Shown piece after piece: positions 1 through 64,000 of a stretch of 64,000 nt of DNA. Made by a program: the position numbers and the translations under genes. The notes under the pieces are model-generated. The model made no database searches. It saw nothing but the letters and a program-made list of their open reading frames with translations, and was not told the origin of the DNA. Source of the stretch: an uncultured Desulfobacteraceae bacterium (GTDB lineage: Bacteria; Desulfobacterota; Desulfobacteria; Desulfobacterales; UBA5852); the NCBI GenBank assembly GCA_913060875.1, contig CAJXSL010000001.1:248001-312000 (forward strand), written 5' to 3'. The number at the start of each line of letters is the position of its first letter. Positions within the stretch are counted from its first letter, which is position 1.

Positions 1-1499
1 ACAATGGCCATTCCAAGGCCGGTCCCGCTGCGGCCAAGCACTTTTTTGGTATAGAACGGTTCAAAAATGCGGCCGATGCATTCGGGCTCGATTCCGGTAC
101 CGGTGTCGGAGATCCGCAGGCGCACATAATCGCCCTCCGCAACGGTCTCGTAGCCTTTAACAGGGGTATCGATATAGATATTGTCCGTCGTGATCGTAAT
201 GGTGCCGCCATCCGGCATGGCTTCGATGGCATTGTTGACCAGGTTCATGACGGTTTTCTGCAGGTGAATCTTCGAGCCGGCCACCGGCATGATGTCGGGT
301 GCAAATCGTGTGGTGATGTTGACCTGGGGGTGAAGGGTCACCATGTGTTCCAGTTCCGGCGTCCTGAGATGGTCGGAAACAATCTGGCCGATGTCGACCA
401 CATCGACCAGGGCAACGCTGCGACGGGACAGCGCAAGCAGGTCCTGAACGATGGCTACGGCCCGGTGGCCCGAATTTTTAATGGTCTCCAGGGGTTCGTA
501 TAGCGGGCTGTCTTCCGCTATCTGCATCAGCAGGAGTTCAGGGTAGCTGGTGATGCCCGAGAGAATGTTGTTAAGGTCGTGGGCCACCCCGGCCGCCAGC
601 AGGCCGATGGCTTCCATTTTTTGGGCCCGGTTCAGTTCTTCCTGCATCTGGATCCGTTCGTTGATTTCCGCTTTCAGCTGATCGTTAGAGTTTTGAAGCT
701 CCATGGTGCGCTGGGTCACCAGTTCTTCCAGATTTTCCCTGTGTTCCTCCAGGGCCCGGTCGCGTGCCTGGATCTGGGCCAGCATGTCGTTGAAGCTGTC
801 GATCAGACGGCCCAGTTCATCTTCGGACTGGAAGGCGACTCGCTGGCTGTAATCGCGTTTGGAAGAGACGAGGTGCATGGTCTTGAGCACATCCTCGAGG
901 GGAGCGGTGATGACACGCTGGAGGCGGACACAGGCGGCCTGGGCGGCAAAAAAAAGCAGGATGCTGCCGAATACCGTCCACGAGCCGAAATGGCCCAACC
1001 GGCGGTTGATTCGGGTCATGTCCGCCCTGATGGCCACATGGCCGATGGTTGCGCCGTTCAAAAGAATGGGGTGGGATAGATCTAGCTGATGGTAGCCGAT
1101 TTCGACAACCTCGCGCTGATTTGCAAAGCGGCCGATGCAGGTTTGCACTTCTTCGGCCGCAACGACGGGCGTACCCTCGGGCGTTTTTTTCTCGTAAGAC
1201 TGGAAAACCAGGCCATCGGCACTGAAAATATGTGCCATGAGAATATCCGATTCCGCACTGAGGGCGGAAAGAATTTCTTCGGCGGTACCGGGGTCGTCGA
1301 ACGCGAGAGCAGCGGTGCTGTTGATACCAATGACCTTTGCCAGGGTGGATATGTTTTCCACCATGGCCTGGCGATAGGAGATGTATTTGTCTCCGATGAA
1401 ATATGTGGCCATCAGGCCGATCAAGACGCCGCAAATGACCAGAACAATGAACAACAGCTTATTGCGGATGGACAGTTTGCGATAGAATCGATTCATCAT
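1..1499 (-). CDS. HAMP-type sensor histidine kinase (C-terminus beyond window)
   Basis: Membrane sensor kinase, incomplete at its C-terminus because the gene runs off base 1. The reading frame, translated on the minus strand, has an N-terminal membrane segment at about residues 12-32, a sensory loop, a HAMP-like linker and coiled coil, then the H-box GVAHDLNNILSGI with the phospho-acceptor His at about residue 307. The N-box NLVNNAIEAMPDGG and an ATP-lid G-box ending GLGMAI at the window edge follow. The start ATG at 1499 overlaps the stop of the YfiR-like gene (ATGA), so the two are co-transcribed and probably translationally coupled. With the TonB receptor upstream it forms a three-gene signalling unit. 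The ligand is unknown, and whether a receiver domain follows cannot be seen. Confidence 0.88.
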   Translation of the reverse strand, partial: MMNRFYRKLSIRNKLLFIVLVICGVLIGLMATYFIGDKYISYRQAMVENISTLAKVIGINSTAALAFDDPGTAEEILSALSAESDILMAHIFSADGLVFQSYEKKTPEGTPVVAAEEVQTCIGRFANQREVVEIGYHQLDLSHPILLNGATIGHVAIRADMTRINRRLGHFGSWTVFGSILLFFAAQAACVRLQRVITAPLEDVLKTMHLVSSKRDYSQRVAFQSEDELGRLIDSFNDMLAQIQARDRALEEHRENLEELVTQRTMELQNSNDQLKAEINERIQMQEELNRAQKMEAIGLLAAGVAHDLNNILSGITSYPELLLMQIAEDSPLYEPLETIKNSGHRAVAIVQDLLALSRRSVALVDVVDIGQIVSDHLRTPELEHMVTLHPQVNITTRFAPDIMPVAGSKIHLQKTVMNLVNNAIEAMPDGGTITITTDNIYIDTPVKGYETVAEGDYVRLRISDTGTGIEPECIGRIFEPFYTKKVLGRSGTGLGMAI

Positions 1500-2074
1500 G
1501 GCCTTTTCCCCGCAGCGTCGGTCTGCACCTGCCGGGCAACCTTGAGCAGTTTGGCGCTGATCATCAATTCCGATTTACGGGATTCGGCCAGGTTGATTTC
1601 AATTTTTATGCGGTTGCGATGTTTGTTGATGGACACCATGCCGCCCTTTTGGCCGAACCCGGGCATATCGCTCACCGTGAGCAGGTTGAACCGGCCTAAA
1701 AAGGCTTTGATCCGGGACCACTGTTGACTGAAGGACTGACTGATAAATAGAATTTGGCAGGGGCGCTCTGAGAGTTCCCCTTCCGATTGATAACGTTCGA
1801 TCTTAATGCTCCGGCCGCCGACCTGCTCGTCGGCAACAACCCGGTCGAGATGCGGACCGAATGGGTCATCCCCCAGGATACCGATCGTAAAGGGGGCGTC
1901 AGCGTTGTGGAACGCCTCCTGGGGCCACGTTACAAAAAGCGACAGACGGTAGAGAAAGACCGCTTTCAACTGGTATTCGTCAATGGCCTTGGCCCTCAGC
2001 GGTTGAAGTGTTGCGGCCAAAGACAGGGTCAGGACGGCAGCCATGAAAGACAAGACAATCCGGCGGAGTGTCAT
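1496..2074 (-). CDS. YfiR family (DUF4154) periplasmic protein
   Basis: Small exported protein of the YfiR/DUF4154 family. In Pseudomonas, YfiR is a periplasmic regulator of a membrane signalling enzyme. The start at 2074 gives a clean signal peptide (MTLRRIVLSF followed by a hydrophobic core); an in-frame ATG at 2134 would add 20 basic residues and is possible. Family features are the KAVFLYRLSLFVTWP segment just after the signal peptide, the IGILGDDPFG strand and a C-terminal region rich in short beta strands ending in INLAESRKSEL. It lies between a TonB receptor gene and a kinase gene that starts within its stop codon. A role as periplasmic adaptor to the kinase is inferred from that order. 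Confidence 0.85.
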   Translation of the reverse strand: MTLRRIVLSFMAAVLTLSLAATLQPLRAKAIDEYQLKAVFLYRLSLFVTWPQEAFHNADAPFTIGILGDDPFGPHLDRVVADEQVGGRSIKIERYQSEGELSERPCQILFISQSFSQQWSRIKAFLGRFNLLTVSDMPGFGQKGGMVSINKHRNRIKIEINLAESRKSELMISAKLLKVARQVQTDAAGKRP

Positions 2075-2147
2075 ATGCACCGCTCGGTTGCGACGTGAAT
2101 GATATGGGCGGAAACGGTGAAACATTATCATCATGTCCCGACGTCGA

Positions 2148-4241
2148 TTAAAACCGAAAGGTTATCTGACCGTAAACAATGCGCGGCACTTCCGAGTAGA
2201 CGACACCGGACCGTGTCGGGAATTCCTGATGGCGCTCATCGAGCAGGTTCTCGATGCTCAGGCTGAAAGCAACGTTCGGTGTGGGTTCCCAACCCAGGCG
2301 CATATCGACCCGTGTATACGAGGGGACATCCGCCGATTTGAGCTGGTCGACGTAATAAAGCTCCGTGTCCAGGCTCAGCGCCCAGGGCAAATCCAGATAG
2401 GAGCGGACCTGGAACTGATGCTTGGGGCTGAGGCCGCCCTCGTTTTCGGCACTGTCGCCGTTGGCGTCGAGATTATAGTCGAACCAGGCATAACCGAAGT
2501 TGAGCTTCCAGTTGTCCAAGGGCTGCAGGGTCGTCAAGGCTTCAAACCCGAAGGTTTCGCCATCCATACCGTTGGCGATGGTTTGGGGGATCACCACATG
2601 GGGCGGGAAAGGAACGGTTTCAGGGAAGGGTATACCGGTGTCTGTTACCCTGAGATTGTCATATTCGTTGTAGAAAGCCGTCACATCGAAAGAAAACCAC
2701 TGTTCCGGCTGCCAGCGCATGCCCATTTCGTAGGCGATGAGCTCTTCCGAATCGAAATGGTCGTCTCCGGTTACCCGCAGGACACCGACGCCGAAAGGCG
2801 GCATATTGGCGCTTGCCAGGTTGAACCGGATATCATGATCCGAGCGCGAGGGCGTGCGCACCGCCCTGGAGACCGCGCCCCACACCATATGCCTGGCTGT
2901 CGGTTTCCAGCGCAGCCGGGCACTGGGCTGGATTTCAAAGCCGGTATAGTCGTTGTGTTCGAACTTGGATCCCAGGGTCAGCCAGAGCCTGTCCTGCCAG
3001 AGCATGACGTCGTCCTGGACAAAGGCGCTCCACAGGTTGTCGCTGCGGCTGTCGGGGTCCATCCACAGGTTGGCGGATCCTTTGGTATCGTCAGTGGTCC
3101 AGCGATAGCCCAGGCCCCAGACCACATCATGGCGCTGGTGGGGTTTGAAGCGATGTTGGAATTCGACATCCAGCGTATGGCGGCGTTCTTCGATCACCAC
3201 CTGGTCGCGATAGGACCAATCATAATAGGCTTTGGCCTGGATCTCGGCCTCATCGGCAAGGGTGCGCTCCCAGGTGGTGAGCAGATGACCGCCGTGGTAG
3301 GTCTGCTGCTCCTCGGATTCCCGTGTAAACGGGGGGGTGACATAGCCCGAGAGCAGCAGGTCCAGATCATCCGACCCTTGATACGCTTCTCCCTGAATCG
3401 TGATGTCGTCCTGGTGGGACAGGGCCAAATCCGTGCGAAATCCGGCGCGGAGGCTCTCCCAGGCGTCATTGGCCTCGTCGCCGTCCGGGGTTTTGAACGT
3501 GTCCCGGTTGACGCCTTTGGCATAGACCCGGTAGCTGATATCGTCGCTCACGCGGTCCCCGTAGCGAGCCACCGCCAGGGGTTTTTCGACCGTGCCGAAC
3601 CCTCCTACCAGCAAGCCCCCCTGGGTGTCCTCGGTGTGTTTGGTAATGATGTTGATCACGCCGTTGACGGCATTGGCGCCCCACAGGGTCGCTCCGGGGC
3701 CCCGGATGACTTCGATGCGTTCGACGTCTTCCAGAACCGTATCCTGGACATCCCAATAGACGCCGCTGAACAGAGGGGTGTAGACGCTGCGGCCGTCGAT
3801 GAGCACCAGCAATTTGTTGCTGAACCACTCATTGAAACCCCGGGAGGTAATAGCCCAAGTGGAACCGTTGATATGCGCCACTTGGATTCCCGGCACCATT
3901 CGAAGTGCTTCGGGGATATTGCGGGCGCCGGTGCGCTTGATGTCTTCCTGGGTGATGACAAAGACCGCGGCCGCGGTATCGAAAAGCTGTTCCGCTTTTT
4001 TGGATACCGACGTCACTTCGGTTTGCAGCAATTCCTCGATGCTGAGATTTTTCAGGTATTCCAATCCGTCGGCATTGGCATGGGACTGGGCCCGACAGGG
4101 ACCGGACAACCCGCTGATGATCAGGACGGCCACCATGGCGCAAACGCTGCTGCTGAAATTATTTATGAGGATTTTCAGGGGCGTGTATGCCAACTGGGTG
4201 TCTATCCGTTCGGGCCAATGGGGTCGAAAACAGGGGCGCAT
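2148..4241 (-). CDS. TonB-dependent outer-membrane receptor
   Basis: Outer-membrane beta-barrel receptor of about 697 residues. After an exported N-terminus it has the segment IEELLQTEVTSVSKK, typical of receptors found beside YfiR-like proteins. The plug domain follows (VFVITQEDIKRTGARNIPEA, then VERIEVIRGPGATLWGANAV, a hallmark of the family). The rest is barrel, ending in QITFRF with the terminal Phe expected for outer-membrane assembly. The start at 4241 is preceded by AGAAGGAACC. It is the first gene of a unit with the YfiR-like protein and sensor kinase, so sensing is as plausible as uptake. The substrate cannot be told from sequence alone. Confidence 0.93.
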   Translation of the reverse strand: MRPCFRPHWPERIDTQLAYTPLKILINNFSSSVCAMVAVLIISGLSGPCRAQSHANADGLEYLKNLSIEELLQTEVTSVSKKAEQLFDTAAAVFVITQEDIKRTGARNIPEALRMVPGIQVAHINGSTWAITSRGFNEWFSNKLLVLIDGRSVYTPLFSGVYWDVQDTVLEDVERIEVIRGPGATLWGANAVNGVINIITKHTEDTQGGLLVGGFGTVEKPLAVARYGDRVSDDISYRVYAKGVNRDTFKTPDGDEANDAWESLRAGFRTDLALSHQDDITIQGEAYQGSDDLDLLLSGYVTPPFTRESEEQQTYHGGHLLTTWERTLADEAEIQAKAYYDWSYRDQVVIEERRHTLDVEFQHRFKPHQRHDVVWGLGYRWTTDDTKGSANLWMDPDSRSDNLWSAFVQDDVMLWQDRLWLTLGSKFEHNDYTGFEIQPSARLRWKPTARHMVWGAVSRAVRTPSRSDHDIRFNLASANMPPFGVGVLRVTGDDHFDSEELIAYEMGMRWQPEQWFSFDVTAFYNEYDNLRVTDTGIPFPETVPFPPHVVIPQTIANGMDGETFGFEALTTLQPLDNWKLNFGYAWFDYNLDANGDSAENEGGLSPKHQFQVRSYLDLPWALSLDTELYYVDQLKSADVPSYTRVDMRLGWEPTPNVAFSLSIENLLDERHQEFPTRSGVVYSEVPRIVYGQITFRF

Positions 4242-4573
4242 AGAGTTCAGGTTCCTTCTGCCGCATTTATTGCTAACACTATCCTAACACTGAGGTATCG
4301 GTTTTTTTGGGTATGACTTTAGGGATTTTTCTCTTGCTGAAAGGATACGGCAAACGGCATGATGGTCGCCTTGCATGCACCTTTCGTTAAAGGGGCAGGC
4401 CATCGCTTGCAAGGATTCCCTTGGTGATTGGGTATGGATACGCAACCGAAATCTGTAACCTTTGACGGCAACGAAGGTCTTTATGGGGCAATATGACGTG
4501 ATGATCGTTTTGAACCCGCATTCGTTTGATTCCAATTTACCGTGAACCGAAATCAATTAGAGGAGATCATCTT
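4242..4573. other. Divergent intergenic region with a tandem CTAACACT repeat
   Basis: This 332-base gap separates the minus-strand TonB receptor gene from the plus-strand YeeE/YedE genes, so it must hold both promoters. It contains CTAACACT twice in direct repeat with an 11-base period at 4273-4293, about 30-50 bases upstream of the receptor start, a position that would suit an operator. I see no convincing gene; a 90-codon minus-strand frame lacks any recognisable motif. Confidence 0.5.
4273..4293. repeat. Tandem direct repeat, candidate operator of the TonB receptor operon
   Basis: The octamer CTAACACT occurs twice, 11 bases start to start, that is about one helical turn. It lies in the 5' region of the minus-strand TonB receptor gene. 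Tandem sites on one DNA face are typical of dimeric regulators, but no regulator can be assigned. Confidence 0.35.
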
Positions 4574-5101
4574 ATGAAACGAGCCTGGAACCCATATCTG
4601 GCCGGCGCCCTCGCCGGGGTGCTCATGATCCTGTCGGTAGCAATCGCCGGCAAGTATTTCGGTGCCTCGACCACCTTTGCCCGGGGGGCGGCGACCATCG
4701 AGCAGACGGTGGGCGTCGATACCTCGCGTTATGAATACTTCACCACCAAGGGCGGTAAATACGGCCCGGGCTCCCTGCCCAACTGGCAGTTGCTGTTCGT
4801 GGTGGGCATTGCTCTGGGCGGGCTGGGGGCTTCGCTGGCCTCGGGAACCTTCGAGGTCAAACGGGTGCCTGACATGTGGGCGGCCCGATTCGGTGATCGG
4901 CCCCTGTGGCGCAATCTGGCGGCCTTTGCCGGGGGCATCGTTCTCATTATCGGCGCGCGCCTGGCCGGGGGGTGCCCCAGCGGGCACGGCCTGAGCGGAC
5001 TGTCCCAGCTGGCCGTGAGCGGATTTGTGGCCCTGGCCTTTTTCTTCGGCGGCGGTTGGGTTACGGCAAGACTGTTGTACGGTAAAGGAGGGGAACGATG
5101 A
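4574..5101 (+). CDS. YeeE/YedE family membrane protein (first of pair)
   Basis: Integral membrane protein of about 175 residues in the YeeE/YedE (sulfur-transport, PF04143) family. Characterised relatives such as TsuA import thiosulfate. It has about five hydrophobic segments and the family cysteine signature in GARLAGGCPSGHGLSG, where the Cys is thought to pass the sulfur compound. The ATG at 4574 is chosen over an upstream in-frame ATG because AGAGGAGA sits 8 bases before it. The gene overlaps the next, a paralogous half, by 4 bases (ATGA). Each half carries one Cys motif, so the pair probably makes one transporter that other species encode as a single chain. Thiosulfate as substrate is inference. 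Confidence 0.9.
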   Translation: MKRAWNPYLAGALAGVLMILSVAIAGKYFGASTTFARGAATIEQTVGVDTSRYEYFTTKGGKYGPGSLPNWQLLFVVGIALGGLGASLASGTFEVKRVPDMWAARFGDRPLWRNLAAFAGGIVLIIGARLAGGCPSGHGLSGLSQLAVSGFVALAFFFGGGWVTARLLYGKGGER

Positions 5102-5625
5102 TGAGCTTACTCTATGGACTGGTATCGGGGATTTTGTTCGGCGTTCTCCTGCAGCGGGCCGAGGTTCTGCGCTACGACCGCCAGGTGGGGGCCCTGCGTT
5201 TGATGGACATGACCATTTTTAAATTCATGCTCACCGCCATCATGGTGGCTTCGGTGGGGATTTATTTCCTCAAAGATATGGGGATCGTGAGCCTCAGCCT
5301 GAAAGCGACCGGCTTTGGCGCCCAGATCGTGGGCGGGACCCTTTTCGGCATCGGCTGGGGGCTTTTGGGCTACTGCCCGGGAACCGCCGGCGGGGCCCTG
5401 GGCGAAGGGCGTCTGGACGCCGCCTGGGGCCTGTTGGGCATGTTGGCCGGGGGGGCGGTCTATGCCGCCATCTATCCGGCCCTGAAGGCCACCGTGCTCG
5501 GGCTGGGCAACGTGGGCAAGGTGACCCTGCCCCAGGTGATGGGCGTGTCCCACTGGGTGGTGATCGTTGCCATGATTGTTCTGTTCCTGGGGGCGTTCAG
5601 GGTGTTTGAGAAGAAGGGGCTGTAG
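5098..5625 (+). CDS. YeeE/YedE family membrane protein (second of pair)
   Basis: Second half-size YeeE/YedE protein (about 175 residues), translationally coupled to the first by an ATGA overlap and preceded by AAAGGAGGGG. It carries the second family motif, GWGLLGYCPGTAGGALGEG, with the conserved Cys, and four to five membrane segments. The N-terminus SGILFGVLLQRAEVLRYDRQ is typical of the DUF6691/YedE half. It probably pairs with the upstream protein for uptake of thiosulfate or a related sulfur compound, a sensible need for a sulfur-reducing anaerobe. A strong hairpin terminator lies about 230 bases downstream. Confidence 0.9.
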   Translation: MMSLLYGLVSGILFGVLLQRAEVLRYDRQVGALRLMDMTIFKFMLTAIMVASVGIYFLKDMGIVSLSLKATGFGAQIVGGTLFGIGWGLLGYCPGTAGGALGEGRLDAAWGLLGMLAGGAVYAAIYPALKATVLGLGNVGKVTLPQVMGVSHWVVIVAMIVLFLGAFRVFEKKGL

Positions 5626-5994
5626 TGTCTATGATCGGCGCCTTGATCGTTGGGGAGATTATCGGGGGTCAAGGGGCCGAGGATTCTAGTGAAATGCGCC
5701 AACCTCAAAGCGTCAAGCTGAAAGGGAAACGCTTCACATCGACCGCGAACCGATTTTCTGATTTCTCACGTTCTCTTTTTTAGCCGTTTAGCCTCGGTTC
5801 CTGGGCCCTTTTGGCCAACTTATATTGAGAAGCACCACCTTACCTAATATTCTGACGAACAAGCCGCCGGGAGAACCCAATTCTCCCGGCGGCTTGTTTC
5901 TTTTGATCTCGCCAGCGTCAGCTTGACCCCACGCCGGTTTGGGCCTAAAATTATCCCAAGATCCCATGAACCCGCCCACCAGCAGAGGTTTGCC
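5626..5994. other. Intergenic region with terminator, no gene seen
   Basis: This 369-base gap has no open frame with protein-like composition. Its one clear signal is the 17-base-pair hairpin at 5859-5897 followed by a T-rich run. The phrase GGGGCCGAGGATTC...AGTGAAATG near 5665-5695 recurs in similar form near 57784-57818, which suggests old dispersed-repeat remnants. Confidence 0.5.
5859..5905 (+). terminator. Intrinsic terminator, 17-bp perfect stem
   Basis: The arms 5859-5875 and 5881-5897 are perfect inverted repeats around a CCCAA loop, with a GC-rich core (GCCGCCGGGAG), and are followed on the plus strand by TTCTTTTG. It would end transcription from the YeeE/YedE pair before the next gene starts at 5995. 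The lower strand also has an A-rich flank, so it may work both ways. Confidence 0.8.
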
Positions 5995-7683
5995 ATGACG
6001 GAACTGACCCGATCCCAGAAGGCCCGGGTGGCCATCCGCAGTTTCAAAACCGGTGTGGATGCCATCGGCCTGCGGGGGTATTATCGCCCCACCGACCTCA
6101 TTGGCCAGGCCCTGGCCGACAGCCTGCGGATATTGAGCCCGGAGATATACGGCTCCATGAACGATCCCCGGGTGGTCGAACTCAACGGGCTGGAATATGT
6201 CATCGACCGGCTGCCCCGGGGCATCGAGCGCTGTAACCGGGTCATCCTGACGGAAGAGGATGGTTTCGAGGGCACCAATTTCGAAAAGATCGAACCCCCC
6301 AAGCGGCGTCGGACCTCTTACATGGTCAGCGATACGGAATTGTGTTTCGTCATTACCCGGGGGCTGAGCGAGATCTACGATATTCTGACCCACCTGACCT
6401 TTTTGACCAGCGAAGCCCAGAAGATCCAGGAGCGCATGCGGGACGATACCGGCCATGCCACCGTGGAATGGCTGGAACTGGAAAAGACTGTTCGCGGGGG
6501 GGCGCCCGCTTCAGGAGCGGAACTGGACCAGGCCCTCTGGAATTTGAGCATCATCCTGGGGCGTTCTTTCAAGGAAACACGCGAGACCTACGAATACCTC
6601 GAAACCGGCCGCCTGGAGAGCAACAGCAATGCGGGCCTTTTCGCCCTGGTCTATCACCTCGGCCGGCGTGTCGACGAAGAGAAGCGCGCGCCCGAGAACG
6701 CCCTGATCGTCTATCTCACCCCGGCGCTCATGAACAGCATCGGTCACCACAAATACGGCAAGCCCTGGGCCGCGACCCTCAAGGCGAAATTGATCGAGCT
6801 GGGGCTGGACCAGCGCCCCCTCCATATTATCAGCGCCAATTTGCACAGTGTGGTCAACCTGCTCTATGGACCGGCGGCGCTGGGTGCCGGCAAGGGCAAG
6901 GGCGGAGTGGGAGAGGTGGTGGACATGGTCTGCCGCCTGCTGGAAGAGCGGACGGATGTCTGCGCCGTCGGTGCCGAGGCCGGTCTGTACCTCATGCGGG
7001 ACACCGCCGGAACCCACGTGGACTGCCAGATCATCGACACGGCGCGCATCGACCCGGATACGGTGCACCCGGAGTTGGACGTGGCCGCTTTACGCGAGCA
7101 GACCGAGAAGCCGGTAATCCTGGTCATGGACTACGCTTTTGGCGTCCAGGCCTTCGAACTCATGGAGAACCTGCTGTATCCCCATTGGGAAGATGAAACG
7201 CCGCAGTTGTTCGACATCCGTTCGATCGCCGTCATGGGCAAGGCCGGCATCCTGGCCGGCAACAAAGGCGACATCATGCTGGCCACGGCCCACGTGATCG
7301 AAGGCACCACCGACAATTACACGGTCGCCAACGATCTGGCGCCGGAGGATTTCGGTGACGATATTCCCATCTATTCGGGTCCCATGCTGACGGTGGTGGG
7401 GACCTCGCTGCAGAACCGCGATGTGCTGCGCCGCATCCAGCGCGGCTGGAACGCCGTGGGCCTGGAGATGGAGGGCGGGCACTACCAGCGCGCCATCAAT
7501 GCCGCCATCATCAAGGGCAACATTCCCCCCGACATCAAGCTCCGCTATGCCTACTACGCCTCGGACAATCCCCTCCAGAGCGGCCAGACCCTGGCCTCGG
7601 GGCCCATGGGCCAGGAAGGACTGGCGCCGACGTACCGGATCACCAAGGTGCTGCTGGAAAAGATATTGGCCGACGCCGGGTGA
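5995..7683 (+). CDS. Large cytosolic protein of unknown role, phosphorylase-like C-terminus
   Basis: A 562-residue soluble protein without signal peptide or membrane segment. I recognise it only as a conserved hypothetical family (possibly DUF6909, unverified). The ATG at 5995 is preferred over one at 5923 because AGAGG precedes it. The N-terminal two thirds match nothing I can name. The C-terminal third has motifs in the order seen in nucleoside phosphorylases and nucleosidases: MGKAGILAGNKGDIMLAT, then LTVVGTSLQN, then AVGLEMEG (Glu491-Met-Glu-Gly494), then YYASDNPLQSG. In that superfamily the EME motif contacts the ribose and the SD motif the base. It stands alone between two terminator-like regions. 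Nucleoside or nucleotide cleavage is an inference. Confidence 0.8.
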   Translation: MTELTRSQKARVAIRSFKTGVDAIGLRGYYRPTDLIGQALADSLRILSPEIYGSMNDPRVVELNGLEYVIDRLPRGIERCNRVILTEEDGFEGTNFEKIEPPKRRRTSYMVSDTELCFVITRGLSEIYDILTHLTFLTSEAQKIQERMRDDTGHATVEWLELEKTVRGGAPASGAELDQALWNLSIILGRSFKETRETYEYLETGRLESNSNAGLFALVYHLGRRVDEEKRAPENALIVYLTPALMNSIGHHKYGKPWAATLKAKLIELGLDQRPLHIISANLHSVVNLLYGPAALGAGKGKGGVGEVVDMVCRLLEERTDVCAVGAEAGLYLMRDTAGTHVDCQIIDTARIDPDTVHPELDVAALREQTEKPVILVMDYAFGVQAFELMENLLYPHWEDETPQLFDIRSIAVMGKAGILAGNKGDIMLATAHVIEGTTDNYTVANDLAPEDFGDDIPIYSGPMLTVVGTSLQNRDVLRRIQRGWNAVGLEMEGGHYQRAINAAIIKGNIPPDIKLRYAYYASDNPLQSGQTLASGPMGQEGLAPTYRITKVLLEKILADAG

Positions 7684-7964
7684 CAGCCCCTTCCCATGGG
7701 GTGCAGGACAAACCAGGCGTGCCGCCCTTACCCTGAACAGGGGCGTGGGGGACATACGGGAGGCTGTTCGTTCGTGTGCTTCCGGGAACAGCTTCCCCCA
7801 ACCCGCCGATAAAACCGTTGTCCTTTTCCCGGGGCCCTGTTATGGGAGCCTGCCATGACCGCCGGAACCCGGCGGATGAAGCGTGGCGGGTAGCCCGATT
7901 ATTTCACGCGTTCGCGATTTTCATTTGTGTAGAAAAAATTTCATGACATGTTCGGGGTAGATCT
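7684..7964. other. Leader of the ECF genes; hairpins, no recognised riboswitch
   Basis: This 281-base gap precedes a vitamin-type importer operon, where a riboswitch would be expected. It holds a hairpin at about 7763-7795 (GGCTGTTC against GGGAACAGC), another at 7860-7876 (CCGCCGG against CCCGGCGG) and, at its end, a 70-base repeat shared with 16287-16549. I could not match the conserved cores of cobalamin, TPP, FMN, THF or ZTP riboswitches. Confidence 0.4.
7891..7960 (-). repeat. Short copy of a MITE-like element (family also at 16287-16549)
   Basis: Read on the minus strand, this 70-base unit begins CTACCCCGAACATGTCATGA, contains an A/T run with TTTTTTCTACAC, and ends CGAACGCGTGAAATAATCGG. 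Both ends recur, in the same relative order, at 16287-16319 and 16522-16549, where about 200 extra bases lie between them. The two termini are imperfect inverted repeats of each other (CCCGAACATTTCA type). The unit ends 4 bases before the TTG start of the ECF ATPase gene. Confidence 0.6.
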
Positions 7965-9275
7965 TTGCTGCAATGGAAACATGACATACCAACGCGCTAC
8001 TTCGCGACCTATGAAGCGCTCGAAGAGGCCTTCCGGGAGCGCATTGCCGGACTGGTGCCGCGTTACCACGCCGGAACACGGGTGTTCTGGGAAGATTTTC
8101 AGCAGCTTTACGAGAGCCCCCAAGCCCCGGGGCCGGGGGATGCCGAGGCCTATATCACCATCAATCCCCGGGACTGCCTGGCTTTTGGCTCCCCTTACCA
8201 GGTGTTGCAGGCCGCCTGGCTTGCGGCCCGGCAACATCAGGCGTCGGCGCCGGAAAGCCCCCGCCATGTTGCGGAAAAATTCGGGCTGGGCGGGCAGCTG
8301 CACCAGGCCATGCGTTCCCTTTCCGGCGGTGAAACCGTGCGGCTGGCCCTGGCCAAGGCGTACCTGGCGGCCCGGCATGCCGACCGCCTGACCATCGCCA
8401 GCCCTTTCAGCTGGCTGTCCCTGGATCACTGGACCGATTTCCGGATGCTGGCGGAACACTACGGCAACTGCGGCACGCCCCTGGAGCTGTTTGCCCTGGA
8501 AGGCGAGGATTCGACCGCCCCGGCCCCCTTCGGCGGCGCGCCGGCGCCCCTGACCTTTGCCTGGCGCCTGAAGGGGCTGCGGCTGGATCTCGGCACCCTG
8601 ATGGACCATCTGCACGACCGGCCGGTCTGGGCCGGGGTGGTGCCCCGGGATGAAACCCTGGATTCACCCTGTCTGCTGTGCGGCGACAACGGCCAGGGCA
8701 AAAGCCTGGTGGCCAAAACACTGGCCGCGGCCATGCCCTACACGGGTGAGGCTTCGGTGCACGTGTCCGGTGCGCCTTTGCGGGCGCGTCTTCTCTTCCA
8801 GGATGTGTTCAACCAGACCCTCATGCGCTCCATGCGGCAGTTGACCAGCCGGGGGAATACCGGCCCTGTGGCGGCGGTCTTCGAAGAGATCCTGGCGGCC
8901 ATGGGGACGCCGTCCGCCGCGGGCAGGACGCAAAACCTGTCTTCCCGCGTGGGGCAGGGAGACAGGAATCCCCCCAGCCTGCTCGAACTGAAAATACTCC
9001 TGACAGCGGTCCGGCTGGCGGCGGGGACGACCGTTCTGATCCTGGACGAGCCGGATTGGGGCTTGAGCCGATCGGATGCCGTGGCTTTCGTGACAGCGGT
9101 GGTGAATGCGGCCCATGCCCGGTCGGTGCCGGTGATCCTGATATCCCACAAGCCCTGGTGGCAGAACCTGGCCCGCAGTGTGCGCTGGGTCTGGAAAGAA
9201 ACCCCGGCGGCGCCGGATGCCGGGGGATGCCTTTTTCAGGTCCATATCCAGGACCGGCCGGGAGGTGACGCGTGA
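7965..9275 (+). CDS. Single-chain, internally degenerate ABC ATPase of an ECF-type importer
   Basis: Energising ATPase of about 436 residues with two ABC-like halves. The N-half has an intact signature, LSGGE at 119-123, but no Walker A and no Walker B acid (DRLTIASPF replaces it). The C-half has Walker A GDNGQGKS at 240-247, a Q-loop Gln at 279, Walker B VLILDEP at 356-362 and an H-loop His at 395, but no recognisable LSGGQ. One composite ATP site is therefore possible. The start must be the TTG at 7965 or nearby, since an in-frame stop lies at 7944-7946 and no ATG occurs before residue 116. It overlaps the next gene by 4 bases. The N-half's missing Walker A may reflect truncation next to a repeat element. 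Confidence 0.8.
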   Translation: MLQWKHDIPTRYFATYEALEEAFRERIAGLVPRYHAGTRVFWEDFQQLYESPQAPGPGDAEAYITINPRDCLAFGSPYQVLQAAWLAARQHQASAPESPRHVAEKFGLGGQLHQAMRSLSGGETVRLALAKAYLAARHADRLTIASPFSWLSLDHWTDFRMLAEHYGNCGTPLELFALEGEDSTAPAPFGGAPAPLTFAWRLKGLRLDLGTLMDHLHDRPVWAGVVPRDETLDSPCLLCGDNGQGKSLVAKTLAAAMPYTGEASVHVSGAPLRARLLFQDVFNQTLMRSMRQLTSRGNTGPVAAVFEEILAAMGTPSAAGRTQNLSSRVGQGDRNPPSLLELKILLTAVRLAAGTTVLILDEPDWGLSRSDAVAFVTAVVNAAHARSVPVILISHKPWWQNLARSVRWVWKETPAAPDAGGCLFQVHIQDRPGGDA

Positions 9276-9988
9276 AAGTATCCCATCGGCTCTTGGCCCT
9301 GGTGCTGCTGGCCATTCCGGTCTTTACCGGCTGGCACCCCCTGGCAAAGGGGGCCGAGCTGCTGCCCGGCGTGCCCTGGGGGCCGGTGGCGATCGTCGCC
9401 ATTGTGCTGGGCGGCGTGGCGGTTTGCTGCGGTCGGGCCTTTCTGGCCAATGCCGTGGCGATAACCGCGTTGATTCTGGTGCCCATCGTCTATGCCGGTG
9501 GCGGTGTGTCCTGGCTGCTGGCGGTCGCTAAGGGGACCGCACCGGGGGCTGCCGGGCAGGTCCACGGCGCTCACTACGTCGGACTGGCCTTGAACATGCT
9601 CGGCGTCATCCCCCTGGCCCTGGCCATTGTGGCGTCCATTCCCTTCGATCGCCTGGAGCAGCGGCTTTTACAGGGGCGGCGGGGCATCTCCGCGGGTGAA
9701 AAATACCTGCTCATGTTTCTGCGGGTCTTCAATCATATCGTCTATTTTGTTATACCCAACCTGCTGGAAGTCATGCGTGAGGAAGCCCTGTGGCGCCGGA
9801 CGCCGGCCCATGCCGCCGGACCGGCCCCCCGGCGCTCGCTCCGGGCCTGGGCGCAGGGCCTGGTGGCCGGCATGGTCCAGATCAGCGTCAGCGGGATCTG
9901 CGCCTCCTTGCGGTATATCCCCCTCTGGGCCAAAGAAATCGATGAACTGCCTCCGCGAACCCCTCAAAAGCACAGGAGCCCAAAGTGA
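9272..9988 (+). CDS. Membrane protein, probable ECF T component
   Basis: Membrane protein of about 238 residues with four to five hydrophobic segments (near residues 5-25, 35-75, 100-122 and 145-165), then a basic cytosolic stretch (LEQRLLQGRRG) and a C-terminal amphipathic region. Overlaps of 4 bases on both sides place it between an ABC-type ATPase and an S component, the slot of the EcfT scaffold that couples ATP hydrolysis to substrate release. I do not see the classic Ala-Arg-Gly motif pair of EcfT clearly, so this assignment rests mainly on context and topology. Confidence 0.7.
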   Translation: MKVSHRLLALVLLAIPVFTGWHPLAKGAELLPGVPWGPVAIVAIVLGGVAVCCGRAFLANAVAITALILVPIVYAGGGVSWLLAVAKGTAPGAAGQVHGAHYVGLALNMLGVIPLALAIVASIPFDRLEQRLLQGRRGISAGEKYLLMFLRVFNHIVYFVIPNLLEVMREEALWRRTPAHAAGPAPRRSLRAWAQGLVAGMVQISVSGICASLRYIPLWAKEIDELPPRTPQKHRSPK

Positions 9989-10530
9989 AATCGAACACCC
10001 AGATGCAACAGCTCATTCTCGTTGGCGTGACCGCGGCTTTTGCAACCCTCGCCTTTCTGGGAACGACCGTCATCCGGATCCCCATTCCCGCCTCCGGGGG
10101 CTATTTCAATCTCGGGGACACTTTTGTCATGGCCGCCGCCCTGTTGTACGGCCCGGTGGTCGGCGGGCTGGTGGGTGCCATCGGTCCTGCCATGGCGGAC
10201 GCGGTGGGATTTCCGCAGTTCATCCTGGCCACAGCGGTGGTGAAAGGGATCGAAGGCCTGCTGATCGGCCTCTTGGCCGGACGCCGGCCCCGCCCGCTGC
10301 GGGCCGTGCTCGCGCTGGCGGTCGGGGTGGTGATTCTGGTGGGGGGCTACTATATCTTCGAGGCGCTCATCTATCCCCTGCTGGCCCGCAGCATTCCCTT
10401 TTTCGGGGTGACCGATGCGGCCGCGGCCCTGGCGGAACTGGTGCCCAATCTCCTGCAGGGGGGCATCAGTGCCCTCATCGCTTTCGGGATCTGGAAAGTG
10501 CTGGCCCGGCGGGTCGGCGGAGGAGGTTGA
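9985..10530 (+). CDS. ECF transporter S component (substrate-binding membrane protein)
   Basis: Membrane protein of 181 residues with about six helices and the pattern of ECF S components. RIPIPASGGYFNLGDTFVM is followed by LLYGPVVGGLVGAIGPAMAD and ILATAVVKGIEGLLIGLLAG. S components bind vitamins or metal precursors and dock on the T component. The gene overlaps the T-component gene by 4 bases and ends the operon. The vitamin or cofactor carried cannot be deduced, since no linked biosynthesis gene or recognisable riboswitch is present. Its downstream flank is a 188-base inverted-repeat element. Confidence 0.88.
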   Translation: MKSNTQMQQLILVGVTAAFATLAFLGTTVIRIPIPASGGYFNLGDTFVMAAALLYGPVVGGLVGAIGPAMADAVGFPQFILATAVVKGIEGLLIGLLAGRRPRPLRAVLALAVGVVILVGGYYIFEALIYPLLARSIPFFGVTDAAAALAELVPNLLQGGISALIAFGIWKVLARRVGGGG

Positions 10531-10853
10531 GGGAAGTCCTGGCAGCGGTATTGATTTTACGGATGGGGTGATGTTTCGGCCCCGGCCAAACTCACGCTTA
10601 AGGGTTCGTAACAACAGCGCCGGCCAGGAAACCGGGGGCCCACCCACGGTTGCCAGCTTCCGATGAAATAAATTGATACGCTATGGCGCTGTTGCAACGA
10701 TCCCTAATTCGTTCAGACAGCGTCCGGGCCCGAAACATCACCCCATCCTTCGGGCGTTCCTGCGTATCGATAGTTCGGGATGCGCCGCCAGTTGGCTGGC
10801 GTTTGATGGAATACAGCGATATGTTGTCGAGTTTCTTGCGGTATGTCGTTCGC
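10531..10853. other. Convergent intergenic region filled by an inverted-repeat element
   Basis: This 323-base gap lies between the plus-strand ECF S gene and the minus-strand ABC-F gene. More than half of it is the element at 10561-10748. No protein-like frame is visible. The gap may also serve as terminator for both genes. Confidence 0.5.
10561..10748. repeat. 188-base element with 25-base inverted termini
   Basis: The left end at 10561-10585 begins GGATGGGGTGATGTTTCGG. The right end at 10724-10748 is its reverse complement with 24 of 25 positions matching. A second, inner inverted pair (10602-10621 against 10685-10704, around CAACAGCGCC) matches at about 16 of 20. The whole could fold into one long hairpin. 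It resembles a small non-autonomous transposable element or a large bidirectional terminator. Confidence 0.7.
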
Positions 10854-12725
10854 CTAAGCCGACCGGTGTTTCTCGTCCAATAGCCGGAGCTGTTTGTCAA
10901 ACCGCCGGCTCAGCAATTCCACCTTGTCCGTCAGTTCTTCCAGCTGCCCGAACTCGCGCTCGATGTCCTGCTCGCAGGCATGGATGGATTTGCCCAGTTC
11001 GGCGATGCGCGCCCCGTCACCGGCCGCGGTGGCCTCCTGCATGGCGGCGTGCAGGGCCTGCAGGGCGACATCGCCGTCTTCGATGACCTTTTCCGACCGG
11101 GCGATTTGCTTTTCCAGGGGTTTGACGGCCTGGCTTTTCTGGGTAAGGATTTCGGACCGCTCCCGGCGGGCTTCTTTTTTGGAAAGGCGCGGCCGGGCCG
11201 GGCCGTTTCCGGACGAACGGCCGGCCGGGCCGATGTCGGATTCATCGTGCCACCCCAAACGCTCGAGGAACCGCTGGTAGCTGCCCTCGAAGAGGGTGGC
11301 CTGGCGGTTTTGGAACACAACCAGGCGCTGGGCCACGGCGTGGAGAAACATCTCGTTGTGGGTGACCATGATGATCGCCCCGTCGAAGGCATCGATGGCG
11401 GCCAGCAAGGCGTCGCAGGATTCCATGTCGAGATGGTTGGTGGGTTCGTCCAGCAGCAGCAGGTTGAGCCGGCGGGCCAGCATCTGGCCCAGCAGGACCC
11501 GGCTTTTCTCCCCGCCGGACAGGATCTTGACCGGTTTGAGCGCATCGTTGCCGGAGAACATCATGGCGCCGCAGATATTGCGGGCCGTCTGCCGGTCCAG
11601 GTCTTCGCCGGCCCACAGAATTTCCTCTTCCACGGTGCGCTCCCCCACCAGGCGGTTGATGTGGGTCTGGTCGAAAAAGCCCATGCGCACGTTGGGGTTG
11701 GCCTGGATATGCCCCCGGTTGCCCTTAAGCTCCCCCGCCAGCACTTTGAGAAGCGTGGTCTTGCCCTGGCCGTTGCGGCCGATGACGGCGATGCGGTCCC
11801 GCTGGTTGACGGTAAAGCCCAAGCCTTCGAACAGGGGCGCTTTGGCATCGTAGCCAAAGGCCAGATCGTCCGCCGTCATCATGTGACGGCCTTTGAAAGG
11901 CGCTTCACGGAAACTGAACTCCAGGTTCCGGAGCGTTTCCAGCTTGTCCTTCTTTTCCATCTTGTCGAGGGTCTTGATCCGGGACTGGACGAGATTGGCC
12001 AGGCGTGCCTTGGCCCGGAAGCGGGATATGAACAGCTCGACTTCCCGGCGCCGGCGTTCGTCGTTCTGGCGTGTCTTCTCGTAGATTTCCTCGTCCTGGG
12101 CGATCTGGTCATAATATTTCCCGGTATCGCCGGCGATTTTGCGGGCTTTGAGGCGATGGAGGCCCACGGTGTGCGTGACCACCTGGTCCATGAAGGAGCG
12201 GTCGTGGGTGATCAGCAGCAGCTCCCGCGGCCAGGCCTGCAGGAATTTGACCACCCAGCGGATGGCGGCGATATCCAGGTAGTTGGTGGGCTCGTCCAGC
12301 AGGAGGAGATCGGGTTCCGATATGAGGACCTTGGCCAGATTGAGTCGGACCTGGTATCCCCCCGAGAACACGTCGGGGGGCTGCGGCAGGTCGCCCGGCC
12401 CGAACCCCAGCCCGGCCAGAATGCGTTCGGCCTTCCAGTGCTGGTCGGACTCGTTGGCGGGGAGGCTGGTGATGGCCTCTTCCAGCACGGTGGGCTGGCT
12501 GAAGCGCAGGTGCTGGCGCACGTGGCCGATGCGGTAGTGGCGCGGGATGGTGATCGTCCCGCTGTCCACGTCTTCCTCCCCCACCAGGATACGCAGGAGC
12601 GTGGTCTTGCCGTTGCCGTTGCGGCCCACCAGGCCGATTTTCTCCCGCGGATTCAGCGTGAAGCTGACGCCGTCGAAGAGAACCCGGCCGCCATAACTCT
12701 TATGAATATTTTCGATGCTGAGCAT
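10854..12725 (-). CDS. ABC-F family ATPase (Uup/YheS-like)
   Basis: Soluble twin-ABC protein of 623 residues without membrane segments, as in the ABC-F class, which acts on the ribosome. The first domain has Walker A GRNGNGKTT, signature FSGGY and LLLDEPTNYLD. A charged inter-domain linker (residues about 200-270) follows, then a second domain with GRNGQGKTT, LSGGEKSR and LLLDEPTNHLD, and a Lys/Glu-rich C-terminal coiled coil (about 540-620). The C-terminal extension favours a Uup- or YheS-like member rather than EttA. It is a single gene, convergent with the ECF operon. The exact role (translation factor or rescue of stalled ribosomes) is family knowledge. Confidence 0.93.
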   Translation of the reverse strand: MLSIENIHKSYGGRVLFDGVSFTLNPREKIGLVGRNGNGKTTLLRILVGEEDVDSGTITIPRHYRIGHVRQHLRFSQPTVLEEAITSLPANESDQHWKAERILAGLGFGPGDLPQPPDVFSGGYQVRLNLAKVLISEPDLLLLDEPTNYLDIAAIRWVVKFLQAWPRELLLITHDRSFMDQVVTHTVGLHRLKARKIAGDTGKYYDQIAQDEEIYEKTRQNDERRRREVELFISRFRAKARLANLVQSRIKTLDKMEKKDKLETLRNLEFSFREAPFKGRHMMTADDLAFGYDAKAPLFEGLGFTVNQRDRIAVIGRNGQGKTTLLKVLAGELKGNRGHIQANPNVRMGFFDQTHINRLVGERTVEEEILWAGEDLDRQTARNICGAMMFSGNDALKPVKILSGGEKSRVLLGQMLARRLNLLLLDEPTNHLDMESCDALLAAIDAFDGAIIMVTHNEMFLHAVAQRLVVFQNRQATLFEGSYQRFLERLGWHDESDIGPAGRSSGNGPARPRLSKKEARRERSEILTQKSQAVKPLEKQIARSEKVIEDGDVALQALHAAMQEATAAGDGARIAELGKSIHACEQDIEREFGQLEELTDKVELLSRRFDKQLRLLDEKHRSA

Positions 12726-13033
12726 ATGTCATTTGTCTTGTCTGAAAAGCCATTCGGCTTGAACCGCCTGTGATGACCGCCGGGGAATGCCTTTCCCGAC
12801 GGTCCCGCATGCGGATATTATATTTGACTTTCAAATACAAGCTTAATATCCTGCGGCAATTTTTATCCGGGCCCGATTGTGAACCCCCTGCACGGCCATT
12901 TCCCCTGCAGACCAGACAACGTGTAACCGGGTGGACGACGCACGCGACATTATCCGGCAGAAACGGTTGCCGGCCTGACGCAACGAACCGCACCAACCCC
13001 GGCACGAGCACTGACATCCAGCGACGGAAGCGC
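12726..13033. other. Divergent intergenic region, no gene seen
   Basis: This 308-base gap lies between the ABC-F gene (-) and mlaE (+). It is partly AT-rich (ATATTATATTTGACTTTCAAATAC near 12815-12840, a plausible promoter area). An open frame extends from 12770 into mlaE, but its first 88 codons are Arg/Pro-rich without family similarity, so I treat them as untranslated. Confidence 0.45.
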
Positions 13034-13834
13034 ATGAATACCTCGTCTTATCCTATGATGCCGTTCACCCGACTCGGGCAGTTTGCCATTGCACGGTTGC
13101 GTCGGATGGGGCGCTATGCCTTGTTTTTCCTGCAAAGTTTCGTGCGTATTTTTTCCTGGCCCCTGCCGGTGGCCAGAATCCTTCAGCAGACGTATTTCAT
13201 CGGCATGAAGTCGGTCTCGATCATATGCCTGACAGCTGTTTTCACCGGCATGGTGCTGGGCTTGCAAGGCTATTACACGCTGGTCAAATTCGGTTCCGAG
13301 GGGGTGCTGGGGGCCGCGGTGGCCCTGTCCCTGATCCGGGAGATGGGGCCCGTGCTGACCGCCATCATGCTGATTGGCCGAGCCGGATCGGCCATGGCGG
13401 CGGAGCTCGGCATCATGCGCATTTCCGAGCAGATCGACGCCCTGGAGACCATGGACATCGATCCGCTTCGCTTCCTGGTAAGCCCCAAGTTGGGCGCGGC
13501 CCTGATCAGCATGCCCCTGCTCACGGCCATCTTCGACGTGGTGGGCATCATCGGCGGTTACCTGACGGGCGTTCTTCTCTTGGGCATCAACTCGGGCATC
13601 TATTTCGCCCGGATCCAGTCGAGTGTCGAGATGGCCGATGTTACCGGCGGGTTTGTCAAATCGCTGGTGTTCGCCGTCGTTATTGTAACGGTCTGTTGTT
13701 TCAAAGGCTTCAACACCCACGAAGGGTCGGAATACGGCGCCAAGGGCGTCAGTGTTTCCACCACCTCGGCCGTGGTGATTGCCAGTGTGCTGGTACTGGT
13801 TACGGACTATATCCTGACATCCTTGCTCCTTTAG
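13034..13834 (+). CDS. mlaE: MlaE-type phospholipid ABC transporter permease
   Basis: Inner-membrane permease of 266 residues in the MlaE family, which with MlaF, D and C moves phospholipids between the inner and outer membranes. It shows the family stretch FTGMVLGLQGYYTLVKFGSE, the coupling region LIREMGPVLTAIMLIGRAGS and AMAAELGIMRISEQIDALE, followed by several transmembrane helices. The start at 13034 gives the usual family length and has GGAAG just upstream; a longer frame back to 12770 would add an unusual 88 residues. It heads a four-gene unit with only 3 bases before mlaF. Confidence 0.94.
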   Translation: MNTSSYPMMPFTRLGQFAIARLRRMGRYALFFLQSFVRIFSWPLPVARILQQTYFIGMKSVSIICLTAVFTGMVLGLQGYYTLVKFGSEGVLGAAVALSLIREMGPVLTAIMLIGRAGSAMAAELGIMRISEQIDALETMDIDPLRFLVSPKLGAALISMPLLTAIFDVVGIIGGYLTGVLLLGINSGIYFARIQSSVEMADVTGGFVKSLVFAVVIVTVCCFKGFNTHEGSEYGAKGVSVSTTSAVVIASVLVLVTDYILTSLLL

Positions 13835-13837
13835 CTT

Positions 13838-15046
13838 ATGAAGACACCATTCATTCAATTTGCCGGCGTTACCAAGGCCTTCAACGGGCATACGGTGCTG
13901 CAGGGCATCGACCTGGAGATATACCAGGGCGAGATTACCACCATCATCGGCAAGAGTGGCGGCGGCAAGAGCGTTTTGCTCAAACACATCATGGGCCTGC
14001 TGCGGCCGGACGCCGGCCGCATCGTTATCGACGGACAGCCCCTGGGCCAACTCAAAGGACGGGCCCGACGGCGTTTGCGGCGGCGCTTCAGCTACATGTT
14101 CCAGGACTCGGCGCTTTTTGATTCGATGACGGTTTTCGAGAACATCGCCCTGCCGATCCAGGAGCGGGGCCGTATGAAAGCGGACGAAATCGAAGCCCGT
14201 GTGCACGCCCGCATGCGCGAACTGGACCTGGGGCCCATCGATAACGAATACCCCTCCCAGTTATCCGGCGGCATGAAAAAACGGGTGGCCCTGGCCCGGG
14301 CCCTGGTAACCGACCCGGAGGTCGTGCTGTTCGACGAGCCCACCACGGGATTGGATCCGGTCCGCAAGAACAGCGTTCACGCCATGATTGCCGAATATCA
14401 GCAAAAATTGGGGTTTACAGCTGTTTTGATCAGCCACGAAATACCGGATGTATTCTACTTTTCCCAGCGGATCGCCATGCTGCACGAGGGACGGATCATT
14501 TTCACCGGAACCCCGAATGATCTGCAATGTCTGTCGGATCCGGTGGTGCATGAGTTTATTCAGGGCTTCGAGAACCCCAACGGGGATTCACCCGAGCCGG
14601 TCCGGCAAGGGTCCTGGGAATCGACGTTCAACGCCGAAATGGCAAGGATGCAGCACCACAAGGTGTCCTTTGCCCTGGTGGTCCTGACCATTGAAAATCT
14701 GGCGGAAATCCTGGGCCAAGAAGACGCCGATGCCCCGGGGGTGGCCCAGCGGTTTGCCGACCGTATCCGGGCCCAGTTGCGCGTTACCGATACCTGCAGC
14801 CTGGCCGGACCCAATATGGTGCTCCTGCTGCTGCCGTTCACCAATCTGTCCCAGGCTAAAATGGTCTGCGCCAAATTGGGGCGAACCCTGAACGGCCAGG
14901 AAATCGCCGGTATCCAATCCTGCCAGGAGGCCTGCATGGCCATCAGTGCCGGCGTTGCGGAGGTGCAGGGCAATGGTCATCCGGAGCGCACCCTGGCCCA
15001 GGCGTTGGAGCGAAAAGAGATTTTTTATCAATTCAGTGTGTGTTAG
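13838..15046 (+). CDS. mlaF: MlaF-type ATPase with C-terminal degenerate GGDEF-like domain
   Basis: ATPase of the Mla phospholipid transporter, but 402 residues long rather than the usual 250-270. Residues 1-245 are a complete ABC domain: Walker A GKSGGGKS (38-45), Q-loop MFQDSALFDSMTVFEN, signature LSGGMKKR, Walker B VVLFDEP and H-loop SHE. Residues about 265-402 are extra. SFALVVLTIENLAEI, a helix ending RIRAQLRVTD, then LAGPNMVLLLLPFTN and ISAGVAEVQ follow the layout of a diguanylate cyclase (GGDEF) fold. The catalytic GGDEF signature is replaced by AGPNMV, so activity is not expected; a binding or regulatory role is inferred. It is downstream of mlaE and upstream of mlaD. Confidence 0.92.
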   Translation: MKTPFIQFAGVTKAFNGHTVLQGIDLEIYQGEITTIIGKSGGGKSVLLKHIMGLLRPDAGRIVIDGQPLGQLKGRARRRLRRRFSYMFQDSALFDSMTVFENIALPIQERGRMKADEIEARVHARMRELDLGPIDNEYPSQLSGGMKKRVALARALVTDPEVVLFDEPTTGLDPVRKNSVHAMIAEYQQKLGFTAVLISHEIPDVFYFSQRIAMLHEGRIIFTGTPNDLQCLSDPVVHEFIQGFENPNGDSPEPVRQGSWESTFNAEMARMQHHKVSFALVVLTIENLAEILGQEDADAPGVAQRFADRIRAQLRVTDTCSLAGPNMVLLLLPFTNLSQAKMVCAKLGRTLNGQEIAGIQSCQEACMAISAGVAEVQGNGHPERTLAQALERKEIFYQFSVC

Positions 15047-15108
15047 CATTGCGGGGTGTTGGGCGCTCCATTGCACCTGTTCCCGCGCTTAACCTGCGGA
15101 GTGAATTC

Positions 15109-15555
15109 ATGAAAAAAGCGTCGATTGAGACGGCGGTTGGCATTTTTGTGTTCATCGGCATTCTGTGTGTCGGCTACCTTACCGTGAAATTGGGGAAAAT
15201 GGAGCTCCTGGGCAAGAATTACTATTCTGTCCAGGCCCAGTTCGAATCCGTGGCCGGCCTGAAAGTCGGTGCCAGTGTCGAAATGGCCGGCGTTCCCATC
15301 GGCAAGGTGGAAGCCATCTCGCTGGATATCGAACGCCAGATCGCCCGGGTGAGGATGAAAATCCAGAGTGACGTGGCCATCACCGACGATTCGATTGCCT
15401 CGGTCAAAACCGCCGGGTTGATCGGGGACAAGTATATCAAGCTCAGTCCCGGCGGGTCGGATCTGATCCTGAAAGCCGGTGACACCATTATCGAAACGGA
15501 ATCGGCCCTGGACCTGGAGGATCTCATCAGTAAATACGTTTTCGGCGGCGTCTGA
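15109..15555 (+). CDS. mlaD: MlaD-type MCE-domain lipid-binding protein
   Basis: Membrane-anchored MCE protein of 148 residues. An N-terminal helix (TAVGIFVFIGILCVGYLTV, residues about 7-25) is followed by one MCE domain: VQAQFESVAGLKVGASVEMAGVPIGKVEAI, then IASVKTAGLIGDKYIKLSPGG. MlaD hexamers line the lipid path in the periplasm above MlaE. The ATG at 15109 is chosen over one at 15040 because GGAG precedes it and the upstream 23 residues break the usual MlaD N-terminus. It sits between mlaF and mlaC, as expected. Confidence 0.93.
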   Translation: MKKASIETAVGIFVFIGILCVGYLTVKLGKMELLGKNYYSVQAQFESVAGLKVGASVEMAGVPIGKVEAISLDIERQIARVRMKIQSDVAITDDSIASVKTAGLIGDKYIKLSPGGSDLILKAGDTIIETESALDLEDLISKYVFGGV

Positions 15556-15656
15556 TCCGCGCCGATCATGATGCGGTCGTGCCGTAGACAAATTCCTGGG
15601 TCAACACGTCCTTAACCTCAGCTTGTGAAATAAAATCCACGATACGGGAGATAAAC

Positions 15657-16289
15657 ATGATGAAACGATATGGCTTGATCCTACTACTCGCCGTGCTGAT
15701 GCTGCCGATCACCCAGGCGGCAATCGCCGGCGAACCGAGCGACGTCATCAAGGCGCCGATGGATGAGGCGCTGGCCCTGTTGCGGGATCCGCAATACCAA
15801 TCGGACGACCCCCAGAAGCGGGCCGAGCAGCGGGAAAAATTTTGGGCCATCATCGAACCGGCGTTTGATTTCATGGAATTGTCCAAGCGAACCCTGGCGC
15901 GCAACTGGAAAAAATTCGACGACGCCCAAAGAGTGGCCTTTGCCGAAGTCTTTTCCGATCTTCTGGGCAATATCTATGTGGATCGCATTCAGGGCGAATA
16001 CAATGACGAGACCATCGAATTCGGCGATCAATTCCTGCACGAATCGCGCCCGCTGGCCGTGGTCAAGACCTTCATCGTTTCCTCCCGGAACCGCATCCCG
16101 GTGGACTACAGCATGATTCAAAAAGAGGACACCTGGCGCATTTACGACGTCAAGGTCGAAGGGATCAGCCTGGTCAAGAATTACCGCTCCCAGTTCAAGG
16201 AGATCCTGGCCAAAGAATCCCCGGATCAGTTGATCGAACGTCTGAAGGAGAAAGTCGCTGCGCAGAAAGCGAATCTGGCCAAAGGGTAG
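15657..16289 (+). CDS. mlaC: MlaC/Ttg2D family periplasmic phospholipid carrier
   Basis: Exported protein of 210 residues with a signal peptide (MMKRYGLILLLAVLMLPITQ, cleavage near AIAG). It belongs to the MlaC/Ttg2D family, which shuttles single phospholipids across the periplasm. Typical segments are FMELSKRTLARNWKKFDDAQ, FAEVFSDLLGNIYVDRI and a central beta sheet with VSSRNRIPVDYSM and IYDVKVEGISLVKNYRSQF. GGGAG precedes the ATG at 15657. It is the last gene of the Mla unit; its stop codon TAG forms the first bases of a repeat element. Confidence 0.93.
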   Translation: MMKRYGLILLLAVLMLPITQAAIAGEPSDVIKAPMDEALALLRDPQYQSDDPQKRAEQREKFWAIIEPAFDFMELSKRTLARNWKKFDDAQRVAFAEVFSDLLGNIYVDRIQGEYNDETIEFGDQFLHESRPLAVVKTFIVSSRNRIPVDYSMIQKEDTWRIYDVKVEGISLVKNYRSQFKEILAKESPDQLIERLKEKVAAQKANLAKG

Positions 16290-16549
16290 CCCGAACATTT
16301 CATGAGATTTTTTCTACACTATAAATTTTATGCAACTATTCAGGGGTATCAAAGCTATTCGAGGTATGATTTTCAGGTGACACTTTGCAGCCTGCGTCGA
16401 TTTCCAAAATTATCGATAAAATTTCACCCTGCGGGCGCGCCCGAGATGCTCATTGGCCGCGTTATCAGGGGTTTGCGGTAGCAGACGTACAGCGGCGCCC
16501 CTGATGCCTTGCCAATGAACATCTCGAACGCGTGAAATATCCGGGGTAG
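16287..16549 (+). repeat. Long copy of the MITE-like element with internal hairpin
   Basis: This 263-base unit begins TAGCCCGAACATTTCATGAG and ends CTCGAACGCGTGAAATATCC; both ends match the 70-base copy at 7891-7960 read on the opposite strand. Its interior has a hairpin: 16442-16457 against 16511-16526 (15 of 16 pairs), with a nested pair ATCAGGGG (16464-16471) and CCCCTGAT (16498-16505). The left end overlaps the mlaC stop codon. No transposase is present, so it would be non-autonomous if mobile. Confidence 0.6.
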
Positions 16550-16640
16550 GGCGATGGACGATCCCTGAAGGCCATTGGCGGCAGGAAAAAATATCCGGGC
16601 GGGAACCGGTGCAAACCGGCCCGCCCGTTGTGGTTGTAGG
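16290..16640. other. Convergent intergenic region, mostly the repeat element
   Basis: This 351-base gap lies between mlaC (+) and the reductase gene (-). The repeat at 16287-16549 takes up most of it. The remaining 90 bases contain a GC-rich hairpin-prone stretch (CCGGGCGGGAACCGG) but no gene. Confidence 0.5.
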
Positions 16641-17555
16641 TCACGCCGATGGGCGGACTTCCACCTGGCTCATGCTTTCGAGGGCCAGCATCAGGGCCTG
16701 GGTGCCGGACCGTCCGCCGCCGTTGGCCGCCACCGACAGGTAGAGCTGATGGACCAGCGCCAGCCCCGGCAGGCAAAGGTTCATGCGCCGGGCCTCTTCC
16801 AGGGCGATGCCCATGTCTTTGATGAAATGCTCCACGAAAAAGCCCGGATCGAAATTGCGTTTCAGGATGCGCGGGGCCAGATTGGTCAGGGACCAGCAGC
16901 CGGCCGCGCCGCCCGAGATGCTTTCCAGGACCTTCTCCAGATCCAGCCCGGCACGGTAGCCGTACACGAGGGATTCGCAAACACCGATCATGGTGCCGGC
17001 AATGACGATCTGGTTGCACATTTTGGTGTGCTGGCCGGAACCGACCGGTCCCTGGTGCACGATCTGGCGGCCCATGATTTCCAGCAGCGGCAGGACGGTT
17101 TGGACGGTGTCCGCATCGCCCCCGACCATGATGGACAACTGGGCATTGCGGGCGCCCACATCGCCGCCGGATACCGGCGCATCCACCGTGCGGACGCCCA
17201 GGGGGTCGGCGGCCGCGGCAATCTCTTGGGCCAGGCTCGGTTTGGTGGTGGTCATGTCCACCGTGATCAGCCCCTCCCGACCGCCGGATAGAATCCCCTG
17301 ATCCCCCAGATAGACCTCCTTCACATCGGCGGGGAATCCCACCATGGTGAAGACGATATCCGCCTGGCGGGCCACCTCGGCCGGCGTGGCCGCCCAGGTT
17401 GCGCCGGCGGTGACCAATGGCTCGGCTTTGGCCTGGGTCCGGCTGGAGACGACGATGCGATAGCCTTTATCCAAGAGGTGCTGACACATCCAGCGCCCCA
17501 TTACCCCTGTTCCGATCCATCCCAGGACGGGTTGCATTTGCGGTTCCGCGGTCAT
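16641..17555 (-). CDS. 3-hydroxyisobutyrate dehydrogenase family NAD(P)-dependent oxidoreductase
   Basis: Beta-hydroxyacid dehydrogenase of 304 residues, cytosolic. The N-terminal Rossmann motif is LGWIGTGVMGRWMCQHLL. The substrate-binding signature is DAPVSGGDVGARNAQL, and the catalytic Lys lies in GSGQHTKMCNQ. An all-helical C-terminal domain follows. Relatives include 3-hydroxyisobutyrate, tartronate semialdehyde and glyoxylate/succinic-semialdehyde reductases; the sequence alone does not choose between them. The ATG at 17555 is preferred to that at 17561 since AAAGGAGA lies at correct distance from 17555. It is a single gene divergent from serA. Confidence 0.92.
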   Translation of the reverse strand: MTAEPQMQPVLGWIGTGVMGRWMCQHLLDKGYRIVVSSRTQAKAEPLVTAGATWAATPAEVARQADIVFTMVGFPADVKEVYLGDQGILSGGREGLITVDMTTTKPSLAQEIAAAADPLGVRTVDAPVSGGDVGARNAQLSIMVGGDADTVQTVLPLLEIMGRQIVHQGPVGSGQHTKMCNQIVIAGTMIGVCESLVYGYRAGLDLEKVLESISGGAAGCWSLTNLAPRILKRNFDPGFFVEHFIKDMGIALEEARRMNLCLPGLALVHQLYLSVAANGGGRSGTQALMLALESMSQVEVRPSA

Positions 17556-17703
17556 GATCATTCTCCTTTGACAATGGTGTAGTTAGGCAACAAACCCCGT
17601 CAACATACGCCCCGTCAGCATGCATGGCAATAGTGAACCGCGGACCTTAATGCGCCCGGCCGGCCACCCACTGACCATCCTGTTTTGCTCGATAAAAAAC
17701 CTG

Positions 17704-17732
17704 TTGAAACCCCGGTTATTTTTTTCTAATAT
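17704..17732 (+). promoter_or_regulatory. Sigma-70-type promoter for serA
   Basis: TTGAAA at 17704-17709 and TAATAT at 17727-17732 are separated by exactly 17 bases and lie 62 bases upstream of the serA start. The spacer is T-rich. It is the clearest housekeeping promoter I see on the plus strand. Confidence 0.65.
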
Positions 17733-17793
17733 GGCGCACAACTTTGTCCTGTTTGGAACTAATTGAAATGCTTAAAAAAATAAGGGGGATCGA

Positions 17794-19389
17794 ATGAAGG
17801 TCTTGGTCAGTGACAATCTCGGGGAAGTCGGCATACGCATGCTGGAAGCGGAGCAGGGGATTGATGTGGATGTCAAAACGGGATTGGATCCTGAGGCGCT
17901 GAATGAAATCATCGGTGATTACGACGCACTCATTATCCGCAGCGCCACCAAGGTCACCGAAGACCTTCTTAAGCATGCGCGTCGTCTCAAAGTGGTGGGA
18001 CGGGCGGGGATTGGCCTGGACAATGTCGATATCCCTGCGGCCACCAAGCGGGGCGTGGTGGTTATGAATACGCCGGACGGCAACGTCATCACCACGGCGG
18101 AACACGCCATTGCCATGATGATGGCCCTGGCCCGCAACGTTCCCCAGGGAACCGCCTCCCTGCGGGCGGGCCGATGGGACAAGAAAAAGCTTCAGGGGCG
18201 CGAGATATGCGGCAAGACCCTGGGGGTGGTCGGCTTCGGTAAAATCGGGTCCATCGTGGCGGATCGCGCCCGCGGCCTGCAGTTCAGGGTCCTGGTGTAT
18301 GATCCCCATGTCAATCCGGAGCGGATCGAAAAGGCCGGTTTTGAAACCGTGACCCTCGACGAACTCTACCAGCGATCCGATTTTATCACCATCCATGTCC
18401 CGAAACTGAAAGATACGGCCGGCATGGTTGACAAGACCGCTTTCGACCAGATGAAAGACGGTGTCATGCTGGTCAACTGCGCCCGCGGCGGCATCGTCAA
18501 CGAGGCCGATCTCTATGACGCCATGGTGGCCGGTAAGGTCGCCGGGGCCGCCCTGGATGTTTTCGAGGCGGAACCCCCCGAGGGTAACCCCCTGCTGAAA
18601 CTCGACCGCCTGATCTGCACACCCCATCTCGGGGCTTCCACCCGTGAGGCCCAGACCAATGTCGCGGTGGCCGTCGCCAAGCAGATCATGGAGTATCTGA
18701 AGACCGGAACGGTGGTCAATGCCGTGAACGTGCCCTCCGTGACCGGTGAACTGCTGGCGCGCCTGCGGCCGTTCCTGGAACTGGGCGACCGCATCGGCTG
18801 TCTGCTGCCGCAGCTGCTCCAGGGAGCCCTTAAAGAGGTGGCGATCGAGTATACGGGGGATTTCCAGGGACTCGACTTGTCGCCGGTCTCCACGGCCATT
18901 CTCAAGGGATTGCTCACCCCCACGGTCAAGGATGACGTCAATTCGGTCAATGCCCCCATCCTGGCCAAGGAACGCGGCATCAAAGTCAGCGAGACCGCCA
19001 GTGCCGAGTCGGACGAATTCCTCAACCTGGTGACGGTTCGGGCTATCACGACGCTAATGGAATGTACCCTGGCCGGAACCATCTACGGCAAGCAGGATTC
19101 CCGCATCGTACGCATAAACAATTTCCGGCTGGAGATGATCCCCCTGGGGCATATGGCCATCATTCACAACCAGGACAAGCCGGGTGCTATCGGCAGTATC
19201 GGTACGACGCTGGGCAACCATAACATCAATATCGCTCGCATGCAGGTGGGGCAGGAGGAAGAAGGCAATCACAACATAATCTTCCTTAACACGGACACCA
19301 TTATCCCCGAAGTGGTTCTGGAGGAACTGCGTGCCCTGCCGCTGGTCAAGTCGGTGACCCCGCTTGAGTTCGAGGAATGCCGAGGCTGA
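17794..19389 (+). CDS. serA: D-3-phosphoglycerate dehydrogenase
   Basis: First enzyme of serine synthesis, oxidising 3-phosphoglycerate with NAD. At 531 residues it is the long form: substrate domain, NAD domain (GKTLGVVGFGKIGSIVADRA), an intervening allosteric substrate-binding domain and a C-terminal ACT domain (MAIIHNQDKPGAIGSIGTTL) for serine feedback. Further signatures are GRAGIGLDNVDIPAATKRG, NCARGGIVNEADL and the catalytic His in TPHLGAST. AAGGGGGAT precedes the ATG, and a good promoter lies 60 bases upstream. A DUF1844 gene follows. Confidence 0.96.
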   Translation: MKVLVSDNLGEVGIRMLEAEQGIDVDVKTGLDPEALNEIIGDYDALIIRSATKVTEDLLKHARRLKVVGRAGIGLDNVDIPAATKRGVVVMNTPDGNVITTAEHAIAMMMALARNVPQGTASLRAGRWDKKKLQGREICGKTLGVVGFGKIGSIVADRARGLQFRVLVYDPHVNPERIEKAGFETVTLDELYQRSDFITIHVPKLKDTAGMVDKTAFDQMKDGVMLVNCARGGIVNEADLYDAMVAGKVAGAALDVFEAEPPEGNPLLKLDRLICTPHLGASTREAQTNVAVAVAKQIMEYLKTGTVVNAVNVPSVTGELLARLRPFLELGDRIGCLLPQLLQGALKEVAIEYTGDFQGLDLSPVSTAILKGLLTPTVKDDVNSVNAPILAKERGIKVSETASAESDEFLNLVTVRAITTLMECTLAGTIYGKQDSRIVRINNFRLEMIPLGHMAIIHNQDKPGAIGSIGTTLGNHNINIARMQVGQEEEGNHNIIFLNTDTIIPEVVLEELRALPLVKSVTPLEFEECRG

Positions 19390-19482
19390 ACGGTCGACCA
19401 CCGGCCTTCGTGGACGGATGCGCGAACGCCGTTTGAGGCCGTGCCGGAAGCGCTGTGAACGCAACCAACAGGAGAAGGGAAG

Positions 19483-19854
19483 ATGACGGAAGATTCGAAA
19501 GATTTTGTACTCAAGGACCAACCACCGGATTCCGGCGGCAAAACCATGTCCGCGTCTGAGGCCGACCGGGCCAAAAAGGCCTACCAGCAGGAAGGCGAGG
19601 GGACCCAACTGCCGCAGATCGACTTTTCCACCTTTGTCATATCCCTGAACTCTTCCGCTTTGGTCCAGTTGGGTGTCCTGGCCGATCCAACCACGGGCGA
19701 CAAGACCAAGAACCTGTCGCTGGCCAAGCAGACCATCGATCTTCTGGGGATGCTGGAAGAAAAAACCCAGGGGAACCTGAATGTCGATGAGGCCAATATG
19801 CTGAAAAGCATCCTTTATGACCTGCGCATCCTTTACGTCAAAGAAAAAGGATAA
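19483..19854 (+). CDS. DUF1844 domain protein
   Basis: Small acidic cytosolic protein of 123 residues in the DUF1844 family, of unknown function. The first 45 residues are charged and probably disordered. The domain core is QIDFSTFVISLNSSALVQLG, then DPTTGDKTKNLSLAKQTIDL and a helix ending ILYDLRILYVKEK. CAGGAGAAGGGA precedes the ATG. It lies between serA and ispE on the same strand. In many delta-type genomes it is found near ispE, so a link to translation or cofactor supply is only conjecture. Confidence 0.88.
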   Translation: MTEDSKDFVLKDQPPDSGGKTMSASEADRAKKAYQQEGEGTQLPQIDFSTFVISLNSSALVQLGVLADPTTGDKTKNLSLAKQTIDLLGMLEEKTQGNLNVDEANMLKSILYDLRILYVKEKG

Positions 19855-20007
19855 GGTCTAAGGCTCGAACGGGTATCCCCTTGTGGCCATCGATCGCCTG
19901 CGCGCCCCGGGCTGTCGCCGGTGGGCTCCTGCGACCCCGTGTGCACAGGACAGGTTTGCTTCGGGGTACCCTCCGCGATGGTGCGCCCGGCGCATTGTGG
20001 AATTGGT

Positions 20008-20886
20008 ATGATACCAACCGATTTGACCCTCGATCTGTTGTCTCCGGCCAAAATCAATCTGGTGCTGGCCGTCACCGCGCGGCGCCCTGACGGGTACCAT
20101 GAGCTGGCGACGCTCATGGCCTGTATCGATCTATACGACCGCATTGAACTGCGGTTTACAGGCGACGATATCCGATTGACCTGCCATGCCGCCGGGATAC
20201 CGGAAGATGAAACCAACCTGGCCTTCAAAGCGGCAAGGGGGTTTCAGGCGGCCTATCGTGCCGATCGGGGGGCGTCCCCTTTTGAGGGGGTAGCCATAAC
20301 GCTCCACAAAACCATACCGGCCGGGGCCGGTCTGGGGGGCGGCAGCAGCAATGCGGCCACCGTTTTGAAAGCGCTCAATCAGCACGTGCCGAAACCTTTG
20401 GCGGCCGATCGCCTGGCCGCGCTGGCGCTGCAAATCGGGGCGGATGTCCCCTTTTTTTTATACGGGAAACCGGCCCTCGCGACCGGAGTGGGCGAGCGAT
20501 TGCGCCCCTGGCCCCAATTAAGACCTTTCCCGGTGGTGGTCGTTTTTCCGGGCCGTGGCCTGGCCACGGGTGAGATCTATCGGGCCCTGAATTTAAGATT
20601 GACAAACTGCGAAAAAAAACTTAAAGGGTTCCTTTTAAAACGAGGTGTTTTCGATGCAGCCGCACACCTTTGCAACGATCTTGAAGCCGTTGCCGTGAGG
20701 CGGTGTCCGGACATTGCGTTGATCAAAAGGGAATTGAAACGATTAGGGGCGCTGGGCGCCCTCATGTCCGGGAGCGGATCCTCCGTATTCGGCCTGTTCG
20801 CGTCGGCCGATGAGGCCCGGAAAGCCAGGCAGCGGCTCGTGGCCCACGCCGAATGGCACGTTTTTCAGGCCCGTATCATGGCCTAA
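20008..20886 (+). CDS. ispE: 4-diphosphocytidyl-2-C-methyl-D-erythritol kinase
   Basis: GHMP kinase of the MEP isoprenoid pathway, phosphorylating CDP-methylerythritol, about 292 residues. N-terminal LSPAKINLVLAVTARRPDGYHEL and the ATP-binding loop IPAGAGLGGGSSNAA are diagnostic, as are IGADVPFFLYG and the C-terminal ALMSGSGSSVFGLF. The ATG at 20008 matches the family N-terminus; the upstream in-frame stretch from 19921 is Cys/Gly-rich and unlike the family. Only 43 bases separate its stop from tRNA-Gln, an arrangement usual in delta-type proteobacteria (ispE, tRNA-Gln, prs, rplY, pth). Confidence 0.95.
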   Translation: MIPTDLTLDLLSPAKINLVLAVTARRPDGYHELATLMACIDLYDRIELRFTGDDIRLTCHAAGIPEDETNLAFKAARGFQAAYRADRGASPFEGVAITLHKTIPAGAGLGGGSSNAATVLKALNQHVPKPLAADRLAALALQIGADVPFFLYGKPALATGVGERLRPWPQLRPFPVVVVFPGRGLATGEIYRALNLRLTNCEKKLKGFLLKRGVFDAAAHLCNDLEAVAVRRCPDIALIKRELKRLGALGALMSGSGSSVFGLFASADEARKARQRLVAHAEWHVFQARIMA

Positions 20887-20929
20887 AGAACACGGGAGAT
20901 TCGTTGGCGGATTTTTTATTTGAAACGCT

Positions 20930-21004
20930 TGGGGCGTCGTCAAGTGGCAAGACACAGGGTTTTGGTCCCTGCATTCGGAGGTTCGAATCCTCCCGCCCCA
21001 GCCA
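20930..21004 (+). tRNA. tRNA-Gln (anticodon TTG)
   Basis: Full cloverleaf. The acceptor arm TGGGGCG at 20930 pairs with CGCCCCA at 20994-21000, followed by discriminator G and an encoded CCA (21002-21004). The anticodon arm CAGGG/CCCTG encloses a loop with TTG, which reads Gln codons. The T arm is GGAGGTTCGAATCCTCC. It lies between ispE and prs on the same strand. Confidence 0.96.
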
Positions 21005-21040
21005 TTTTTTATGGACTTTTTACCGACACCGGACGCATTA

Positions 21041-21979
21041 ATGGGCAAACTGGCAATTTTCAGCGGCAATTCGAACCTCCCTTTGACGCAAAAAATATGT
21101 GAATATCTGGATATGCCTCTGGGGGGGGCTAAGGTCAAAACGTTCAGTGACGGTGAAATCCAGATCGAAATCGATGAAAACGTTCGCTCCAAGGATGTTT
21201 TTATCGTGCAATCCACCTGTCATCCGGTAAATGACAATCTGGTGGAACTCCTGTTGATGATCGACGCTTTCAAGCGGTCATCCAGTCGCCGGATCACAGC
21301 GGTTATCCCCTATTACGGTTACGCCCGGCAGGACAAGAAAGTTGCCCCGCGGGTCCCCATCAGCGCCAAACTGGTGGCCAACATGCTGGAGGTGGCCGGG
21401 GCCAACCGCGTTATTACGATGGACCTGCATGCCGGTCAGATCCAGGGGTTTTTCGACGTTCCCGTGGACAACCTGTTTGCCGCACCGGTACTCCTCGAGT
21501 ATATGCGGGAGCATTTGACCGGCAACCTGGTGGTGGTTTCCCCGGACACGGGCGGGGTCGTGCGGGCGCGTGCGTTTGCCAAACGCCTGAATGCCGACCT
21601 GGCCATCATCGACAAACGCCGCGACAAACCCAACGAGGCCAAGGCCATGGCTGTCATCGGGGACGTTGAAGACAAAATTGCCATCATTCTGGATGACATG
21701 GCGGACACGGCGGGCACACTGGTGGAAGCCTCGACAGCGGTCATGGAGCGGGGGGCCAGTGAAGTGCATGCCTGTTGCTCGCATGCCGTGCTCTCCGGGC
21801 CGGCGATTGGCAGGATCAATGATTCGCATCTTAAAAGCGTTGTCGTCACCGACACCATCCCGTTGGGTGAGAAGGCGGCTGCCTGTGACAAAATAGTTTC
21901 CCTGAGTATTGCCAAACTGGTGGGAGAAGCGATTATTCGCAGCCATCGGGGTGATTCGGTTACCTCGTTGTTTGTGTAG
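21041..21979 (+). CDS. prs: Ribose-phosphate pyrophosphokinase
   Basis: Makes PRPP from ribose 5-phosphate and ATP for nucleotide, His and Trp synthesis; about 312 residues. Signatures include [13 protein letters not shown] at the N-terminus, the flexible-loop region [10 protein letters not shown], the PRPP/divalent-metal site [15 protein letters not shown] and the ribose-phosphate loop [14 protein letters not shown]. The start at 21041 fits the family; an in-frame ATG at 21011 is only 6 bases after the tRNA. The gene probably shares a transcript with the tRNA and with rplY downstream. Confidence 0.96.
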
Positions 21980-22102
21980 CAAAACCGGCGCGGTTAATGT
22001 TAAACCACGCCGAAATTAGGACATCACATAACGTCAATATCCAGGCCCCCGGATCTAACCGCCGTGGCGGCCGCGGAAGATACCATTAGGGAGGATAGAT
22101 TT

Positions 22103-22741
22103 TTGGAGTTTCTCGAACTTACAGCCAAATCACGTACGACCAAAGGAAACAGCCCGGCAAGGGCTTTACGCCGCGATGGCGCTATTCCGGCCGTTGTCTA
22201 TGGCCCGGGGACCGAACCGGTCTCACTCAGCGTCAATGTGTATGATCTCGAACAAGTTTTGAAAACGGCCGGTACCCGCCAGGTTTTCGTCAATTTGGCG
22301 ATTGAAGGCGGCGCTACCCACAAAGCCATGCTCAAAGAATTGCAGCGACACCCGGTCAGCGGTACATTTCTGCACGCCGATTTTTACGAAGTGGCCCTGG
22401 ACCGCAAAGTCCGGGTCATGGTGCCTGTCACGACCGTCGGCAAATGCGAGGGGGTCGAGATGGGCGGCATGCTCCAGATCATCCGGCGCGAACTGGAAGT
22501 GATGTGCAAACCGACCGATATCCCCGATACGATCGAAATCGACATCACGGATCTGGGTATGGGGGAATCGATCCATGTGGAAGAGGTTGCCGTCAGTGGC
22601 GATGTCGAACTGCCCCACGACGTCAATTTCACCATTCTGACCGTTCTCAGCGGCCGTAAGGCAGATGAAGGCGAAGAGGCCGAAGAGGGTGAAGAGGCTG
22701 AGGCCGAAGAAGAAGCCGCTGAAGCACCGGCCGCCGAATAG
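22103..22741 (+). CDS. rplY: 50S ribosomal protein L25/general stress protein Ctc
   Basis: 5S rRNA-binding ribosomal protein of the long Ctc type, 212 residues. The L25 domain runs over about residues 3-90 (ARALRRDGAIPAVVYGPG, LKELQRHPVSGTFLHADFYE). The TL5-like C-terminal beta domain follows (GVEMGGMLQIIRRELEV), with a Glu/Ala-rich acidic tail of 25 residues. No ATG fits. TTG at 22103 has TTAGGGAGGA just upstream and gives the usual N-terminus (MEFLELTAKSR), so I choose it over a GTG at 22064. pth follows. Confidence 0.93.
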   Translation: MEFLELTAKSRTTKGNSPARALRRDGAIPAVVYGPGTEPVSLSVNVYDLEQVLKTAGTRQVFVNLAIEGGATHKAMLKELQRHPVSGTFLHADFYEVALDRKVRVMVPVTTVGKCEGVEMGGMLQIIRRELEVMCKPTDIPDTIEIDITDLGMGESIHVEEVAVSGDVELPHDVNFTILTVLSGRKADEGEEAEEGEEAEAEEEAAEAPAAE

Positions 22742-22752
22742 CCATCGCGGCC

Positions 22753-22773
22753 GCCTCCCTTCGGGGGGCTTTT
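22753..22773 (+). terminator. Candidate weak terminator between rplY and pth
   Basis: GCCTCCC at 22753-22759 pairs with GGGGGGC at 22763-22769 (one G-T pair) around a three-base loop and is followed by only four T. It may reduce rather than stop read-through into pth. Confidence 0.4.
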
Positions 22774-22800
22774 GGGATTGCCTCAACAACCGCAGTACTC

Positions 22801-23484
22801 GTGGCCGAAACGGTTTACCATACTTTTCGTCGATGGTTTTCCCGCGCACGACGACGTCCCTGGCCCCACTTCCTAGTGGTGGGGCTGGGCAATCCGGGGG
22901 AAACCTACCGGCACACCCGGCACAACGTAGGGTTCCGGGTTCTGGATCGAATTGGGCGGGATCACGGTATCCTGCTGAATGATCGTCGATTTGACAGTCG
23001 TTGCGGTCTCGGTTCCATCGCAAATCAGACCGTAGTGCTGGCCGCTCCCCAAACATTTATGAACCGCAGCGGCCCTCCCGTCTTGCGCTTATTGTCTTAT
23101 TACGGTATCTCCACAAAGGACGTATTGATCATCCATGATGATCTCGATCTTGCTTTTGGACGATTAAAAATAAAAGAGAAAGGAGGGCATGGAGGCCACA
23201 ACGGTTTGAAATCAGTCATGGATGCCCTGGGCAGCGGGGAATTCGCCCGTCTGCGCATCGGCATCGGGCGTCCGGCTCGCGGGAGTGACGTTATCGATCA
23301 CGTACTGGGTCCGTTCGGTGCATCGGAGAGTGAGATGCTGGAAGCGGTTCTCGCCCGGGCCAGTGATGCCGCGGTAACCGTCCTTTGCCACGGGGCGAAA
23401 GTCGGTATGAACAGGTTTCATCGTAAAACCAAGAATTCACTCGAAACATCTGATGGAGGAAAGAATGGACGTTGTATTGAGTAA
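22801..23484 (+). CDS. pth: Peptidyl-tRNA hydrolase
   Basis: Recycles tRNA from peptidyl-tRNA that has dropped off ribosomes. About 227 residues from a GTG at 22801. Catalytic elements are Asn31 in [11 protein letters not shown] and His41 in TRHNVGF. Also seen are PQTFMNRSG, the [19 protein letters not shown] loop and GHNGLKSV. The N-terminus carries about 20 extra basic residues before LVVGLGNPG. The gene overlaps hppA by 20 bases. Confidence 0.95.
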
Positions 23485-25477
23485 TTTGCCGCTGACTTGC
23501 ACGCTAGTAGGTGTCGCCGGTATTCTGTTCGCCATTATTATGGCCGCCATCGTCAAGGGCGCACCGGCCGGAAACGAAAAAATGCAGGAGATCGCAGGCG
23601 CCATCCAAGAAGGCGCGGTTGCCTATCTGAATCGCCAGATGAAAAGCATGGGCATCACCGGTATCATCATTTTTGCTGTTATTTTTACGACCATGGGCGC
23701 CAAGACCGCCATCGGTTTCCTCGTGGGCGCCGTGGCTTCCTTCATGGCGGGCTACATCGGCATGCGCGTATCCGTACTTGCCAATGTGCGCACGGCTGAA
23801 GCCGCCAAAAAAGGCATGGCTGCCGGCCTCTCCATGGCCTTCAAGGGTGGTTCCGTGACCGGTATGATCGTGGCGGGCCTGGCCCTGACCTCGGTTGCCG
23901 GCTACTATACCCTCACCCATGACGTTGTGGCCCTGGTTGCCCTCGGTTTCGGCGGCAGCCTGATTTCCATTTTCGCCCGTCTGGGCGGCGGTATCTTTAC
24001 CAAGGGTGCCGACGTCGGTGCCGACCTGGTGGGTAAGGTGGAAGCCGGTATCCCCGAAGACGATCCCCGCAACCCGGCTACCATCGCCGACAACGTGGGC
24101 GACAACGTGGGTGACTGCGCCGGTATGGCTGCCGACCTGTTCGAAACTTACGCCGTAACGGCTGTGGCCGCCATGCTCATCGGCCATCTGCTGTTCCCCA
24201 ACATCCCCATGGCCACCGAGTTCCCGCTGGTGCTGGGCGCCATCTCCATCGTCGCCTCGATCATTGCCATCTTTTTTGTACGGCTGGGATCCAGCGAGTA
24301 CATCATGGGCGCGCTCTACAAGGGCATGTTCGGCTCCGCCATCCTGGCCGGGGTTGTTTTCTATTTTGCCGCCATGAAGTTCATGACGAATATTCCTGAC
24401 ATCTCCGCCATGAACATTTTCTACTGCACCCTGATCGGTCTGGTGCTGACGGTTGTGATCGTTATCATCACCGAATACTACACCGGCATTTACGGTCCTG
24501 TGAAAGCCATTGCCGATGCCTCCACCACGGGTCACGGCACCAACATCATCTCCGGTCTGGCGGTTTCCATGCAGGCCACGGCTGCCCCGGTCCTGGCCAT
24601 CTGTCTGGCCATTATGCTGGCCTACAACTTCGGCGGACTCTACGGCATCGCCATGGCCGCCATTTCCATGCTCTCCATGACCGGTATGGTCATTGCCATT
24701 GACGCCTACGGTCCCATCACCGACAACGCCGGTGGTATCGCCGAAATGGCTGAGATGGACGAGAGCGTGCGCGCCGTGACCGATCCTCTGGATGCGGTCG
24801 GCAACACCACCAAAGCTGTTACCAAGGGTTATGCCATCGGTTCCGCCGGTCTGGCTGCCCTGGTGCTTTTCGCCGCCTATGTGATGGAATTCCAGATTCA
24901 GGGCGGTGGCAAGGACGCCATGCGGTTTGACCTGTCCGATGTCGACGTCATCATCGGGCTGTTCATCGGCGGTCTGCTGCCTTACCTGTTTGCCTCCATT
25001 GCCATGAAGGCGGTCGGTAACGCCGGCGGCGCGGTTGTGGACGAAGTTCGTCGCCAGTTCCGCGAAATTCCGGGTATCATGGAAGGTACGGCCAAACCGG
25101 ATTACGGTGCCTGTGTCGATATCGTGACCAAGTTCGCACTGAAAGAAATGCTGCTGCCGGCAATCCTGCCGGTCGTTGCGCCGCTGCTGGTGGGCTTCCT
25201 GCTGGGCAAGATCGCCCTCGGCGGCCTGTTGATCGGCTCCATCGTTACCGGTGTGTTCGTGGCGCTTTCCATGACCACGGGTGGTGCAGCCTGGGATAAT
25301 GCCAAGAAATACATCGAAGACGGCCACCTGGGCGGCAAGGGCAGCGATGCCCACAAAGCTGCCGTTACCGGCGACACCGTAGGCGACCCCTACAAAGATA
25401 CCGCCGGCCCGGCTGTCAACCCGATGATCAAGATCCTGAACGTTGTCGCCCTGCTCATGGTTCCGTTCCTCATGTAA
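23465..25477 (+). CDS. hppA: Membrane-bound proton-pumping pyrophosphatase (K+-independent type)
   Basis: Integral membrane pyrophosphatase of 670 residues with about 16 helices, coupling PPi hydrolysis to ion export. The active site is seen in [39 protein letters not shown] and the late [14 protein letters not shown]. The motif [10 protein letters not shown] has Lys where K+-dependent enzymes have Ala, which marks the K+-independent, H+-pumping class (family knowledge). The start at 23465 follows GGAGGAAAG and overlaps pth; an upstream ATG at 23453 lies within that ribosome site. It lets the cell recover energy from PPi, as expected in a sulfate reducer, where sulfate activation releases PPi. 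A strong terminator follows. Confidence 0.96.
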
Positions 25478-25508
25478 GCGACGCGTTCTGTCTTCTTGAC
25501 GGATAATT

Positions 25509-25543
25509 AAGGATTGGCGCAGCTTTGCGCCAATCCTTTTTTA
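25509..25543 (+). terminator. Intrinsic terminator after hppA
   Basis: AAGGATTGGCGCA (25509-25521) and TGCGCCAATCCTT (25526-25538) form a perfect 13-base-pair stem with a GCTT loop. A T run follows (TTTTTTATT from 25537). Confidence 0.9.
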
Positions 25544-25623
25544 TTGATTGTTTTCGGCCGCTATGGTATTATATTGCGAAATAGATAGAAATATTAGCCA
25601 TTTTCGTACGAAATGAAAGTTAT

Positions 25624-26166
25624 ATGACTGAGAAAAAAGCCAAAGGCCAGAGCGCCAAAGACAAAAATCGGAAATTCGCAGTTGGTGATCTGGCCGTTTA
25701 CCCCGCCCACGGGGTGGGGGAAATTACCGCCATTGAAACCCGTGTCGTGAACGGCGAAGAGCACGACTTCTACATCATGAAGGTGCTCGAGAACGGCATG
25801 GTCATCATGATACCCACCTGGAATGTGGAATCGGTTGGTCTGCGGGATATTATCGACGAAAAGGACATCCCCAAGATTTATGACGTCATGAAGAACCGGG
25901 ATGCCGGGGCCGGGGATAACCAGACCTGGAACCGTCGCTATCGCGAATACATGGATAAAATCAAGACCGGTAGTCTTTTCGACGTCGCCGAAGTGTTTCG
26001 TGATTTATTCCTGCTCAAAATGACCAAAGATCTCTCCTTTGGGGAGCGCAAGCTCTACGACACCGCTCAGGTACTTCTTGTGAAAGAGCTTTCAACCGCC
26101 AAGAAAGCCGACGAGAAGAGCGTTCTCAAAGAAATCGAATCCCTATTCGACAAGGGGAACGCCTGA
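25624..26166 (+). CDS. CarD/CdnL family RNA polymerase-binding regulator
   Basis: Transcription regulator of 180 residues. The N-terminal CarD/TRCF RNA-polymerase-interaction domain is at about residues 16-80 (FAVGDLAVYPAHGVGEITAIE, MVIMIPTWNVESVGLRDI). A helical C-terminal domain follows (WNRRYREYMDKIKTGS, MTKDLSFGERKLYDTAQVLL), which in CdnL/CarD contacts promoter DNA and stabilises open complexes. A Lys-rich N-terminal tail of 15 residues precedes it. It lies alone after the hppA terminator in an AT-rich promoter region; rluD follows within 20 bases and is probably co-transcribed. Confidence 0.93.
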   Translation: MTEKKAKGQSAKDKNRKFAVGDLAVYPAHGVGEITAIETRVVNGEEHDFYIMKVLENGMVIMIPTWNVESVGLRDIIDEKDIPKIYDVMKNRDAGAGDNQTWNRRYREYMDKIKTGSLFDVAEVFRDLFLLKMTKDLSFGERKLYDTAQVLLVKELSTAKKADEKSVLKEIESLFDKGNA

Positions 26167-26180
26167 CCCCTCCGTTGTTT

Positions 26181-27161
26181 ATGGAGACCCCCGACAGAAG
26201 CTTCAGTTTCACGGTAGCGGAAACCCACACCGGGATGCGCCTGGATATCGTCCTGTCCGAACATCTCCGGGATTGCTCACGGTCTTACGCCGCTCAACTG
26301 ATCCAGCAGGGTTTTGTCCAGGTCAATCGACACCCCTGCAAACCATCTTATCGGGTTCGCCTGGAAGATCGCATTACCGGGCGTCTGCCCGAGCCGGAAC
26401 CGTCTGAATATCGCCCGGAACCCATCGATCTCGACGTCCTTTTCGAAGATGCCGCCCTGGTTGTGATCAACAAGCCGCCCGGCCTGGTGGTGCATCCCGC
26501 ACCCGGACATCCTTCCGGTACCCTGGTCAACGGACTGCTCCATCACTGCCCCGACCTAGCGGCATTCAGGGGAGAAATTCGACCCGGTATCGTCCATCGT
26601 CTCGACAAAGATACCTCGGGCGTGATGGTCATCGCCAAAAATCCCTCGTCCCATGAAAACCTGGCCGCGCAATTCAAGGAGCGAACTGTCCGAAAAACCT
26701 ACCTCGCCATCGTGCGGGGGGAAATGACAACTCCGAAAGGGGAAATTCATCTTCCCATCGGCCGGCATCCGACGGCCAGGAAACAGATGTCGACCATTTC
26801 CACCAAACCGCGCCGGGCGGAAACCCATTATCGGGTCCGGGAAATTTTAGAGGGGGCCACCCTGCTGGAACTGGATTTGAAAACCGGCCGCACGCACCAG
26901 ATCCGGGTGCACTGCGCAGCGTTGCACCATCCGGTTGTCGGCGACCCGGTCTATGGAGGGCGTCACCATGCCGCCCCGGATCACAGGAGCAGTGCCGTGA
27001 AGCATGCCGTGGCCAAGATTAAGCGCCAGATGCTGCATGCCTGGCGCCTGGGCTTTTATCATCCGGAAAACGGCCGGTGGCAGCAATTCGAGGCTGAGAT
27101 GCCCGAAGATATGCAGAATTTGCTCAACCAATTGCGTGGTGTTCCTTTAAATTTGCCTTAG
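26181..27161 (+). CDS. rluD: RluD-type 23S rRNA pseudouridine synthase
   Basis: RluA/RluD family pseudouridine synthase of 326 residues. An S4 RNA-binding domain occupies about residues 18-70 (RLDIVLSEHLRDCSRSYAAQ). The catalytic domain has INKPPGLVVHPAPGH, the RluA-family signature GIVHRLDKDTSGVMVIAK with catalytic Asp142, and LKTGRTHQIRVH. The ATG at 26181 is preferred over the TTG at 26175. RluD modifies helix 69 of 23S rRNA; which uridines are targeted here is inferred from the S4 domain. It converges on the Rnf operon. Confidence 0.93.
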   Translation: METPDRSFSFTVAETHTGMRLDIVLSEHLRDCSRSYAAQLIQQGFVQVNRHPCKPSYRVRLEDRITGRLPEPEPSEYRPEPIDLDVLFEDAALVVINKPPGLVVHPAPGHPSGTLVNGLLHHCPDLAAFRGEIRPGIVHRLDKDTSGVMVIAKNPSSHENLAAQFKERTVRKTYLAIVRGEMTTPKGEIHLPIGRHPTARKQMSTISTKPRRAETHYRVREILEGATLLELDLKTGRTHQIRVHCAALHHPVVGDPVYGGRHHAAPDHRSSAVKHAVAKIKRQMLHAWRLGFYHPENGRWQQFEAEMPEDMQNLLNQLRGVPLNLP

Positions 27162-27229
27162 CGCGCCTTTTCCCGTTGTCCACTTATTGCAGCACTATAA
27201 ATGAGCGGCAACCAACATCTTCCAGCAAC

Positions 27230-27263
27230 GAAAAAGCCCCGGGATTTTATAAATCCCAGGGCT
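27230..27263 (-). terminator. Intrinsic terminator of the Rnf operon
   Basis: On the minus strand, AGCCCTGGGATTT (27263-27251) pairs with AAATCCCGGGGCT (27247-27235) with one mismatch around a three-base loop, followed by TTTTTCG. It lies about 57 bases past the rnfB stop. Confidence 0.8.
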
Positions 27264-27319
27264 GGAAACATATCATTGTTGGATTAAGGCGTGGCTTGAT
27301 CGGCGCCCTTAAGTCTATC

Positions 27320-29419
27320 TCAGGCTGCGCAGGAATCCTTGTCGTAGCAGATCCGGCAGCAGTTCAGGCAGCGGTTGGATTCCCGCAAGGCATCGGTTTC
27401 GCTGATAACCAGATCGGCCTCGTCAAAGCATTTGATGCGCTCTTCGACCGGCATTTCCGGCATGGGGGTCCGCTTGATGGGGGCAATGCCGTTCACCGAT
27501 TCGAACAGCGATTCCGGGATATGCCGTTTGCGCAGGGAGTTGGGCACCGGTGTGACGGCCTCGTCACTGAGGTAGAGATGAATCGCCCTGGCGGCCCGAC
27601 GGCCGCCGCCGATGGCCTCCACCACGAGAGAGGCGCCTGTCTGGGCATCCCCGGCGGCAAAAATATAGGGAATATTGGTCTGGAGTGTTTCCGGGTCGGC
27701 CTCGATCGTACTCCAGCGGGTAATTTCCAGGTCTTTGATGGCCTCTTCTTTTTCGATGAAGCCAACATCCGGCCCTTGTCCAATGGCCGTGATCAGCATG
27801 TCGATATCCATCAGGGTTTCCGACCCCTCGATCGGCACGGGGCGCCGACGGCCACTGGCATCGGGTTCCCCCAGTTCCATTTTGAGGTATTCAAGCTGTT
27901 TGACATGGCCCTTTTCATCGCTGACGGCTTTTACCGGTGCGGCGAGGAAATGGAACTGGACGCCTTCGTGCTCGGCGGCTTCAATTTCCACCATATTGGC
28001 CGGCATCTCTTTGCGGGTCCTTCGATAGACGATGGAGACTTCGTCGGCTCCGAGGCGAATCAGGGTGCGCACGCAGTCGATGGCGGTGTTGCCGCCGCCG
28101 ATCACGACGCATTTTTTGCCGATGGCGACATCATCCGGGCTGTCGCCCTGCTGGTGGCTGGCAAAACGGGTCAGGAAGTCGATACCGGTGAAACAGCCGT
28201 CCAGGTCTTCCCCTTCGGCGCGCAATTTGTAATCTTTCCAGGCTCCGACACCCAGGAAGATAGCATCAAAGCCCTCTTCACGCAGGGAATCGACCGTGTA
28301 GTCCTCACCCAGTTTGACATTGCCCTGAAAATCGATGCCCAGATTCAGGATGCCGTCGGTTTCCCACTGCAGCACTTCCTTCGGCAGGCGGTACTCGGGA
28401 ATGCCGTAGCGGGTCATGCCGCCCAGCTTGGGCATCATATCCAGAATTTTGACATGGTGGCCCAGGCGCCGCAGAAAGTAGGCACAACTCAACCCGGCGG
28501 GACCGCCGCCGATGACGGCCACGCGTTTGTCGGTTTCCGGTGCGCAGGGGATCGGCAGCCGCTGCCCTGAATTCATCTCGTAGTCGGCCACGAAGCGCTT
28601 CAACTGGTTGATGGATACGGCTTCGTCTTCGATGCCGCGGCGGCACATGTCTTCGCAGGGGTGGGGGCACACGCGGCCGCAGGTCAGCAGCAGGGGGTTG
28701 CGTTCACGGATGGTGTGCACGGCCCCGGCATAGTCGCCTTCCTTGATCTGGCGGATATACCGTGGAATATCGATTTCCGCCGGGCAGGTCTGCTGGCAGG
28801 GGGCCAGGGCATCGTCTTCCTGGTTGAAGTGGAGCAGGCGCTCGGACATGGTGCGCACACGGATAATGTTTTTGGGGCAGGCTTTTTCGCAGGCCCCGCA
28901 GCCCACGCACATGGTTTCGTCCACGACCGGAAAACCATTGGGTCCCATGTGCACGGCATTGAAGTGGCAGGCACGGATGCAGTCGCCCTGGCCAAGGCAG
29001 CCGATGCTGCAAATACGCTGGCCGCCATGCAGGGCCGCCAGGGCCTGGCAGGTGTTGACCCCGTTATAAAGAAAATGGTCGTCGGCGCGATTACCACCGG
29101 AGCATTCGTTTTTCGACATAAGCGGCTCGGCGCTGCCCGGATCGACGCCCATTACTTCCGCTATGGCGATGGCCGATTCCATTCCGGCCACGATGCAGAC
29201 ACTGGGAGGCGCCTGGCCGTTGACGACAGCCACGGCCGCCGCCGAGCAGCCGGCATAACCGCACCCGCCGCAATTGGCGCCGGAAAGAAAATATTCGACC
29301 TCCGCAATGCGCGGGTCTTCGTAAACGTAAAACACCTTGGACGCAACGCTGAGGACCAGGCCGCAGATTGCCCCAATACTCATCAAGGCCATTACTGAAA
29401 TGAAGACAGGTTCAAACAC
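27320..29419 (-). CDS. rnfB: RnfB fused to a GltD-like FAD/NAD(P)H oxidoreductase
   Basis: A 699-residue fusion, about twice normal RnfB size. Residues 1-30 are a membrane anchor. A [4Fe-4S] domain has Cys50, 53, 58 and 75 (NCGGCGYAGC). A ferredoxin pair follows, with Cys137/141/147/151 and Cys171/174/177/181. From about residue 205 the protein is GltD-like: CQQTCPAEIDIPRYIRQIKEG, TCGRVCPHPCEDMCRRG, the FAD motif VAVIGGGPAGLSCAYFLRRL, the NAD(P) motif CVVIGGGNTAIDC with YRRTRKEMPA, and the closing FAD motif IFAAGDAQTGASLVVEA. A Cys-rich tail ends the chain (CLNCCRICYDKDSC). The start is GTG with GAGGAG upstream. It probably joins Rnf ferredoxin chemistry directly to a pyridine nucleotide; that role is inferred. 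Confidence 0.95.
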   Translation of the reverse strand: MFEPVFISVMALMSIGAICGLVLSVASKVFYVYEDPRIAEVEYFLSGANCGGCGYAGCSAAAVAVVNGQAPPSVCIVAGMESAIAIAEVMGVDPGSAEPLMSKNECSGGNRADDHFLYNGVNTCQALAALHGGQRICSIGCLGQGDCIRACHFNAVHMGPNGFPVVDETMCVGCGACEKACPKNIIRVRTMSERLLHFNQEDDALAPCQQTCPAEIDIPRYIRQIKEGDYAGAVHTIRERNPLLLTCGRVCPHPCEDMCRRGIEDEAVSINQLKRFVADYEMNSGQRLPIPCAPETDKRVAVIGGGPAGLSCAYFLRRLGHHVKILDMMPKLGGMTRYGIPEYRLPKEVLQWETDGILNLGIDFQGNVKLGEDYTVDSLREEGFDAIFLGVGAWKDYKLRAEGEDLDGCFTGIDFLTRFASHQQGDSPDDVAIGKKCVVIGGGNTAIDCVRTLIRLGADEVSIVYRRTRKEMPANMVEIEAAEHEGVQFHFLAAPVKAVSDEKGHVKQLEYLKMELGEPDASGRRRPVPIEGSETLMDIDMLITAIGQGPDVGFIEKEEAIKDLEITRWSTIEADPETLQTNIPYIFAAGDAQTGASLVVEAIGGGRRAARAIHLYLSDEAVTPVPNSLRKRHIPESLFESVNGIAPIKRTPMPEMPVEERIKCFDEADLVISETDALRESNRCLNCCRICYDKDSCAA

Positions 29420-29610
29420 GTTGATCTCCTCGAGGGTCTATCCCGACAGGAACGCCGTGGGGGAAGAAACAAAACGCCGGATTGCCTGCAAAACCTGAAA
29501 ATTGCGTTCGATTCATCATCTTGAGAGAGCGGTGGCCGGCTGCGCCGCCGCCACACCAGCGCAACGTCGGCGCTACAGCATCCACCTGGACGTGCGCTGA
29601 GCAAATAATG

Positions 29611-30186
29611 TTAAACCATCCCCTTGAACGCATAAAACGACAGCGAGATGATGCCCGCCGTTACCAGGGCAATGGAAGTGTCCTGCAGCGGACGCGGCAC
29701 CCGGGCCAGCAGGATGCGTTCGCGCACGCCGGCAAACAGGATCAGCGCCAGGCCGAAACCGACCGCATAGCTAAAGGAGGCCACCAGGGCCTGCATGAAG
29801 GAATATTCCTTGTCGATATTGATGACGCAGGCACCGAAAACAGCGCAGTTGGTGGTGATCAGCGGCAGAAAAATACCCAGACCGGCATAAAGCGCCGGGA
29901 TGCTTTTTTTGAGAAACATCTCCACGAACTGTACGAGAGAGGCGATCACCAGAATGAAGGCAATGGTTCGCAGGTAGGTGAGCCCGAGGTTGACCAGCAG
30001 AAAATGGTAAATCATCCAGGTGATGACGCCGGCCATGACCAGGACAAAAATAACGGCCATGGCCATCCCCACCGCGGTTTCCATTTTCTTGGACGTCCCG
30101 AAAAAGGGACAGTTCCCCAGAAACTGGGCCAGCAGGATGTTGTTGACGAAAATGCAGCTGATGATGAGAACAAAATAATCGCCCAT
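29611..30186 (-). CDS. rnfA: Rnf complex membrane subunit RnfA
   Basis: Integral subunit of 191 residues with six helices, matching RnfA: VNNILLAQFLGNCPFFGTSKK near the N-terminus and LPLITTNCAVFGACVIN in the middle. The two conserved Cys (in GNCPF and TTNCAVFG) hold the intramembrane iron-sulfur centre shared with RnfE. It lies 10 bases after rnfE and is followed by a 191-base gap before rnfB, unusual within an otherwise tight operon; I see no gene or terminator in that gap. Confidence 0.96.
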   Translation of the reverse strand: MGDYFVLIISCIFVNNILLAQFLGNCPFFGTSKKMETAVGMAMAVIFVLVMAGVITWMIYHFLLVNLGLTYLRTIAFILVIASLVQFVEMFLKKSIPALYAGLGIFLPLITTNCAVFGACVINIDKEYSFMQALVASFSYAVGFGLALILFAGVRERILLARVPRPLQDTSIALVTAGIISLSFYAFKGMV

Positions 30187-30196
30187 GGGGTATCTC

Positions 30197-30814
30197 CTAT
30201 TTCTTGCCCACCATGTTCATGAAGCAAAGCATGATCCCCAGACAGACAAATGCGCCGGGAGCCTGAACCATGAATTTAAAAGGGTGAAATCCGGGGAAGA
30301 CATGCAGGAGGTTTACCAATTCGATGCCTTCCCAGAGCGTCAGGGTGCCGGCGCCAAGAATTTCCCTCAGGGCGCCAAGGGCCGCCAGGGAAAGGGTAAA
30401 GCCGATACCGATGCCCAGGCCGTCGGCAACGGATAGGAAAATGCCATTTTTGGAGGCGAAGGCCTCCGCCCGGCCGAGGACGATACAATTGACCACGATC
30501 AGCGGAATGAAAATACCCAACTGCAAAAAGAGGGGATAGGCGAAAGCCTGCATCAGCAGTTCCACCAGGGTCACGAAGGTGGCAATGATGATGATGAAGC
30601 AGGCAATGCGGACTTTGGCCGGAATGGCTTTCCGCAGCATGGAGACGAGGATATTCGAACACACCAGAACGAAAGTGGTGGCCAGGCCCATGCCAATACC
30701 GTACTGCATCTTGGTGGTCACCCCCAGAACGGGGCAGAGTCCCAAGACCAGCCGGAACGGGGGAACCTCTTCCCATAGACCCTTAACAAATTCATGCGTT
30801 ATCGATTTCGCCAT
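30197..30814 (-). CDS. rnfE: Rnf complex membrane subunit RnfE
   Basis: Integral subunit of 205 residues homologous to RnfA. VLGLCPVLGVTTKMQYGIGM and IPLIVVNCIVLGRAEAFASKNG carry the paired Cys that complete the RnfA/RnfE iron-sulfur site in the membrane. There are six helices. AGGGAGAG precedes the start, 13 bases after rnfG. Confidence 0.96.
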   Translation of the reverse strand: MAKSITHEFVKGLWEEVPPFRLVLGLCPVLGVTTKMQYGIGMGLATTFVLVCSNILVSMLRKAIPAKVRIACFIIIIATFVTLVELLMQAFAYPLFLQLGIFIPLIVVNCIVLGRAEAFASKNGIFLSVADGLGIGIGFTLSLAALGALREILGAGTLTLWEGIELVNLLHVFPGFHPFKFMVQAPGAFVCLGIMLCFMNMVGKK

Positions 30815-30827
30815 GGGGCTCTCCCTG

Positions 30828-31406
30828 TTATTTGAAAGCGTTCAGTTGCTCTTGGATTTGCGGTTTCAGCCGGCCGTAGATTTCACCCGCCTGGGTGGCC
30901 GCATTGCAGACGGCCTGCGATGTAATCGTGGCACCGCTCAGGGCATTGATGGGATTGCCGACTTCAATCGGTCCCTTGATGTCCACGCCGGCAAACTGGG
31001 CCGCGAACTTGGGGTCTTCCTTGGCCTTGGCGCCGAGACCGGCTGTTTCGCTGTGGGTGGTCACGCCGACGCCGTAGATCTTGTCGTCGGCGACGTCGAT
31101 GCCCACCACCAGGCCGACATCACCGCCGTAACCTTTGCCGGCGGTTTCAAACGCGACCATATCTTTGCCGTCGATTTTGGCCACGAAGATATCCACTTTG
31201 GCGTCACCGTCTTCGATGCTGAAACGATCGGCCACCGGATCGTTGGTGGCGTCCTTGAAGATGGCTTTGATGGCCGGTCCCTTGACCAGTTGCAAAACCT
31301 GCAATTCGATGCGCTCCTGGGTGCTTTCCTTCACATAGGCCAGAACGCCGCCCGAGAGGGAACTCAGGATGGTGAGCACGACGACCATTTTTATCATTTC
31401 ACCCAT
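30828..31406 (-). CDS. rnfG: Rnf complex flavoprotein subunit RnfG
   Basis: Periplasm-facing flavoprotein of 192 residues: an N-terminal membrane anchor (residues about 6-24) and an FMN-binding domain. The flavinylation motif is LSGATITS, with Thr160 as the expected covalent FMN site; THSETAGLGAK is the other family signature. A Glu/Gln-rich C-terminal helix ends the chain. One base separates it from rnfD. Confidence 0.95.
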   Translation of the reverse strand: MGEMIKMVVVLTILSSLSGGVLAYVKESTQERIELQVLQLVKGPAIKAIFKDATNDPVADRFSIEDGDAKVDIFVAKIDGKDMVAFETAGKGYGGDVGLVVGIDVADDKIYGVGVTTHSETAGLGAKAKEDPKFAAQFAGVDIKGPIEVGNPINALSGATITSQAVCNAATQAGEIYGRLKPQIQEQLNAFK

Positions 31407-31407
31407 G

Positions 31408-32367
31408 TTAAGCCACCTTTCCCAATGCTTTCGGTCTGATCTTGTCCAGTAGTGGATTAACGAGATTCATCAAGAGGACGGCCAGCAGAACGCCGTCGTA
31501 ATAGTTGCCAATATTGCGGATCAGCATGGTCATGATACCGGCCCCGGCCCCGTAGATGAGCATGGGAATCGGGTTGACCGGCGAGGAGGCGCTTTCCGGC
31601 AGCAGAAAAAAAGCCCCGATAAGAGTGTAGCCCGTCAGCAGGTGAAACATGGGGCCGGCATATTGGTCCGGAGCGGCCAGATGAAACGCCAGGGCTGTCA
31701 CGAAGATGCTTGCCAGGAAGGACAGGCAGATTTCCCAACGGATATAGCGTTTGGCCATCAGGTAGAGCCCGCCGCCGATCAGTCCGAGGCCGAAGGTGGA
31801 TCCGATCCCCCCCACTTGCCGTCCCAGCAGAAGGTTCAGCGACGAAAAATCAGCCACAGCGGCGGAACCGAAATTTTTGGATAGGCTCAACGGAAAAACG
31901 GCGTTGAAGGTGAAGTTGTAATGGACCAGCGCCGCGTTGAAATCCAGAAATTCAGCCCAGGAAACCATCAGCATCATCATGGCAACGGCCACTGGATGGA
32001 AGGGGTTGCTGCCGATGCCGCCGAAAATATGCAGACCGATGACAACCGTCAACAGGGTTCCCACCATCACCACCCACCACGGCGTGGTGGCGGGGATCAG
32101 CATGGCGAAGAGCAGGCCCAGAAGAGCGGCATTGCCGTCCGCAACCGTCACCGGTCGTTTGGAGATCCGGCACATCAGCCATTCCCAGAAAATGGCCGTG
32201 GATACCGCTAAGGCGACAACCGCCACAGCCGACATGCCGTAATGGACGATACCCAGAGCGACCGCCGGCATGGCGGCCATCAGCATGCCGTAATGCCGAT
32301 CGGCAACGTTGCTGCCGTTGTGCCAGAAAGGCGCATGCGAGACGATGAACATTTTTTCACTGCGCAT
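31408..32367 (-). CDS. rnfD: Rnf complex membrane subunit RnfD
   Basis: Membrane subunit of 319 residues in the RnfD/NqrB family, with about ten helices and the segment FGGIGSNPFHPVAVAMMML. In characterised RnfD a Ser/Thr-Gly-Ala-Thr motif carries covalent FMN. Here the corresponding stretch (residues about 165-190, NFGSAAVADFSS then LLLGRQVGGIGS) has no such motif, so flavinylation is doubtful. The start overlaps the end of rnfC by 11 bases. Confidence 0.93.
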   Translation of the reverse strand: MRSEKMFIVSHAPFWHNGSNVADRHYGMLMAAMPAVALGIVHYGMSAVAVVALAVSTAIFWEWLMCRISKRPVTVADGNAALLGLLFAMLIPATTPWWVVMVGTLLTVVIGLHIFGGIGSNPFHPVAVAMMMLMVSWAEFLDFNAALVHYNFTFNAVFPLSLSKNFGSAAVADFSSLNLLLGRQVGGIGSTFGLGLIGGGLYLMAKRYIRWEICLSFLASIFVTALAFHLAAPDQYAGPMFHLLTGYTLIGAFFLLPESASSPVNPIPMLIYGAGAGIMTMLIRNIGNYYDGVLLAVLLMNLVNPLLDKIRPKALGKVA

Positions 32368-33637
32368 CTGAAGCCTCCGCTTCCGTCAGTCGGGAAAGTT
32401 CGTATTTGGCCAGCCGGATATACTGAAAGATCGGGATGCGGGCGATGCAGACGAAGCTGCACAGCCCGCAGTCGACACACGAGTAAAGATCGTAGAGTTC
32501 GGCACCGTCCTCATATTGGCCCGCTTCCAGAAAACGCACCAGCATATTGACCGGCACGCGCGTGGGGCATACCCGTACGCATTCCCCGCAATTGACGCAG
32601 GGATAGTCGGACACCAGGGAAACATCGGCGGCATCCTGCACCAGGATGGCATCGGTGTCGGCCTCGATGGGGGCCTGTTCATCATAGATGGCGAAACCCG
32701 TCATGGGGCCGCCGAGGATCAGGCGGTCTTTGTGGCCCGTTTCAATTCGGTGGGCGGCCAGAACATCGGCGATCGGCGTGCCGATCCGGGCGGAGATGAT
32801 ATTCTTGCGGCCGTTTTTGTCCACCAGGGTGAGTGTTTTTTCATAGGGCAGGCGGCCGCTGTCAAAGGCTTTGCCGATGGAGGCCACGGCTTCGGCGCTG
32901 AAAAAGGCGTAGCCCATTTCTTCGCATGATTTTTCGGCCGGGATCTCCTGGCCAAAAGCCTCGTAGACAATCAGGCGGGGCTGTGCGGCGGGGTATTCCG
33001 GCGCGACCGCTTTGAGGGTGTCGGCACTGGTATGACCGAAACCCTGCACCAGATCGCGGGGCACGGCGATGGCGACCGAACCGACACCGGTGGCTTCTTT
33101 CAGAACATCGATCCCCCGGTTGATGGCGTGCATTTCGGATTTGATGATATACTGATTGGTCGCCACCAGAAGATCCGCATCGACACCGGCCACCACCAGG
33201 GTGTGGATGCCGTGGTCGACGGCTTCAAATAAATGCAGGGGCGGTTTGCCGGGGGTCCCTGCCAACCATTCGTTGAGACAGGTCAGCGTCGGTTCCAGCG
33301 TTTCCGGACCTTCCGCAAGTTCTTCGGTTTCAGACAGGGTGACTTCGATGGCCGTATACTGCTTGCCGAAATCGCCGGTCTGGGGGTGGACCGCGGCCAC
33401 GGTACCGGTGACGCTCGAAACGAAATAGGCCGGACGGTCGGCAAATGGGGCAATTTTCTGGCCCGTCTGCACTTCATCGCCAACCTTGATCGCCAGTTGA
33501 GATTGGCGTTCGAGTTTTTCCTCGATCAGGAAGGTGGCGGTACCGGAACTGCTGACATGCTGCGGGCCCAAGGGGGTTTGATGAAGAAGTTCGTAATGGA
33601 TGGCGTTGGCCGGACGACTAAATGCATTGTTCATCAT
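32357..33637 (-). CDS. rnfC: RnfC-like subunit lacking the canonical FMN/NADH motifs
   Basis: Peripheral subunit of 426 residues. It keeps the RnfC N-terminal barrel-sandwich region (VSSVTGTVAAVHPQTG), the SLBB-like middle and two [4Fe-4S] motifs, Cys347/350/353/357 (CVNCGECVRVCP) and Cys387/390/393/397 (CVDCGLCSFVC). Canonical RnfC has GGAGFPT and NGAECEP, which bind FMN and NADH. In their place here are LAGTPGKPPLHLFEAV and VAGVDADLLVATNQ (residues about 125-165). NADH oxidation at this subunit is therefore unlikely. Since RnfB in the same operon carries its own FAD/NAD(P)H module, RnfC may act as an electron relay only. Confidence 0.92.
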   Translation of the reverse strand: MMNNAFSRPANAIHYELLHQTPLGPQHVSSSGTATFLIEEKLERQSQLAIKVGDEVQTGQKIAPFADRPAYFVSSVTGTVAAVHPQTGDFGKQYTAIEVTLSETEELAEGPETLEPTLTCLNEWLAGTPGKPPLHLFEAVDHGIHTLVVAGVDADLLVATNQYIIKSEMHAINRGIDVLKEATGVGSVAIAVPRDLVQGFGHTSADTLKAVAPEYPAAQPRLIVYEAFGQEIPAEKSCEEMGYAFFSAEAVASIGKAFDSGRLPYEKTLTLVDKNGRKNIISARIGTPIADVLAAHRIETGHKDRLILGGPMTGFAIYDEQAPIEADTDAILVQDAADVSLVSDYPCVNCGECVRVCPTRVPVNMLVRFLEAGQYEDGAELYDLYSCVDCGLCSFVCIARIPIFQYIRLAKYELSRLTEAEASDAQ

Positions 33638-33700
33638 AATTTGACCCTTCTGAGCGCAAAACGGCGAAACACCGTAGTCATTGCCGGATCTGTTTCCGGT

Positions 33701-34138
33701 CTACTGGAGATGGCATTCCGAACAGGCTTGTTTCACCGGACCGGCCCCGATGCCGCTGTGGCAGGCCGAGCACTGATCGTGGGATGCATCTGGTTGGGAC
33801 GGCATTTCCGTATCTTCAATCTCATCTTCCCCGTGGCAGTCCAGGCAAACCTCGGGCGGCGGGGCGTCTTCTTCCGGGTTCTTGAGATGACACTCGCCGC
33901 AGGCGATCAGCGCGGCCTCGTCATCGCTGGGATGATGATGGCAGTCGTAGCAGGAGACATCGTACTCGGTGGCATGCTGGCTGTGCTGGAAAAGAACGCT
34001 GCCGGTGGCGCTGCGGTACTGGATGCGGATGGGTTCATCCGGGGGCTTGGAGGGAAAAGCGGCATAACAGAAAAGACCTACAATAAAGAGGATGACGGCT
34101 ACGCTGTAGACCAGCTTCAGATCTCTCTCTGACGTCAT
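33701..34138 (-). CDS. Membrane-anchored pentaheme c-type cytochrome
   Basis: First gene of the Rnf operon. It encodes 145 residues with one N-terminal helix (about 10-27), uncleaved or a signal anchor, and five CxxCH haem sites at 63-67, 80-84, 98-102, 123-127 and 139-143. Extra His residues (QHSQHATEYDV, HHHP) can serve as axial ligands, as in cytochrome c3/c7 proteins. It would sit on the periplasmic face next to RnfG and RnfD and exchange electrons with them. Multiheme cytochromes in rnf operons are known in some archaea and sulfate reducers; the five-haem count is what I see here. Confidence 0.93.
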   Translation of the reverse strand: MTSERDLKLVYSVAVILFIVGLFCYAAFPSKPPDEPIRIQYRSATGSVLFQHSQHATEYDVSCYDCHHHPSDDEAALIACGECHLKNPEEDAPPPEVCLDCHGEDEIEDTEMPSQPDASHDQCSACHSGIGAGPVKQACSECHLQ

Positions 34139-34404
34139 AAGTCAACCCGTTCCTTAAATTGATATGGTTGCAGGTGCTGTTGGCGCGCAAATTTTGAGGG
34201 ACCAACTACCACATGGCGCTGGTTTCTAGCAAGTTCTTTTTACAAAAACGTAGAAAAGTACGGGGAGCCAAAAACTGTTTGGGTGTGGAAAGAAGTGGGG
34301 GGATCCACGGCATTAAATAGGTGACAATCCGGGCACTTGGACTCGGTCCGGAGACTTCCCGATATCGAAAAAATGCGTTGTTTTATTGAGTTGATAGCGC
34401 GAGA

Positions 34405-36111
34405 TCACGCCGAACAGGCGCCGCAGCGCTCACAACCCTCGGGTGGGCAGACTGGACTGCAGCGGCCTTCCAGAGCCTTTTGGTATTCACGCCAGAGGAA
34501 ATCCCTTGATACACCGGTGTCGATGAAATCCCAGGGAAGTATTTCATCCCGGTCCCGCTGCCGGGTTACATAGACGGCGGTGTCGTAGGGGCTGCTTTTG
34601 AGGGCTTGCCCCCAATTGCCGCCCTGGTGGTGCCGCCGCCGCAGGAGATCGGCCACCGGCCGGTCACCCCTTGCGAGCAGGGCCTGGATATAGCTGTCAC
34701 GGATATTTTCCATCTGAAACCGCACGTTGGCAATGGGATTGAGGGCCTTGCGCAACAGGCGGGCCTTGTTCTGGAGGTTGGCGATGGTATCCATGGCGGC
34801 CCACTGGAAAGGGGTTGCCGGTTTGGGAACAAAAGCATTGGTGGTGACCGTGATGGTGCCGATACGCTTTTTCAGACGGCTGGCTTCCAAAAATACTGAT
34901 TTGATCTTTTGGCAGAGCGCAACGATGGCGTCGATATCCTCCATGGTTTCAGTGGGCAGCCCGATCAGGAAGTAGAGCCTGAGGTTGGGGATACCGGCAC
35001 GCACGATGGTCTCGGCCGCCGTCAGGATATCCGCTTCGGTCAGTCCCTTGTTGATGACATTGCGCATCCGCTGGGAACCTGCTTCCGGCGCAATGGTGGC
35101 GGTCTTGGTGCGGTTGGCTTTCAAGATTTGCAGCAGATCGCTGCTCAGGGCATCGGCCCGCAGCGAACTGAACGACAAACGCAGCTTGGCCGGGTCAAAG
35201 CGGCGGCAAATAGCACTGAGGCCGGGAAAATCGGACACCGCCGCCCCCACGAGACCAACCCGGGAGGTGCGTGTCAGGGCGGTTTGAATGCTGTTTTCCA
35301 GAAAAGCCGGGTCGCGGAAACGGGGGGGACGGTAGATGAACCCGGCACTACAGAACCGGCAGCCATGGGGGCAGCCGCGGCTGACCTCGATCAGGCAGGT
35401 GTCGGCAAAGGTGGTTTCCGCCGTCAACACCGTGGTGGCGGTTTCAGTGGTGGCGACATCCGGCGGGCGGACGCACCGGATCCTGGTGGGGATCCCGGGA
35501 GCGGGTGTCCGGGCGGCGATTTCGCCAGGGGCGGCATAGTCCACCGTATAAAAGGCCGGAATATAAGCGCCCGGGATTTGATGGGCGGCATAATCCAGAA
35601 AGGGCTGGCGCTGGGGGAAACGGCGGTAGCCCTCCATAAATGCCGGAAGGATCGCTTCGGATTCACCAATGAGGATGATATCGGCAAACGGTGCCAGGGG
35701 CTCCGGGTTGAGCATGGCGGCAATGCCGCCAATAACCACAATGGGGTGGGCGTCATCCCGATTGTGGGCCCGCAATGGCAGGCGGGCGCGATCCAGCATC
35801 TGGAGCAGATGGGGGTAATCGTTTTCAAACGCCACTGAAAAAGCGAGGATATCGAAGGCGCGGGGCGGACGGCCGCTTTCGATGGAGCGCAGACGGGTGC
35901 CGGGATGGTCGGGCAGGCAGAATCGTTCGCAAACGACATCCTCTAAATCATTGAACTGCCGGTAGACCGTCTGATAACCGAGGTTGGACATGGCCAGGCG
36001 GTAGGACTGGGGAAACCCGAGTCCTACATGGATGCGGCCGCCCCATGATTTGCGAATAAGGCCGGTTTCCGCAGGGGGGGAAGGGGAGGATGATGGCGAT
36101 GGCTTCTTCAT
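34405..36111 (-). CDS. B12-binding-type radical SAM protein
   Basis: Radical SAM protein of 568 residues, cytosolic. The N-terminal 190 residues resemble a cobalamin-binding-like domain (VIGGIAAMLNPEPLAPFADI, LIGESEAILPAFMEGYRRF). The [4Fe-4S] SAM motif is SRGCPHGCRFCSAGF, with Cys in CxxxCxxC spacing. The barrel follows, with TIAPEAGSQRMRNVINKGLT and LRLYFLIGLPTETMEDIDAI. A Cys-rich tail (CSPVCPPEGCERCGAC) ends it and may bind a further cluster. It resembles the TIGR03960-type family, whose substrate is unknown. It follows ftsZ on the same strand after 224 bases. Confidence 0.9.
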   Translation of the reverse strand: MKKPSPSSSPSPPAETGLIRKSWGGRIHVGLGFPQSYRLAMSNLGYQTVYRQFNDLEDVVCERFCLPDHPGTRLRSIESGRPPRAFDILAFSVAFENDYPHLLQMLDRARLPLRAHNRDDAHPIVVIGGIAAMLNPEPLAPFADIILIGESEAILPAFMEGYRRFPQRQPFLDYAAHQIPGAYIPAFYTVDYAAPGEIAARTPAPGIPTRIRCVRPPDVATTETATTVLTAETTFADTCLIEVSRGCPHGCRFCSAGFIYRPPRFRDPAFLENSIQTALTRTSRVGLVGAAVSDFPGLSAICRRFDPAKLRLSFSSLRADALSSDLLQILKANRTKTATIAPEAGSQRMRNVINKGLTEADILTAAETIVRAGIPNLRLYFLIGLPTETMEDIDAIVALCQKIKSVFLEASRLKKRIGTITVTTNAFVPKPATPFQWAAMDTIANLQNKARLLRKALNPIANVRFQMENIRDSYIQALLARGDRPVADLLRRRHHQGGNWGQALKSSPYDTAVYVTRQRDRDEILPWDFIDTGVSRDFLWREYQKALEGRCSPVCPPEGCERCGACSA

Positions 36112-36335
36112 GGTTTCTGATTTCCCGGGGCGCCGTCGGTCTCGGCAGCAGGGACGATGTTCGTCCCGTCAGGGGCGCCAGGCCGGGGGGGGACCGTCTG
36201 GCACCGGACGTGACGGTGGCCGCTGCATCAGGATAACGGCTTCGAAACGAATGTCAATACAACCCCTTGTCGCTATCGCACGCGAAGCACTGCCTTCGGC
36301 CGGTGCGACGCCGCGGGAAATCAGTTGAACCCGTA

Positions 36336-37520
36336 CTAATCCGCTTTGCGCCGGAGAAATGTGGGCACGTCCAGATCGCTTTCGTCGATGGCTTCACTGT
36401 CAAAGCCGCCAAACGAGGATCCCATGCCGCCTCCGGCCACTTTGCGCCGGCGCATGAAGGCCGGTTCTTCATAATCCACGACATTCTGGAGATCTTCGGT
36501 CGTCACCGGACGAAGTTTGCCGCCGAAGGTTTCGTCCACGATTTTCACCGGTTCTTCCTGGGGTGAACTTTCGCCGATACCGGTGGCAATAACGGTCACC
36601 CGCATCTCATCGCCCAGGCTGTCGTCCACCACCGTTCCCCAGATGATGTCGGCCTCTTCACCGACCTCGTTGTAGATGCGGTCGGAGGCTTCGGTCATTT
36701 CTTCCATGGTCAGATCACTGGTGCTGGTAATGTTCATCAACACCCCTTTGGCGCCGGCAATGGAGACGTCTTCCAGCAACGGATGGGAGATGGCCCGCTC
36801 GGCAGCCTCGACCGCCCGGTTTTCACCACTGGCGGTTCCGATGCCCATGATGGCCATTCCGGCTTTGGACATGGTGGCTTTGACATCCGCAAAGTCGAGG
36901 TTGACCAGACCGGGCATCATGATGAGGTCGGTAATGCCCTTGACGGAATGCAGCAGCACCTCGTCGGCGCGCCGGAACATTTCCAGCATGGTGGCCTTTT
37001 TAGACGCCAGTCCGCGCAGGCGGTCGTTGTTGATGGTGATGGCCGTGTCGGCCATCTGTTTGAGGCTTTCCAACCCCTGGTCAGCCTGGCGGGAGCGTTT
37101 TTTGCCCTCGAAGGAAAACGGTTTGGACACCACCGCCACGGTCAGGATGCCGAGCTCTTTGCAGATTTCGCCGATGACCGGCGCGGCGCCCGTGCCGGTC
37201 CCGCCGCCCAGGCCGGCGGTGATGAATACCATATGGCTGCCCTCCAGAGCGCTGCGGATGGCATCGGCGGTTTCAATGGCGGCATCCCGGCCGACATCCG
37301 GGTTGGCGCCGGCCCCCAGACCTTCTGTCAGGCGTTCCCCGAGCTGGATCTTAACCGGCGCTTTGGACACTTCCAGGGCCTGGGCGTCGGTGTTGGCGGC
37401 AATGAATTTCACCCCCTGGAGATTCGATGAAATCATGTTGTTGATGGCGTTTCCGCCTGCGCCGCCGACGCCGATAACCTTGATTTTGGCGGAGTTTTCA
37501 TTGTCGACATAGGTAAACAT
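36336..37520 (-). CDS. ftsZ: Cell division protein FtsZ
   Basis: Tubulin-like GTPase forming the division ring, 394 residues. The N-terminus KIKVIGVGGAGGNAINNMI and the tubulin signature GGGTGTGAAPVIGEICKELG are intact, as is the T7-loop region VNLDFADVKATMSKAGMAIMG. The C-terminal tail ends DLDVPTFLRRKAD, the FtsA-binding peptide. The start at 37520 has GGAAAGAGGGGGG upstream; a frame back to 37586 is unlikely to be used. It is the last division gene of the dcw cluster, 78 bases after ftsA. Confidence 0.97.
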   Translation of the reverse strand: MFTYVDNENSAKIKVIGVGGAGGNAINNMISSNLQGVKFIAANTDAQALEVSKAPVKIQLGERLTEGLGAGANPDVGRDAAIETADAIRSALEGSHMVFITAGLGGGTGTGAAPVIGEICKELGILTVAVVSKPFSFEGKKRSRQADQGLESLKQMADTAITINNDRLRGLASKKATMLEMFRRADEVLLHSVKGITDLIMMPGLVNLDFADVKATMSKAGMAIMGIGTASGENRAVEAAERAISHPLLEDVSIAGAKGVLMNITSTSDLTMEEMTEASDRIYNEVGEEADIIWGTVVDDSLGDEMRVTVIATGIGESSPQEEPVKIVDETFGGKLRPVTTEDLQNVVDYEEPAFMRRRKVAGGGMGSSFGGFDSEAIDESDLDVPTFLRRKAD

Positions 37521-37598
37521 AGTTCCCCCCTCTTTCCTTAATGGTTTAAGCCGCAAGCAACCGGTGCGTATTGGCGCTTCCGGCAACGAAACCGCTTG

Positions 37599-38825
37599 TC
37601 ATACGACATCCTTGAACCAGCGCTTCATCTGGGTCACGATGCGGTTGAAGATGTTGGCGTCCCGAATGCGGAACTTTTTCTCGGTTTGGTTATTGGCCCC
37701 ATAGAGGACCAGGCCAACGCCGGTGGCGTACATGGGATTGTTGACCACATCCACCAGGCCGGTAATGCCCTGGGGCTTGCCGAGCCGGGTCTGCAAATTG
37801 AATACGGACTCGGCGATTTCCGTGGTGCCCTCCAGAAGCGACGTGCCGCCGGTGAGGACCAGACCGGACGGAATGCTGTTCTCAAGGCCGGCCCGGTAGA
37901 TTTCCCGCTTGGCCAGCGTGAACATTTCCTCCATGCGGGGCTCCAGGATTTCTCCCAGGATCTGGCGCGGCAGTTTACGGGCATCGCGACCGCCCATGCC
38001 GGGGACTTCGATCATGTCATCGGCATTCACATTTCTCGAAAGACAGGTGCCGTAACGGGTTTTGATCTTTTCGGCGTCGGCATGGGGCGCCCGCAGGCCG
38101 ATGGCCACGTCGTTGGTCAGGTTGTTGCCCCCCAGAGCCAGCACGAAGGTATGCCGGATGTTCTTGTCGCTGAAGATGGCCAGGTCGGTGGTGCCGCCCC
38201 CCAGGTCCAGCAGGGCGGTGCCCAGCTCTTTTTCCTCGTCGGTCAGCACGGCCTCGCCACTGGCCAGTGATTCCAGGACGATGTCACAGACATCGAGCCC
38301 CGATCGGTTGCAGCATTTGACGATATTGTGGGCCGAGGTCACCGCCCCGGTCACGATGTGGATTTTCGCCTCCAGGCGGACGCCGGCCATGCCCACCGGG
38401 TTCTGGATGCCCGCCTGTTCGTCGACGATATACTCCTGGGGCAGCACATGGATCACTTCCCGATCCATTGGAATCGCCACGGCGCGGGCGGCATCGATAA
38501 CCCGCTCCACATCGTTTTCGGTAATCTCAGGACCTTTAATGGCCACGATGCCGCGACTGTTGAACCCGGTAATATGGCCCCCGGCAATGCCGGTGTAGAC
38601 CGACGAGATTTCACACCCGGCCATCAGCTCGGCCTCTTCCACGGCTTTTTTGATGGAATCCACCGTGGATTCGATATTGACGACGACCCCTTTGCGAAGC
38701 CCGATGGAAGGATGGGTGCCGATGCCGATAATATTGACATCGCCCTGGGAAATTTCGCCGACCACGCAGCAGATCTTGGTCGTCCCGATATCAAGGCCCA
38801 CAATTAAATTGCCTCGTCCCTGCAT
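37599..38825 (-). CDS. ftsA: Cell division protein FtsA
   Basis: Actin-like membrane tether of the Z ring, 408 residues. The ATPase fold has IVGLDIGTTKICCVVGE, the 1C-domain region, ELGTALLDLGGGTTDLAIFS and GLVLTGGTSLLEG. The C-terminal amphipathic helix (RIVTQMKRWFKDVV) anchors it to the membrane. GGAGG precedes the ATG at 38825, and its frame is separated by one base from the end of ftsQ. Confidence 0.97.
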   Translation of the reverse strand: MQGRGNLIVGLDIGTTKICCVVGEISQGDVNIIGIGTHPSIGLRKGVVVNIESTVDSIKKAVEEAELMAGCEISSVYTGIAGGHITGFNSRGIVAIKGPEITENDVERVIDAARAVAIPMDREVIHVLPQEYIVDEQAGIQNPVGMAGVRLEAKIHIVTGAVTSAHNIVKCCNRSGLDVCDIVLESLASGEAVLTDEEKELGTALLDLGGGTTDLAIFSDKNIRHTFVLALGGNNLTNDVAIGLRAPHADAEKIKTRYGTCLSRNVNADDMIEVPGMGGRDARKLPRQILGEILEPRMEEMFTLAKREIYRAGLENSIPSGLVLTGGTSLLEGTTEIAESVFNLQTRLGKPQGITGLVDVVNNPMYATGVGLVLYGANNQTEKKFRIRDANIFNRIVTQMKRWFKDVV

Positions 38826-38826
38826 G

Positions 38827-39702
38827 CTATACCTCCTTCCGGACGTCGGCGGCCGCGTCCGCCGGTTCCGGATTGACCACAATGCGGTCGGGGTCGGTCA
38901 GATTGATGGACCTGAACCCTGCGTACCGGTGGCTTTTTTTTAGATATGTTTCGATTCTTTGCAGTGTTGCATATTTTTCGTCAAAAGCGTCGAACCCGAG
39001 CGTCACCGTGCGGTAGCCCTCCGGCCGGCGGTCGTCGGCTACAAAGAGCGTCAGGCCCAGGGCGGGGTCGGCATGGATTTCCTGAATGCGGTCCACCAGA
39101 TCGATCCGGCCTGACCGCCGGCGGGGTTTCAGAATTTTCATGACCGCGCGCATCACCGGGGTGGGTGTCTCGGCTTCCCGCCCGAGGTCCGTATAGGTCA
39201 GTCCGCTGATCACCGGAATGTCCGGGGTCGCGCCAGGCGCCAGTTCCTTGAAGACCCTGCCTTCGACATTCAGGAGAAAGCGTCGGCCGAGATCCAGGAC
39301 CGCCAGGGATTGGTGTTCGCGAATACGGATGTGCAGGTGGTCGGGGATATCCCGGCTGACCTGGGCGTCCGCAATCCAGGGATGGGCCATGAGACGCTTG
39401 CGCGTGCTGGTCAGGTTCACCGCCAGGATATTGCGGGCGCCGGCCAGATCGGCCTGGGCTTTGACCATTTCCGGCGTCAGACGTTCGCATCCGCTGACGG
39501 TGATGGAACGTATGGCCAGGCGCTCGGTCTGGGTAATCCAGTCGTGCCCGAAAATCAGCATCAGGTTGAACAGCCCGAACCCCACCGCGACCATGGTAAT
39601 GCGGGCCGACTTCAGGGCCCGGGACCATGTGCCGGCGCCCTTGGGACCGGGGCGGCTTTTGTAGGTATTCCGCCTAATGCGTTTTTTCCGTCGTACAATC
39701 AT
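38827..39702 (-). CDS. ftsQ: Cell division protein FtsQ
   Basis: Bitopic division protein of 291 residues. A very basic cytosolic N-terminus (MIVRRKKRIRRN) is followed by one helix (about 36-56) and a periplasmic POTRA domain (IRSITVSGCERLTPEMVKAQ), then the FtsQ beta domain (HIRIREHQSLAVLDLGRRFLLNVEGRVF). It links FtsA/FtsZ-side proteins with FtsL and FtsI. It lies directly between murC and ftsA, with no murB or ddl gene as found in many dcw clusters. Confidence 0.93.
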   Translation of the reverse strand: MIVRRKKRIRRNTYKSRPGPKGAGTWSRALKSARITMVAVGFGLFNLMLIFGHDWITQTERLAIRSITVSGCERLTPEMVKAQADLAGARNILAVNLTSTRKRLMAHPWIADAQVSRDIPDHLHIRIREHQSLAVLDLGRRFLLNVEGRVFKELAPGATPDIPVISGLTYTDLGREAETPTPVMRAVMKILKPRRRSGRIDLVDRIQEIHADPALGLTLFVADDRRPEGYRTVTLGFDAFDEKYATLQRIETYLKKSHRYAGFRSINLTDPDRIVVNPEPADAAADVRKEV

Positions 39703-39731
39703 CGCGCCTGTCTCGTTTTTTCTCGGTCAAT

Positions 39732-41102
39732 TCAGGCCAGTTGTTTCAAAAGGGTTTCCCCCAGTTTCCAGATATCTCCGGCCCCCATGGTGATGACGAG
39801 GTCGCCTTCACGCAACTCGCCCTTGAGCAGGGCCAAGGCTTCCTTGAAGCTGTCCGTGCAGGTGACCGCCTTGTGTCCGTGGGCCTGAATGCTCTCACAA
39901 AGCAGGGTATGGCTGATTTCTTCGATTGCCGTTTCGCCGGCGCTGTAGATGGGCACCAGGACCAGTTGGTCGGTCTGGTAGAACGCCCGCGTAAACTCGT
40001 CGAACAGGGCCTGGGTGCGCGTGTAGCGATGAGGCTGGAAAATCCCGACAATCCGCCGGTCGGGCCAGCTGGTGCGGACCGACTGCAGGGTCGTTTTAAT
40101 TTCGGTGGGATGATGGGCATAGTCGTCAATGACGGTTATGCCCTTGGCCGATCCTTTGATTTCCAGTCGTCGTCGCACGCCTTCCAGGGTTTCCAGGCCG
40201 GTTTTGATGGTGTCGAAGGGGATGTCCAGTTCGAGACCGACGGCGACGCTGGCCAGCGAATTGTAAACATTGTGGATGCCGGGCAGATTGAGACGGATGG
40301 CACCCAGATGATCGCCCCGGCAGTAGACCTGGTAGTGGCTATAGAGCCCGTCGCAATGGATTTCGCGGGCCTGGTAGTTGGCCTGGCTGCTGACACCGTA
40401 AGTGGTGTAGCGCTTTTTGATGTGGGGGATGAGGTCCTGGACGTGCTCATTGTCCAGGCACAGGACCGCCAGGCCGTAAAAGGGTATCCGGTCGATAAAT
40501 CGGGCAAAGGTCTGTACGATGTCCTTGAGGTCGTCGTAATAGTCCAGATGTTCCCGGTCGATATTGGTCACCACGGCGATCGAAGGGGCCATTTTGAGAA
40601 ACGAACCGTCGCTTTCATCGGCCTCGGCAACGATGAAATTTCCCTGACCCAGAACGGCATTCGTATCCACGCTGCGCAGCTTGCCGCCGATCACGATGGT
40701 GGGGTCCAGGTCCCCGGCCGCCAGAACGGATCCGACAATGGAGGTAGTGGTGGTTTTGCCGTGGGCGCCGGCGACGGCCACGCTGTATTTCAGGCGCATC
40801 AATTCCGCCAGCATTTCCGCCCGGGGGATGACGGGGATGGATTGATTGCGGGCCGCGACGACCTCGTCGTTGTCTTCCTTGACAGCGGAAGAAATGACGA
40901 CCACGTCGGCATCCTGTATATTTTCAGCGGCATGGCCCTCATAAACGGTGCCCCCCAGGCCGGCCAGTCGGCGGGTGATATCGGAGGATTTCAGGTCCGA
41001 TCCGGAAACCTGGTACCCGAGGTTGAGGAGCAGCTCGGCGATGCCGCTCATGCCGATGCCCCCGATACCAACGAAATGAATGTGGTAGGTTTTCTGATAC
41101 AT
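39732..41102 (-). CDS. murC: UDP-N-acetylmuramate--L-alanine ligase
   Basis: Adds L-Ala to UDP-MurNAc; 456 residues. Key features are HFVGIGGIGMSGIAELLLNL, the ATP loop AVAGAHGKTTTTSIVGSVL, EADESDGSFLKMAP and the C-terminal DDYAHHPTEIKTTL with IFQPHRYTRTQALFDEF. The ATG at 41102 matches family starts; the longer frame to 41273 reads through murG in another frame. It begins 3 bases after the murG stop. Confidence 0.96.
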   Translation of the reverse strand: MYQKTYHIHFVGIGGIGMSGIAELLLNLGYQVSGSDLKSSDITRRLAGLGGTVYEGHAAENIQDADVVVISSAVKEDNDEVVAARNQSIPVIPRAEMLAELMRLKYSVAVAGAHGKTTTTSIVGSVLAAGDLDPTIVIGGKLRSVDTNAVLGQGNFIVAEADESDGSFLKMAPSIAVVTNIDREHLDYYDDLKDIVQTFARFIDRIPFYGLAVLCLDNEHVQDLIPHIKKRYTTYGVSSQANYQAREIHCDGLYSHYQVYCRGDHLGAIRLNLPGIHNVYNSLASVAVGLELDIPFDTIKTGLETLEGVRRRLEIKGSAKGITVIDDYAHHPTEIKTTLQSVRTSWPDRRIVGIFQPHRYTRTQALFDEFTRAFYQTDQLVLVPIYSAGETAIEEISHTLLCESIQAHGHKAVTCTDSFKEALALLKGELREGDLVITMGAGDIWKLGETLLKQLA

Positions 41103-41104
41103 CG

Positions 41105-42238
41105 CTAACTTTCCATCGGCTGAGGCCCGTTGTCCGGTGCCTGTTGTAGAACATGGGCGTAAATATCGGCTACGATGGCCGCCGCCGCGTCGGGCCGCCC
41201 CAATGCACGGGTACGCCGGGCCATTGTGTCTCGGAGCCCGGGGTTGTCCCGCAGCCGAAGGATCCGTTGCCACAACGCCCGGCCGTCCAGGTTTGCCTCC
41301 AACAGCATCTCGCCCGCCTCGGCGGATACCACGGAGCGGGCATTGATTTCCTGATGGTTGTCGGCCGCGTGGGGAAACGGAATGAAAATCGCCGGTATGC
41401 CGATGCAGGTCAGTTCCGCCACGGTGGTGGCCCCCGCCCGGCAGACCACCACATCGGCCTGGGCGTACTGGCGGTCCATGTCGTTGAAGAAGGCTTCGAC
41501 CTGCGCCGTAACGCCGGCGGCCGCATAGGCCTGGCGGACACGGTCAAGATCCGCATCGCCGCACTGGTGAATGAGCCGCAGGGTTCCCGGTGCGTCCACA
41601 TGGGGCAGCATATCGATGACGGCTGTGTTGATGCTGCGGGCCCCCTGGCTGCCACCCGCCACCAGGATCGTGAACGGATGATCTTTCTCGCGCGTCGCCC
41701 TTTTCCGACCCAGGGCAATAATTTCTTCCCGCACCGGATTGCCGGTCAGCATGATTTTGGCCGTCGGAAAATGGGGGTGGCTTTCGGGAAAGGCCGTATA
41801 GATACGCCGCGCCACGCGGGCCAGCCAGCGGTTGGTGATGCCAGGCAGCGAGTTCTGCTCCTGCAGGCAGACCGGGATGCCCATGAGACGCGCTGCCAGG
41901 CAGACCGGACCGGCGGCGTACCCTCCCACACCGATCACCACCGCGGGGCGAAAGCCCCTGAGAATGGCGCCGGCGTGCAGCAGGGCGCCCGGCAATGACG
42001 CCAGCGATCGCAGTTTGCGGAAAAGGCCCAAGCCCTTGAGGCCACCCACCCGAATGATTGCGTGGCGATAGCCGGCATTGTCCACCACACGCCGCTCCAG
42101 TTCCCGGCCGGTGCCCACAAACAGAATGGCGGTATCGGCATGGCGCTGCTGGAAAGCCCGTGCTATGGCGATGCCCGGAAAAAGGTGCCCGCCGGTGCCC
42201 CCCCCGGTAATCACGATATGGGGTGCGGCTGTCGTCAT
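41105..42238 (-). CDS. murG: Lipid II synthase MurG (undecaprenyl-PP-MurNAc-pentapeptide GlcNAc transferase)
   Basis: Inner-face GT-B glycosyltransferase of 377 residues. The N-domain glycine loop is ITGGGTGGHLFPGIAIARAF; a second is VIGVGGYAAGPVCLAARLMG. EQNSLPGITNR, the C-domain ILVAGGSQGARSIN and the UDP-GlcNAc site CRAGATTVAELTCIGIPAI follow. AAGGAG lies 8 bases before the ATG at 42238. The frame stays open to 43579, but those extra 447 codons are an antisense-like shadow of ftsW. It overlaps ftsW by 4 bases. Confidence 0.96.
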   Translation of the reverse strand: MTTAAPHIVITGGGTGGHLFPGIAIARAFQQRHADTAILFVGTGRELERRVVDNAGYRHAIIRVGGLKGLGLFRKLRSLASLPGALLHAGAILRGFRPAVVIGVGGYAAGPVCLAARLMGIPVCLQEQNSLPGITNRWLARVARRIYTAFPESHPHFPTAKIMLTGNPVREEIIALGRKRATREKDHPFTILVAGGSQGARSINTAVIDMLPHVDAPGTLRLIHQCGDADLDRVRQAYAAAGVTAQVEAFFNDMDRQYAQADVVVCRAGATTVAELTCIGIPAIFIPFPHAADNHQEINARSVVSAEAGEMLLEANLDGRALWQRILRLRDNPGLRDTMARRTRALGRPDAAAAIVADIYAHVLQQAPDNGPQPMES

Positions 42239-43404
42239 CGGGCTTTTCTCCTTAAATTGGGCGCGATTCCGATATTCATCAAGACCCCCACCGCCGCCAT
42301 GTTCAGTACGAGCGAGGTGCCCCCGTAACTCAGAAAGGGCAGGGTCAGCCCTTTGGTGGGCAGCAAGCCCAGGGTGACCCCCATATTGATGCAGACCTGC
42401 AGGGCGATGGCCGTCGTCAGACCGAAGGAAAGCAGCGCCCCGAAAGGGTCCGGTACCTGGCGCGCGATGGTGATGCCCCGCCAGATAATGATCCCGTAGA
42501 GCGTGACGATAAGGGTGACGCCCAGGAGGCCGAATTCTTCCCCAATGACCGAAAAAATGAAATCCGTGTGGGGTTCGGGAAGATAAAACAGCTTCTGCAG
42601 GCTTTTGCCGATGCCGGCCCCCCACAAGCCCCCCGAACCAAAAGCCATCAGGGAATGAATCGTCTGATAACCTTCGGAGGTGGGGTATTCCCACGGATTG
42701 AGAAAACTCATGAGGCGTTTGACCCGGTAGTCGGCCGACAGCAGCAGGTAGCCGCCGAGGGGGGCGACGGCCAGGCCGGCCAGGGCCAGGAAACGCAGCG
42801 GCACACCGCCCACGAAAAGCATAATGCCGGTGATCAGGGTCAGAATGACCACCGAGCCGAAATCCGGCTGCAACATAATCGGTACGACCAAAATCAACAT
42901 CACCATGACGTGCGGCACGAAGCCGATGGAAAACTCCCGGATGCGATCCTGCTTTTTGCTCATGGAGTAGGCCAGGTAAAGAATCATGGCCATGCGGGCC
43001 AGTTCCGCCGGTTGCAGGGTAAATCCGCCCAGGCGCAGCCAGCGGGTGGCCCCGCCGGCGGAATGACCGAAAGCGGTTAAATGCACGGCCAGCAAAAGGC
43101 CCAGGGTCAGCGCGATGGCCGGATAGGCCAGGAGGCGCAGCCCCCGGTAGGGGAAATGGCGGCCGACCACCAGCGCCACCAGCCCCAGGAGGGCGAACAG
43201 GGCCTGTTTTTTGATGAAAAAATAGCTGCTGCCGAATTTTTTCAACGCCAGAGCCGAACTGGCGGAATACACCATCACGATGCCGATGCCCACCAGAAAC
43301 AGCACCGGGAACAACAGGCGGGCGTCGTAGCCCGACGCCCGGACCTCGGCGGTGGCATGACGCTTTTGGCGTTGGCTCAGGCCAGTTGTTGCACGTGACG
43401 GCAA
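42235..43404 (-). CDS. ftsW: Septal peptidoglycan polymerase FtsW
   Basis: SEDS-family glycosyltransferase of 389 residues with ten helices, acting with FtsI at the septum. Signatures are MVYSASSALALKKFGSSYFF, GGATRWLRLGGFTLQPAELA, YPTSEGYQTIHSLMAFGSGG, FIFSVIGEEFGLLGV and LPFLSYGGTSLVLNMAAVG. A basic N-terminus of about 28 residues precedes the first helix. Its start overlaps murD by 28 bases, so the two are tightly coupled. Confidence 0.96.
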   Translation of the reverse strand: MPSRATTGLSQRQKRHATAEVRASGYDARLLFPVLFLVGIGIVMVYSASSALALKKFGSSYFFIKKQALFALLGLVALVVGRHFPYRGLRLLAYPAIALTLGLLLAVHLTAFGHSAGGATRWLRLGGFTLQPAELARMAMILYLAYSMSKKQDRIREFSIGFVPHVMVMLILVVPIMLQPDFGSVVILTLITGIMLFVGGVPLRFLALAGLAVAPLGGYLLLSADYRVKRLMSFLNPWEYPTSEGYQTIHSLMAFGSGGLWGAGIGKSLQKLFYLPEPHTDFIFSVIGEEFGLLGVTLIVTLYGIIIWRGITIARQVPDPFGALLSFGLTTAIALQVCINMGVTLGLLPTKGLTLPFLSYGGTSLVLNMAAVGVLMNIGIAPNLRRKAR

Positions 43405-44750
43405 AAATCTTCTCCCCGCTGGTGATAATTGGCATACATGTCAAAACTGGAACAGGCCGGAGACAACAGCACAACCTGTCCCTCACGGGCGGTGTCGGCC
43501 GCCAGGCGGACGGCCGCCCCCATGTCGGCGACCGGCTGGACCGGTACGATCGCGCGGAAGGCTTGGGCAATGGCATCACCGGCTTCCCCCATGACGATCA
43601 GCTGACAGACCTTGGCCTGCAGGCGTTCGTCCAGGACGTGATAGCTGCCGCCCTTGTCCCGGCCGCCCATGAGCAGCACCACCGGCTGATGAAAACTGTC
43701 CAGGGCCCGCGCCACCGCATCCACGTTGGTGGCCTTGGAGTCGTCATAGTAGCGCACCCCCCGGACTTCACGGACAAAAGTCACCCGGTGGGGCAAACTG
43801 CGGAAATCGTCCAGGGCCGCCTGAATGTCCCCCGGGGCGGCGCCGGCGGCCGAGGCGGCCAAGGCTGCGGCGGCCACATTCTCGGCGTTGTGGCGCCCGA
43901 CCAGATGCATGGCGGACAGATCGATGGTGACACGGTCAGTTCCAGGACCGCGATCCAATCTCACGGCCGTTGGGCTGATAGCCGCAGCCGTCCGCCGGCC
44001 TTCCGGCACGTCACCGAAAAAGAGTGTCTGTCCGGGCAGGGGCCATGTGGGGGCCTCCGTATGGGACAGCGCCCCGTTGATGACGGCGGCATCCTGGTCG
44101 GTCTGGTTGCGAAACAGGCGCCACTTGGAGGCGGCGTAAGCCCTGAAGTCGGGGTAGCGGTCCAGATGGTCCTCACTGATATTGAGCAGGCAACCGATTC
44201 GGGGGTGGAAGGCCTCCATGGTATCCAGCTGAAAACTGCTCACTTCCACCACCAGCCAGTCCGCCCGGGGGCCGCCTTCGGCATACTCAATCAGCGGGTT
44301 GCCGATATTGCCGCCGACAAAAACGTCCATCCCTGCGTATTTCAGCATGTCGCCCAAAAGCCGGGTGGTGGTGGTTTTTCCGTTGGTTCCGGTTACCGCC
44401 GCGATGGGTTCACGGATGAAGCGGGCGGCCAGTTCCATTTCGCCGATCACGGGGATGCCCTGCCGGCGGCTGGTTTCCAGAATGTCGATGGTGTGCGGCA
44501 CACCGGGGCTGAGGACAATGAGGTCGGCCCGTGTGAAGGTCTCCGGCCGATGGGGGCCGAATTCCAGGGTTATGCCGGCGGGCTCGAGCTCCCGGATGGC
44601 TTCGGCAAACCCGTCGGCCGTTCCGGCTTCCGATACGGTTACCCTGGCTCCGGCGGCGTGGCAGAACCGGGCGGCGGCCAGGCCGCTTTTGCCCAGCCCC
44701 ACCACGGTGATGGCTCGGCCGGCCAGATTATCGGATGTCCAACGTGTCAT
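43377..44750 (-). CDS. murD: UDP-N-acetylmuramoyl-L-alanine--D-glutamate ligase
   Basis: Adds D-Glu to UDP-MurNAc-L-Ala; 457 residues. It has a Rossmann N-domain (AITVVGLGKSGLAAARFCHA), the ATP loop AVTGTNGKTTTTRLLGDML, EVSSFQLDTMEAFHP, NISEDHLDRYP and the C-domain YYDDSKATNVDAVARAL with LLMGGRDKGG. It starts 16 bases after mraY. Confidence 0.96.
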   Translation of the reverse strand: MTRWTSDNLAGRAITVVGLGKSGLAAARFCHAAGARVTVSEAGTADGFAEAIRELEPAGITLEFGPHRPETFTRADLIVLSPGVPHTIDILETSRRQGIPVIGEMELAARFIREPIAAVTGTNGKTTTTRLLGDMLKYAGMDVFVGGNIGNPLIEYAEGGPRADWLVVEVSSFQLDTMEAFHPRIGCLLNISEDHLDRYPDFRAYAASKWRLFRNQTDQDAAVINGALSHTEAPTWPLPGQTLFFGDVPEGRRTAAAISPTAVRLDRGPGTDRVTIDLSAMHLVGRHNAENVAAAALAASAAGAAPGDIQAALDDFRSLPHRVTFVREVRGVRYYDDSKATNVDAVARALDSFHQPVVLLMGGRDKGGSYHVLDERLQAKVCQLIVMGEAGDAIAQAFRAIVPVQPVADMGAAVRLAADTAREGQVVLLSPACSSFDMYANYHQRGEDFCRHVQQLA

Positions 44751-44766
44751 TGCCTTTTACCTTTTG

Positions 44767-45846
44767 CTAACGAAGCTTAAGCGTGCTTAACGCCACCAGC
44801 GCCAACGCGATGGCGATGATCCAGAACCGTACGATGACCTTGGGTTCCGGCCAGCCCTTGAGTTCGAAGTGGTGGTGCAGGGGCGCCATCCTGAAAATCC
44901 GACGGCCGTGGGTCAGTTTGAAAAACCCCACCTGCATAATGACCGAAAGGGTTTCGATGACGAACAGCCCCCCCACCAGGATCAGGAGGATTTCCTGTTT
45001 GGTGATAATGGCGATGGCCCCCATGGAACTGCCCAGGGAAAGGGAGCCGACGTCCCCCATGAACATCTGCGCCGGGTAAGCGTTGAACCACAGGAAGCCG
45101 AGACCGGCCCCCACCAGGGCCCCACAGAAAATGGAGATCTCACCGACCCCGGGCACATAGTGGATCTGCAGGTATTCGGCGAATTTGATGTGGCCGGTGA
45201 CATAGGCGAACACCATGTAGGTGGCGGCCACGATAATGAGCGGGCCGATGGCCAGACCGTCCAACCCGTCGGTGAGGTTGACCGCGTTGGATGCGCCCAC
45301 GATGACGAGAACGGTAAACAGAATGTAGCCCCATCCCAGGTCCGGCCGGACATTTTTGAGGAACGGCACCGTCACCTGGGTGGAAAATTCCGCGTGGGTG
45401 TAGAGCAGCAGACCGCACACGGTTGCCAAAACGGTCTGCAACAGGAATTTTTCCTTGGCGCCCAGGCCTTTGCTGCGTTTTTTCACCTGCATGCGGTAAT
45501 CGTCCACAAAGCCGATGGCGCCGAATCCCACGATAACCAGCAGGCAGATCCAGATATAATAGTTGGTCAGATTGGCCCATAGCAGAGTGGCCACCACCAC
45601 GGCACCGATGATCAACACGCCGCCCATGGTGGGTGTGCCTGATTTTTTATAATGAGTTTCGGGGCCGTCGTCGCGGATAAACTGCCCCACCTGCAACCGA
45701 CGCAGTCGTTTGATAACCCATGGGCCCAACAGAAAGCAGATGATAAAGGCTGTCAAACTGGCATAGATCGTCCGGAACGTAATGTACCGGAAAACATTGA
45801 ACGCCGAGATGCTGGTATGCAGTGGATAGAGTAAATGATAGATCAT
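44767..45846 (-). CDS. mraY: Phospho-N-acetylmuramoyl-pentapeptide transferase
   Basis: Makes lipid I from UDP-MurNAc-pentapeptide and undecaprenyl phosphate; 359 residues with ten helices. Signatures are [20 protein letters not shown], the Asp-rich [36 protein letters not shown] and the His cluster [14 protein letters not shown]. It lies between murF (22-base gap) and murD. Confidence 0.97.
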
Positions 45847-45868
45847 CGCTTCTTATTTCATCCTCAGT

Positions 45869-47290
45869 CTAAGCACTGGCCTGGGACCCTCCGGCCCATT
45901 CCTGCAGGGCGGTGATCACGCGCTCCATGCGCATGCCCCGGGAACCCTTGACCAGGACCCAGTCGCCCGGGGTCAGCCATTGGGTCAGGGCGCTGCTGAT
46001 CATGTCAATGTCGCCCACCATGATCCGCTCCGGGGCCATGCCGGCCTGGGCGGCCCCTTCCCGGACGGCATCGGCAAAGTCACCATGGACGAACAGGCGA
46101 TCCAGTCCGGCCTGGCCGGCTTTGCGGCCGGTTTGACGGTGCCATTCATCGGCATCGGGGCCGAGTTCGAGCATGTCCCCCAAAACCAGCGTGCCGCGGG
46201 AGGCGCCTTTCATGCGGGACAGGGTGTCGATGGCCGCCGCTGTGGAGGCGGGATTGGCGTTGTAACAGTCGTTGATCAGCGTGATGCCCCAGGGCAACGG
46301 CATGATCTGCATGCGCCCGTCCACCGGTTCCACCGCCTCCAGTCCGGCCTTGATATCTTCGGGCGCGGCGTCGCAGCACCAGGCCGCCGCTGCGGCCGCC
46401 AGCGCGTTGGCCACCATAAATTTGCCGGGCACTTGCAGGTCTATCGGGATTTCGGCGGACGGAAGCTTCAACTGAAAACGCCAGCCCCGTGATCCCGCGA
46501 CCAGATTCGTGGCCCTGACCGGCATCTCCGGTCCGAATCCGAACAGCACGGTTGCCACCGGACAGGTCTGGGCCAATTGCCGGCAGTGTTCGTCGTCACC
46601 GTTCAATATGGCCCGCCCGGCCGGATCGATGTGCGCAAGGAGTTCCCCCTTGGCGCGCATGACGCCTTCCACGCTGTGCAGACCTTCCAGGTGCGCCGGG
46701 GCCACATTGATGATCATGCCGATGTCCGGGGCGGCTATCCGGCCCATGCGGTCGATTTCGCCGGGATGATTCATGCCCATTTCCACAACGGCGAGCGCAT
46801 GGGCTTCTTTCAGACGGAGCAGGGTCAGGGGAAGACCGATTTCGTTGTTGAGATTGCCCTCGGTGGCCAGTGTCACACCGACACGGTTTAAAATCGCGGC
46901 CGTCATGGCCCGGGTGGTGGTCTTGCCGTTGGAGCCGGTGAGGGCCACCACGCGGGCGGGCATACGCCGGCGGTGGTAGGCCGCAATCGCCCCGAGGGCC
47001 CGGGTGGTGTCCGGGACCGCGATGCAGACGATATCCTGGTTTTTCCAGGCCGTCAGCAAGGTATCTTCGATCCGAGCCGCCCTCACCAGGAGGCCTCTCC
47101 CGCCGCGGGCCACGACATCTTTGGCGAAGGTGTGGCCATCGTGGATCTCGCCTTCGATGGCGATAAACAATTCTTCCGGCTTTATCCGGCGGGAGTCGAT
47201 GCCGATACCGTCGAAAGCCGTCCGCGGGGACCCGGATAGCAGTTCACCGCCGGTGGCCTCCAAAATATCATGCGTGGTCCAGGCCTTCAT
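45869..47290 (-). CDS. murF: UDP-MurNAc-tripeptide--D-Ala-D-Ala ligase
   Basis: Adds D-Ala-D-Ala to complete the pentapeptide; 473 residues. Signatures are DSRRIKPEELFIAIEGEIHD, the ATP loop ALTGSNGKTTTRAMTAAIL, TEGNLNNEIGLPLTLLRL, EMGMNHPGEIDRMGRIA and INDCYNANPASTAAAI. The start overlaps the murE stop by 4 bases (ATGA). Confidence 0.96.
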   Translation of the reverse strand: MKAWTTHDILEATGGELLSGSPRTAFDGIGIDSRRIKPEELFIAIEGEIHDGHTFAKDVVARGGRGLLVRAARIEDTLLTAWKNQDIVCIAVPDTTRALGAIAAYHRRRMPARVVALTGSNGKTTTRAMTAAILNRVGVTLATEGNLNNEIGLPLTLLRLKEAHALAVVEMGMNHPGEIDRMGRIAAPDIGMIINVAPAHLEGLHSVEGVMRAKGELLAHIDPAGRAILNGDDEHCRQLAQTCPVATVLFGFGPEMPVRATNLVAGSRGWRFQLKLPSAEIPIDLQVPGKFMVANALAAAAAAWCCDAAPEDIKAGLEAVEPVDGRMQIMPLPWGITLINDCYNANPASTAAAIDTLSRMKGASRGTLVLGDMLELGPDADEWHRQTGRKAGQAGLDRLFVHGDFADAVREGAAQAGMAPERIMVGDIDMISSALTQWLTPGDWVLVKGSRGMRMERVITALQEWAGGSQASA

Positions 47291-48837
47291 CCCCCCTCCT
47301 TCCCGGGCCGAATCGTGTCGGAAGCCAGGGCCTGCCGGGCTTCTTCCCGGTCGTCAAAGGCGGTGTGGCGGCGGCCGATAATTTGATAGGTTTCATGGCC
47401 TTTCCCGGCGATCAGGACGGTGTCGCCGGCTTCCGCCACTTCAATTGCCAGGCGGATGGCCTCGCGCCGATTCGGGACCACGATGTGGCCCCGTTCGCCG
47501 CAACCGTTGACCAGCGTGTCCGGGGTATAGACCCGGGGGGCCGTGCGGCGAACGCCTTCGAGGGCATCCGCAATAATGGCCATCGGGTCTTCGGTGCGCG
47601 GATTGTCCGACGTGACCACCGCCAGGTCGCTCAGGCGGCCGGCGATCTCCCCCATGAGGGGCCGCTTGCGGCGGTCGCGATCTCCCCCGCAGCCAAACAC
47701 GCAGATGATGCGGCGTTGGCGCAGGACATCCAGGGCCTGCAACACATTCGCGAGGGCGTCGGGGGTGTGGGCATAGTCGACATAAATGAAGCGTCCCTGG
47801 GGATCGGCGATGGGCTCCAGGCGGCCGGGCACGGCGCGCGTGGCGGCGATGCCGTCCCGGATGATCGCCAGGGGGAGCTCAAGGGCGATACCGCAGGCGA
47901 TGGCGGTCATGATGTTTTCGAGGTTATGCTGTCCCACCAGGGGCGACGTCATGGTAAAGGCCCCCTGCGGCGTGTGCATGAGGGCTTTCAGACCGCCAAG
48001 GTCGTTGCGTTGGATCTCGGGCCAGATAGCGTTGTCGTTGGTCCGGCCGAAGCTGATCACGGCTCGTTGATCGGCGATTTCGTCACAAAGGCCTCGCCCG
48101 CGGTCATCATCCCGGTTGATGGCCGCTTTGGATCGGTGCTGCTTGGGACCGGCGTTCAGGATCCGGGTGAAGAGAGACTTCTTGCTGGTCCAGTAGCGTT
48201 CCATATCACCGTGGAAATCGAGATGATCCTGGGTCAGATTGGTAAACGCGGCCACATCGAACCAGCAGGCGTCCACCCGGCGCAGGTCCAGTCCGTGGGA
48301 CGCCACTTCCATCACCACATGGGTAACGCCGGCTTGCCGCATGTCGGCCAGGATACGTTGGAGATCGAGGGATTCCGGTGTCGTCCGGGCAGCCGGTACC
48401 GTGTGGTCGCCATAGCGGTAGTTCACGGTCCCGATGACACCGACCGAAAGACCGGCCCGGGCCAGTATGGTTTCCAGCAGATAGGAGACGGTGGTTTTGC
48501 CATTGGTGCCGGTCAGGCCGATGACCGTCAAATCTTCCGACGGGTGGTCGTAGTAGGCTGCGGCCGCCTGGGCCAGGGCCAGTCGGCTATCGGCCACTTG
48601 CAATACCGGAACACCCGGCGAGACGGGCTTCTGGGCCACCACGGCCACGGCCCCCCGTTGAACGGCGTCGTCGATATAATCATGCCCGTCGGCGGCAAAC
48701 CCCGGAATGGCGAAGAATACCCCGCCGGGAACGACCTCGTTCGACCGGTAATGGAGGCCGGCGACGGCGGCCTCGGGAGACTTTGGCGCCAGGATCGCGG
48801 CCGGGTGGATGGCCTCTATAAGGCTGGTGAGATTCAC
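47287..48837 (-). CDS. murE: UDP-MurNAc-L-Ala-D-Glu--meso-diaminopimelate ligase
   Basis: Adds the third stem residue; 516 residues. It has the ATP loop GLTGTNGKTTVSYLLETIL, EVASHGLDLRRVDACWFDVA, LTQDHLDFHGDM and YVDYAHTPDALANVLQAL. Asp411-Asn-Pro-Arg414 is the motif that selects meso-diaminopimelate over lysine (family knowledge), so the wall is expected to be of the Gram-negative A1-gamma type. It overlaps both ftsI and murF by 4 bases. Confidence 0.96.
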   Translation of the reverse strand: MNLTSLIEAIHPAAILAPKSPEAAVAGLHYRSNEVVPGGVFFAIPGFAADGHDYIDDAVQRGAVAVVAQKPVSPGVPVLQVADSRLALAQAAAAYYDHPSEDLTVIGLTGTNGKTTVSYLLETILARAGLSVGVIGTVNYRYGDHTVPAARTTPESLDLQRILADMRQAGVTHVVMEVASHGLDLRRVDACWFDVAAFTNLTQDHLDFHGDMERYWTSKKSLFTRILNAGPKQHRSKAAINRDDDRGRGLCDEIADQRAVISFGRTNDNAIWPEIQRNDLGGLKALMHTPQGAFTMTSPLVGQHNLENIMTAIACGIALELPLAIIRDGIAATRAVPGRLEPIADPQGRFIYVDYAHTPDALANVLQALDVLRQRRIICVFGCGGDRDRRKRPLMGEIAGRLSDLAVVTSDNPRTEDPMAIIADALEGVRRTAPRVYTPDTLVNGCGERGHIVVPNRREAIRLAIEVAEAGDTVLIAGKGHETYQIIGRRHTAFDDREEARQALASDTIRPGKEGG

Positions 48838-50573
48838 CCTGTCCCCTTTGTTGGTTTGGATACGGTCATCTTGGGCCCCAGTTCGCTGGGGCGGACATTG
48901 AGATAGCCCAGGGCCGACTGGGCGATCTCGCGAAATACGGGTGCGGCCACGGTACCGCCGTAATAGTCGCCTTTCGGTTCGTCAACCACGACGAGAATGG
49001 CCAGACGAGGATCCTCCACCGGTGCAAACCCCCCGAAGGAGGCTATATAGCGATCTTTGGCGTAGGTGCCGTCCTTGCCGATCTTCTGGGCGGTTCCGGT
49101 CTTGCCGCAGGCGGAATAGCCATCCAGGGCGGCATTGACACCCGTGCCGCCTTCGGTCAGAACCATTGCCATCATGCGGGTAATCGCTTCTGCCGTTTGG
49201 GGGGAAATCGCCCGGCCGACCGGCCGGGGTTCGAAGGCCCGGACCGTTTTGCCGCGGGCGTCGGTCACCTTCAAGACCACCCTGGGTTGCATCAGCATGC
49301 CCCGATTGGCAATGGCTGCCAGGGCGGTCGTCAGTTGAAGCGCCGACACCGATATGCCATGGCCGAAGGAGACGGCGGCCACATCGAACGTTGTCCATTT
49401 CTTGTTGGCCCCCAGACTTCCCCGGGTTTCTCCGGGACATTCGATCCCGGTGGGACGGCCGAATCCGAAACGTTTCAATGTGGTCTGCAAGGTTTGGGCA
49501 CCGATGGTCTCGCCGATTTTTACGGCACCGATGTTGCTCGAATATTTGACGATGCGCTGGATGGACAGCCATCCATGTTTTTTGGTGTCGTGGACCGTGT
49601 TGGTGCCGATACGGTAATTGCCGTTTTCACAATAAAAAATGGTGTGGGGTGTGCAGCATCCGGATTCCAGGGCCGCCGCCGCGCTGAAAAGCTTCATGGT
49701 GGACCCCGGCTCGAAGGCATCGGTGACGGCGCGGTTACGCCGCACTTCCCGGCCAAAATCCGTGAATGCATTGGGATTGAACAATGGCACGTGAGCCAGG
49801 GCGAGGACATCGCCTGTACGGGGAGCCATGACCACAGCGATTCCGGATTTGGCTTTGTGGGTTTTCACGGCCTGGTGAAGGGCTTTTTCGGCCAGATGCT
49901 GAATGGTGCCATCGATGGCCAGAACGACATTGTTGCCGCTCGTGCTGGCCGTCATGTCATCTTCGGTCTCAAACCCGCGACCGAAGGCATCTTTCAGAAC
50001 GGTGGCGATTTTCTTGCGTCCGGTCAGTTCGGCGTCAAACAGATATTCGATGCCTTCCAGGCCGTTGCCGTCGATGCCCGTGAAACCCACCAGTTGCGCG
50101 GCCAGGGTGCGGTTGGGATAATAACGGCTGTGTTCGGGGAGAAATTCCAGACCTGCCAGTTGGAGCGCTTTGATGGCGCGGGCTTCCTTGGGCGTGATCT
50201 GGCGTTTGATCCAGACAAACGGTCGTTTGGAGGTGAGTTTGCGGGCCAGGGGCTGTGACTTGACATTGATGATGCGCGCGATGGACCGGGCGGTTTGGCG
50301 GGGGTCATGGATTTTGCGGGGATAGGCGGCCAAAGAGAGGGTTTCGATGCTGACGGCCACTTCGCGCATGCGGGTGTCAAAAATACTGCCACGTTTGCCA
50401 TGGGTTTGAATGGTTTTTTCGTACTGGTCGGAAGCTTTTTCGGCCAGCGAGGGGCCGAAGAAAACCTGCAGATAGACGGCGCGGCCGATGATCGTTGCCA
50501 GGCCGAGAAAAAACACGGCGCCGATAAGCATCATGCGCAGACGCAGCGATTTTTGGTTCGACAGGGTTTTCAT
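48834..50573 (-). CDS. ftsI: Septal transpeptidase FtsI (PBP3-like)
   Basis: Division-specific class B penicillin-binding protein of 579 residues. A single N-terminal helix (about 12-34) is followed by a dimerisation/pedestal domain (RGSIFDTRMREVAVSIETLS) and the transpeptidase domain. The active-site serine is in Ser291-Thr-Met-Lys294, the SxN motif is Ser345-Ser-Asn347 and KTG is at 491-493. GFGRPTGIECPGE is typical. I see no C-terminal PASTA repeats, which separates it from SpoVD-type proteins. It is coupled to ftsL by a 4-base overlap. Confidence 0.96.
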   Translation of the reverse strand: MKTLSNQKSLRLRMMLIGAVFFLGLATIIGRAVYLQVFFGPSLAEKASDQYEKTIQTHGKRGSIFDTRMREVAVSIETLSLAAYPRKIHDPRQTARSIARIINVKSQPLARKLTSKRPFVWIKRQITPKEARAIKALQLAGLEFLPEHSRYYPNRTLAAQLVGFTGIDGNGLEGIEYLFDAELTGRKKIATVLKDAFGRGFETEDDMTASTSGNNVVLAIDGTIQHLAEKALHQAVKTHKAKSGIAVVMAPRTGDVLALAHVPLFNPNAFTDFGREVRRNRAVTDAFEPGSTMKLFSAAAALESGCCTPHTIFYCENGNYRIGTNTVHDTKKHGWLSIQRIVKYSSNIGAVKIGETIGAQTLQTTLKRFGFGRPTGIECPGETRGSLGANKKWTTFDVAAVSFGHGISVSALQLTTALAAIANRGMLMQPRVVLKVTDARGKTVRAFEPRPVGRAISPQTAEAITRMMAMVLTEGGTGVNAALDGYSACGKTGTAQKIGKDGTYAKDRYIASFGGFAPVEDPRLAILVVVDEPKGDYYGGTVAAPVFREIAQSALGYLNVRPSELGPKMTVSKPTKGTG

Positions 50574-50860
50574 TCCATCACAACGATCTGGCGGGTTGCC
50601 GGGGAAATCAACCCCAGCTGCCGCCCCAAGGTTTCGATGCGCTTGGGCGCTTTCAAACGGGCCAGTTCAATGGCCAGGTTTTTACGGATCGTGCGCTGCT
50701 GCGTGTATGTTCGTGTTTCCGTGGCGATTTCATACCCGATGCGCACGCACTGCACCCGGCACCAGGTGTAGGCAAACAATTCGACAATGAAAACCAGCAT
50801 GATCGCCATCCAGATCGTTTTCATGCCGTGGGTCCGGCTATCCGTCATGGTGTTGGCCAT
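50570..50860 (-). CDS. ftsL: FtsL-like bitopic division protein
   Basis: Small protein of about 96 residues at the ftsL position between rsmH and ftsI. A short charged N-terminus is followed by one helix (MKTIWMAIMLVFIVELFAYT) and a coiled-coil region (TRTYTQQRTIRKNLAIELAR) ending with a short LGLISPATRQIV segment. FtsL sequences diverge widely, so context and topology carry the call. The ATG at 50860 starts 4 bases after the rsmH stop; ATG at 50848 is an alternative. Confidence 0.82.
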   Translation of the reverse strand: MANTMTDSRTHGMKTIWMAIMLVFIVELFAYTWCRVQCVRIGYEIATETRTYTQQRTIRKNLAIELARLKAPKRIETLGRQLGLISPATRQIVVME

Positions 50861-50864
50861 GGGC

Positions 50865-51803
50865 TTAGCACTTTTCCACCGCCCGCAGGCGTGTGCTGCG
50901 GGCCATCGGGTTGGCTTCAATTTCGGCCGCCGTGGGGCGGACCACCTTGCGGGTCAGCACGTTTACCCGGGCTTTGCCGCGGCAGGTGCACACCGGCGCC
51001 CGGGGAGGGCACGTGCAGGTCCGGGCCATTTCCCGGAAGGTCTGTTTGACGATCCGGTCTTCCAGTGAATGAAACGAAAGCACACACAGGCGCCCGCCGG
51101 GATTGAGACAGTCAACGGCCTTGGGCAGCGTGCGTTCCAAACGATCCAGTTCACGGTTCACGGTAATCCGCAGGGCCTGAAAAACCCGTGTGGCCGGGTG
51201 GATCTTTTGCCGCCGTGCGGCTGCCGCGGGCACAGACCGGTAAATCAGATCCGCCAGGGTTTTGCTGCTTTCCAAAGGCTGTCGGGCGCGCGCCTTGACA
51301 ATGGCCCTGGCAATGGATCGAGCCCGGCGTTCTTCGCCGTAATCGCGGAAAATACGAATCAGGGCGTCCAGGTCCCAATGGTTCACCACGTCGGCCGCCG
51401 TCATCTCGGCTTCGGCATTCATGCGCATGTCCAGCGGTTCATCGCGCTGGAAGCTGAATCCGCGGCCGCTGCCTTCCAGTTGATGCCGGGAAAGGCCTAT
51501 ATCCAGCAGAATGCCGTCCACACCGTCGAGGCCTAACGCATGGATGATTTGGTCAAGGTGGCTGAACGTGTCGTGGTGCAGGGAAACCCGGGGAAAGAAA
51601 GGGGCCAGAACTTCGCGGGCATGTCGAATGGCATCCAGATCCTGGTCAATTCCAATGAGAAGGCCGTCGGGCTGAATCCCCTTGCAAATCAACCGGGAGT
51701 GCCCTGCGCCGCCGACGGTTCCGTCCACGTAAACCCCGCCGGGTTTCAGGTTGAGGTAGTGGACGGCCTCGGCCGGCATGCAGGAAATGTGGTAATCGGC
51801 CAT
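50865..51803 (-). CDS. rsmH: 16S rRNA (cytosine1402-N4)-methyltransferase
   Basis: RsmH/MraW methyltransferase of about 312 residues. The SAM-binding region is GGVYVDGTVGGAGHSRLICK, followed by LIGIDQDLDAIRHAREVLAP, LLDIGLSRHQLEGSGRGFSF, RVFQALRITVNREL and the catalytic-area LSFHSLEDRIVKQTFREMA. A Cys cluster (ARTCTCPPRAPVCTC) is visible near the C-terminus. ATG at 51803 is chosen; a GTG directly before it (51806) is equally possible. It starts 4 bases after the mraZ stop. Confidence 0.95.
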   Translation of the reverse strand: MADYHISCMPAEAVHYLNLKPGGVYVDGTVGGAGHSRLICKGIQPDGLLIGIDQDLDAIRHAREVLAPFFPRVSLHHDTFSHLDQIIHALGLDGVDGILLDIGLSRHQLEGSGRGFSFQRDEPLDMRMNAEAEMTAADVVNHWDLDALIRIFRDYGEERRARSIARAIVKARARQPLESSKTLADLIYRSVPAAAARRQKIHPATRVFQALRITVNRELDRLERTLPKAVDCLNPGGRLCVLSFHSLEDRIVKQTFREMARTCTCPPRAPVCTCRGKARVNVLTRKVVRPTAAEIEANPMARSTRLRAVEKC

Positions 51804-51807
51804 CACA

Positions 51808-52254
51808 TTATAATCCTAGACTGGCGATTTCGTTTCTGACCTCCTCTTTTTTCAGATCCGTTTCCAGTGCGTCTTTTTCGGCTTCCCAGGTATCGCGCGA
51901 CCATATTTCAAAGTGATCCAAAACACCGACCAGTACGATATCTTTTTCAAATCCGGCATATTCCCTGAGCATGGGCGGGATCAGGATGCGTTCCTGCTTG
52001 TCGCAGCTGCATTCAAAGGCTCCGCCGATAAAGACCCGGCGAAACCGCCGCATGCTGTCGCTTTTTTGGGCCATGGTCAGCAGCCGGTTTTCAATGGCGC
52101 GCCAAGCGTCCAGAGGGTAGCCCACCAGACAGCCGTCCATGCGGGAGACCATCACCCGGTCGCCGCCACCGGCCCGCAGAAGGTCTCGGAAGCGGGAGGG
52201 AATGATGACCCGCCCTTTGCTGTCGATGGTATGAAAAGAGCTACCGCGAAACAT
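51808..52254 (-). CDS. mraZ: Transcriptional regulator MraZ
   Basis: AbrB-like DNA-binding repressor that heads and autoregulates dcw clusters; 148 residues. Two SpoVT/AbrB half-domains are visible: FRGSSFHTIDSKGRVIIPSRFR and the second around ECSCDKQERILIPPMLREYA. I choose the ATG at 52254, with AAAGGA upstream, over a GTG at 52275. The latter would place the start inside the operator repeats described at 52262-52290. Confidence 0.94.
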   Translation of the reverse strand: MFRGSSFHTIDSKGRVIIPSRFRDLLRAGGGDRVMVSRMDGCLVGYPLDAWRAIENRLLTMAQKSDSMRRFRRVFIGGAFECSCDKQERILIPPMLREYAGFEKDIVLVGVLDHFEIWSRDTWEAEKDALETDLKKEEVRNEIASLGL

Positions 52255-52261
52255 ACCAATG

Positions 52262-52290
52262 GTCCTTTGCGCCACTTTACTCCACTTTTA
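52262..52290 (-). promoter_or_regulatory. Candidate MraZ operator (10-base periodic AAAGTGG boxes)
   Basis: Read on the minus strand, AAAGTGGAGT and AAAGTGGCGC follow each other in register with a 10-base period, and a partial third box AAAGGACC comes next. MraZ proteins bind tandem GTGG-containing boxes with about one-turn spacing just upstream of their own gene, so this is likely the autoregulatory site. It lies between the promoter and the ATG. Confidence 0.65.
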
Positions 52291-52293
52291 TGA

Positions 52294-52324
52294 ATCATAT
52301 GGAATGAAATGAGCAGAATGTCAA
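52294..52324 (-). promoter_or_regulatory. Candidate sigma-70 promoter of the dcw cluster
   Basis: On the minus strand, TTGACA (52324-52319) and TATGAT (52299-52294) are separated by 19 bases, slightly long, and lie directly upstream of the MraZ boxes. A second TTGACA lies at 52392-52387 in the same AT-rich stretch, so more than one promoter may be used. Confidence 0.55.
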
Positions 52325-52538
52325 GAGAAATTCATTTTTTGTTGTCATTATTTTTATAATAATTTTCTACTGTTAATAGCAAAAGTTGTCAATTTTAAAA
52401 TTTGTGGAGCATAGTGGGGTGATTATTTCGGCCGGTGGGGATCAGTCTCTTACCCCCAATGGCGCGGGAGGATTCTTGACTTTGTCAGACCAAACCGGAT
52501 ACCAATCCGTCCAGGATGAACCACTCTAAATTGCCGGG

Positions 52539-53225
52539 ATGATGCTGATGGACGCGCGAATGACCGTTTTTTCGGAAAATGACGATGCGCCGGCCGTAGT
52601 GCAGGCGCGCAAGTTGGCGGAACGGCTGCTGGACGGCGGGGCCGGAAGCCACGACTGGGAGCACACCCTGCGGGTCTATCGGCTGTGCCGCGATATAGGC
52701 CCCAGGGAGGGGGCCGACATGGCGGTGCTGCTGGTGGCGGCCCTGTTGCATGACATCGGACGCGTTCATCAGGATAACAGTCGCGGTGCGGTCTGCCATG
52801 CGGAGCAGGGGGCGCAAATGGCCGCCCGTCTGATGGCGGAACTGCCGTTGACGGAAGCCCAGAAGGCCAATGTGGTGCATTGCGTGCGGGCGCATCGTTT
52901 CCGGAAAGATCCCACGCCGGATACCATCGAAGCGCGGGTGCTCTTCGATGCGGACAAACTCGATGCCATCGGGGCCGTGGGGATCGCCCGGGCCTATCAG
53001 TTCGCCGGCGAACTGGGCGCCCGCTTTCACAACCCCGGCAACGACGTGCGCCATACCGCCGCCTATTCCCGTGATGACACAGGGTACCGCGAGTATCAGG
53101 TCAAACTGCGCCACGTCCGCGACCGTATGTTGACGGATGCCGGGCGCCGGGTGGCCGCGGGGCGGCATGACTTCATGGTGCGTTTTTTTGAGCGTTTTCT
53201 GGAAGAGATCAAGGGGCATCTTTGA
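52539..53225 (+). CDS. HD-domain phosphohydrolase
   Basis: Metal-dependent hydrolase of about 228 residues, cytosolic. The HD-superfamily residues are in GSHDWEHTLRVYRL, VAALLHDIGR (His-Asp pair) and a later Asp in LFDADKLDAIGAVGIARAY. This layout resembles the YedJ/YpgQ-type small HD hydrolases that act on nucleotides; the substrate is not known. Several ATGs lie close together (52539, 52542, 52548), so the start is uncertain by a few residues. It is divergent from the dcw cluster. Confidence 0.88.
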   Translation: MMLMDARMTVFSENDDAPAVVQARKLAERLLDGGAGSHDWEHTLRVYRLCRDIGPREGADMAVLLVAALLHDIGRVHQDNSRGAVCHAEQGAQMAARLMAELPLTEAQKANVVHCVRAHRFRKDPTPDTIEARVLFDADKLDAIGAVGIARAYQFAGELGARFHNPGNDVRHTAAYSRDDTGYREYQVKLRHVRDRMLTDAGRRVAAGRHDFMVRFFERFLEEIKGHL

Positions 53226-53516
53226 AGACGGTTTCGTAAAACGTCCGATCCGCCAGGGACGGCCATGTATCGGCACGCGTATTCTTCGTCACTGCGGGGA
53301 GGGGCATTGAATAAGTCCAAAGAGACTTTTGCTTCGATTCCCGAAATGTGTTAGGACATCACCGGTCGCTTAAATCCGGACGGCAGGCCGTTGCGGCCTG
53401 TCCGGCCTGCCGGCGGCAATGGGCGCACCAATCATTCCCCACGCAGAAATCCCGCGGGTAGCGAGCTGTTTCGGCGCGGTCCCGTCCCAACCATTTTAAA
53501 CGAAAGTGAAGGTATC

Positions 53517-54203
53517 ATGAGCATCAACACCGTGGAACGCATTGATGACCAGGTCCCGGTTCGTCATGTGCTGATCAGCGTATCCGACAAGACCGGACTG
53601 GAAACGTTTATCCCGGCTTTATTGAAAAGCTGCCCGGGGCTGCGGATTTTTTCTACGGGCGGCACCTATGGCAAAATCCAGTCCATTCTCGGCGACGACG
53701 CCGACGGGCATTTGACCCAGGTGTCGGATTACACCGGTCAGCCCGAGACCCAGGGCGGCCTGGTGAAGACCCTGGACTTCAAAATTTATCTCGGCCTGCT
53801 GACCGAGACCTACAACGAGGCCCACCAGGGGGATCTCACACGGACGTCCGCCGTTCCCATCGATATGGTGGTGGTGAATCTCTACCCGTTCCAGCAGACC
53901 ATTGCCCAGGCCGGCGTGACGGTGGAAGGCGCACGCGGCCAGATCGATATCGGCGGGCCGTGCATGATCCGTGCGTCGGCCAAGAATTTCATCCGCGTGG
54001 CCTCGGTGGTGGACCCCTCCGACTACGCATCCATCGTGGACGACCTCCAGCAGAACGGGGGGCACACCACTTTGAAAATGCGTTTCGCCCTGGCCCAGAA
54101 GGCTTTCGGACACACCGCGGACTACGATCGGGCCATCGCCGATTACCTGGGGGCACGCACCGCCGCCGAGTCGGCCGGGTGCTATCAGTTCCAGGATAAA
54201 TAG
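53517..54203 (+). CDS. Stand-alone IMP cyclohydrolase (PurH N-terminal domain)
   Basis: Encodes only the MGS-like IMP cyclohydrolase half of PurH (228 residues), which closes FAICAR to IMP in the last purine step. Signatures are VLISVSDKTGLETFIPALL, RIFSTGGTYGKIQSIL, GQPETQGGLVKTLDFKIYLG, VVVNLYPFQQTIAQ and IDIGGPCMIRASAKNF. The ATG at 53517 has GTGAAGG upstream; the frame upstream is Pro/Arg-rich. It ends in its own stop, and the AICAR transformylase half follows 198 bases later in the same frame, after a hairpin repeat. Both halves look intact, so this is a stable split rather than a frameshift. Confidence 0.93.
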   Translation: MSINTVERIDDQVPVRHVLISVSDKTGLETFIPALLKSCPGLRIFSTGGTYGKIQSILGDDADGHLTQVSDYTGQPETQGGLVKTLDFKIYLGLLTETYNEAHQGDLTRTSAVPIDMVVVNLYPFQQTIAQAGVTVEGARGQIDIGGPCMIRASAKNFIRVASVVDPSDYASIVDDLQQNGGHTTLKMRFALAQKAFGHTADYDRAIADYLGARTAAESAGCYQFQDK

Positions 54204-54218
54204 TGTCCATCCATAAAT

Positions 54219-54328
54219 GGCATCTTTTGGCCCCGAGCGGCGTTTTCGCTCTTTTGAAATCCTCGAAATAGTTCACTATTCCTGTGGTTTCAAAATCGCT
54301 CAGACCTTGCTCGGAACCAAAATCTACC
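54219..54328 (+). repeat. Dispersed hairpin repeat, copy A (between the purH halves)
   Basis: Starts GGCATCTTTTGGCCCCGAGC and ends GCTCGGAACCAAAATCTACC; the outer arms (54225-54238 and 54309-54322) pair at 12 of 14. The same family occurs at 55675-55794. Where the copies differ in the stem (CCGAGC/GCTCGG here, CTGGGC/GCCCAG there), pairing is kept, which supports a conserved RNA or DNA hairpin. Confidence 0.75.
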
Positions 54329-54401
54329 ATCTCTGGACGAACACGAAATAAATGCAGTCCGACTTTTGGCGTAACCGTATTGAATATAAAGGAAGATGAA
54401 A

Positions 54402-55655
54402 ATGGCCGAGGATCTCAAAAAAATGTATCGCACCATCGTCAAGGATCATTTCCCCCCCCGTATGGAGATCGCCTTTGTCGATGACGACGACCAGCGCCAG
54501 ACTTTGTTCTACGAGCGCGTCGCCTGGACCATCGACGGTGAAGCCAAGGGTTTGCGCTACGGGGAAAACCCGGGGCAGGAAGCGGCCCTGTACCGTTTGG
54601 TCAACGGCAATTTGGCCCTGGCCGGGACCCAGACCATCCAGTCCGGCCGCTACCTGGCTTCGGACATCGAACTGCTCCAGTCCGGCAAGCACCCCGGCAA
54701 GACCAACCTCACGGACGCGGACAATGCCCTGAACATCCTGCGCTACTTCCCGGATACCCCCACGTCCGTCATCGTCAAGCACAACAACCCCTGCGGTGTG
54801 GCCCAGGCCGACAGCCTGGCAGATGCCTATCAGCGGGCCTACATGGCCGACCGTGTCGCCGCGTTCGGGGGCTGCATCGCCCTGAACCGTGCGGTGGACA
54901 AGGCCACGGCCGAGGCCGTGGCCAACCAGTATGCCGAAGTGGTGGTGGCGCCCGAGTTCGAGGACGGCACCCTGGCGATATTGGGCCGGCGCAAGAACCT
55001 GCGGGTGATCCGCATCCAGGCCATCGAAAAACTCCAGAGCTTTGTGGGCGAGCGGGTGGTGGATTTCAAAAGCCTCATCGACGGCGGGGTCATCGCCCAG
55101 TGGTCCTTCGCGCCCGTGACGCTGAAAACATCCGACCTCAAACTGGCCGCCTCCGAATACCAGGGCAAGACCTACACGATCGATAGGGAACCCACCCCGG
55201 CCGAGTTGGACGATCTGCTGTTCGGTTGGCTGGTGGAATCCGGCCTTACGTCCAATTCGGTCATTTACGTCAAGGACCGCTGCACCGTGGGCATCGGCAC
55301 CGGGGAGCAGGATCGGGTAGGCGTGGCCGAAATCGCCCGGGACAAGGCCTACCGCAAGTTGGCGGACCGCTACTGCTTCGAAGAACTCGGCGTGGCCTAC
55401 AACGAACTTGAAGACGAAGAGAAGAAAAAAGCCCTCGACGCCCGGGTGGCGGAAGAAAAAGGCGGCCTGCCGGGATCGTCCATGGTGAGCGATGCGTTCT
55501 TCCCCTTCCGCGACGGTGTCATGGTCGGCATTCGTGAAGGTGTCAAGGCCGTGGTGCAGCCCGGCGGGGCCATGAACGACTGGAACGTGATCGAGGCCTG
55601 CAACGAGGCGGGCGTGACCATGGTGTTTACCGGGCAGCGGTCCTTCAAACATTGA
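54402..55655 (+). CDS. Stand-alone AICAR formyltransferase (PurH C-terminal domain)
   Basis: Transfers a formyl group from 10-formyl-THF to AICAR; 417 residues. The family catalytic motif is VIVKHNNPCGVA (the Lys-His pair), with GLRYGENPGQEAALYRL, AFGGCIALNRAVDKATAE, GEQDRVGVAEIARDKA and the C-terminal SDAFFPFRDGVM and VQPGGAMNDWNVIEACNEAG. GGAAG places the start at the second ATG, 54402, rather than 54396. With the gene at 53517 it rebuilds bifunctional PurH from two chains. A second copy of the hairpin repeat lies 20 bases past its stop. Confidence 0.94.
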   Translation: MAEDLKKMYRTIVKDHFPPRMEIAFVDDDDQRQTLFYERVAWTIDGEAKGLRYGENPGQEAALYRLVNGNLALAGTQTIQSGRYLASDIELLQSGKHPGKTNLTDADNALNILRYFPDTPTSVIVKHNNPCGVAQADSLADAYQRAYMADRVAAFGGCIALNRAVDKATAEAVANQYAEVVVAPEFEDGTLAILGRRKNLRVIRIQAIEKLQSFVGERVVDFKSLIDGGVIAQWSFAPVTLKTSDLKLAASEYQGKTYTIDREPTPAELDDLLFGWLVESGLTSNSVIYVKDRCTVGIGTGEQDRVGVAEIARDKAYRKLADRYCFEELGVAYNELEDEEKKKALDARVAEEKGGLPGSSMVSDAFFPFRDGVMVGIREGVKAVVQPGGAMNDWNVIEACNEAGVTMVFTGQRSFKH

Positions 55656-55674
55656 GGTGCCACCCTTCCTAAGC

Positions 55675-55794
55675 GGCATCTTTTGGCCCTGGGCGGCGTT
55701 CTCGCTATTTGCCGATCCTCTACGTAGGCGCACTACGCCTGCGGTCGACAAATCGCTGCGGCCTTGCCCAGGACCAAAACCTACTGCTTGGGGC
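55675..55794 (+). repeat. Dispersed hairpin repeat, copy B
   Basis: Starts GCGGCATCTTTTGGCCCTGG. The arms TTTTGGCCCTGGGC (55681-55694) and GCCCAGGACCAAAA (55766-55779) pair at 13 of 14, and an inner stem forms around CTACGTAGGCG/CTACGCCTGCGG. It lies 20 bases after the AICAR formyltransferase stop, in the same position relative to its gene as copy A. It has no T run, so any termination would be factor-assisted. Confidence 0.75.
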
Positions 55795-55879
55795 TGCAAC
55801 CACTCGTGATTAAATGACCTTGTTTTTTGTCTGGGTATTTTTTGATACCATCTAACCAGAGGCTGTCTTTGCAAAAACC

Positions 55880-55959
55880 TGTCATCCCGGCGAAAGCCGG
55901 GATCTTGTTGCTATAAACCGCTGTGCCTGGAAGAGATTCCGGCTTTTACCGGAACAACA
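55880..55959. repeat. Degenerate inverted repeat of the GTCATnCCGGCGAAAGCCGG type
   Basis: The left arm TGTCATCCCGGCGAAAGCCG (continuing to 55904) and the right arm GATTCCGGCTTTTACCGGAA (55935-55959) are imperfect inverted repeats, each with its own small hairpin (CCCGGCGAAAGCCGGG). Sequences of this form are widespread dispersed intergenic elements in Proteobacteria. Confidence 0.6.
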
Positions 55960-56013
55960 ACCCGAGGCACTGAATTGCCTGGTCAATCTAATTCAACTCA
56001 TGGGAGGGCGACT

Positions 56014-56352
56014 ATGAAAAAGATAATCTATCTATTACTCGTACTGAGTTTGACGGTGGTGTTCGGTTGTGCCCAGGAGCAGCCGGAGGAAGCGGCGAAG
56101 AAGATTTTCGAGCAGCAGGTGGCCGGGCATGAGGGGCTGGAGCTGGATACGTCCGGACTGGCCTATATCATCGTCGAGCAGGAGGACGACACCGCCCTGG
56201 TGGAAGTCTCCGGCAATATGGCCGTAAAGGCCGAAATTCCCCTGGTGAAAAAGGGCGGGCAGTGGGTTATGGCCGTACCTGTTGAGACAGCGACCGAGGA
56301 AGACCCAAGTCCGATCGAAGAAGCGGTCGAGGAAAAAGCGCCCGCTCATTGA
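56014..56352 (+). CDS. Small acidic lipoprotein
   Basis: Predicted lipoprotein of 112 residues. The signal peptide MKKIIYLLLVLSLTVVFGC ends in a lipobox-like VFGC with Cys19. The mature part is strongly acidic, with a short beta-rich region (LAYIIVEQEDDTALVEVSGN) and a Glu-rich tail ending KAPAH. No family is recognised. GGGAGGG precedes the ATG at 56014. Its stop is followed in the same frame by a hydrolase remnant, so the present C-terminus may be the product of a past rearrangement. Confidence 0.78.
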   Translation: MKKIIYLLLVLSLTVVFGCAQEQPEEAAKKIFEQQVAGHEGLELDTSGLAYIIVEQEDDTALVEVSGNMAVKAEIPLVKKGGQWVMAVPVETATEEDPSPIEEAVEEKAPAH

Positions 56353-56625
56353 GCGTTTAAGAGGCGCCCGCAGAAAGTCGCGTCGGAGGTTGTGGCGCAG
56401 CGAATCAAAATCCTTGCAAATCTGGATGTCGCCAAGGGGCTTTCGAACATTTCCGTGCCCTGCTGCTACTTCCAGGTAAGCCATGACCGCCTTTTCCCTC
56501 GTCGCTTTTTTGAGGACTTCCAGCAAGGTATCATCCATATAAAAGCAAGAACGCTAAAAGGCCCCCATTTCATCTTACAGGCAGTCCCGAAAGAAGCATC
56601 GGAAATATTTGTGCAGAAGCAATAG
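56353..56625 (+). pseudogene. C-terminal remnant of an alpha/beta-fold hydrolase
   Basis: This 91-codon stretch lies directly after the lipoprotein stop, in the same frame. Its translation (VAQRIKILANLDVAKGLSNI, VPCCYFQVSHDRLFPRRFFE, LKGPHFILQAVPKEASEIF) reads as the last quarter of an alpha/beta hydrolase: the strand-Asp turn of the acid residue (SHDRLFP) and the catalytic-His loop (GPHFILQ). The nucleophile elbow and the rest of the fold are absent. A GTG at 56392 could start a 77-codon peptide, but similarity appears to begin before it, so decay or recombination is more likely than a real small gene. Confidence 0.55.
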
Positions 56626-56712
56626 AACCATTACATGGCTTTAGGACAGCGAGAAACATGCTGCCTGTCCCTGAAGGCCCTTTCGGCACAACTACAAATC
56701 AATCAAATCGCC

Positions 56713-57111
56713 ATGGAAAAATACGACACATCTTGGGACCTCGTTGAAAGTGAAAAAGGCAATTTGCCAGCCAATGAAGATGCCTGGAAAAAAATTAATC
56801 AAAAATGGCAGCGGCGTTCGTGGGAAACCTGGCTAAAGAAAAAGCTTACCTTTCCATTTTTTGTAAAAAGAATGGATGACGAGGATGATGCCTATTTTAC
56901 AGATATCGCCGATCATGAGCCCTTCAGGCTCGGTCACGAAATGAAAGTTGTTGCCATTGAGATGGAGGATGACCTGCATGGTGTGATAGTGAAAGCAAGA
57001 GAAGGCCGGAGGGTTGGATATGTTCCTCTTTGCGACGTTGAAGTACTTGACAAAGAGGCCCCGAGCTATTGGCCTGTTCGGGAATACCTCGTTTGGTTTG
57101 CCAATCGGTGA
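56713..57111 (+). CDS. CcbP-like calcium-binding family protein (tentative)
   Basis: Acidic cytosolic protein of about 132 residues (158 if an in-frame ATG at 56635 is used). The C-terminal 85 residues resemble the cyanobacterial calcium-binding protein CcbP: LTFPFFVKRMDDEDDAYFTD, a barrel-like GHEMKVVAIEMEDDLHGVIV, then GRRVGYVPLCDVEVLD and REYLVWFANR. The local base composition is clearly lower in GC than its neighbours, which suggests recent transfer. Function in bacteria outside cyanobacteria is not established. It is followed by the GNAT gene after 144 bases. Confidence 0.62.
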   Translation: MEKYDTSWDLVESEKGNLPANEDAWKKINQKWQRRSWETWLKKKLTFPFFVKRMDDEDDAYFTDIADHEPFRLGHEMKVVAIEMEDDLHGVIVKAREGRRVGYVPLCDVEVLDKEAPSYWPVREYLVWFANR

Positions 57112-57255
57112 TGAATTCGAAAATGATTACGATGAGGAAGATATGCCCTTTCGAGACTTGTTAATCCAGAGGTTGCCCAGCCATGACGTTACCCGCTGGG
57201 GACCCTGCTGTGGCTTTTTTTCTCACTTTTGCGTCAGGGCCTTGCATCACCGAAG

Positions 57256-57783
57256 ATGGAAACCCATTTTGTAAAACTCCGTCCGCTTATCGTTGCCGAT
57301 GAGCTTTCCTTCCGGCGCGCCGTGGATGAATTTAAAGCGCAGGAACCGGACTGGCCGTTTGCCTTTCACTTCGATGATTCGGTGGCGTTCCCCGGCTATG
57401 TCCGACGCCTGGAAGGCTGGTCCAGGGGCCAGGATCTTCCCGGGAATTTTGTGCCCAATACGTTTCTGGTGGGGGTCGTGGGAAAGATGATCGTCGGGCG
57501 TGTTTCCATCCGGCATGAATTGAATGCCTACCTGTCGAAGTACGGGGGGCATGTCGGCTACGGCGTCGTGCCCTCCCAGCGAAATCGTGGCTATGCCGGC
57601 GAGATGCTGCGGCTCACCTTGCCGATTGCCGCCCGGTTGGGAATTGCCAGGATACTGGTCACCTGCGATGAAGACAATATCGCTTCCCGGAGGGTCATCG
57701 AGAAAACGGGCGGCATGTTCGAGAATGTTGTGCAGGAGCCAGGAACCGGTGTGTTTAAAAGGCGCTATTGGATTGAAACCTGA
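57256..57783 (+). CDS. GNAT family N-acetyltransferase
   Basis: Acetyltransferase of about 175 residues. Motif A for acetyl-CoA binding is VGYGVVPSQRNRGYAGEMLR (Q/R-x-x-G-x-G/A form), preceded by a beta strand with KMIVGRVSIRHELN and followed by ILVTCDEDNIASRRVIEKTG. It resembles the YkwB-type single-domain GNAT acetyltransferases; the acceptor is unknown. ATG at 57256 is used; the frame extends to 57229. Confidence 0.9.
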   Translation: METHFVKLRPLIVADELSFRRAVDEFKAQEPDWPFAFHFDDSVAFPGYVRRLEGWSRGQDLPGNFVPNTFLVGVVGKMIVGRVSIRHELNAYLSKYGGHVGYGVVPSQRNRGYAGEMLRLTLPIAARLGIARILVTCDEDNIASRRVIEKTGGMFENVVQEPGTGVFKRRYWIET

Positions 57784-58024
57784 GGGGCCAAGGATTCATC
57801 AAGGGGTCAAGTGAAATGATAGAACCTTGCATAGGATTATCCATTTTGCAAATGACAGGCGTATGTTGTTCTGAAATAGTGCGATGGGCTCAAGCTTTTC
57901 ATAGGATTCAGGTGTTCAGCAAAATACCGGGGGCCAGGTGTCAAACCCTTGGACCCTTGACTCCTTGAATCCCGGACCCCTCACTTTTCCCCCTTTGCTC
58001 CTACCAACTGCAAAGCACCTCGCA

Positions 58025-58582
58025 ATGGCCAAACGCAAAACCACATCCCCCTACGAATTGTTGATCTACCTGCTGGCCCTGATGTGGGGCATTGAAATCG
58101 TCAACCTGTTTCTGGAGCATCAACTCTGTCGTTTCGGCATTTTCCCCCGGACGGCCCAGGGCCTGGTGGGCATCCCGTTCAGTCCGTTGCTCCACGCGGG
58201 CGTGGCTCACCTTTTTCTCAATACCGGTCCGTTGATCGTTCTGGGCGCGCTGATCCTGTTCAATGGCCGGGCGTTGTTTGTACGGTCAACGGTTTTCATT
58301 GCCCTTGTGGGCGGTCTGGGCATCTGGCTGGTGGGGCGGCCCGCCTATCACGTGGGCGCCAGTGCCTTGATCTTCGGCTATTTCGGATATCTCCTGGCAA
58401 AGGGGCTTTTCGACCGACGCGTCAAATCGCTTTTTATCGCCCTGGTGGCCATTGCCGCCTATGGCGGACTTTTCTGGGGGCTTCTGCCGACCGTGTCCTA
58501 TGTTTCCTGGGAAGGGCATGTCTGCGGGTTTGGGGCCGGGATTCTGGCGGCCTGGACCGAAAGGAGGCGCAAACGGCGTTGA
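58025..58582 (+). CDS. Small rhomboid-family intramembrane serine protease
   Basis: Six-helix membrane protein of 185 residues. Rhomboid hallmarks are the HxxxxHxxxN motif (His57, His62, Asn66 in LLHAGVAHLFLNTGPL), the catalytic Ser113 in HVGASALIFG and the catalytic His165 in EGHVCGFGAG. The N-terminus is short and basic. Rhomboids cleave membrane proteins inside the bilayer; the substrate is not evident. The start at 58025 is chosen over a longer frame at 57938 that is Pro/Leu-rich and unlike the family. A good terminator follows. Confidence 0.9.
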   Translation: MAKRKTTSPYELLIYLLALMWGIEIVNLFLEHQLCRFGIFPRTAQGLVGIPFSPLLHAGVAHLFLNTGPLIVLGALILFNGRALFVRSTVFIALVGGLGIWLVGRPAYHVGASALIFGYFGYLLAKGLFDRRVKSLFIALVAIAAYGGLFWGLLPTVSYVSWEGHVCGFGAGILAAWTERRRKRR

Positions 58583-58626
58583 TCCATTCGTCTGTTACGA
58601 AATACACCGGTCTATTCTTCAATTTT

Positions 58627-58664
58627 AAGCCCGGCCGAGCAGGGTGCACGGCCGGGCTTTATTC
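58627..58664 (+). terminator. Terminator after the rhomboid gene
   Basis: AAGCCCGGCCG (58627-58637) and CGGCCGGGCTT (58649-58659) form a perfect 11-base-pair stem around an 11-base loop, followed by a short TTATT run. It lies 45 bases after the rhomboid stop. Confidence 0.75.
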
Positions 58665-58729
58665 GGTCCAGAAAACCTGGTCCTGTGGGCCAGGTCAGAA
58701 ATAATTGGCTCTGCCGTAATCGTCGTATA

Positions 58730-58860
58730 GGAATTCAGGCGTCAGAATCCAGAAGTCAGAATAAGGTTTTCGCCTTCGGCGCATTCGATTTTTTTCAAAA
58801 GACGGAGCGAAGCGACATCAAAATCCTTCTGGCTCCTGAATTCTGTCTTCTGACGCCTAT
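58730..58860. repeat. Imperfect inverted repeat with GGCGTCAGAA arms
   Basis: The left arm GAATTCAGGCGTCAGAATCC (58731 onward) and the right arm TCTGTCTTCTGACGCCTAT (ending 58860) are inverted and match at about 19 of 25 positions, enclosing some 65 bases. It is probably a remnant of a dispersed intergenic element. Confidence 0.5.
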
Positions 58861-58963
58861 TGTTTCTCGCGATTGGAGCATCCCCCCTTCCAGGGGGAAC
58901 CCAACGCCGGGTCCTCCGAGTCCGGATATATACTCCTATAGCGCCATTGATAAACAGCGATAT

Positions 58964-59743
58964 TTAGCGCTCCTGCCAGTCGGGAGTGCGTTTTTCAAAG
59001 AAGGCTTTGACGCCTTCATGGGCATCATGGGTGGTGCAAAGGCGGGCGAAGGCTTCGTTCATGAGTTCGAACTGTTTGATGTAGGGCATATCTTCGGACG
59101 CATAAAAGGCCTTTTTGGCAATCTGGATGGCAACGGGGCTTTTTTGCGCCAGCGTGGCGGCCCAGTCCAGCGCCTCGTTTTCAAGGTCTTCCTTGGGAAC
59201 CACCCGGTTGACCAGCCCCAGGGCCAGGGCTTCGGGCGCCTTGACGAGGTCCCCGTACAGCAGCAGTTCCAGGGCCTTTTTGCGGCCCACGATTCGTGCC
59301 ACCGGAATCACCGGCCCCACGCAGTTCAGGCCGACGTTGATGGCGGTCAATCCCATTTTGGCGTTGTCGGCGGCGATGGCCAGGTCCGCTGCGGCGACCA
59401 CCCCCATCCCGTTGGCGACGGCAACCCCCTGCAACTGGGCGATCACGGGCTTTTTCAACTGGGACATCGTCACCAGGGGCCGCTCCATGTGTTCGATCCA
59501 GGCCCGGTATTCCATGGCCGACTTCCCGGCCAGTTCGTTGACGTCGATCCCGGCGCAGAAGGCTTTGCCGGACCCCTTCAAAAGGATGACCCGCACGCCC
59601 GGGTCATTGTCAAGCGCTATCAGCGCCTGGTAGAGATCCTCGGCCAATTGGGTGTTGAAGGTGTTGAGTTGGTCGGGTCGGTTCAGGGTGATGTGGCCAA
59701 CAAAACGATCGTCGATTTCGGTCAAAATGTGCTCGTAAGACAT
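58964..59743 (-). CDS. Enoyl-CoA hydratase/isomerase family protein
   Basis: Crotonase-fold enzyme of 259 residues. The CoA/oxyanion region is GSGKAFCAGIDVNELAG, and the second half of the oxyanion hole is LQGVAVANGMGVVAAADLAIA. The Glu pair usual in true hydratases is not clear: ADNAKMGLTAINVGLNCVG stands where the catalytic acids lie. Isomerase or another crotonase activity is therefore possible. The start at 59743 has a strong GGAGGGAAGG upstream. It is a single gene, with no beta-oxidation neighbours to narrow its role. Confidence 0.9.
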   Translation of the reverse strand: MSYEHILTEIDDRFVGHITLNRPDQLNTFNTQLAEDLYQALIALDNDPGVRVILLKGSGKAFCAGIDVNELAGKSAMEYRAWIEHMERPLVTMSQLKKPVIAQLQGVAVANGMGVVAAADLAIAADNAKMGLTAINVGLNCVGPVIPVARIVGRKKALELLLYGDLVKAPEALALGLVNRVVPKEDLENEALDWAATLAQKSPVAIQIAKKAFYASEDMPYIKQFELMNEAFARLCTTHDAHEGVKAFFEKRTPDWQER

Positions 59744-59983
59744 AACCTTCCCTCCTGAAAAGAGTGTCGGGTGGATCTGGGGCCTGCCTTTCGCCAACAA
59801 CCTCACGATCAAAATGCATGGACGCTCTTTTCGTATCACTAAAGGTATGGGGAATACAACCGGGACATGTTGACAGCCTTTAGGGTAGACGATAACACAT
59901 AAAGATCATCCCGCCGGATGCAAATGGACAGCCCGACCGGAAATTGCCACGCTTTCATCACCTGTTAAAACGGAGACATGCTG

Positions 59984-61390
59984 ATGACTTATCTGCGGAC
60001 CGGCGTAATCCTTCTGATCCTATCAATGGTAGCGGCGCTGCCGGCATCTCTCCAGGCCGACGGCATTCAAATCCTGACCCATGGCAACGAGAACACCAAT
60101 GGCGGCCAGGGGGGCACCACGCAAACGCCGACAAACCCAAAAGATCTTACGGTTTCGCCGGCGCTGAAAGGGAAACAGGTCAAGCCGGCTGTTCCGGCCA
60201 ACGTCAACAAGGTGGGGCGGATGGTGCCGGCTGTGGCGGTCAGCCTGTCCGTGGATTTGACGACCCATGCGACCAATGGGGCCTGGCGCTGGAATGCGAT
60301 GCTGCAAAACAGGGGCAGCCAACCGCTGCCGGCCAACCGGTTGCAGCTGAAGGTCGTCCAGGTTGTGCCGCTGCCCCCGCAAACCGCGCCGGCCGGCTCC
60401 GCGTTCCCGCTGCCGCCTCTGGGACCCCAGCAAAAGCGAGGGTTTTCCAGTGCCTGGAATCGCAACCAAAACGCCCGGCAACTCCGGCTGGAGGTCTGGG
60501 ACCAGCGCGCCAATGCGAAGGTTTATGAGAAGGTCCTGGCGCTGACAACCCCCGCCGATCAGGTCGGCGCGTCTTTATCGCCGGGCCTACAGAAGGCCAC
60601 GGCCATACCGGGGGCAAGGGAGCCCGGCCGTATAGTCGTCACCGACGGTCGTTACCTGGGGCGCGGCGCATGGCGGTTGGAGCTTACCAACCCGAGTATT
60701 TATACCGTTCCGGCCGGTGATTACACCTACACCTGGGTCTACAAGTTCGCCACCGGCAACGACCGTTCCTACAACAGTCCCAAAGACGTCGCTTTCGCGG
60801 TGCCCGGAAACCAGCCCCGGACCCTGCTGGAGGCCGGCGCGTTTTATGGACCCGCGGATTGTGACTGTGCAGGATTGAATAGTGTCGCGGTGACGTTGCA
60901 GGAAAAGGCCAGCGGTCGGGAAGAGGTTTTTGACATCAAGGTGGCCATCCCGAACGTCGAAATCGAAAAATTTTATATCAAGTTCGGGGGGAGTTATCCA
61001 AGTTATTATAATCAGGCGAAGATTCTGACCTCGGTGCGCAATCATTCCTATTACAATCTCATGCTGGCCTATACCCTGGAGGTTAAGATGGTGAAACGCG
61101 CGGACCAGGGTATTTTCAGGGAACGGTTTACCCGCACCGGCACCATCATGCTCCCGGCCCGACAGACCAACCCGGATGCCATTCTTGTCAATGATCTCCG
61201 GCAAGAACTGCCCCACCTGGAAATAAGTGATGGATTCGATTTCCATCCCGCAAGCGATTTCAGTGAAGACGATCTCTATCCGAATCGTCCCGTTTTCTTC
61301 GGGACATTGACCATTGCCATGCCGGCCAACAGCAAATGCGGCCCGGGAAGGCCGCTGGACTTTCAGCAGAAAGCGCTATTTTACTGGTAG
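59984..61390 (+). CDS. Exported protein of unknown function
   Basis: A 468-residue secreted or periplasmic protein. The signal peptide MTYLRTGVILLILSMVAALP ends near SLQA. A Gly/Asn/Thr-rich linker (HGNENTNGGQGGTTQTPTNP) and a Pro/Val-rich region follow. The rest looks beta-rich, with aromatic segments such as TVPAGDYTYTWVYKFATGND and FGGSYPSYYNQAKI, and three Cys (DCDCAG and SKCGPG). I recognise no family. GGAG is 8 bases before the ATG at 59984 but only 2 before the one at 59978, so 59984 is used. It has no obvious operon partner; rubrerythrin follows 72 bases later. Confidence 0.8.
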   Translation: MTYLRTGVILLILSMVAALPASLQADGIQILTHGNENTNGGQGGTTQTPTNPKDLTVSPALKGKQVKPAVPANVNKVGRMVPAVAVSLSVDLTTHATNGAWRWNAMLQNRGSQPLPANRLQLKVVQVVPLPPQTAPAGSAFPLPPLGPQQKRGFSSAWNRNQNARQLRLEVWDQRANAKVYEKVLALTTPADQVGASLSPGLQKATAIPGAREPGRIVVTDGRYLGRGAWRLELTNPSIYTVPAGDYTYTWVYKFATGNDRSYNSPKDVAFAVPGNQPRTLLEAGAFYGPADCDCAGLNSVAVTLQEKASGREEVFDIKVAIPNVEIEKFYIKFGGSYPSYYNQAKILTSVRNHSYYNLMLAYTLEVKMVKRADQGIFRERFTRTGTIMLPARQTNPDAILVNDLRQELPHLEISDGFDFHPASDFSEDDLYPNRPVFFGTLTIAMPANSKCGPGRPLDFQQKALFYW

Positions 61391-61462
61391 GGCATCGGTT
61401 TTTCGACCGGCCGCAAATTGAATTTTTACGGGAAAAACAGCCTTTACGAACGGAGGACCATC

Positions 61463-61969
61463 GTGAAAGAAAAAACCCGCGCGAATGTCTACACAGCGTT
61501 CATCGGCGAGGCCAAAGCTTATTTCAGGCTTCTGGCGTATGCCGAAAGAGCCGATGAAGAAGACGTCCCCCAGGTCGCTTTGTTGTTCCGGGCCATTGCC
61601 GAGGCCGAGCGGGTGCATGCCACGCGCCAGTTGAACCTCGTGAAGGATCTGCTCGTCAAAGATACGGACACCAATCTGGAGAAATCCTTCCAGCGCGAGA
61701 AGTCCGTCAGTGAAAACGCGTACCCTGATTTCCTGAAAACGGCGGAAGAAGAGGGCGAAACCGCGGCGGCGCTGGCCTTCAGCCACGCCCGGGATGCCGA
61801 AGGCTACCACGCCAAGCTCTACGAGCGGGCCATGATGAACGTGATCAAGGACGTGGTCAAAGCCTATTATGTTTGCCAGGTATGCGGCTATGTGACGGAC
61901 AAGAAGATCCCCAAGGCCTGCCCGATATGCGGGGCGCCGCCGGAGAAATTCAAGACGGTCGAAGCATAG
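61463..61969 (+). CDS. Rubrerythrin
   Basis: Peroxide-scavenging non-haem iron protein of 168 residues. A ferritin-like diiron domain comes first (FIGEAKAYFRLLAYAERADE, AIAEAERVHA, then SHARDAEGYHAKLYERA), carrying the Glu and His iron ligands. A C-terminal rubredoxin-like domain follows with Cys138, 141, 153 and 156 (YVCQVCGYV and ACPICG). The start is the GTG at 61463, preceded by CGGAGGA; the upstream TTG at 61418 has no ribosome site. It is typical of anaerobes meeting oxidative stress. Confidence 0.94.
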   Translation: MKEKTRANVYTAFIGEAKAYFRLLAYAERADEEDVPQVALLFRAIAEAERVHATRQLNLVKDLLVKDTDTNLEKSFQREKSVSENAYPDFLKTAEEEGETAAALAFSHARDAEGYHAKLYERAMMNVIKDVVKAYYVCQVCGYVTDKKIPKACPICGAPPEKFKTVEA

Positions 61970-61971
61970 TA

Positions 61972-63000
61972 TTACGCCAAGACCCGGGCAAAGGATTTCA
62001 GCGCTTTTTCGATATCATCTCCCGTGATGCCATAGTGGGTGACGGCGCGGAATTGATGGGCACCGGTGGCGCCCACCTGGACCCCCTCGTCGGTCAGGCG
62101 GGCCACGGTTTCGGCGGCGCTCGCTCCCTCCGGATCCAGATCCACATAAACAATATTGGTTTGGACACGCGCGGGATCCAGGTGCGCCCGGCGCATGGCG
62201 CTCAAGCCCTCGGCCAGGCGGCGGGCATTGCGGTGGTCGTCCACCAGGCGGTCGGTCATTTCCCGCAGGGCAACGAGGCCGGCCGCGGCGATGATACCCG
62301 CCTGGCGCATTCCGCCCCCAAGCACTTTGCGGTTGCGGCGGGCCTGCTGGATGAAGTCGCGGCGGCCGCAGACCAGCGAGCCGATGGGAGCTGAAAGCCC
62401 CTTGCTCAGGCAGAACGACAGGGAATCCACGGGTCTCGCCAGATCCGCCACCGATACATTCAGGGCGGCGGCGGCATTGAAGATCCTGGCCCCGTCCATG
62501 TGGACGGCCAGGTCGTGCTCGGCCGCCAGGCCCGCGACCGCCTGCAGATACGACGGCGGCAGGGGGCTGCCGCTGCAGCGGTTATGGGTGTTCTCCACGG
62601 CGATCAGGCGGGTGCGCGGGAAATGCGGATCATCTGCGCGAATGCTGTCGCGCACCACGTTCAGCGCCATCGTGCCGTCCGTTTGGTTGGGAACGGTGCG
62701 GGGGTGAATGCCGCCCACCGAGGCACTGCCGCCCTGCTCGTAGAAGAAAATGTGGGCCTGGTCACCGAGAATGACTTCCTCGCCGCGGCCGCAATGGGTC
62801 AGCAGGCTGATGAGATTGGCCATGGTGCCGCTGGGAACGAGCAGGGCGGCCTCCTTGCCGGTTATTTCCGCCGCCAGGGCTTCCAGGGCACTGACGGTCG
62901 GGTCTTCACCCAAGACGTCATCGCCGAGTTCGGCCGAGGCCATGGCCCGGCGCATGGCTTCGGTCGGTTGGGTTACGGTATCCGATCGCAAGTCAATCAT
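61972..63000 (-). CDS. Low-specificity L-threonine aldolase
   Basis: PLP enzyme of 342 residues that splits threonine or allo-threonine to glycine and acetaldehyde. The N-terminus IDLRSDTVTQPTEAMRRAM and ELGDDVLGEDPTVSALE are diagnostic. Other signatures are HIFFYEQGGSASVGGI, HMDGARIFNAAAAL and the PLP Lys200 in SFCLSKGLSAPIGS. It converges on rubrerythrin with only 2 bases between the stops. The stereospecificity is not readable. Confidence 0.94.
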   Translation of the reverse strand: MIDLRSDTVTQPTEAMRRAMASAELGDDVLGEDPTVSALEALAAEITGKEAALLVPSGTMANLISLLTHCGRGEEVILGDQAHIFFYEQGGSASVGGIHPRTVPNQTDGTMALNVVRDSIRADDPHFPRTRLIAVENTHNRCSGSPLPPSYLQAVAGLAAEHDLAVHMDGARIFNAAAALNVSVADLARPVDSLSFCLSKGLSAPIGSLVCGRRDFIQQARRNRKVLGGGMRQAGIIAAAGLVALREMTDRLVDDHRNARRLAEGLSAMRRAHLDPARVQTNIVYVDLDPEGASAAETVARLTDEGVQVGATGAHQFRAVTHYGITGDDIEKALKSFARVLA

Positions 63001-63209
63001 GGGGTTTCGGGTTCCTTTTACGCTTGGGGCAGTTGCCGTTGGTTAAGGTATAAAAATGGATTTGGTTCACCTTGATTATCTGATTTCGACCGATCGATCA
63101 AGCCGGTGAATACCAATTTGCACTTGCCAAATTTCCAGTTTTTTGAACAGGATGGCGTTCACTGTCACGCATAGAAGCTCTACAGAACCATTCGGAAGAA
63201 GGAACGACC

Positions 63210-63620
63210 ATGTCGCCTACGTTTCATCTTGCTCCCATCGGCATCATCCACAAGACCGATACGCAAACCTGGATTGAGATTGACGAACGCTACCTGCCGG
63301 CCCTGGATGGACTGGAGGGGTTTTCCCACATCAACGTATTCTTCTGGTTTCACGAGAACGACCATCCGGAAGGGCGCCAGGTGCTGAAAGTTCATCCGCG
63401 CAGAGATACCACTAATCCCCTGACGGGTGTTTTCGCCACCCATTCGCCCCTGCGTCCCAACCTGATCGGAATGTCCCTATGCCGGGTGTTGGCCGTCGAA
63501 CCGCCCAAGATTGAAATCGACCGGATCGATGCCTTTGACGGCACGCCGGTTTTGGATATCAAATGCTATATTCCCAGCTCGCGGACCTTCGAAAATCTTC
63601 GATTGCCCGATTGGGTCTAA
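63210..63620 (+). CDS. tRNA (N6-threonylcarbamoyladenosine-N6)-methyltransferase TrmO-like protein
   Basis: TrmO/TsaA (UPF0066) single-domain protein of 136 residues. Family segments are PIGIIHKTDTQTWIEIDERY, LDGLEGFSHINVFFWFHEND, VHPRRDTTNPLTGVFATHSP and RPNLIGMSLCRVL, closing with DGTPVLDIKCYIP. TrmO methylates t6A at tRNA position 37 using SAM. In archaea and anaerobes the family is broader, so the exact substrate is uncertain. GGAAGAAGGA precedes the ATG. It lies 13 bases before the helicase gene. Confidence 0.9.
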   Translation: MSPTFHLAPIGIIHKTDTQTWIEIDERYLPALDGLEGFSHINVFFWFHENDHPEGRQVLKVHPRRDTTNPLTGVFATHSPLRPNLIGMSLCRVLAVEPPKIEIDRIDAFDGTPVLDIKCYIPSSRTFENLRLPDWV

Positions 63621-63633
63621 CGGGTACCCTGCC

Positions 63634-64000
63634 ATGGCTGAACTGACGGGGCAGATCGAACAGGTGACCTATTTCGACGAGGCGTCGGGATTTACGGTGG
63701 CCCGCATGCGTGTTCCCGGTCGTGCCGGCACCGTGGCGGTGGTCGGGTGCCTGCTGGACCCCCGCCCCGGAGAGGTTCTGGCCATGGTCGGCGAGTGGAA
63801 GATCCACCGCACCTTTGGCGAACAATTCGCCGTCAGCGAATTCAAGATGCATGTGCCCACCACGGCGGAGGGCATTCTCAAATATCTGGGCTCCGGTTTG
63901 ATCAAAGGGGTGGGGCCGGAGATGGCCGGCCGCATCGTCGCCAAGTTCGGCGATCAGACCCTCCAGGTGATCGAGAATGATATCGAGCAGCTTCGCAAGG
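63634..64000 (+). CDS. RecD2-like ATP-dependent DNA helicase (N-terminus only)
   Basis: The first 122 codons of a gene that runs off the window. MAELTGQIEQVTYFDEASGF and the OB-like beta region up to FAVSEFKMHVPTTAEGILKY match the N-terminal domain of RecD2/RecD-like helicases. The helix-hairpin-helix start GLIKGVGPEMAGRIVAKFG follows. The Walker motifs lie beyond the window. RecD2 is found in bacteria with or without RecBC and acts in repair. It is probably co-transcribed with the TrmO-like gene. Confidence 0.85.
   Translation, partial: MAELTGQIEQVTYFDEASGFTVARMRVPGRAGTVAVVGCLLDPRPGEVLAMVGEWKIHRTFGEQFAVSEFKMHVPTTAEGILKYLGSGLIKGVGPEMAGRIVAKFGDQTLQVIENDIEQLRK

Follow-up and report, generated by a model that had tools for sequence, protein, structure and literature searches.

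Genes and features of the locus

The analysed window is a stretch of 64,000 nucleotides from an uncultured Desulfobacteraceae bacterium, and all positions refer to it. Its forward strand carries three consecutive genes, termed here A, T and S. The first encodes a single-chain ABC ATPase of 436 amino acids with a TTG start codon (7965..9275), and this reading frame is present as an earlier preliminary description of the region had it. The second (9272..9988) encodes a putative EcfT-like membrane protein of 238 amino acids, and the third (9985..10530) an ECF S component of 181 amino acids that matches PF07155 (E 8e-29). Since both junctions, A-T and T-S, are four-base GTGA overlaps, the three genes probably constitute one coupled operon.

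Immediately upstream of A, a repeat search within the same genome located a copy of a dispersed MITE-like repeat that is shortened internally and does not belong to the system (7890..7960, forward strand). It ends four bases before the TTG codon, exactly as had been noted before. The element is about 275 bp long with imperfect terminal inverted repeats (CTARCCCGRAYATTTCAYG...). The genome contains 56 matches to it, the copy upstream of A among them; single arms make up the majority, and 15 longer copies were aligned. One such longer copy lies at about 16287-16548 on the reverse strand, and the copy in front of the ATPase gene is missing about 190 internal bases. Just after the S gene, a stretch of 188 bp (10561-10748) is bounded by inverted 25-nt sequences that are 96% complementary and contains further inverted repeats inside, and no further copy of it was found in the genome.

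Directly upstream of A, positions 5977-7683 encode a DUF6909 protein (PF21850, E 1e-63). DUF6909 also precedes the operon in three related loci, L033 (checked with Pfam) and L036 and L037 (assigned by BLAST cluster). At gathering thresholds, Rfam detected only a tRNA in the window and no riboswitch that would give a clue to the substrate; in the 14 of 31 related loci that were scanned, it detected parts of a group II intron in one and nothing else. The recurrent neighbours (DUF6909, a Na+/H+ antiporter, an aminotransferase, YhhN and ABC-F proteins) each occur in 3 to 6 of the 31 loci, and none of them names a vitamin.

Complementary motif content of the two ATPase halves

Motifs are named by the canonical definitions of the Walker A and B motifs and the Q-, D- and H-loops, and their places in A were obtained from the alignment of relatives and from profile comparison. 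The N-terminal half (about residues 1-190, 7965..8534), which profile comparison and the structural model depict as a signature donor without a nucleotide pocket, carries the signature LSGGE at residues 119-123 (8319..8333), with no GxxGxGK[S/T] motif upstream of it. The place of the putatively lost P-loop is taken by ATYEALE at residues 14-20 (8004..8024); the Walker B place reads LTIASPFSWLS (8388..8420), from which the Asp/Glu pair is gone, and the H-loop place reads LFALEGED. The C-terminal half has the reverse content, with a Walker A motif GDNGQGKS (8682..8705), the Q-loop Gln279 (8799..8801), a Walker B motif LILDEPDWGL (9036..9065) that includes the catalytic Glu362, and an H-loop ISHKPWW (9141..9161) that includes His395. 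By alignment and profile comparison, its signature place is occupied by SLLELK instead of LSGGQ (8976..8993).

The motif distribution proposed earlier is thus borne out on the 436-residue ORF for both halves, with the Q-loop as an addition to the C-half inventory. The same description had called the halves complementary and dead; the first term is appropriate but the second is not, as the halves complement each other.

The best Pfam match to an ABC domain in A is ABC_tran (E 3e-8), which covers residues 237-363 in the C-half; this family was matched in all 30 A proteins searched, in the window protein as this C-half stretch. A PDB sequence search with the single protein gave no match at an E-value of 0.01, while the profile of A matched general ABC proteins. 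The chain has two ABC ATPase domains, the C-half recognized by ABC_tran and the N-half by profile comparison and the model. However, ECF ATPases are defined by Walker A and B motifs in both domains, and the N-half of A has neither.

Conservation of the asymmetry among relatives

Relatives of A, which come mostly from metagenome-assembled genomes (MAGs), were collected in two ways. A protein search found matches in all six genomes of the family and in 29 of 389 genomes of the class, the latter spread over 12 family labels that all belong to one order; one of these 29 genomes, G053, contributes a broken fragment. A scan of a species-genome collection yielded 32 loci (L033-L064), of which 29 are named Desulfo- or deltaproteobacterium and the others Saprospiraceae, Riflebacteria and Spirochaetaceae. 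Counts for the C-half Walker motifs are partly selected in this second collection, because the scan patterns were pieces of C-half Walker A and Walker B; LSGGE was in none of them. Two alignments were prepared: A1, with 27 proteins gathered by protein similarity, and A2, with 30 proteins that are 24-65% identical to the window protein (median 39%). As A2 stems from the pattern scan, A1 is the fairer test of the C-half Walker motifs.

Removal of duplicates and of masked, broken or unrelated rows left 32 distinct proteins. Dropped before counting were two general ABC matches (L007, L008), a locus with masked bases (L014/L041), the broken copy of one genome (L031/L063) and a masked second fragment (L032), and L064 was kept out as a different system that is treated separately below. 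All 32 proteins have LSGGE, and all 32 have the C-half motifs G.NG.GK[ST] and DEP[DG]WG, both partly selected by the scan patterns. None of the 32 has a G..G.GK[ST] or a DE[PA] motif in the N-half. One protein (L019/L050) gave a VSAGE regular-expression match, which by eye falls in the linker between the halves.

In A1, the invariant positions include LSGGE, G240, N242, G243, G245, K246, Q279, D361, E362, P363 and H395, and S247 is either Ser or Thr. These site residues are invariant in A2 as well, apart from the Asn that L053 has at position 395, so that His395 is found in 27/27 and 29/30 proteins, respectively. When the composite site was set as 14 positions, 13 of them fell within the 40 invariant columns of A1 among 436 (p = 6e-14), and 12 within the 28 invariant columns of A2 (p = 3e-14). 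By this measure, the asymmetry of A is beyond chance. Codons are mixed at invariant columns, for instance GGT9/GGA8/GGC7/GGG6 at G122. A maximum-likelihood tree of A has two clades separated by a long, fully supported branch, and the pattern is present in both.

The start of the gene four bases past a repeat could point to truncation or misassembly at that element, and close homologues with an N-half Walker A would have spoken for such a local event. We reject this explanation, whose probability is practically negligible, since the same architecture is shared by 32 distinct proteins, which come from many assemblies. With an N-half Walker A in 0/32, and LSGGE paired with a C-half Walker A in 32/32, an inherited design is indicated rather than truncation by the repeat, and the two checks that the preliminary description proposed on homologues therefore both came out in favour of a designed asymmetry, one shared by both clades.

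The A-T-S operon is scattered across Desulfobacterales. The Saprospiraceae MAG copy (L053), 32% identical to the window protein in A2, sits on a long tree branch and keeps the other site residues beside the His-to-Asn change in its H-loop. This locus and that of a Riflebacteria MAG (L059), both named outside the deltaproteobacteria, may represent transfers or binning errors. In one Desulfobacterales genome (L031/L063, G053 contig C273), the operon copy is broken: the ATPase is partial and interrupted by a stop, and T is truncated.

Predicted structure and the proposed single composite site

Profile comparison was carried out against canonical ECF ATPase halves, for which two Walker A matches were additionally required. 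The N-half of A aligned with canonical N-halves at an hhalign probability of 97.7 (one-on-one E 1.5e-12), with LSGGE placed on LSGGE, and nearly as well with canonical C-halves (97.1). The C-half reached 99.5 against canonical C-halves and 99.4 against N-halves. Because the N-half alignment starts at residue 25, the P-loop place was counted back from the aligned GLIP/GLVP.

The AlphaFold2 model of the single chain has a pLDDT of 88.3 and a pTM of 0.89. At the beginning of the N-half it contains a strand (residues 10-13), a short turn and a helix (16-26), and Glu17 of ATYEALE occurs in 26 of 30 proteins. The P-loop of this half seems to have been exchanged for another stretch and not altered by point mutations; in the model, the segment ahead of its place would be too short for the usual strands on the adenine side. 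At the N-half Walker B place, P147 and W150 are invariant; at the Q-loop place, Pro68 is kept and Gln is gone, and residue 66 (by eye) is S17, A4, P4, C2, I, L and G. K343 is invariant within the SLLELK that replaces the C-half signature.

When the model was aligned with known structures by VIA-align, residues 7-436 corresponded to tandem pairs of nucleotide-binding domains (NBDs). The matches included the A2 component of MCR activation (Z 21.2), ATP-bound DppABCD (Z 20.8), ATP-bound E1371Q CFTR (Z 20.4, rmsd 4.5, 349 aligned) and vanadate-trapped BSEP (Z 19.5), as well as apo ABCB1 (Z 18.5) beyond the ATP-bound states. Exactly one composite site per chain, as originally suggested, would follow from the motifs together with this confident model.

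Two other arrangements have to be weighed here. Motifs are silent on whether the partner half belongs to the same chain, and the C-half of one A chain might instead meet the LSGGE of another, so that each complex would have two sites. Tandem ABC chains are known to dimerize, and the fold matches of A include UvrA. We regard such an interchain site as improbable, since the single-chain model covers tandem NBD pairs over residues 7-436 and each A gene is accompanied by one T gene. Alternatively, non-canonical residues of the N-half might still hold a nucleotide, be it ATP or another. The precedent is the deviant site of Pdr5, which, according to passages of PMC8421411 and PMC7756269, holds ATP even though all its motifs but the D-loop are changed, and the N-half of A has invariant residues (G37, F41, P68, P147, W150) that could serve in this way. 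A pocket of this type is unlikely, because no remnant of GxxGxGK is left at the P-loop place in any of the 32 proteins, and only some 15 residues precede the first helix in the model, which is not enough for the usual adenine-side strands. The single intrachain site is accordingly the arrangement that we carry forward, with its geometry taken as predicted.

Operon partners T and S

A is followed by a T gene in 30 of the 31 related loci and by an S gene in 27. Among the loci without S, L053 reaches its contig end and L063 is broken; in L042, A and T are present and T is followed by a different gene, and in L061 T is followed by a reverse-strand ORF that resembles a transposition helper and is presumably IstB-like. 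T was found in all 29 A-positive genomes, by means of a model to which some of these genomes had contributed. It occurs in 30 of 389 genomes of the order, one of which (G767) lies outside the set searched for A. Across the wider phylum, T was detected in one of 395 sampled genomes, namely its own, and T therefore supplies no outgroup.

S is assigned by sequence: PF07155 was also found in both relatives scanned, and TIGR04002 matched 25/25 S proteins at E <= 0.001, with the window S at 38.8 bits, below the model cut-off of 120. Alignment A4 excludes the S genes of L038, L040 and L052, which are partial. The genome has no second PF07155 gene, and three CbiQ-type T genes lie elsewhere in it.

The T protein of the window has no Pfam match at E-values up to 1 and no NCBIfam match up to 0.1, and the Pfam CbiQ model (PF02361) matches none of the 30 T proteins at E-values up to 1. 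A PDB sequence search gave no credible match, and Foldseek gave nothing significant, its best match being an EcfT (E 0.94). The model of T has a pLDDT of 87.6 and a pTM of 0.72. In VIA-align, ECF T chains account for eight of the top nine matches, at Z-scores of 6.0-7.7 that lie below the tool's caution level for helical models; these EcfT matches cover about residues 1-135 only and leave the coupling part outside, with the exception of 8bms_C (1-229). Against the canonical EcfT profile the match is weak (hhalign probability 19), and the region of the invariant Arg151 falls beside the canonical conserved region.

According to part of PMC6828968, the X-Arg-X motifs of the coupling helices are essential for assembly and ATPase activity in known ECF systems. 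This motif (mostly Ala-Arg-Gly), expected at both coupling-helix ends, is not conserved in T, and A[RK][GS] occurs in the C-terminal region of 4 of the 30 T proteins. The first place reads R/S/T/A-E-E at residues 169-171 (9776-9784), where Arg169 is found in 23/30 proteins and both Glu170 and Glu171 in 30/30; near the end of the second coupling helix, Glu222 is present in all 29 proteins without a gap. These acidic positions may be equivalent to the canonical X-Arg-X places, and the invariant Glu-Glu suggests a changed contact with the ATPase. From its operon position and a fold match that is specific but weak, we read T as an EcfT-like protein that is strongly diverged and altered in its coupling contacts. 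The earlier label "ECF" is thus sound by sequence for the S component, and for the T component it holds by operon position and this fold match.

Pairwise distances correlate between A and T (0.94), A and S (0.89), and T and S (0.93) over 24 loci, with 0 of 2000 permutations as high. These correlations bear on a further alternative, by which ATP binding to A would act as a switch or sensor instead of powering transport, and S would function alone or with another ECF module. Solitary transporting S components are described in sections of PMC11109136, and the three other CbiQ-type T genes could provide such a module. This alternative is very unlikely, as A, T and S evolve together, and binding alone would need neither Glu362, kept in 32/32, nor His395, kept in 29/30. 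A dedicated A-T-S complex remains the preferred reading.

A possible intermediate in Spirochaetaceae

The system set aside above comes from a Spirochaetaceae MAG and comprises a tandem ECF ATPase in two contig pieces (L064, 3-620, forward strand; L074, 3-1091, reverse strand), which share a 99% identical overlap of 104 residues. The gene is flanked by a PF07155 S component (E 3e-30) and an ordinary CbiQ-type T (PF02361, E 4e-26). Its N-half has Walker A, LSGGE and Walker B and has lost the H-loop His (LAEKN). Its C-half has Walker A and DEPDWG, and its signature is replaced by LSFAMRKR. The DEPDWG shared with A reflects selection, because L064 was caught via that pattern.

Similar to A-T-S, this system combines a PF07155 S component, a tandem ATPase and a T protein with loss of the C-half signature. 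It departs from A-T-S in keeping an intact Walker A in each half and an intact Walker B in the N-half, in a T of ordinary CbiQ type that carries ARG motifs, and in the gene order S-A-T. As a single example, it is a possible evolutionary intermediate toward A.

In a survey of Spirochaetota, 19 of 19 tandem-size ORFs keep both Walker A motifs, in a sample biased by a query that had Walker A motifs and by the inclusion of near-duplicates. A CbiQ-like ORF accompanies 17 of the 19; it lies in the same locus except in the case of L074, where it is on L064, the contig that overlaps. The 16 visible C-half signatures comprise five LSGG[QE] and eleven LSxG[QEN], with L064 as the sole LSFAM. The tandem ECF ATPase encoded elsewhere in the genome of the window has both motifs twice. 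Together, these data indicate that drift of the C-half signature is common, within this biased sample, while loss of the P-loop was observed only in the present A family.

Proposed transport cycle and its significance

We propose, with a probability of roughly 0.7, that A, T and S work together as a dedicated ECF-like importer of a micronutrient, driven by a motor with one ATP site. In simple terms, it appears to be a nutrient importer of sediment bacteria with a two-part ATP motor, one part of which has no pocket of its own and only helps the other to burn ATP. The two halves of A would fold as a pseudo-symmetric, head-to-tail ABC dimer, and the only ATP would be bound by the C-half through Walker A, the Q-loop, Glu362 and His395. 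Upon closure, the LSGGE of the N-half would be pressed onto this ATP as a built-in activator that itself carries no nucleotide, and hydrolysis by way of Glu362 and His395 would re-open the site. The opposite interface, between an N-half without P-loop and a C-half without signature, would be inert and nucleotide-free, and probably a hinge. As the single site opens and closes, the coupling helices of T would bend, so that S is released or recaptured.

Such a cycle would resemble the published ECF expulsion model, in which, as outlined in portions of PMC10368641, closure of the ATPase pair thrusts the EcfT coupling helices towards the membrane and S is expelled, but it would use one ATP per cycle. 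Parts of the same source report that in a canonical ECF module the loss of either catalytic Glu abolishes ATPase activity and transport. As these single mutants are dead, a motor with one site must differ from the canonical one in its cycle or its coupling. A more elaborate reading, which is tentative and to which we give somewhat less than even chances, is a distinct lineage of ECF-like importers that uses exactly one ATP per cycle. Here the stripped half would be a permanent intramolecular activator and the second interface a nucleotide-free hinge, T would have been rebuilt with invariant acidic residues in place of the coupling arginines, and the Spirochaetaceae PF07155 system would preserve the first step.

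Whether an ABC motor spends one ATP or two in each cycle, and what purpose a degenerate site serves, are old questions. The roles of the two sites are hard to separate in known cases such as Pdr5, because the dead site still binds ATP. Single Walker B mutants of an ECF module indicate that both sites are needed there (PMC10368641, in the parts at hand), and A would be a natural single-site version. If the proposal is true, one-ATP transport would become directly testable in a conserved ECF-like motor that has a single site and lacks a second pocket, and the unusual T may show how coupling changed alongside a one-site ATPase.

Comparison with known ABC and ECF systems

Complementary loss of motifs is typical of degenerate-site ABC transporters, and A fits this mechanism in having one composite site complete while the other is minus its Walker and signature residues. 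As in A, Pdr5, CFTR, TAP, MRP1 and ABCG5/G8 have one full site, built from the Walker motifs of NBD2 and the signature of NBD1, and a degraded second one; Pdr5 and other degenerate-site exporters have likewise lost the C-half signature, and passages of PMC8421411 state that NBD1 of Pdr5 keeps VSGGE. These proteins are, however, exporters with membrane domains of their own, whereas A stands in an ECF-like importer context. The chain of PDR/ABCG proteins such as Pdr5 is arranged as NBD-TMD-NBD-TMD, while A, with 436 amino acids, consists of two ABC folds and has T and S in separate genes. The main difference concerns the P-loop, which in Pdr5 is altered but still there, at a deviant site that holds ATP (parts of PMC8421411 and PMC7756269), and which in A is absent. 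Judged from sequence, this absence argues against a nucleotide at the degenerate site of A.

In the open full-text literature, as far as it was covered and including PMC4820897 and PMC5037267 (subscription papers lie mostly outside it), we found no description of an ECF ATPase in which a site is degenerate or missing. Complementary degeneration is already known from Pdr5; for an ECF-type motor that has lost an entire P-loop, no account was found within that scope.

The closest systems in overall organization are the group I ECF transporters of the YkoEDC type, whose ATPase domains are fused, and the group II EcfAA'T module; both likewise combine a two-domain ATPase, a membrane coupling protein and an S component. 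The S component of A-T-S is PF07155, and the model of T finds its nearest solved folds, by a weak match, among EcfT/CbiQ chains. It differs from them in that one ATPase half has no Walker A and that T has no conserved X-Arg-X and is missed by the Pfam CbiQ model. Since it departs from the canonical type in the Walker motifs of one ATPase domain, in the CbiQ sequence and in X-Arg-X, we do not file A-T-S as a canonical ECF transporter; it is a new ECF-like variant that most likely works like one.

Follow-up and report, generated by a model that had tools for sequence, protein, structure and literature searches.

The 64,000-nucleotide stretch of DNA analyzed here (the window) encodes an MlaF ATPase whose C-terminal tail is, as judged from profile searches and a predicted structure, a true GGDEF-fold domain. 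Sequence comparisons indicate that the catalytic nucleotide site (A-site) has been destroyed in every tail of this kind and that the MlaF-GGDEF fusion is a phylum-wide architecture, reaching well beyond the single protein considered in the first-pass annotation. By analogy with other ABC ATPases, this pseudo-GGDEF tail probably controls the Mla transporter.

The protein is encoded in a plus-strand operon, mlaE-mlaF-mlaD-mlaC, identified with Pfam and NCBIfam models. The permease gene mlaE (positions 13034 to 13834; PF02405, 264.2 bits) lies within an open frame that starts further upstream; its likely start is the ATG at 13034, as homologues begin at the methionine of this codon (e.g., the 266-amino-acid protein of locus L046). 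The mlaF gene with its C-terminal pseudo-GGDEF domain (13838 to 15046, 402 amino acids) begins with an ATG, has full-length homologues, and is located 3 bp 3′ of mlaE and 62 bp 5′ of mlaD. It is followed by mlaD (15109 to 15555), which encodes an MCE protein (PF02470, 81.8 bits; TIGR04430, 163.8 bits against a cut-off of 135), and by mlaC (15657 to 16289; PF05494, 143.6 bits), which encodes a periplasmic lipid carrier. The order mlaE-mlaF-mlaD(-mlaC) is nearly constant around tailed mlaF genes, including extra loci in other families. A frameshift or annotation artefact is ruled out by the identical open frame across dozens of genomes. Elsewhere on the plus strand of the window (7965 to 10530), three consecutive genes resemble, from a reading of their translations, an ECF-type transporter with ATPase, T component, and S component.

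Residues 1 to 244 of MlaF (13838 to 14569, plus strand) constitute the ABC ATPase domain, as delimited by PF00005 and by alignment to Escherichia coli MlaF. The ABC_tran (PF00005) match covers residues 21 to 170 (128.9 bits), and the set of ABC ATPase motifs is complete, with Walker A (GKSGGGKS), signature (LSGGM), and Walker B (VLFDEP). The LSGGM signature is typical of Mla/TGD-type ATPases, and its methionine in Mla-type ATPases has been described previously (PMC7367683). Among the best NCBIfam matches is that to the MlaF model NF008809, at 175 bits, which is below the curated cut-off of 441 for this model. The alignment with E. coli MlaF (269 amino acids) extends to about residue 244, where the C-terminal extension of the E. 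coli protein starts. The initial reading, which had the ABC domain complete by about residue 245 and the protein running on to residue 402, is borne out by a real open reading frame and by an ABC end near residue 244. The linker (residues 245 to 257; 14570 to 14608, plus strand) starts where the E. coli extension starts, and in the full-length model residues 245 to 258 have a pLDDT below 50, forming a low-confidence connection between two domains.

The pseudo-GGDEF domain spans residues 258 to 402 (14609 to 15043, plus strand), an assignment based on Pfam GGDEF, a profile search, and the predicted fold. The Pfam GGDEF model matches residues 260 to 389 with 24.5 bits in the whole protein and 27.7 bits in the tail alone, above the gathering score of 23.8, and every one of the 31 proteins in an initial set of homologues matches it too (best E value, 3.7e-21). 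A profile of the tails retrieves solved GGDEF structures with E values down to 4.9e-22. Comparison of a predicted structure with GGDEF folds had been set beforehand as the test of the degenerate GGDEF-like domain proposed for this region, and residues 244 to 402 are indeed predicted to adopt a GGDEF fold. This AlphaFold model, built with 31 homologous tails, has a mean pLDDT of 79.6 and a pTM of 0.77. Foldseek searches with the tail model gave an E value of 1.5e-7, and among the matches listed, all PDB entries contain GGDEF. A second structural alignment superimposed the model on PleD (2wb4) with a Z score of 16.8 and an rmsd of 2.6 over 147 residues, and all 50 of the entries listed for it contain GGDEF.

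The active-site signature of diguanylate cyclases is lost in the tail. The segment LAGPNMV (residues 322 to 328; 14801 to 14821, plus strand) aligns in place of R-[YF]-GG[DE]EF, with G324 to V328 (GPNMV) lying over GGDEF, in agreement with the AGPNMV substitution noted at first. The catalytic and metal-binding set of D327, [DE]370, and E371 (PleD numbers) occurs together in none of 71 unique tails, nor do any of these tails contain a GG[DE]EF, [AS]G[DE]EF, or YxAKxxG motif; the window protein has T, N, and M at positions 327, 370, and 371. Since none of the 71 tails keeps the catalytic residues, the tail is a dead GGDEF domain, and an active diguanylate cyclase is ruled out. PleD and other active cyclases share with the window tail the fold and the spacing of the inhibitory site (I-site), whereas the catalytic residue set is absent from all 71 homologues.

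The replacements are consistent over both deep clades of tails: in PleD numbers, Q stands for D344 in 58 of the 71 tails, N for E370 in 49, and T or S for D327 in 54. Such consistency would be expected if the dead domain bound another ligand, a nucleotide or a metabolite, in an A-site remodelled by exchange of its acidic residues for T, Q, and N. This appears quite improbable, as the GTP-phosphate and metal ligands are gone and none of the searches suggested a ligand. Moreover, the window protein is among the more diverged tails and deviates from the pattern, with Pro at 344, Leu at 335, and Leu in place of R366, a residue retained in 67 of the 71 tails. The DxLTG start motif, kept by most other tails in the linker stretch, is likewise lost in the window protein and its own family. 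Three cysteines (residues 320, 344, and 366 in window numbering) are conserved in about 75 to 80% of clade I tails (42, 41, and 40 of 53, respectively). Although they were considered as a putative metal site, the secondary-structure layout suggests that they probably lie buried in the core, towards different ends of the sheet.

Counted as listed matches that span the tail, full-length homologues with both ABC domain and tail are present in 25 of 58 relatives and in 57 of 192 genomes of the class (own genome included in both counts), as well as in 28 genomes of the phylum outside the order. Their identity to the window protein ranges from 81 to about 40% across the order; a search of genome contigs with the single protein yielded just one close relative. 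Elsewhere in the same order, genomes encode MlaFs that end near residue 245 to 263, and the existence of many such proteins shows that the tail is not essential for the transporter as such. On the tree of the ABC domain, the long or short state changes eight times, with two changes forced by well-supported branches, which implies repeated gain or loss of the tail or else limited resolution of the tree. In the tree of the tails, all 71 fall on one side of a fully supported branch that separates them from ten GGDEF domains, a small outgroup made up of nine domains of the own genome and 3ign. This single clade fits one origin of the tails, within such limited outgroup sampling.

The ratio dN/dS is 0.18 to 0.41 for the tail and 0.08 to 0.20 for the ABC domain, values which point to purifying selection on the tail. 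Relative to the closest homologue, identity is 77% in the tail and 86% in the ABC domain; the quicker evolution of the tail is also what an accessory domain under weak constraint would show. Were the tail a functionless remnant of an old fusion, now in decay, this would explain its faster evolution, the degenerate motifs, and the many lineages without a tail, with eight changes of the trait on the ABC-domain tree. This reading is nonetheless barely plausible, given that the frame has stayed open and the whole fold preserved across many families, that the dN/dS values of the tail are in the range given above, and that both the core and the replacement residues are conserved.

GGDEF-type domains often pair in diguanylate cyclases. 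Because a folded domain of this often-pairing type starts where the extension of the E. coli protein does, the simplest function to deduce for the dead GGDEF extension of this Mla-type ATPase is that of a built-in module which pairs or regulates the ATPase dimer, and by analogy we give this reading about an even chance. On the cytoplasmic face of the MlaF pair, the tail would take the place held in E. coli MlaF by the 25-residue “handshake” extension, and it would pair or clamp the two ATPase subunits. This pairing or clamping may in turn set the assembly or activity of the transporter, as regulatory domains at the C terminus of MetN and other ABC ATPases do. Like the window MlaF, MetN carries a folded domain of regulatory type straight after the ABC domain, although the fold is different; MalK and ModC are further ABC ATPases with C-terminal regulatory domains. 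The extension of E. coli MlaF is needed for function and reaches round the neighbouring MlaF, its loss being largely restored by artificial dimerisation, and in other ABC ATPases, folded domains at the C terminus self-associate below the ATPases (PMC7367683). The window protein and E. coli MlaF within MlaFEDB (PMC7367683; PDB 6xbd and others) have ABC domains homologous over their full length, the same operon partners mlaE, mlaD, and mlaC, and the LSGGM signature. They differ in that the E. coli extension has no compact fold and is accompanied by MlaB, whereas the window protein has a folded dead GGDEF domain of about 145 residues and mlaB is missing beside its operon. The structure model of the window MlaF is a monomer with a low-confidence linker.

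The first-pass annotation had seen no STAS-domain mlaB gene and had proposed that the tail may replace MlaB. The first of these statements holds, in that no STAS gene was found near the window operon, several STAS proteins being encoded elsewhere in the genome; an MlaB may thus still be encoded at a distance from the operon. Among the matches listed for 58 relatives, PF13466 does not occur beside any window-type MlaF. A STAS profile, which detected E. coli mlaB as a positive control, matched, among 40 MlaF loci, only the four that carry the second mla operon found in the genus, and none of 20 further MlaF loci. The proposed replacement is weakened by the same survey, as tail-less MlaFs of the same order and phylum equally have no mlaB nearby. 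MlaB is also sparsely distributed among diderms, and the Veillonella system functions in its absence (PMC10665443). The absence of mlaB is therefore ordinary and says little about the tail. A tail that stands in for MlaB would dock on the helical subdomain of MlaF and stabilise the complex as E. coli MlaB does, and it would start at the right place, since the E. coli extension that begins there contacts MlaB; mlaB is, in addition, neither in nor beside the operon. This is decidedly unlikely, however, considering the commonness of MlaFs with neither tail nor nearby mlaB, the unrelated folds of GGDEF and STAS domains, and the STAS gene that adjoins the operon of the second tailed MlaF of the genome.

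It is common for GGDEF domains to have a second site for c-di-GMP binding, composed of an RxxD motif and a basic residue on the next helix. In the window protein, RVTD (residues 315 to 318; 14780 to 14791, plus strand) aligns as an I-site-like RxxD exactly at the spacing of PleD and SgmT, a motif not conserved family-wide, and K346 (14873 to 14875, plus strand) aligns with the third I-site-like position (PleD 390). This basic residue is 31 positions past the arginine, as in SgmT (R763/D766/R794), although it is a lysine here and not an arginine. SgmT and PopA (PMC3509222) and PelD (PMC7112168) are proven c-di-GMP receptors whose GGDEF domain is dead but has an intact I-site. The window tail has in common with these proteins the GGDEF fold, the destroyed active site, and the RxxD motif; unlike them, it is attached to an ABC transporter ATPase, has lysine as the third residue, and belongs to a family in which the I-site, here a predicted one, is patchy.

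If the tail were a c-di-GMP receptor of the PelD, PopA, and SgmT kind, binding at the inhibitory-site triad R315/D318/K346 would gate phospholipid transport. In favour of this reading, GGDEF proteins occur in all 28 tailed genomes checked, and the own genome has about 16 other GGDEF domains, nearly all of which have the motif. As several GGDEF proteins occur in every one of these 28 genomes, the search for tailed genomes without c-di-GMP enzymes was uninformative. The frequency of RxxD in the own genome (14 of 16 other GGDEF domains) also marks the motif as the default of true GGDEF domains, so that in the tail it is perhaps merely inherited. Across the family, the full triad is present in only 27 of 71 tails: clade I keeps the Arg in 32 of 49 tails and the Asp in 45 of 49, whereas clade II has Gly in place of the RxxD Asp in all 22. 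Within clade I, K/R390 tends to accompany R359 (27/32, versus 10/17 otherwise), a tendency that is not significant (Fisher P = 0.08, uncorrected for kinship). On balance, the receptor reading is rather unlikely. The incompleteness of the I-site across the tails means that c-di-GMP reception cannot be the family-wide function, and for clade II it is ruled out by the glycine. The idea that the tail senses a second messenger thus stands in part: the window protein has the triad, and c-di-GMP sensing is possible for it from its sequence, but most tails have no full triad, clade II has lost it, and the A-site is destroyed throughout. For the pairing or regulatory module proposed above, the most tangible candidate for a switch ligand in the window protein is c-di-GMP, bound at the preserved I-site. 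The broader proposal that c-di-GMP or another cytoplasmic ligand binds the dead GGDEF domain of MlaF and so directly gates outer-membrane phospholipid transport is a minority possibility, slightly ahead of the receptor reading.

The question of Mla transporter regulation is still open (PMC7367683), and MlaB is absent from most diderm bacteria (PMC10665443). A conserved, phylum-wide pseudo-GGDEF domain in MlaF offers a second, testable route to this regulation. If c-di-GMP is bound in the lineages that keep the I-site, the lipid balance of the envelope would be tied to the signal by which many bacteria control their life on surfaces. If ligand gating holds, an ABC lipid transporter would be controlled post-translationally, widely within one phylum, by a domain borrowed from second-messenger enzymes. 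The component families are known, and what appears new from the sequence comparisons is their combination, its breadth, and the consistent inactivation. No published description of an MlaF-GGDEF fusion was found in the open-licence literature. An ammonium transporter with a GGDEF domain (PDB 8qj3), retrieved with the tail profile, is likewise a transporter protein carrying GGDEF; it differs from the window system in transporter class, and the window tail has lost the catalytic motif.

The same genome contains a second mla operon (locus L045, G000:C4:97000-109000, positions 4288 to 8552), composed of a pseudo-GGDEF-tailed mlaF, a gene for an RsbW/SpoIIAB-like kinase (HATPase_c_2, 69.5 bits), mlaE, mlaD, and mlaA. 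The locus further includes a STAS gene in convergent orientation, SpoIIAA-like and containing an SSAG motif, and both the kinase gene and the STAS gene are found in the three other genomes of the genus that have this locus (L047, L049, and L061). With a partner-switch kinase encoded in an mla operon, the phosphoregulation suggested for MlaB-type proteins would become open to test. At a further locus (G000:C2:39403-41376), and at similar loci in relatives, an MlaF-like ATPase (34% identity) adjoins a frame of about 409 residues with a STAS match, which looks, from that match, as if STAS were fused to an MlaE-type permease of a paralogous system.
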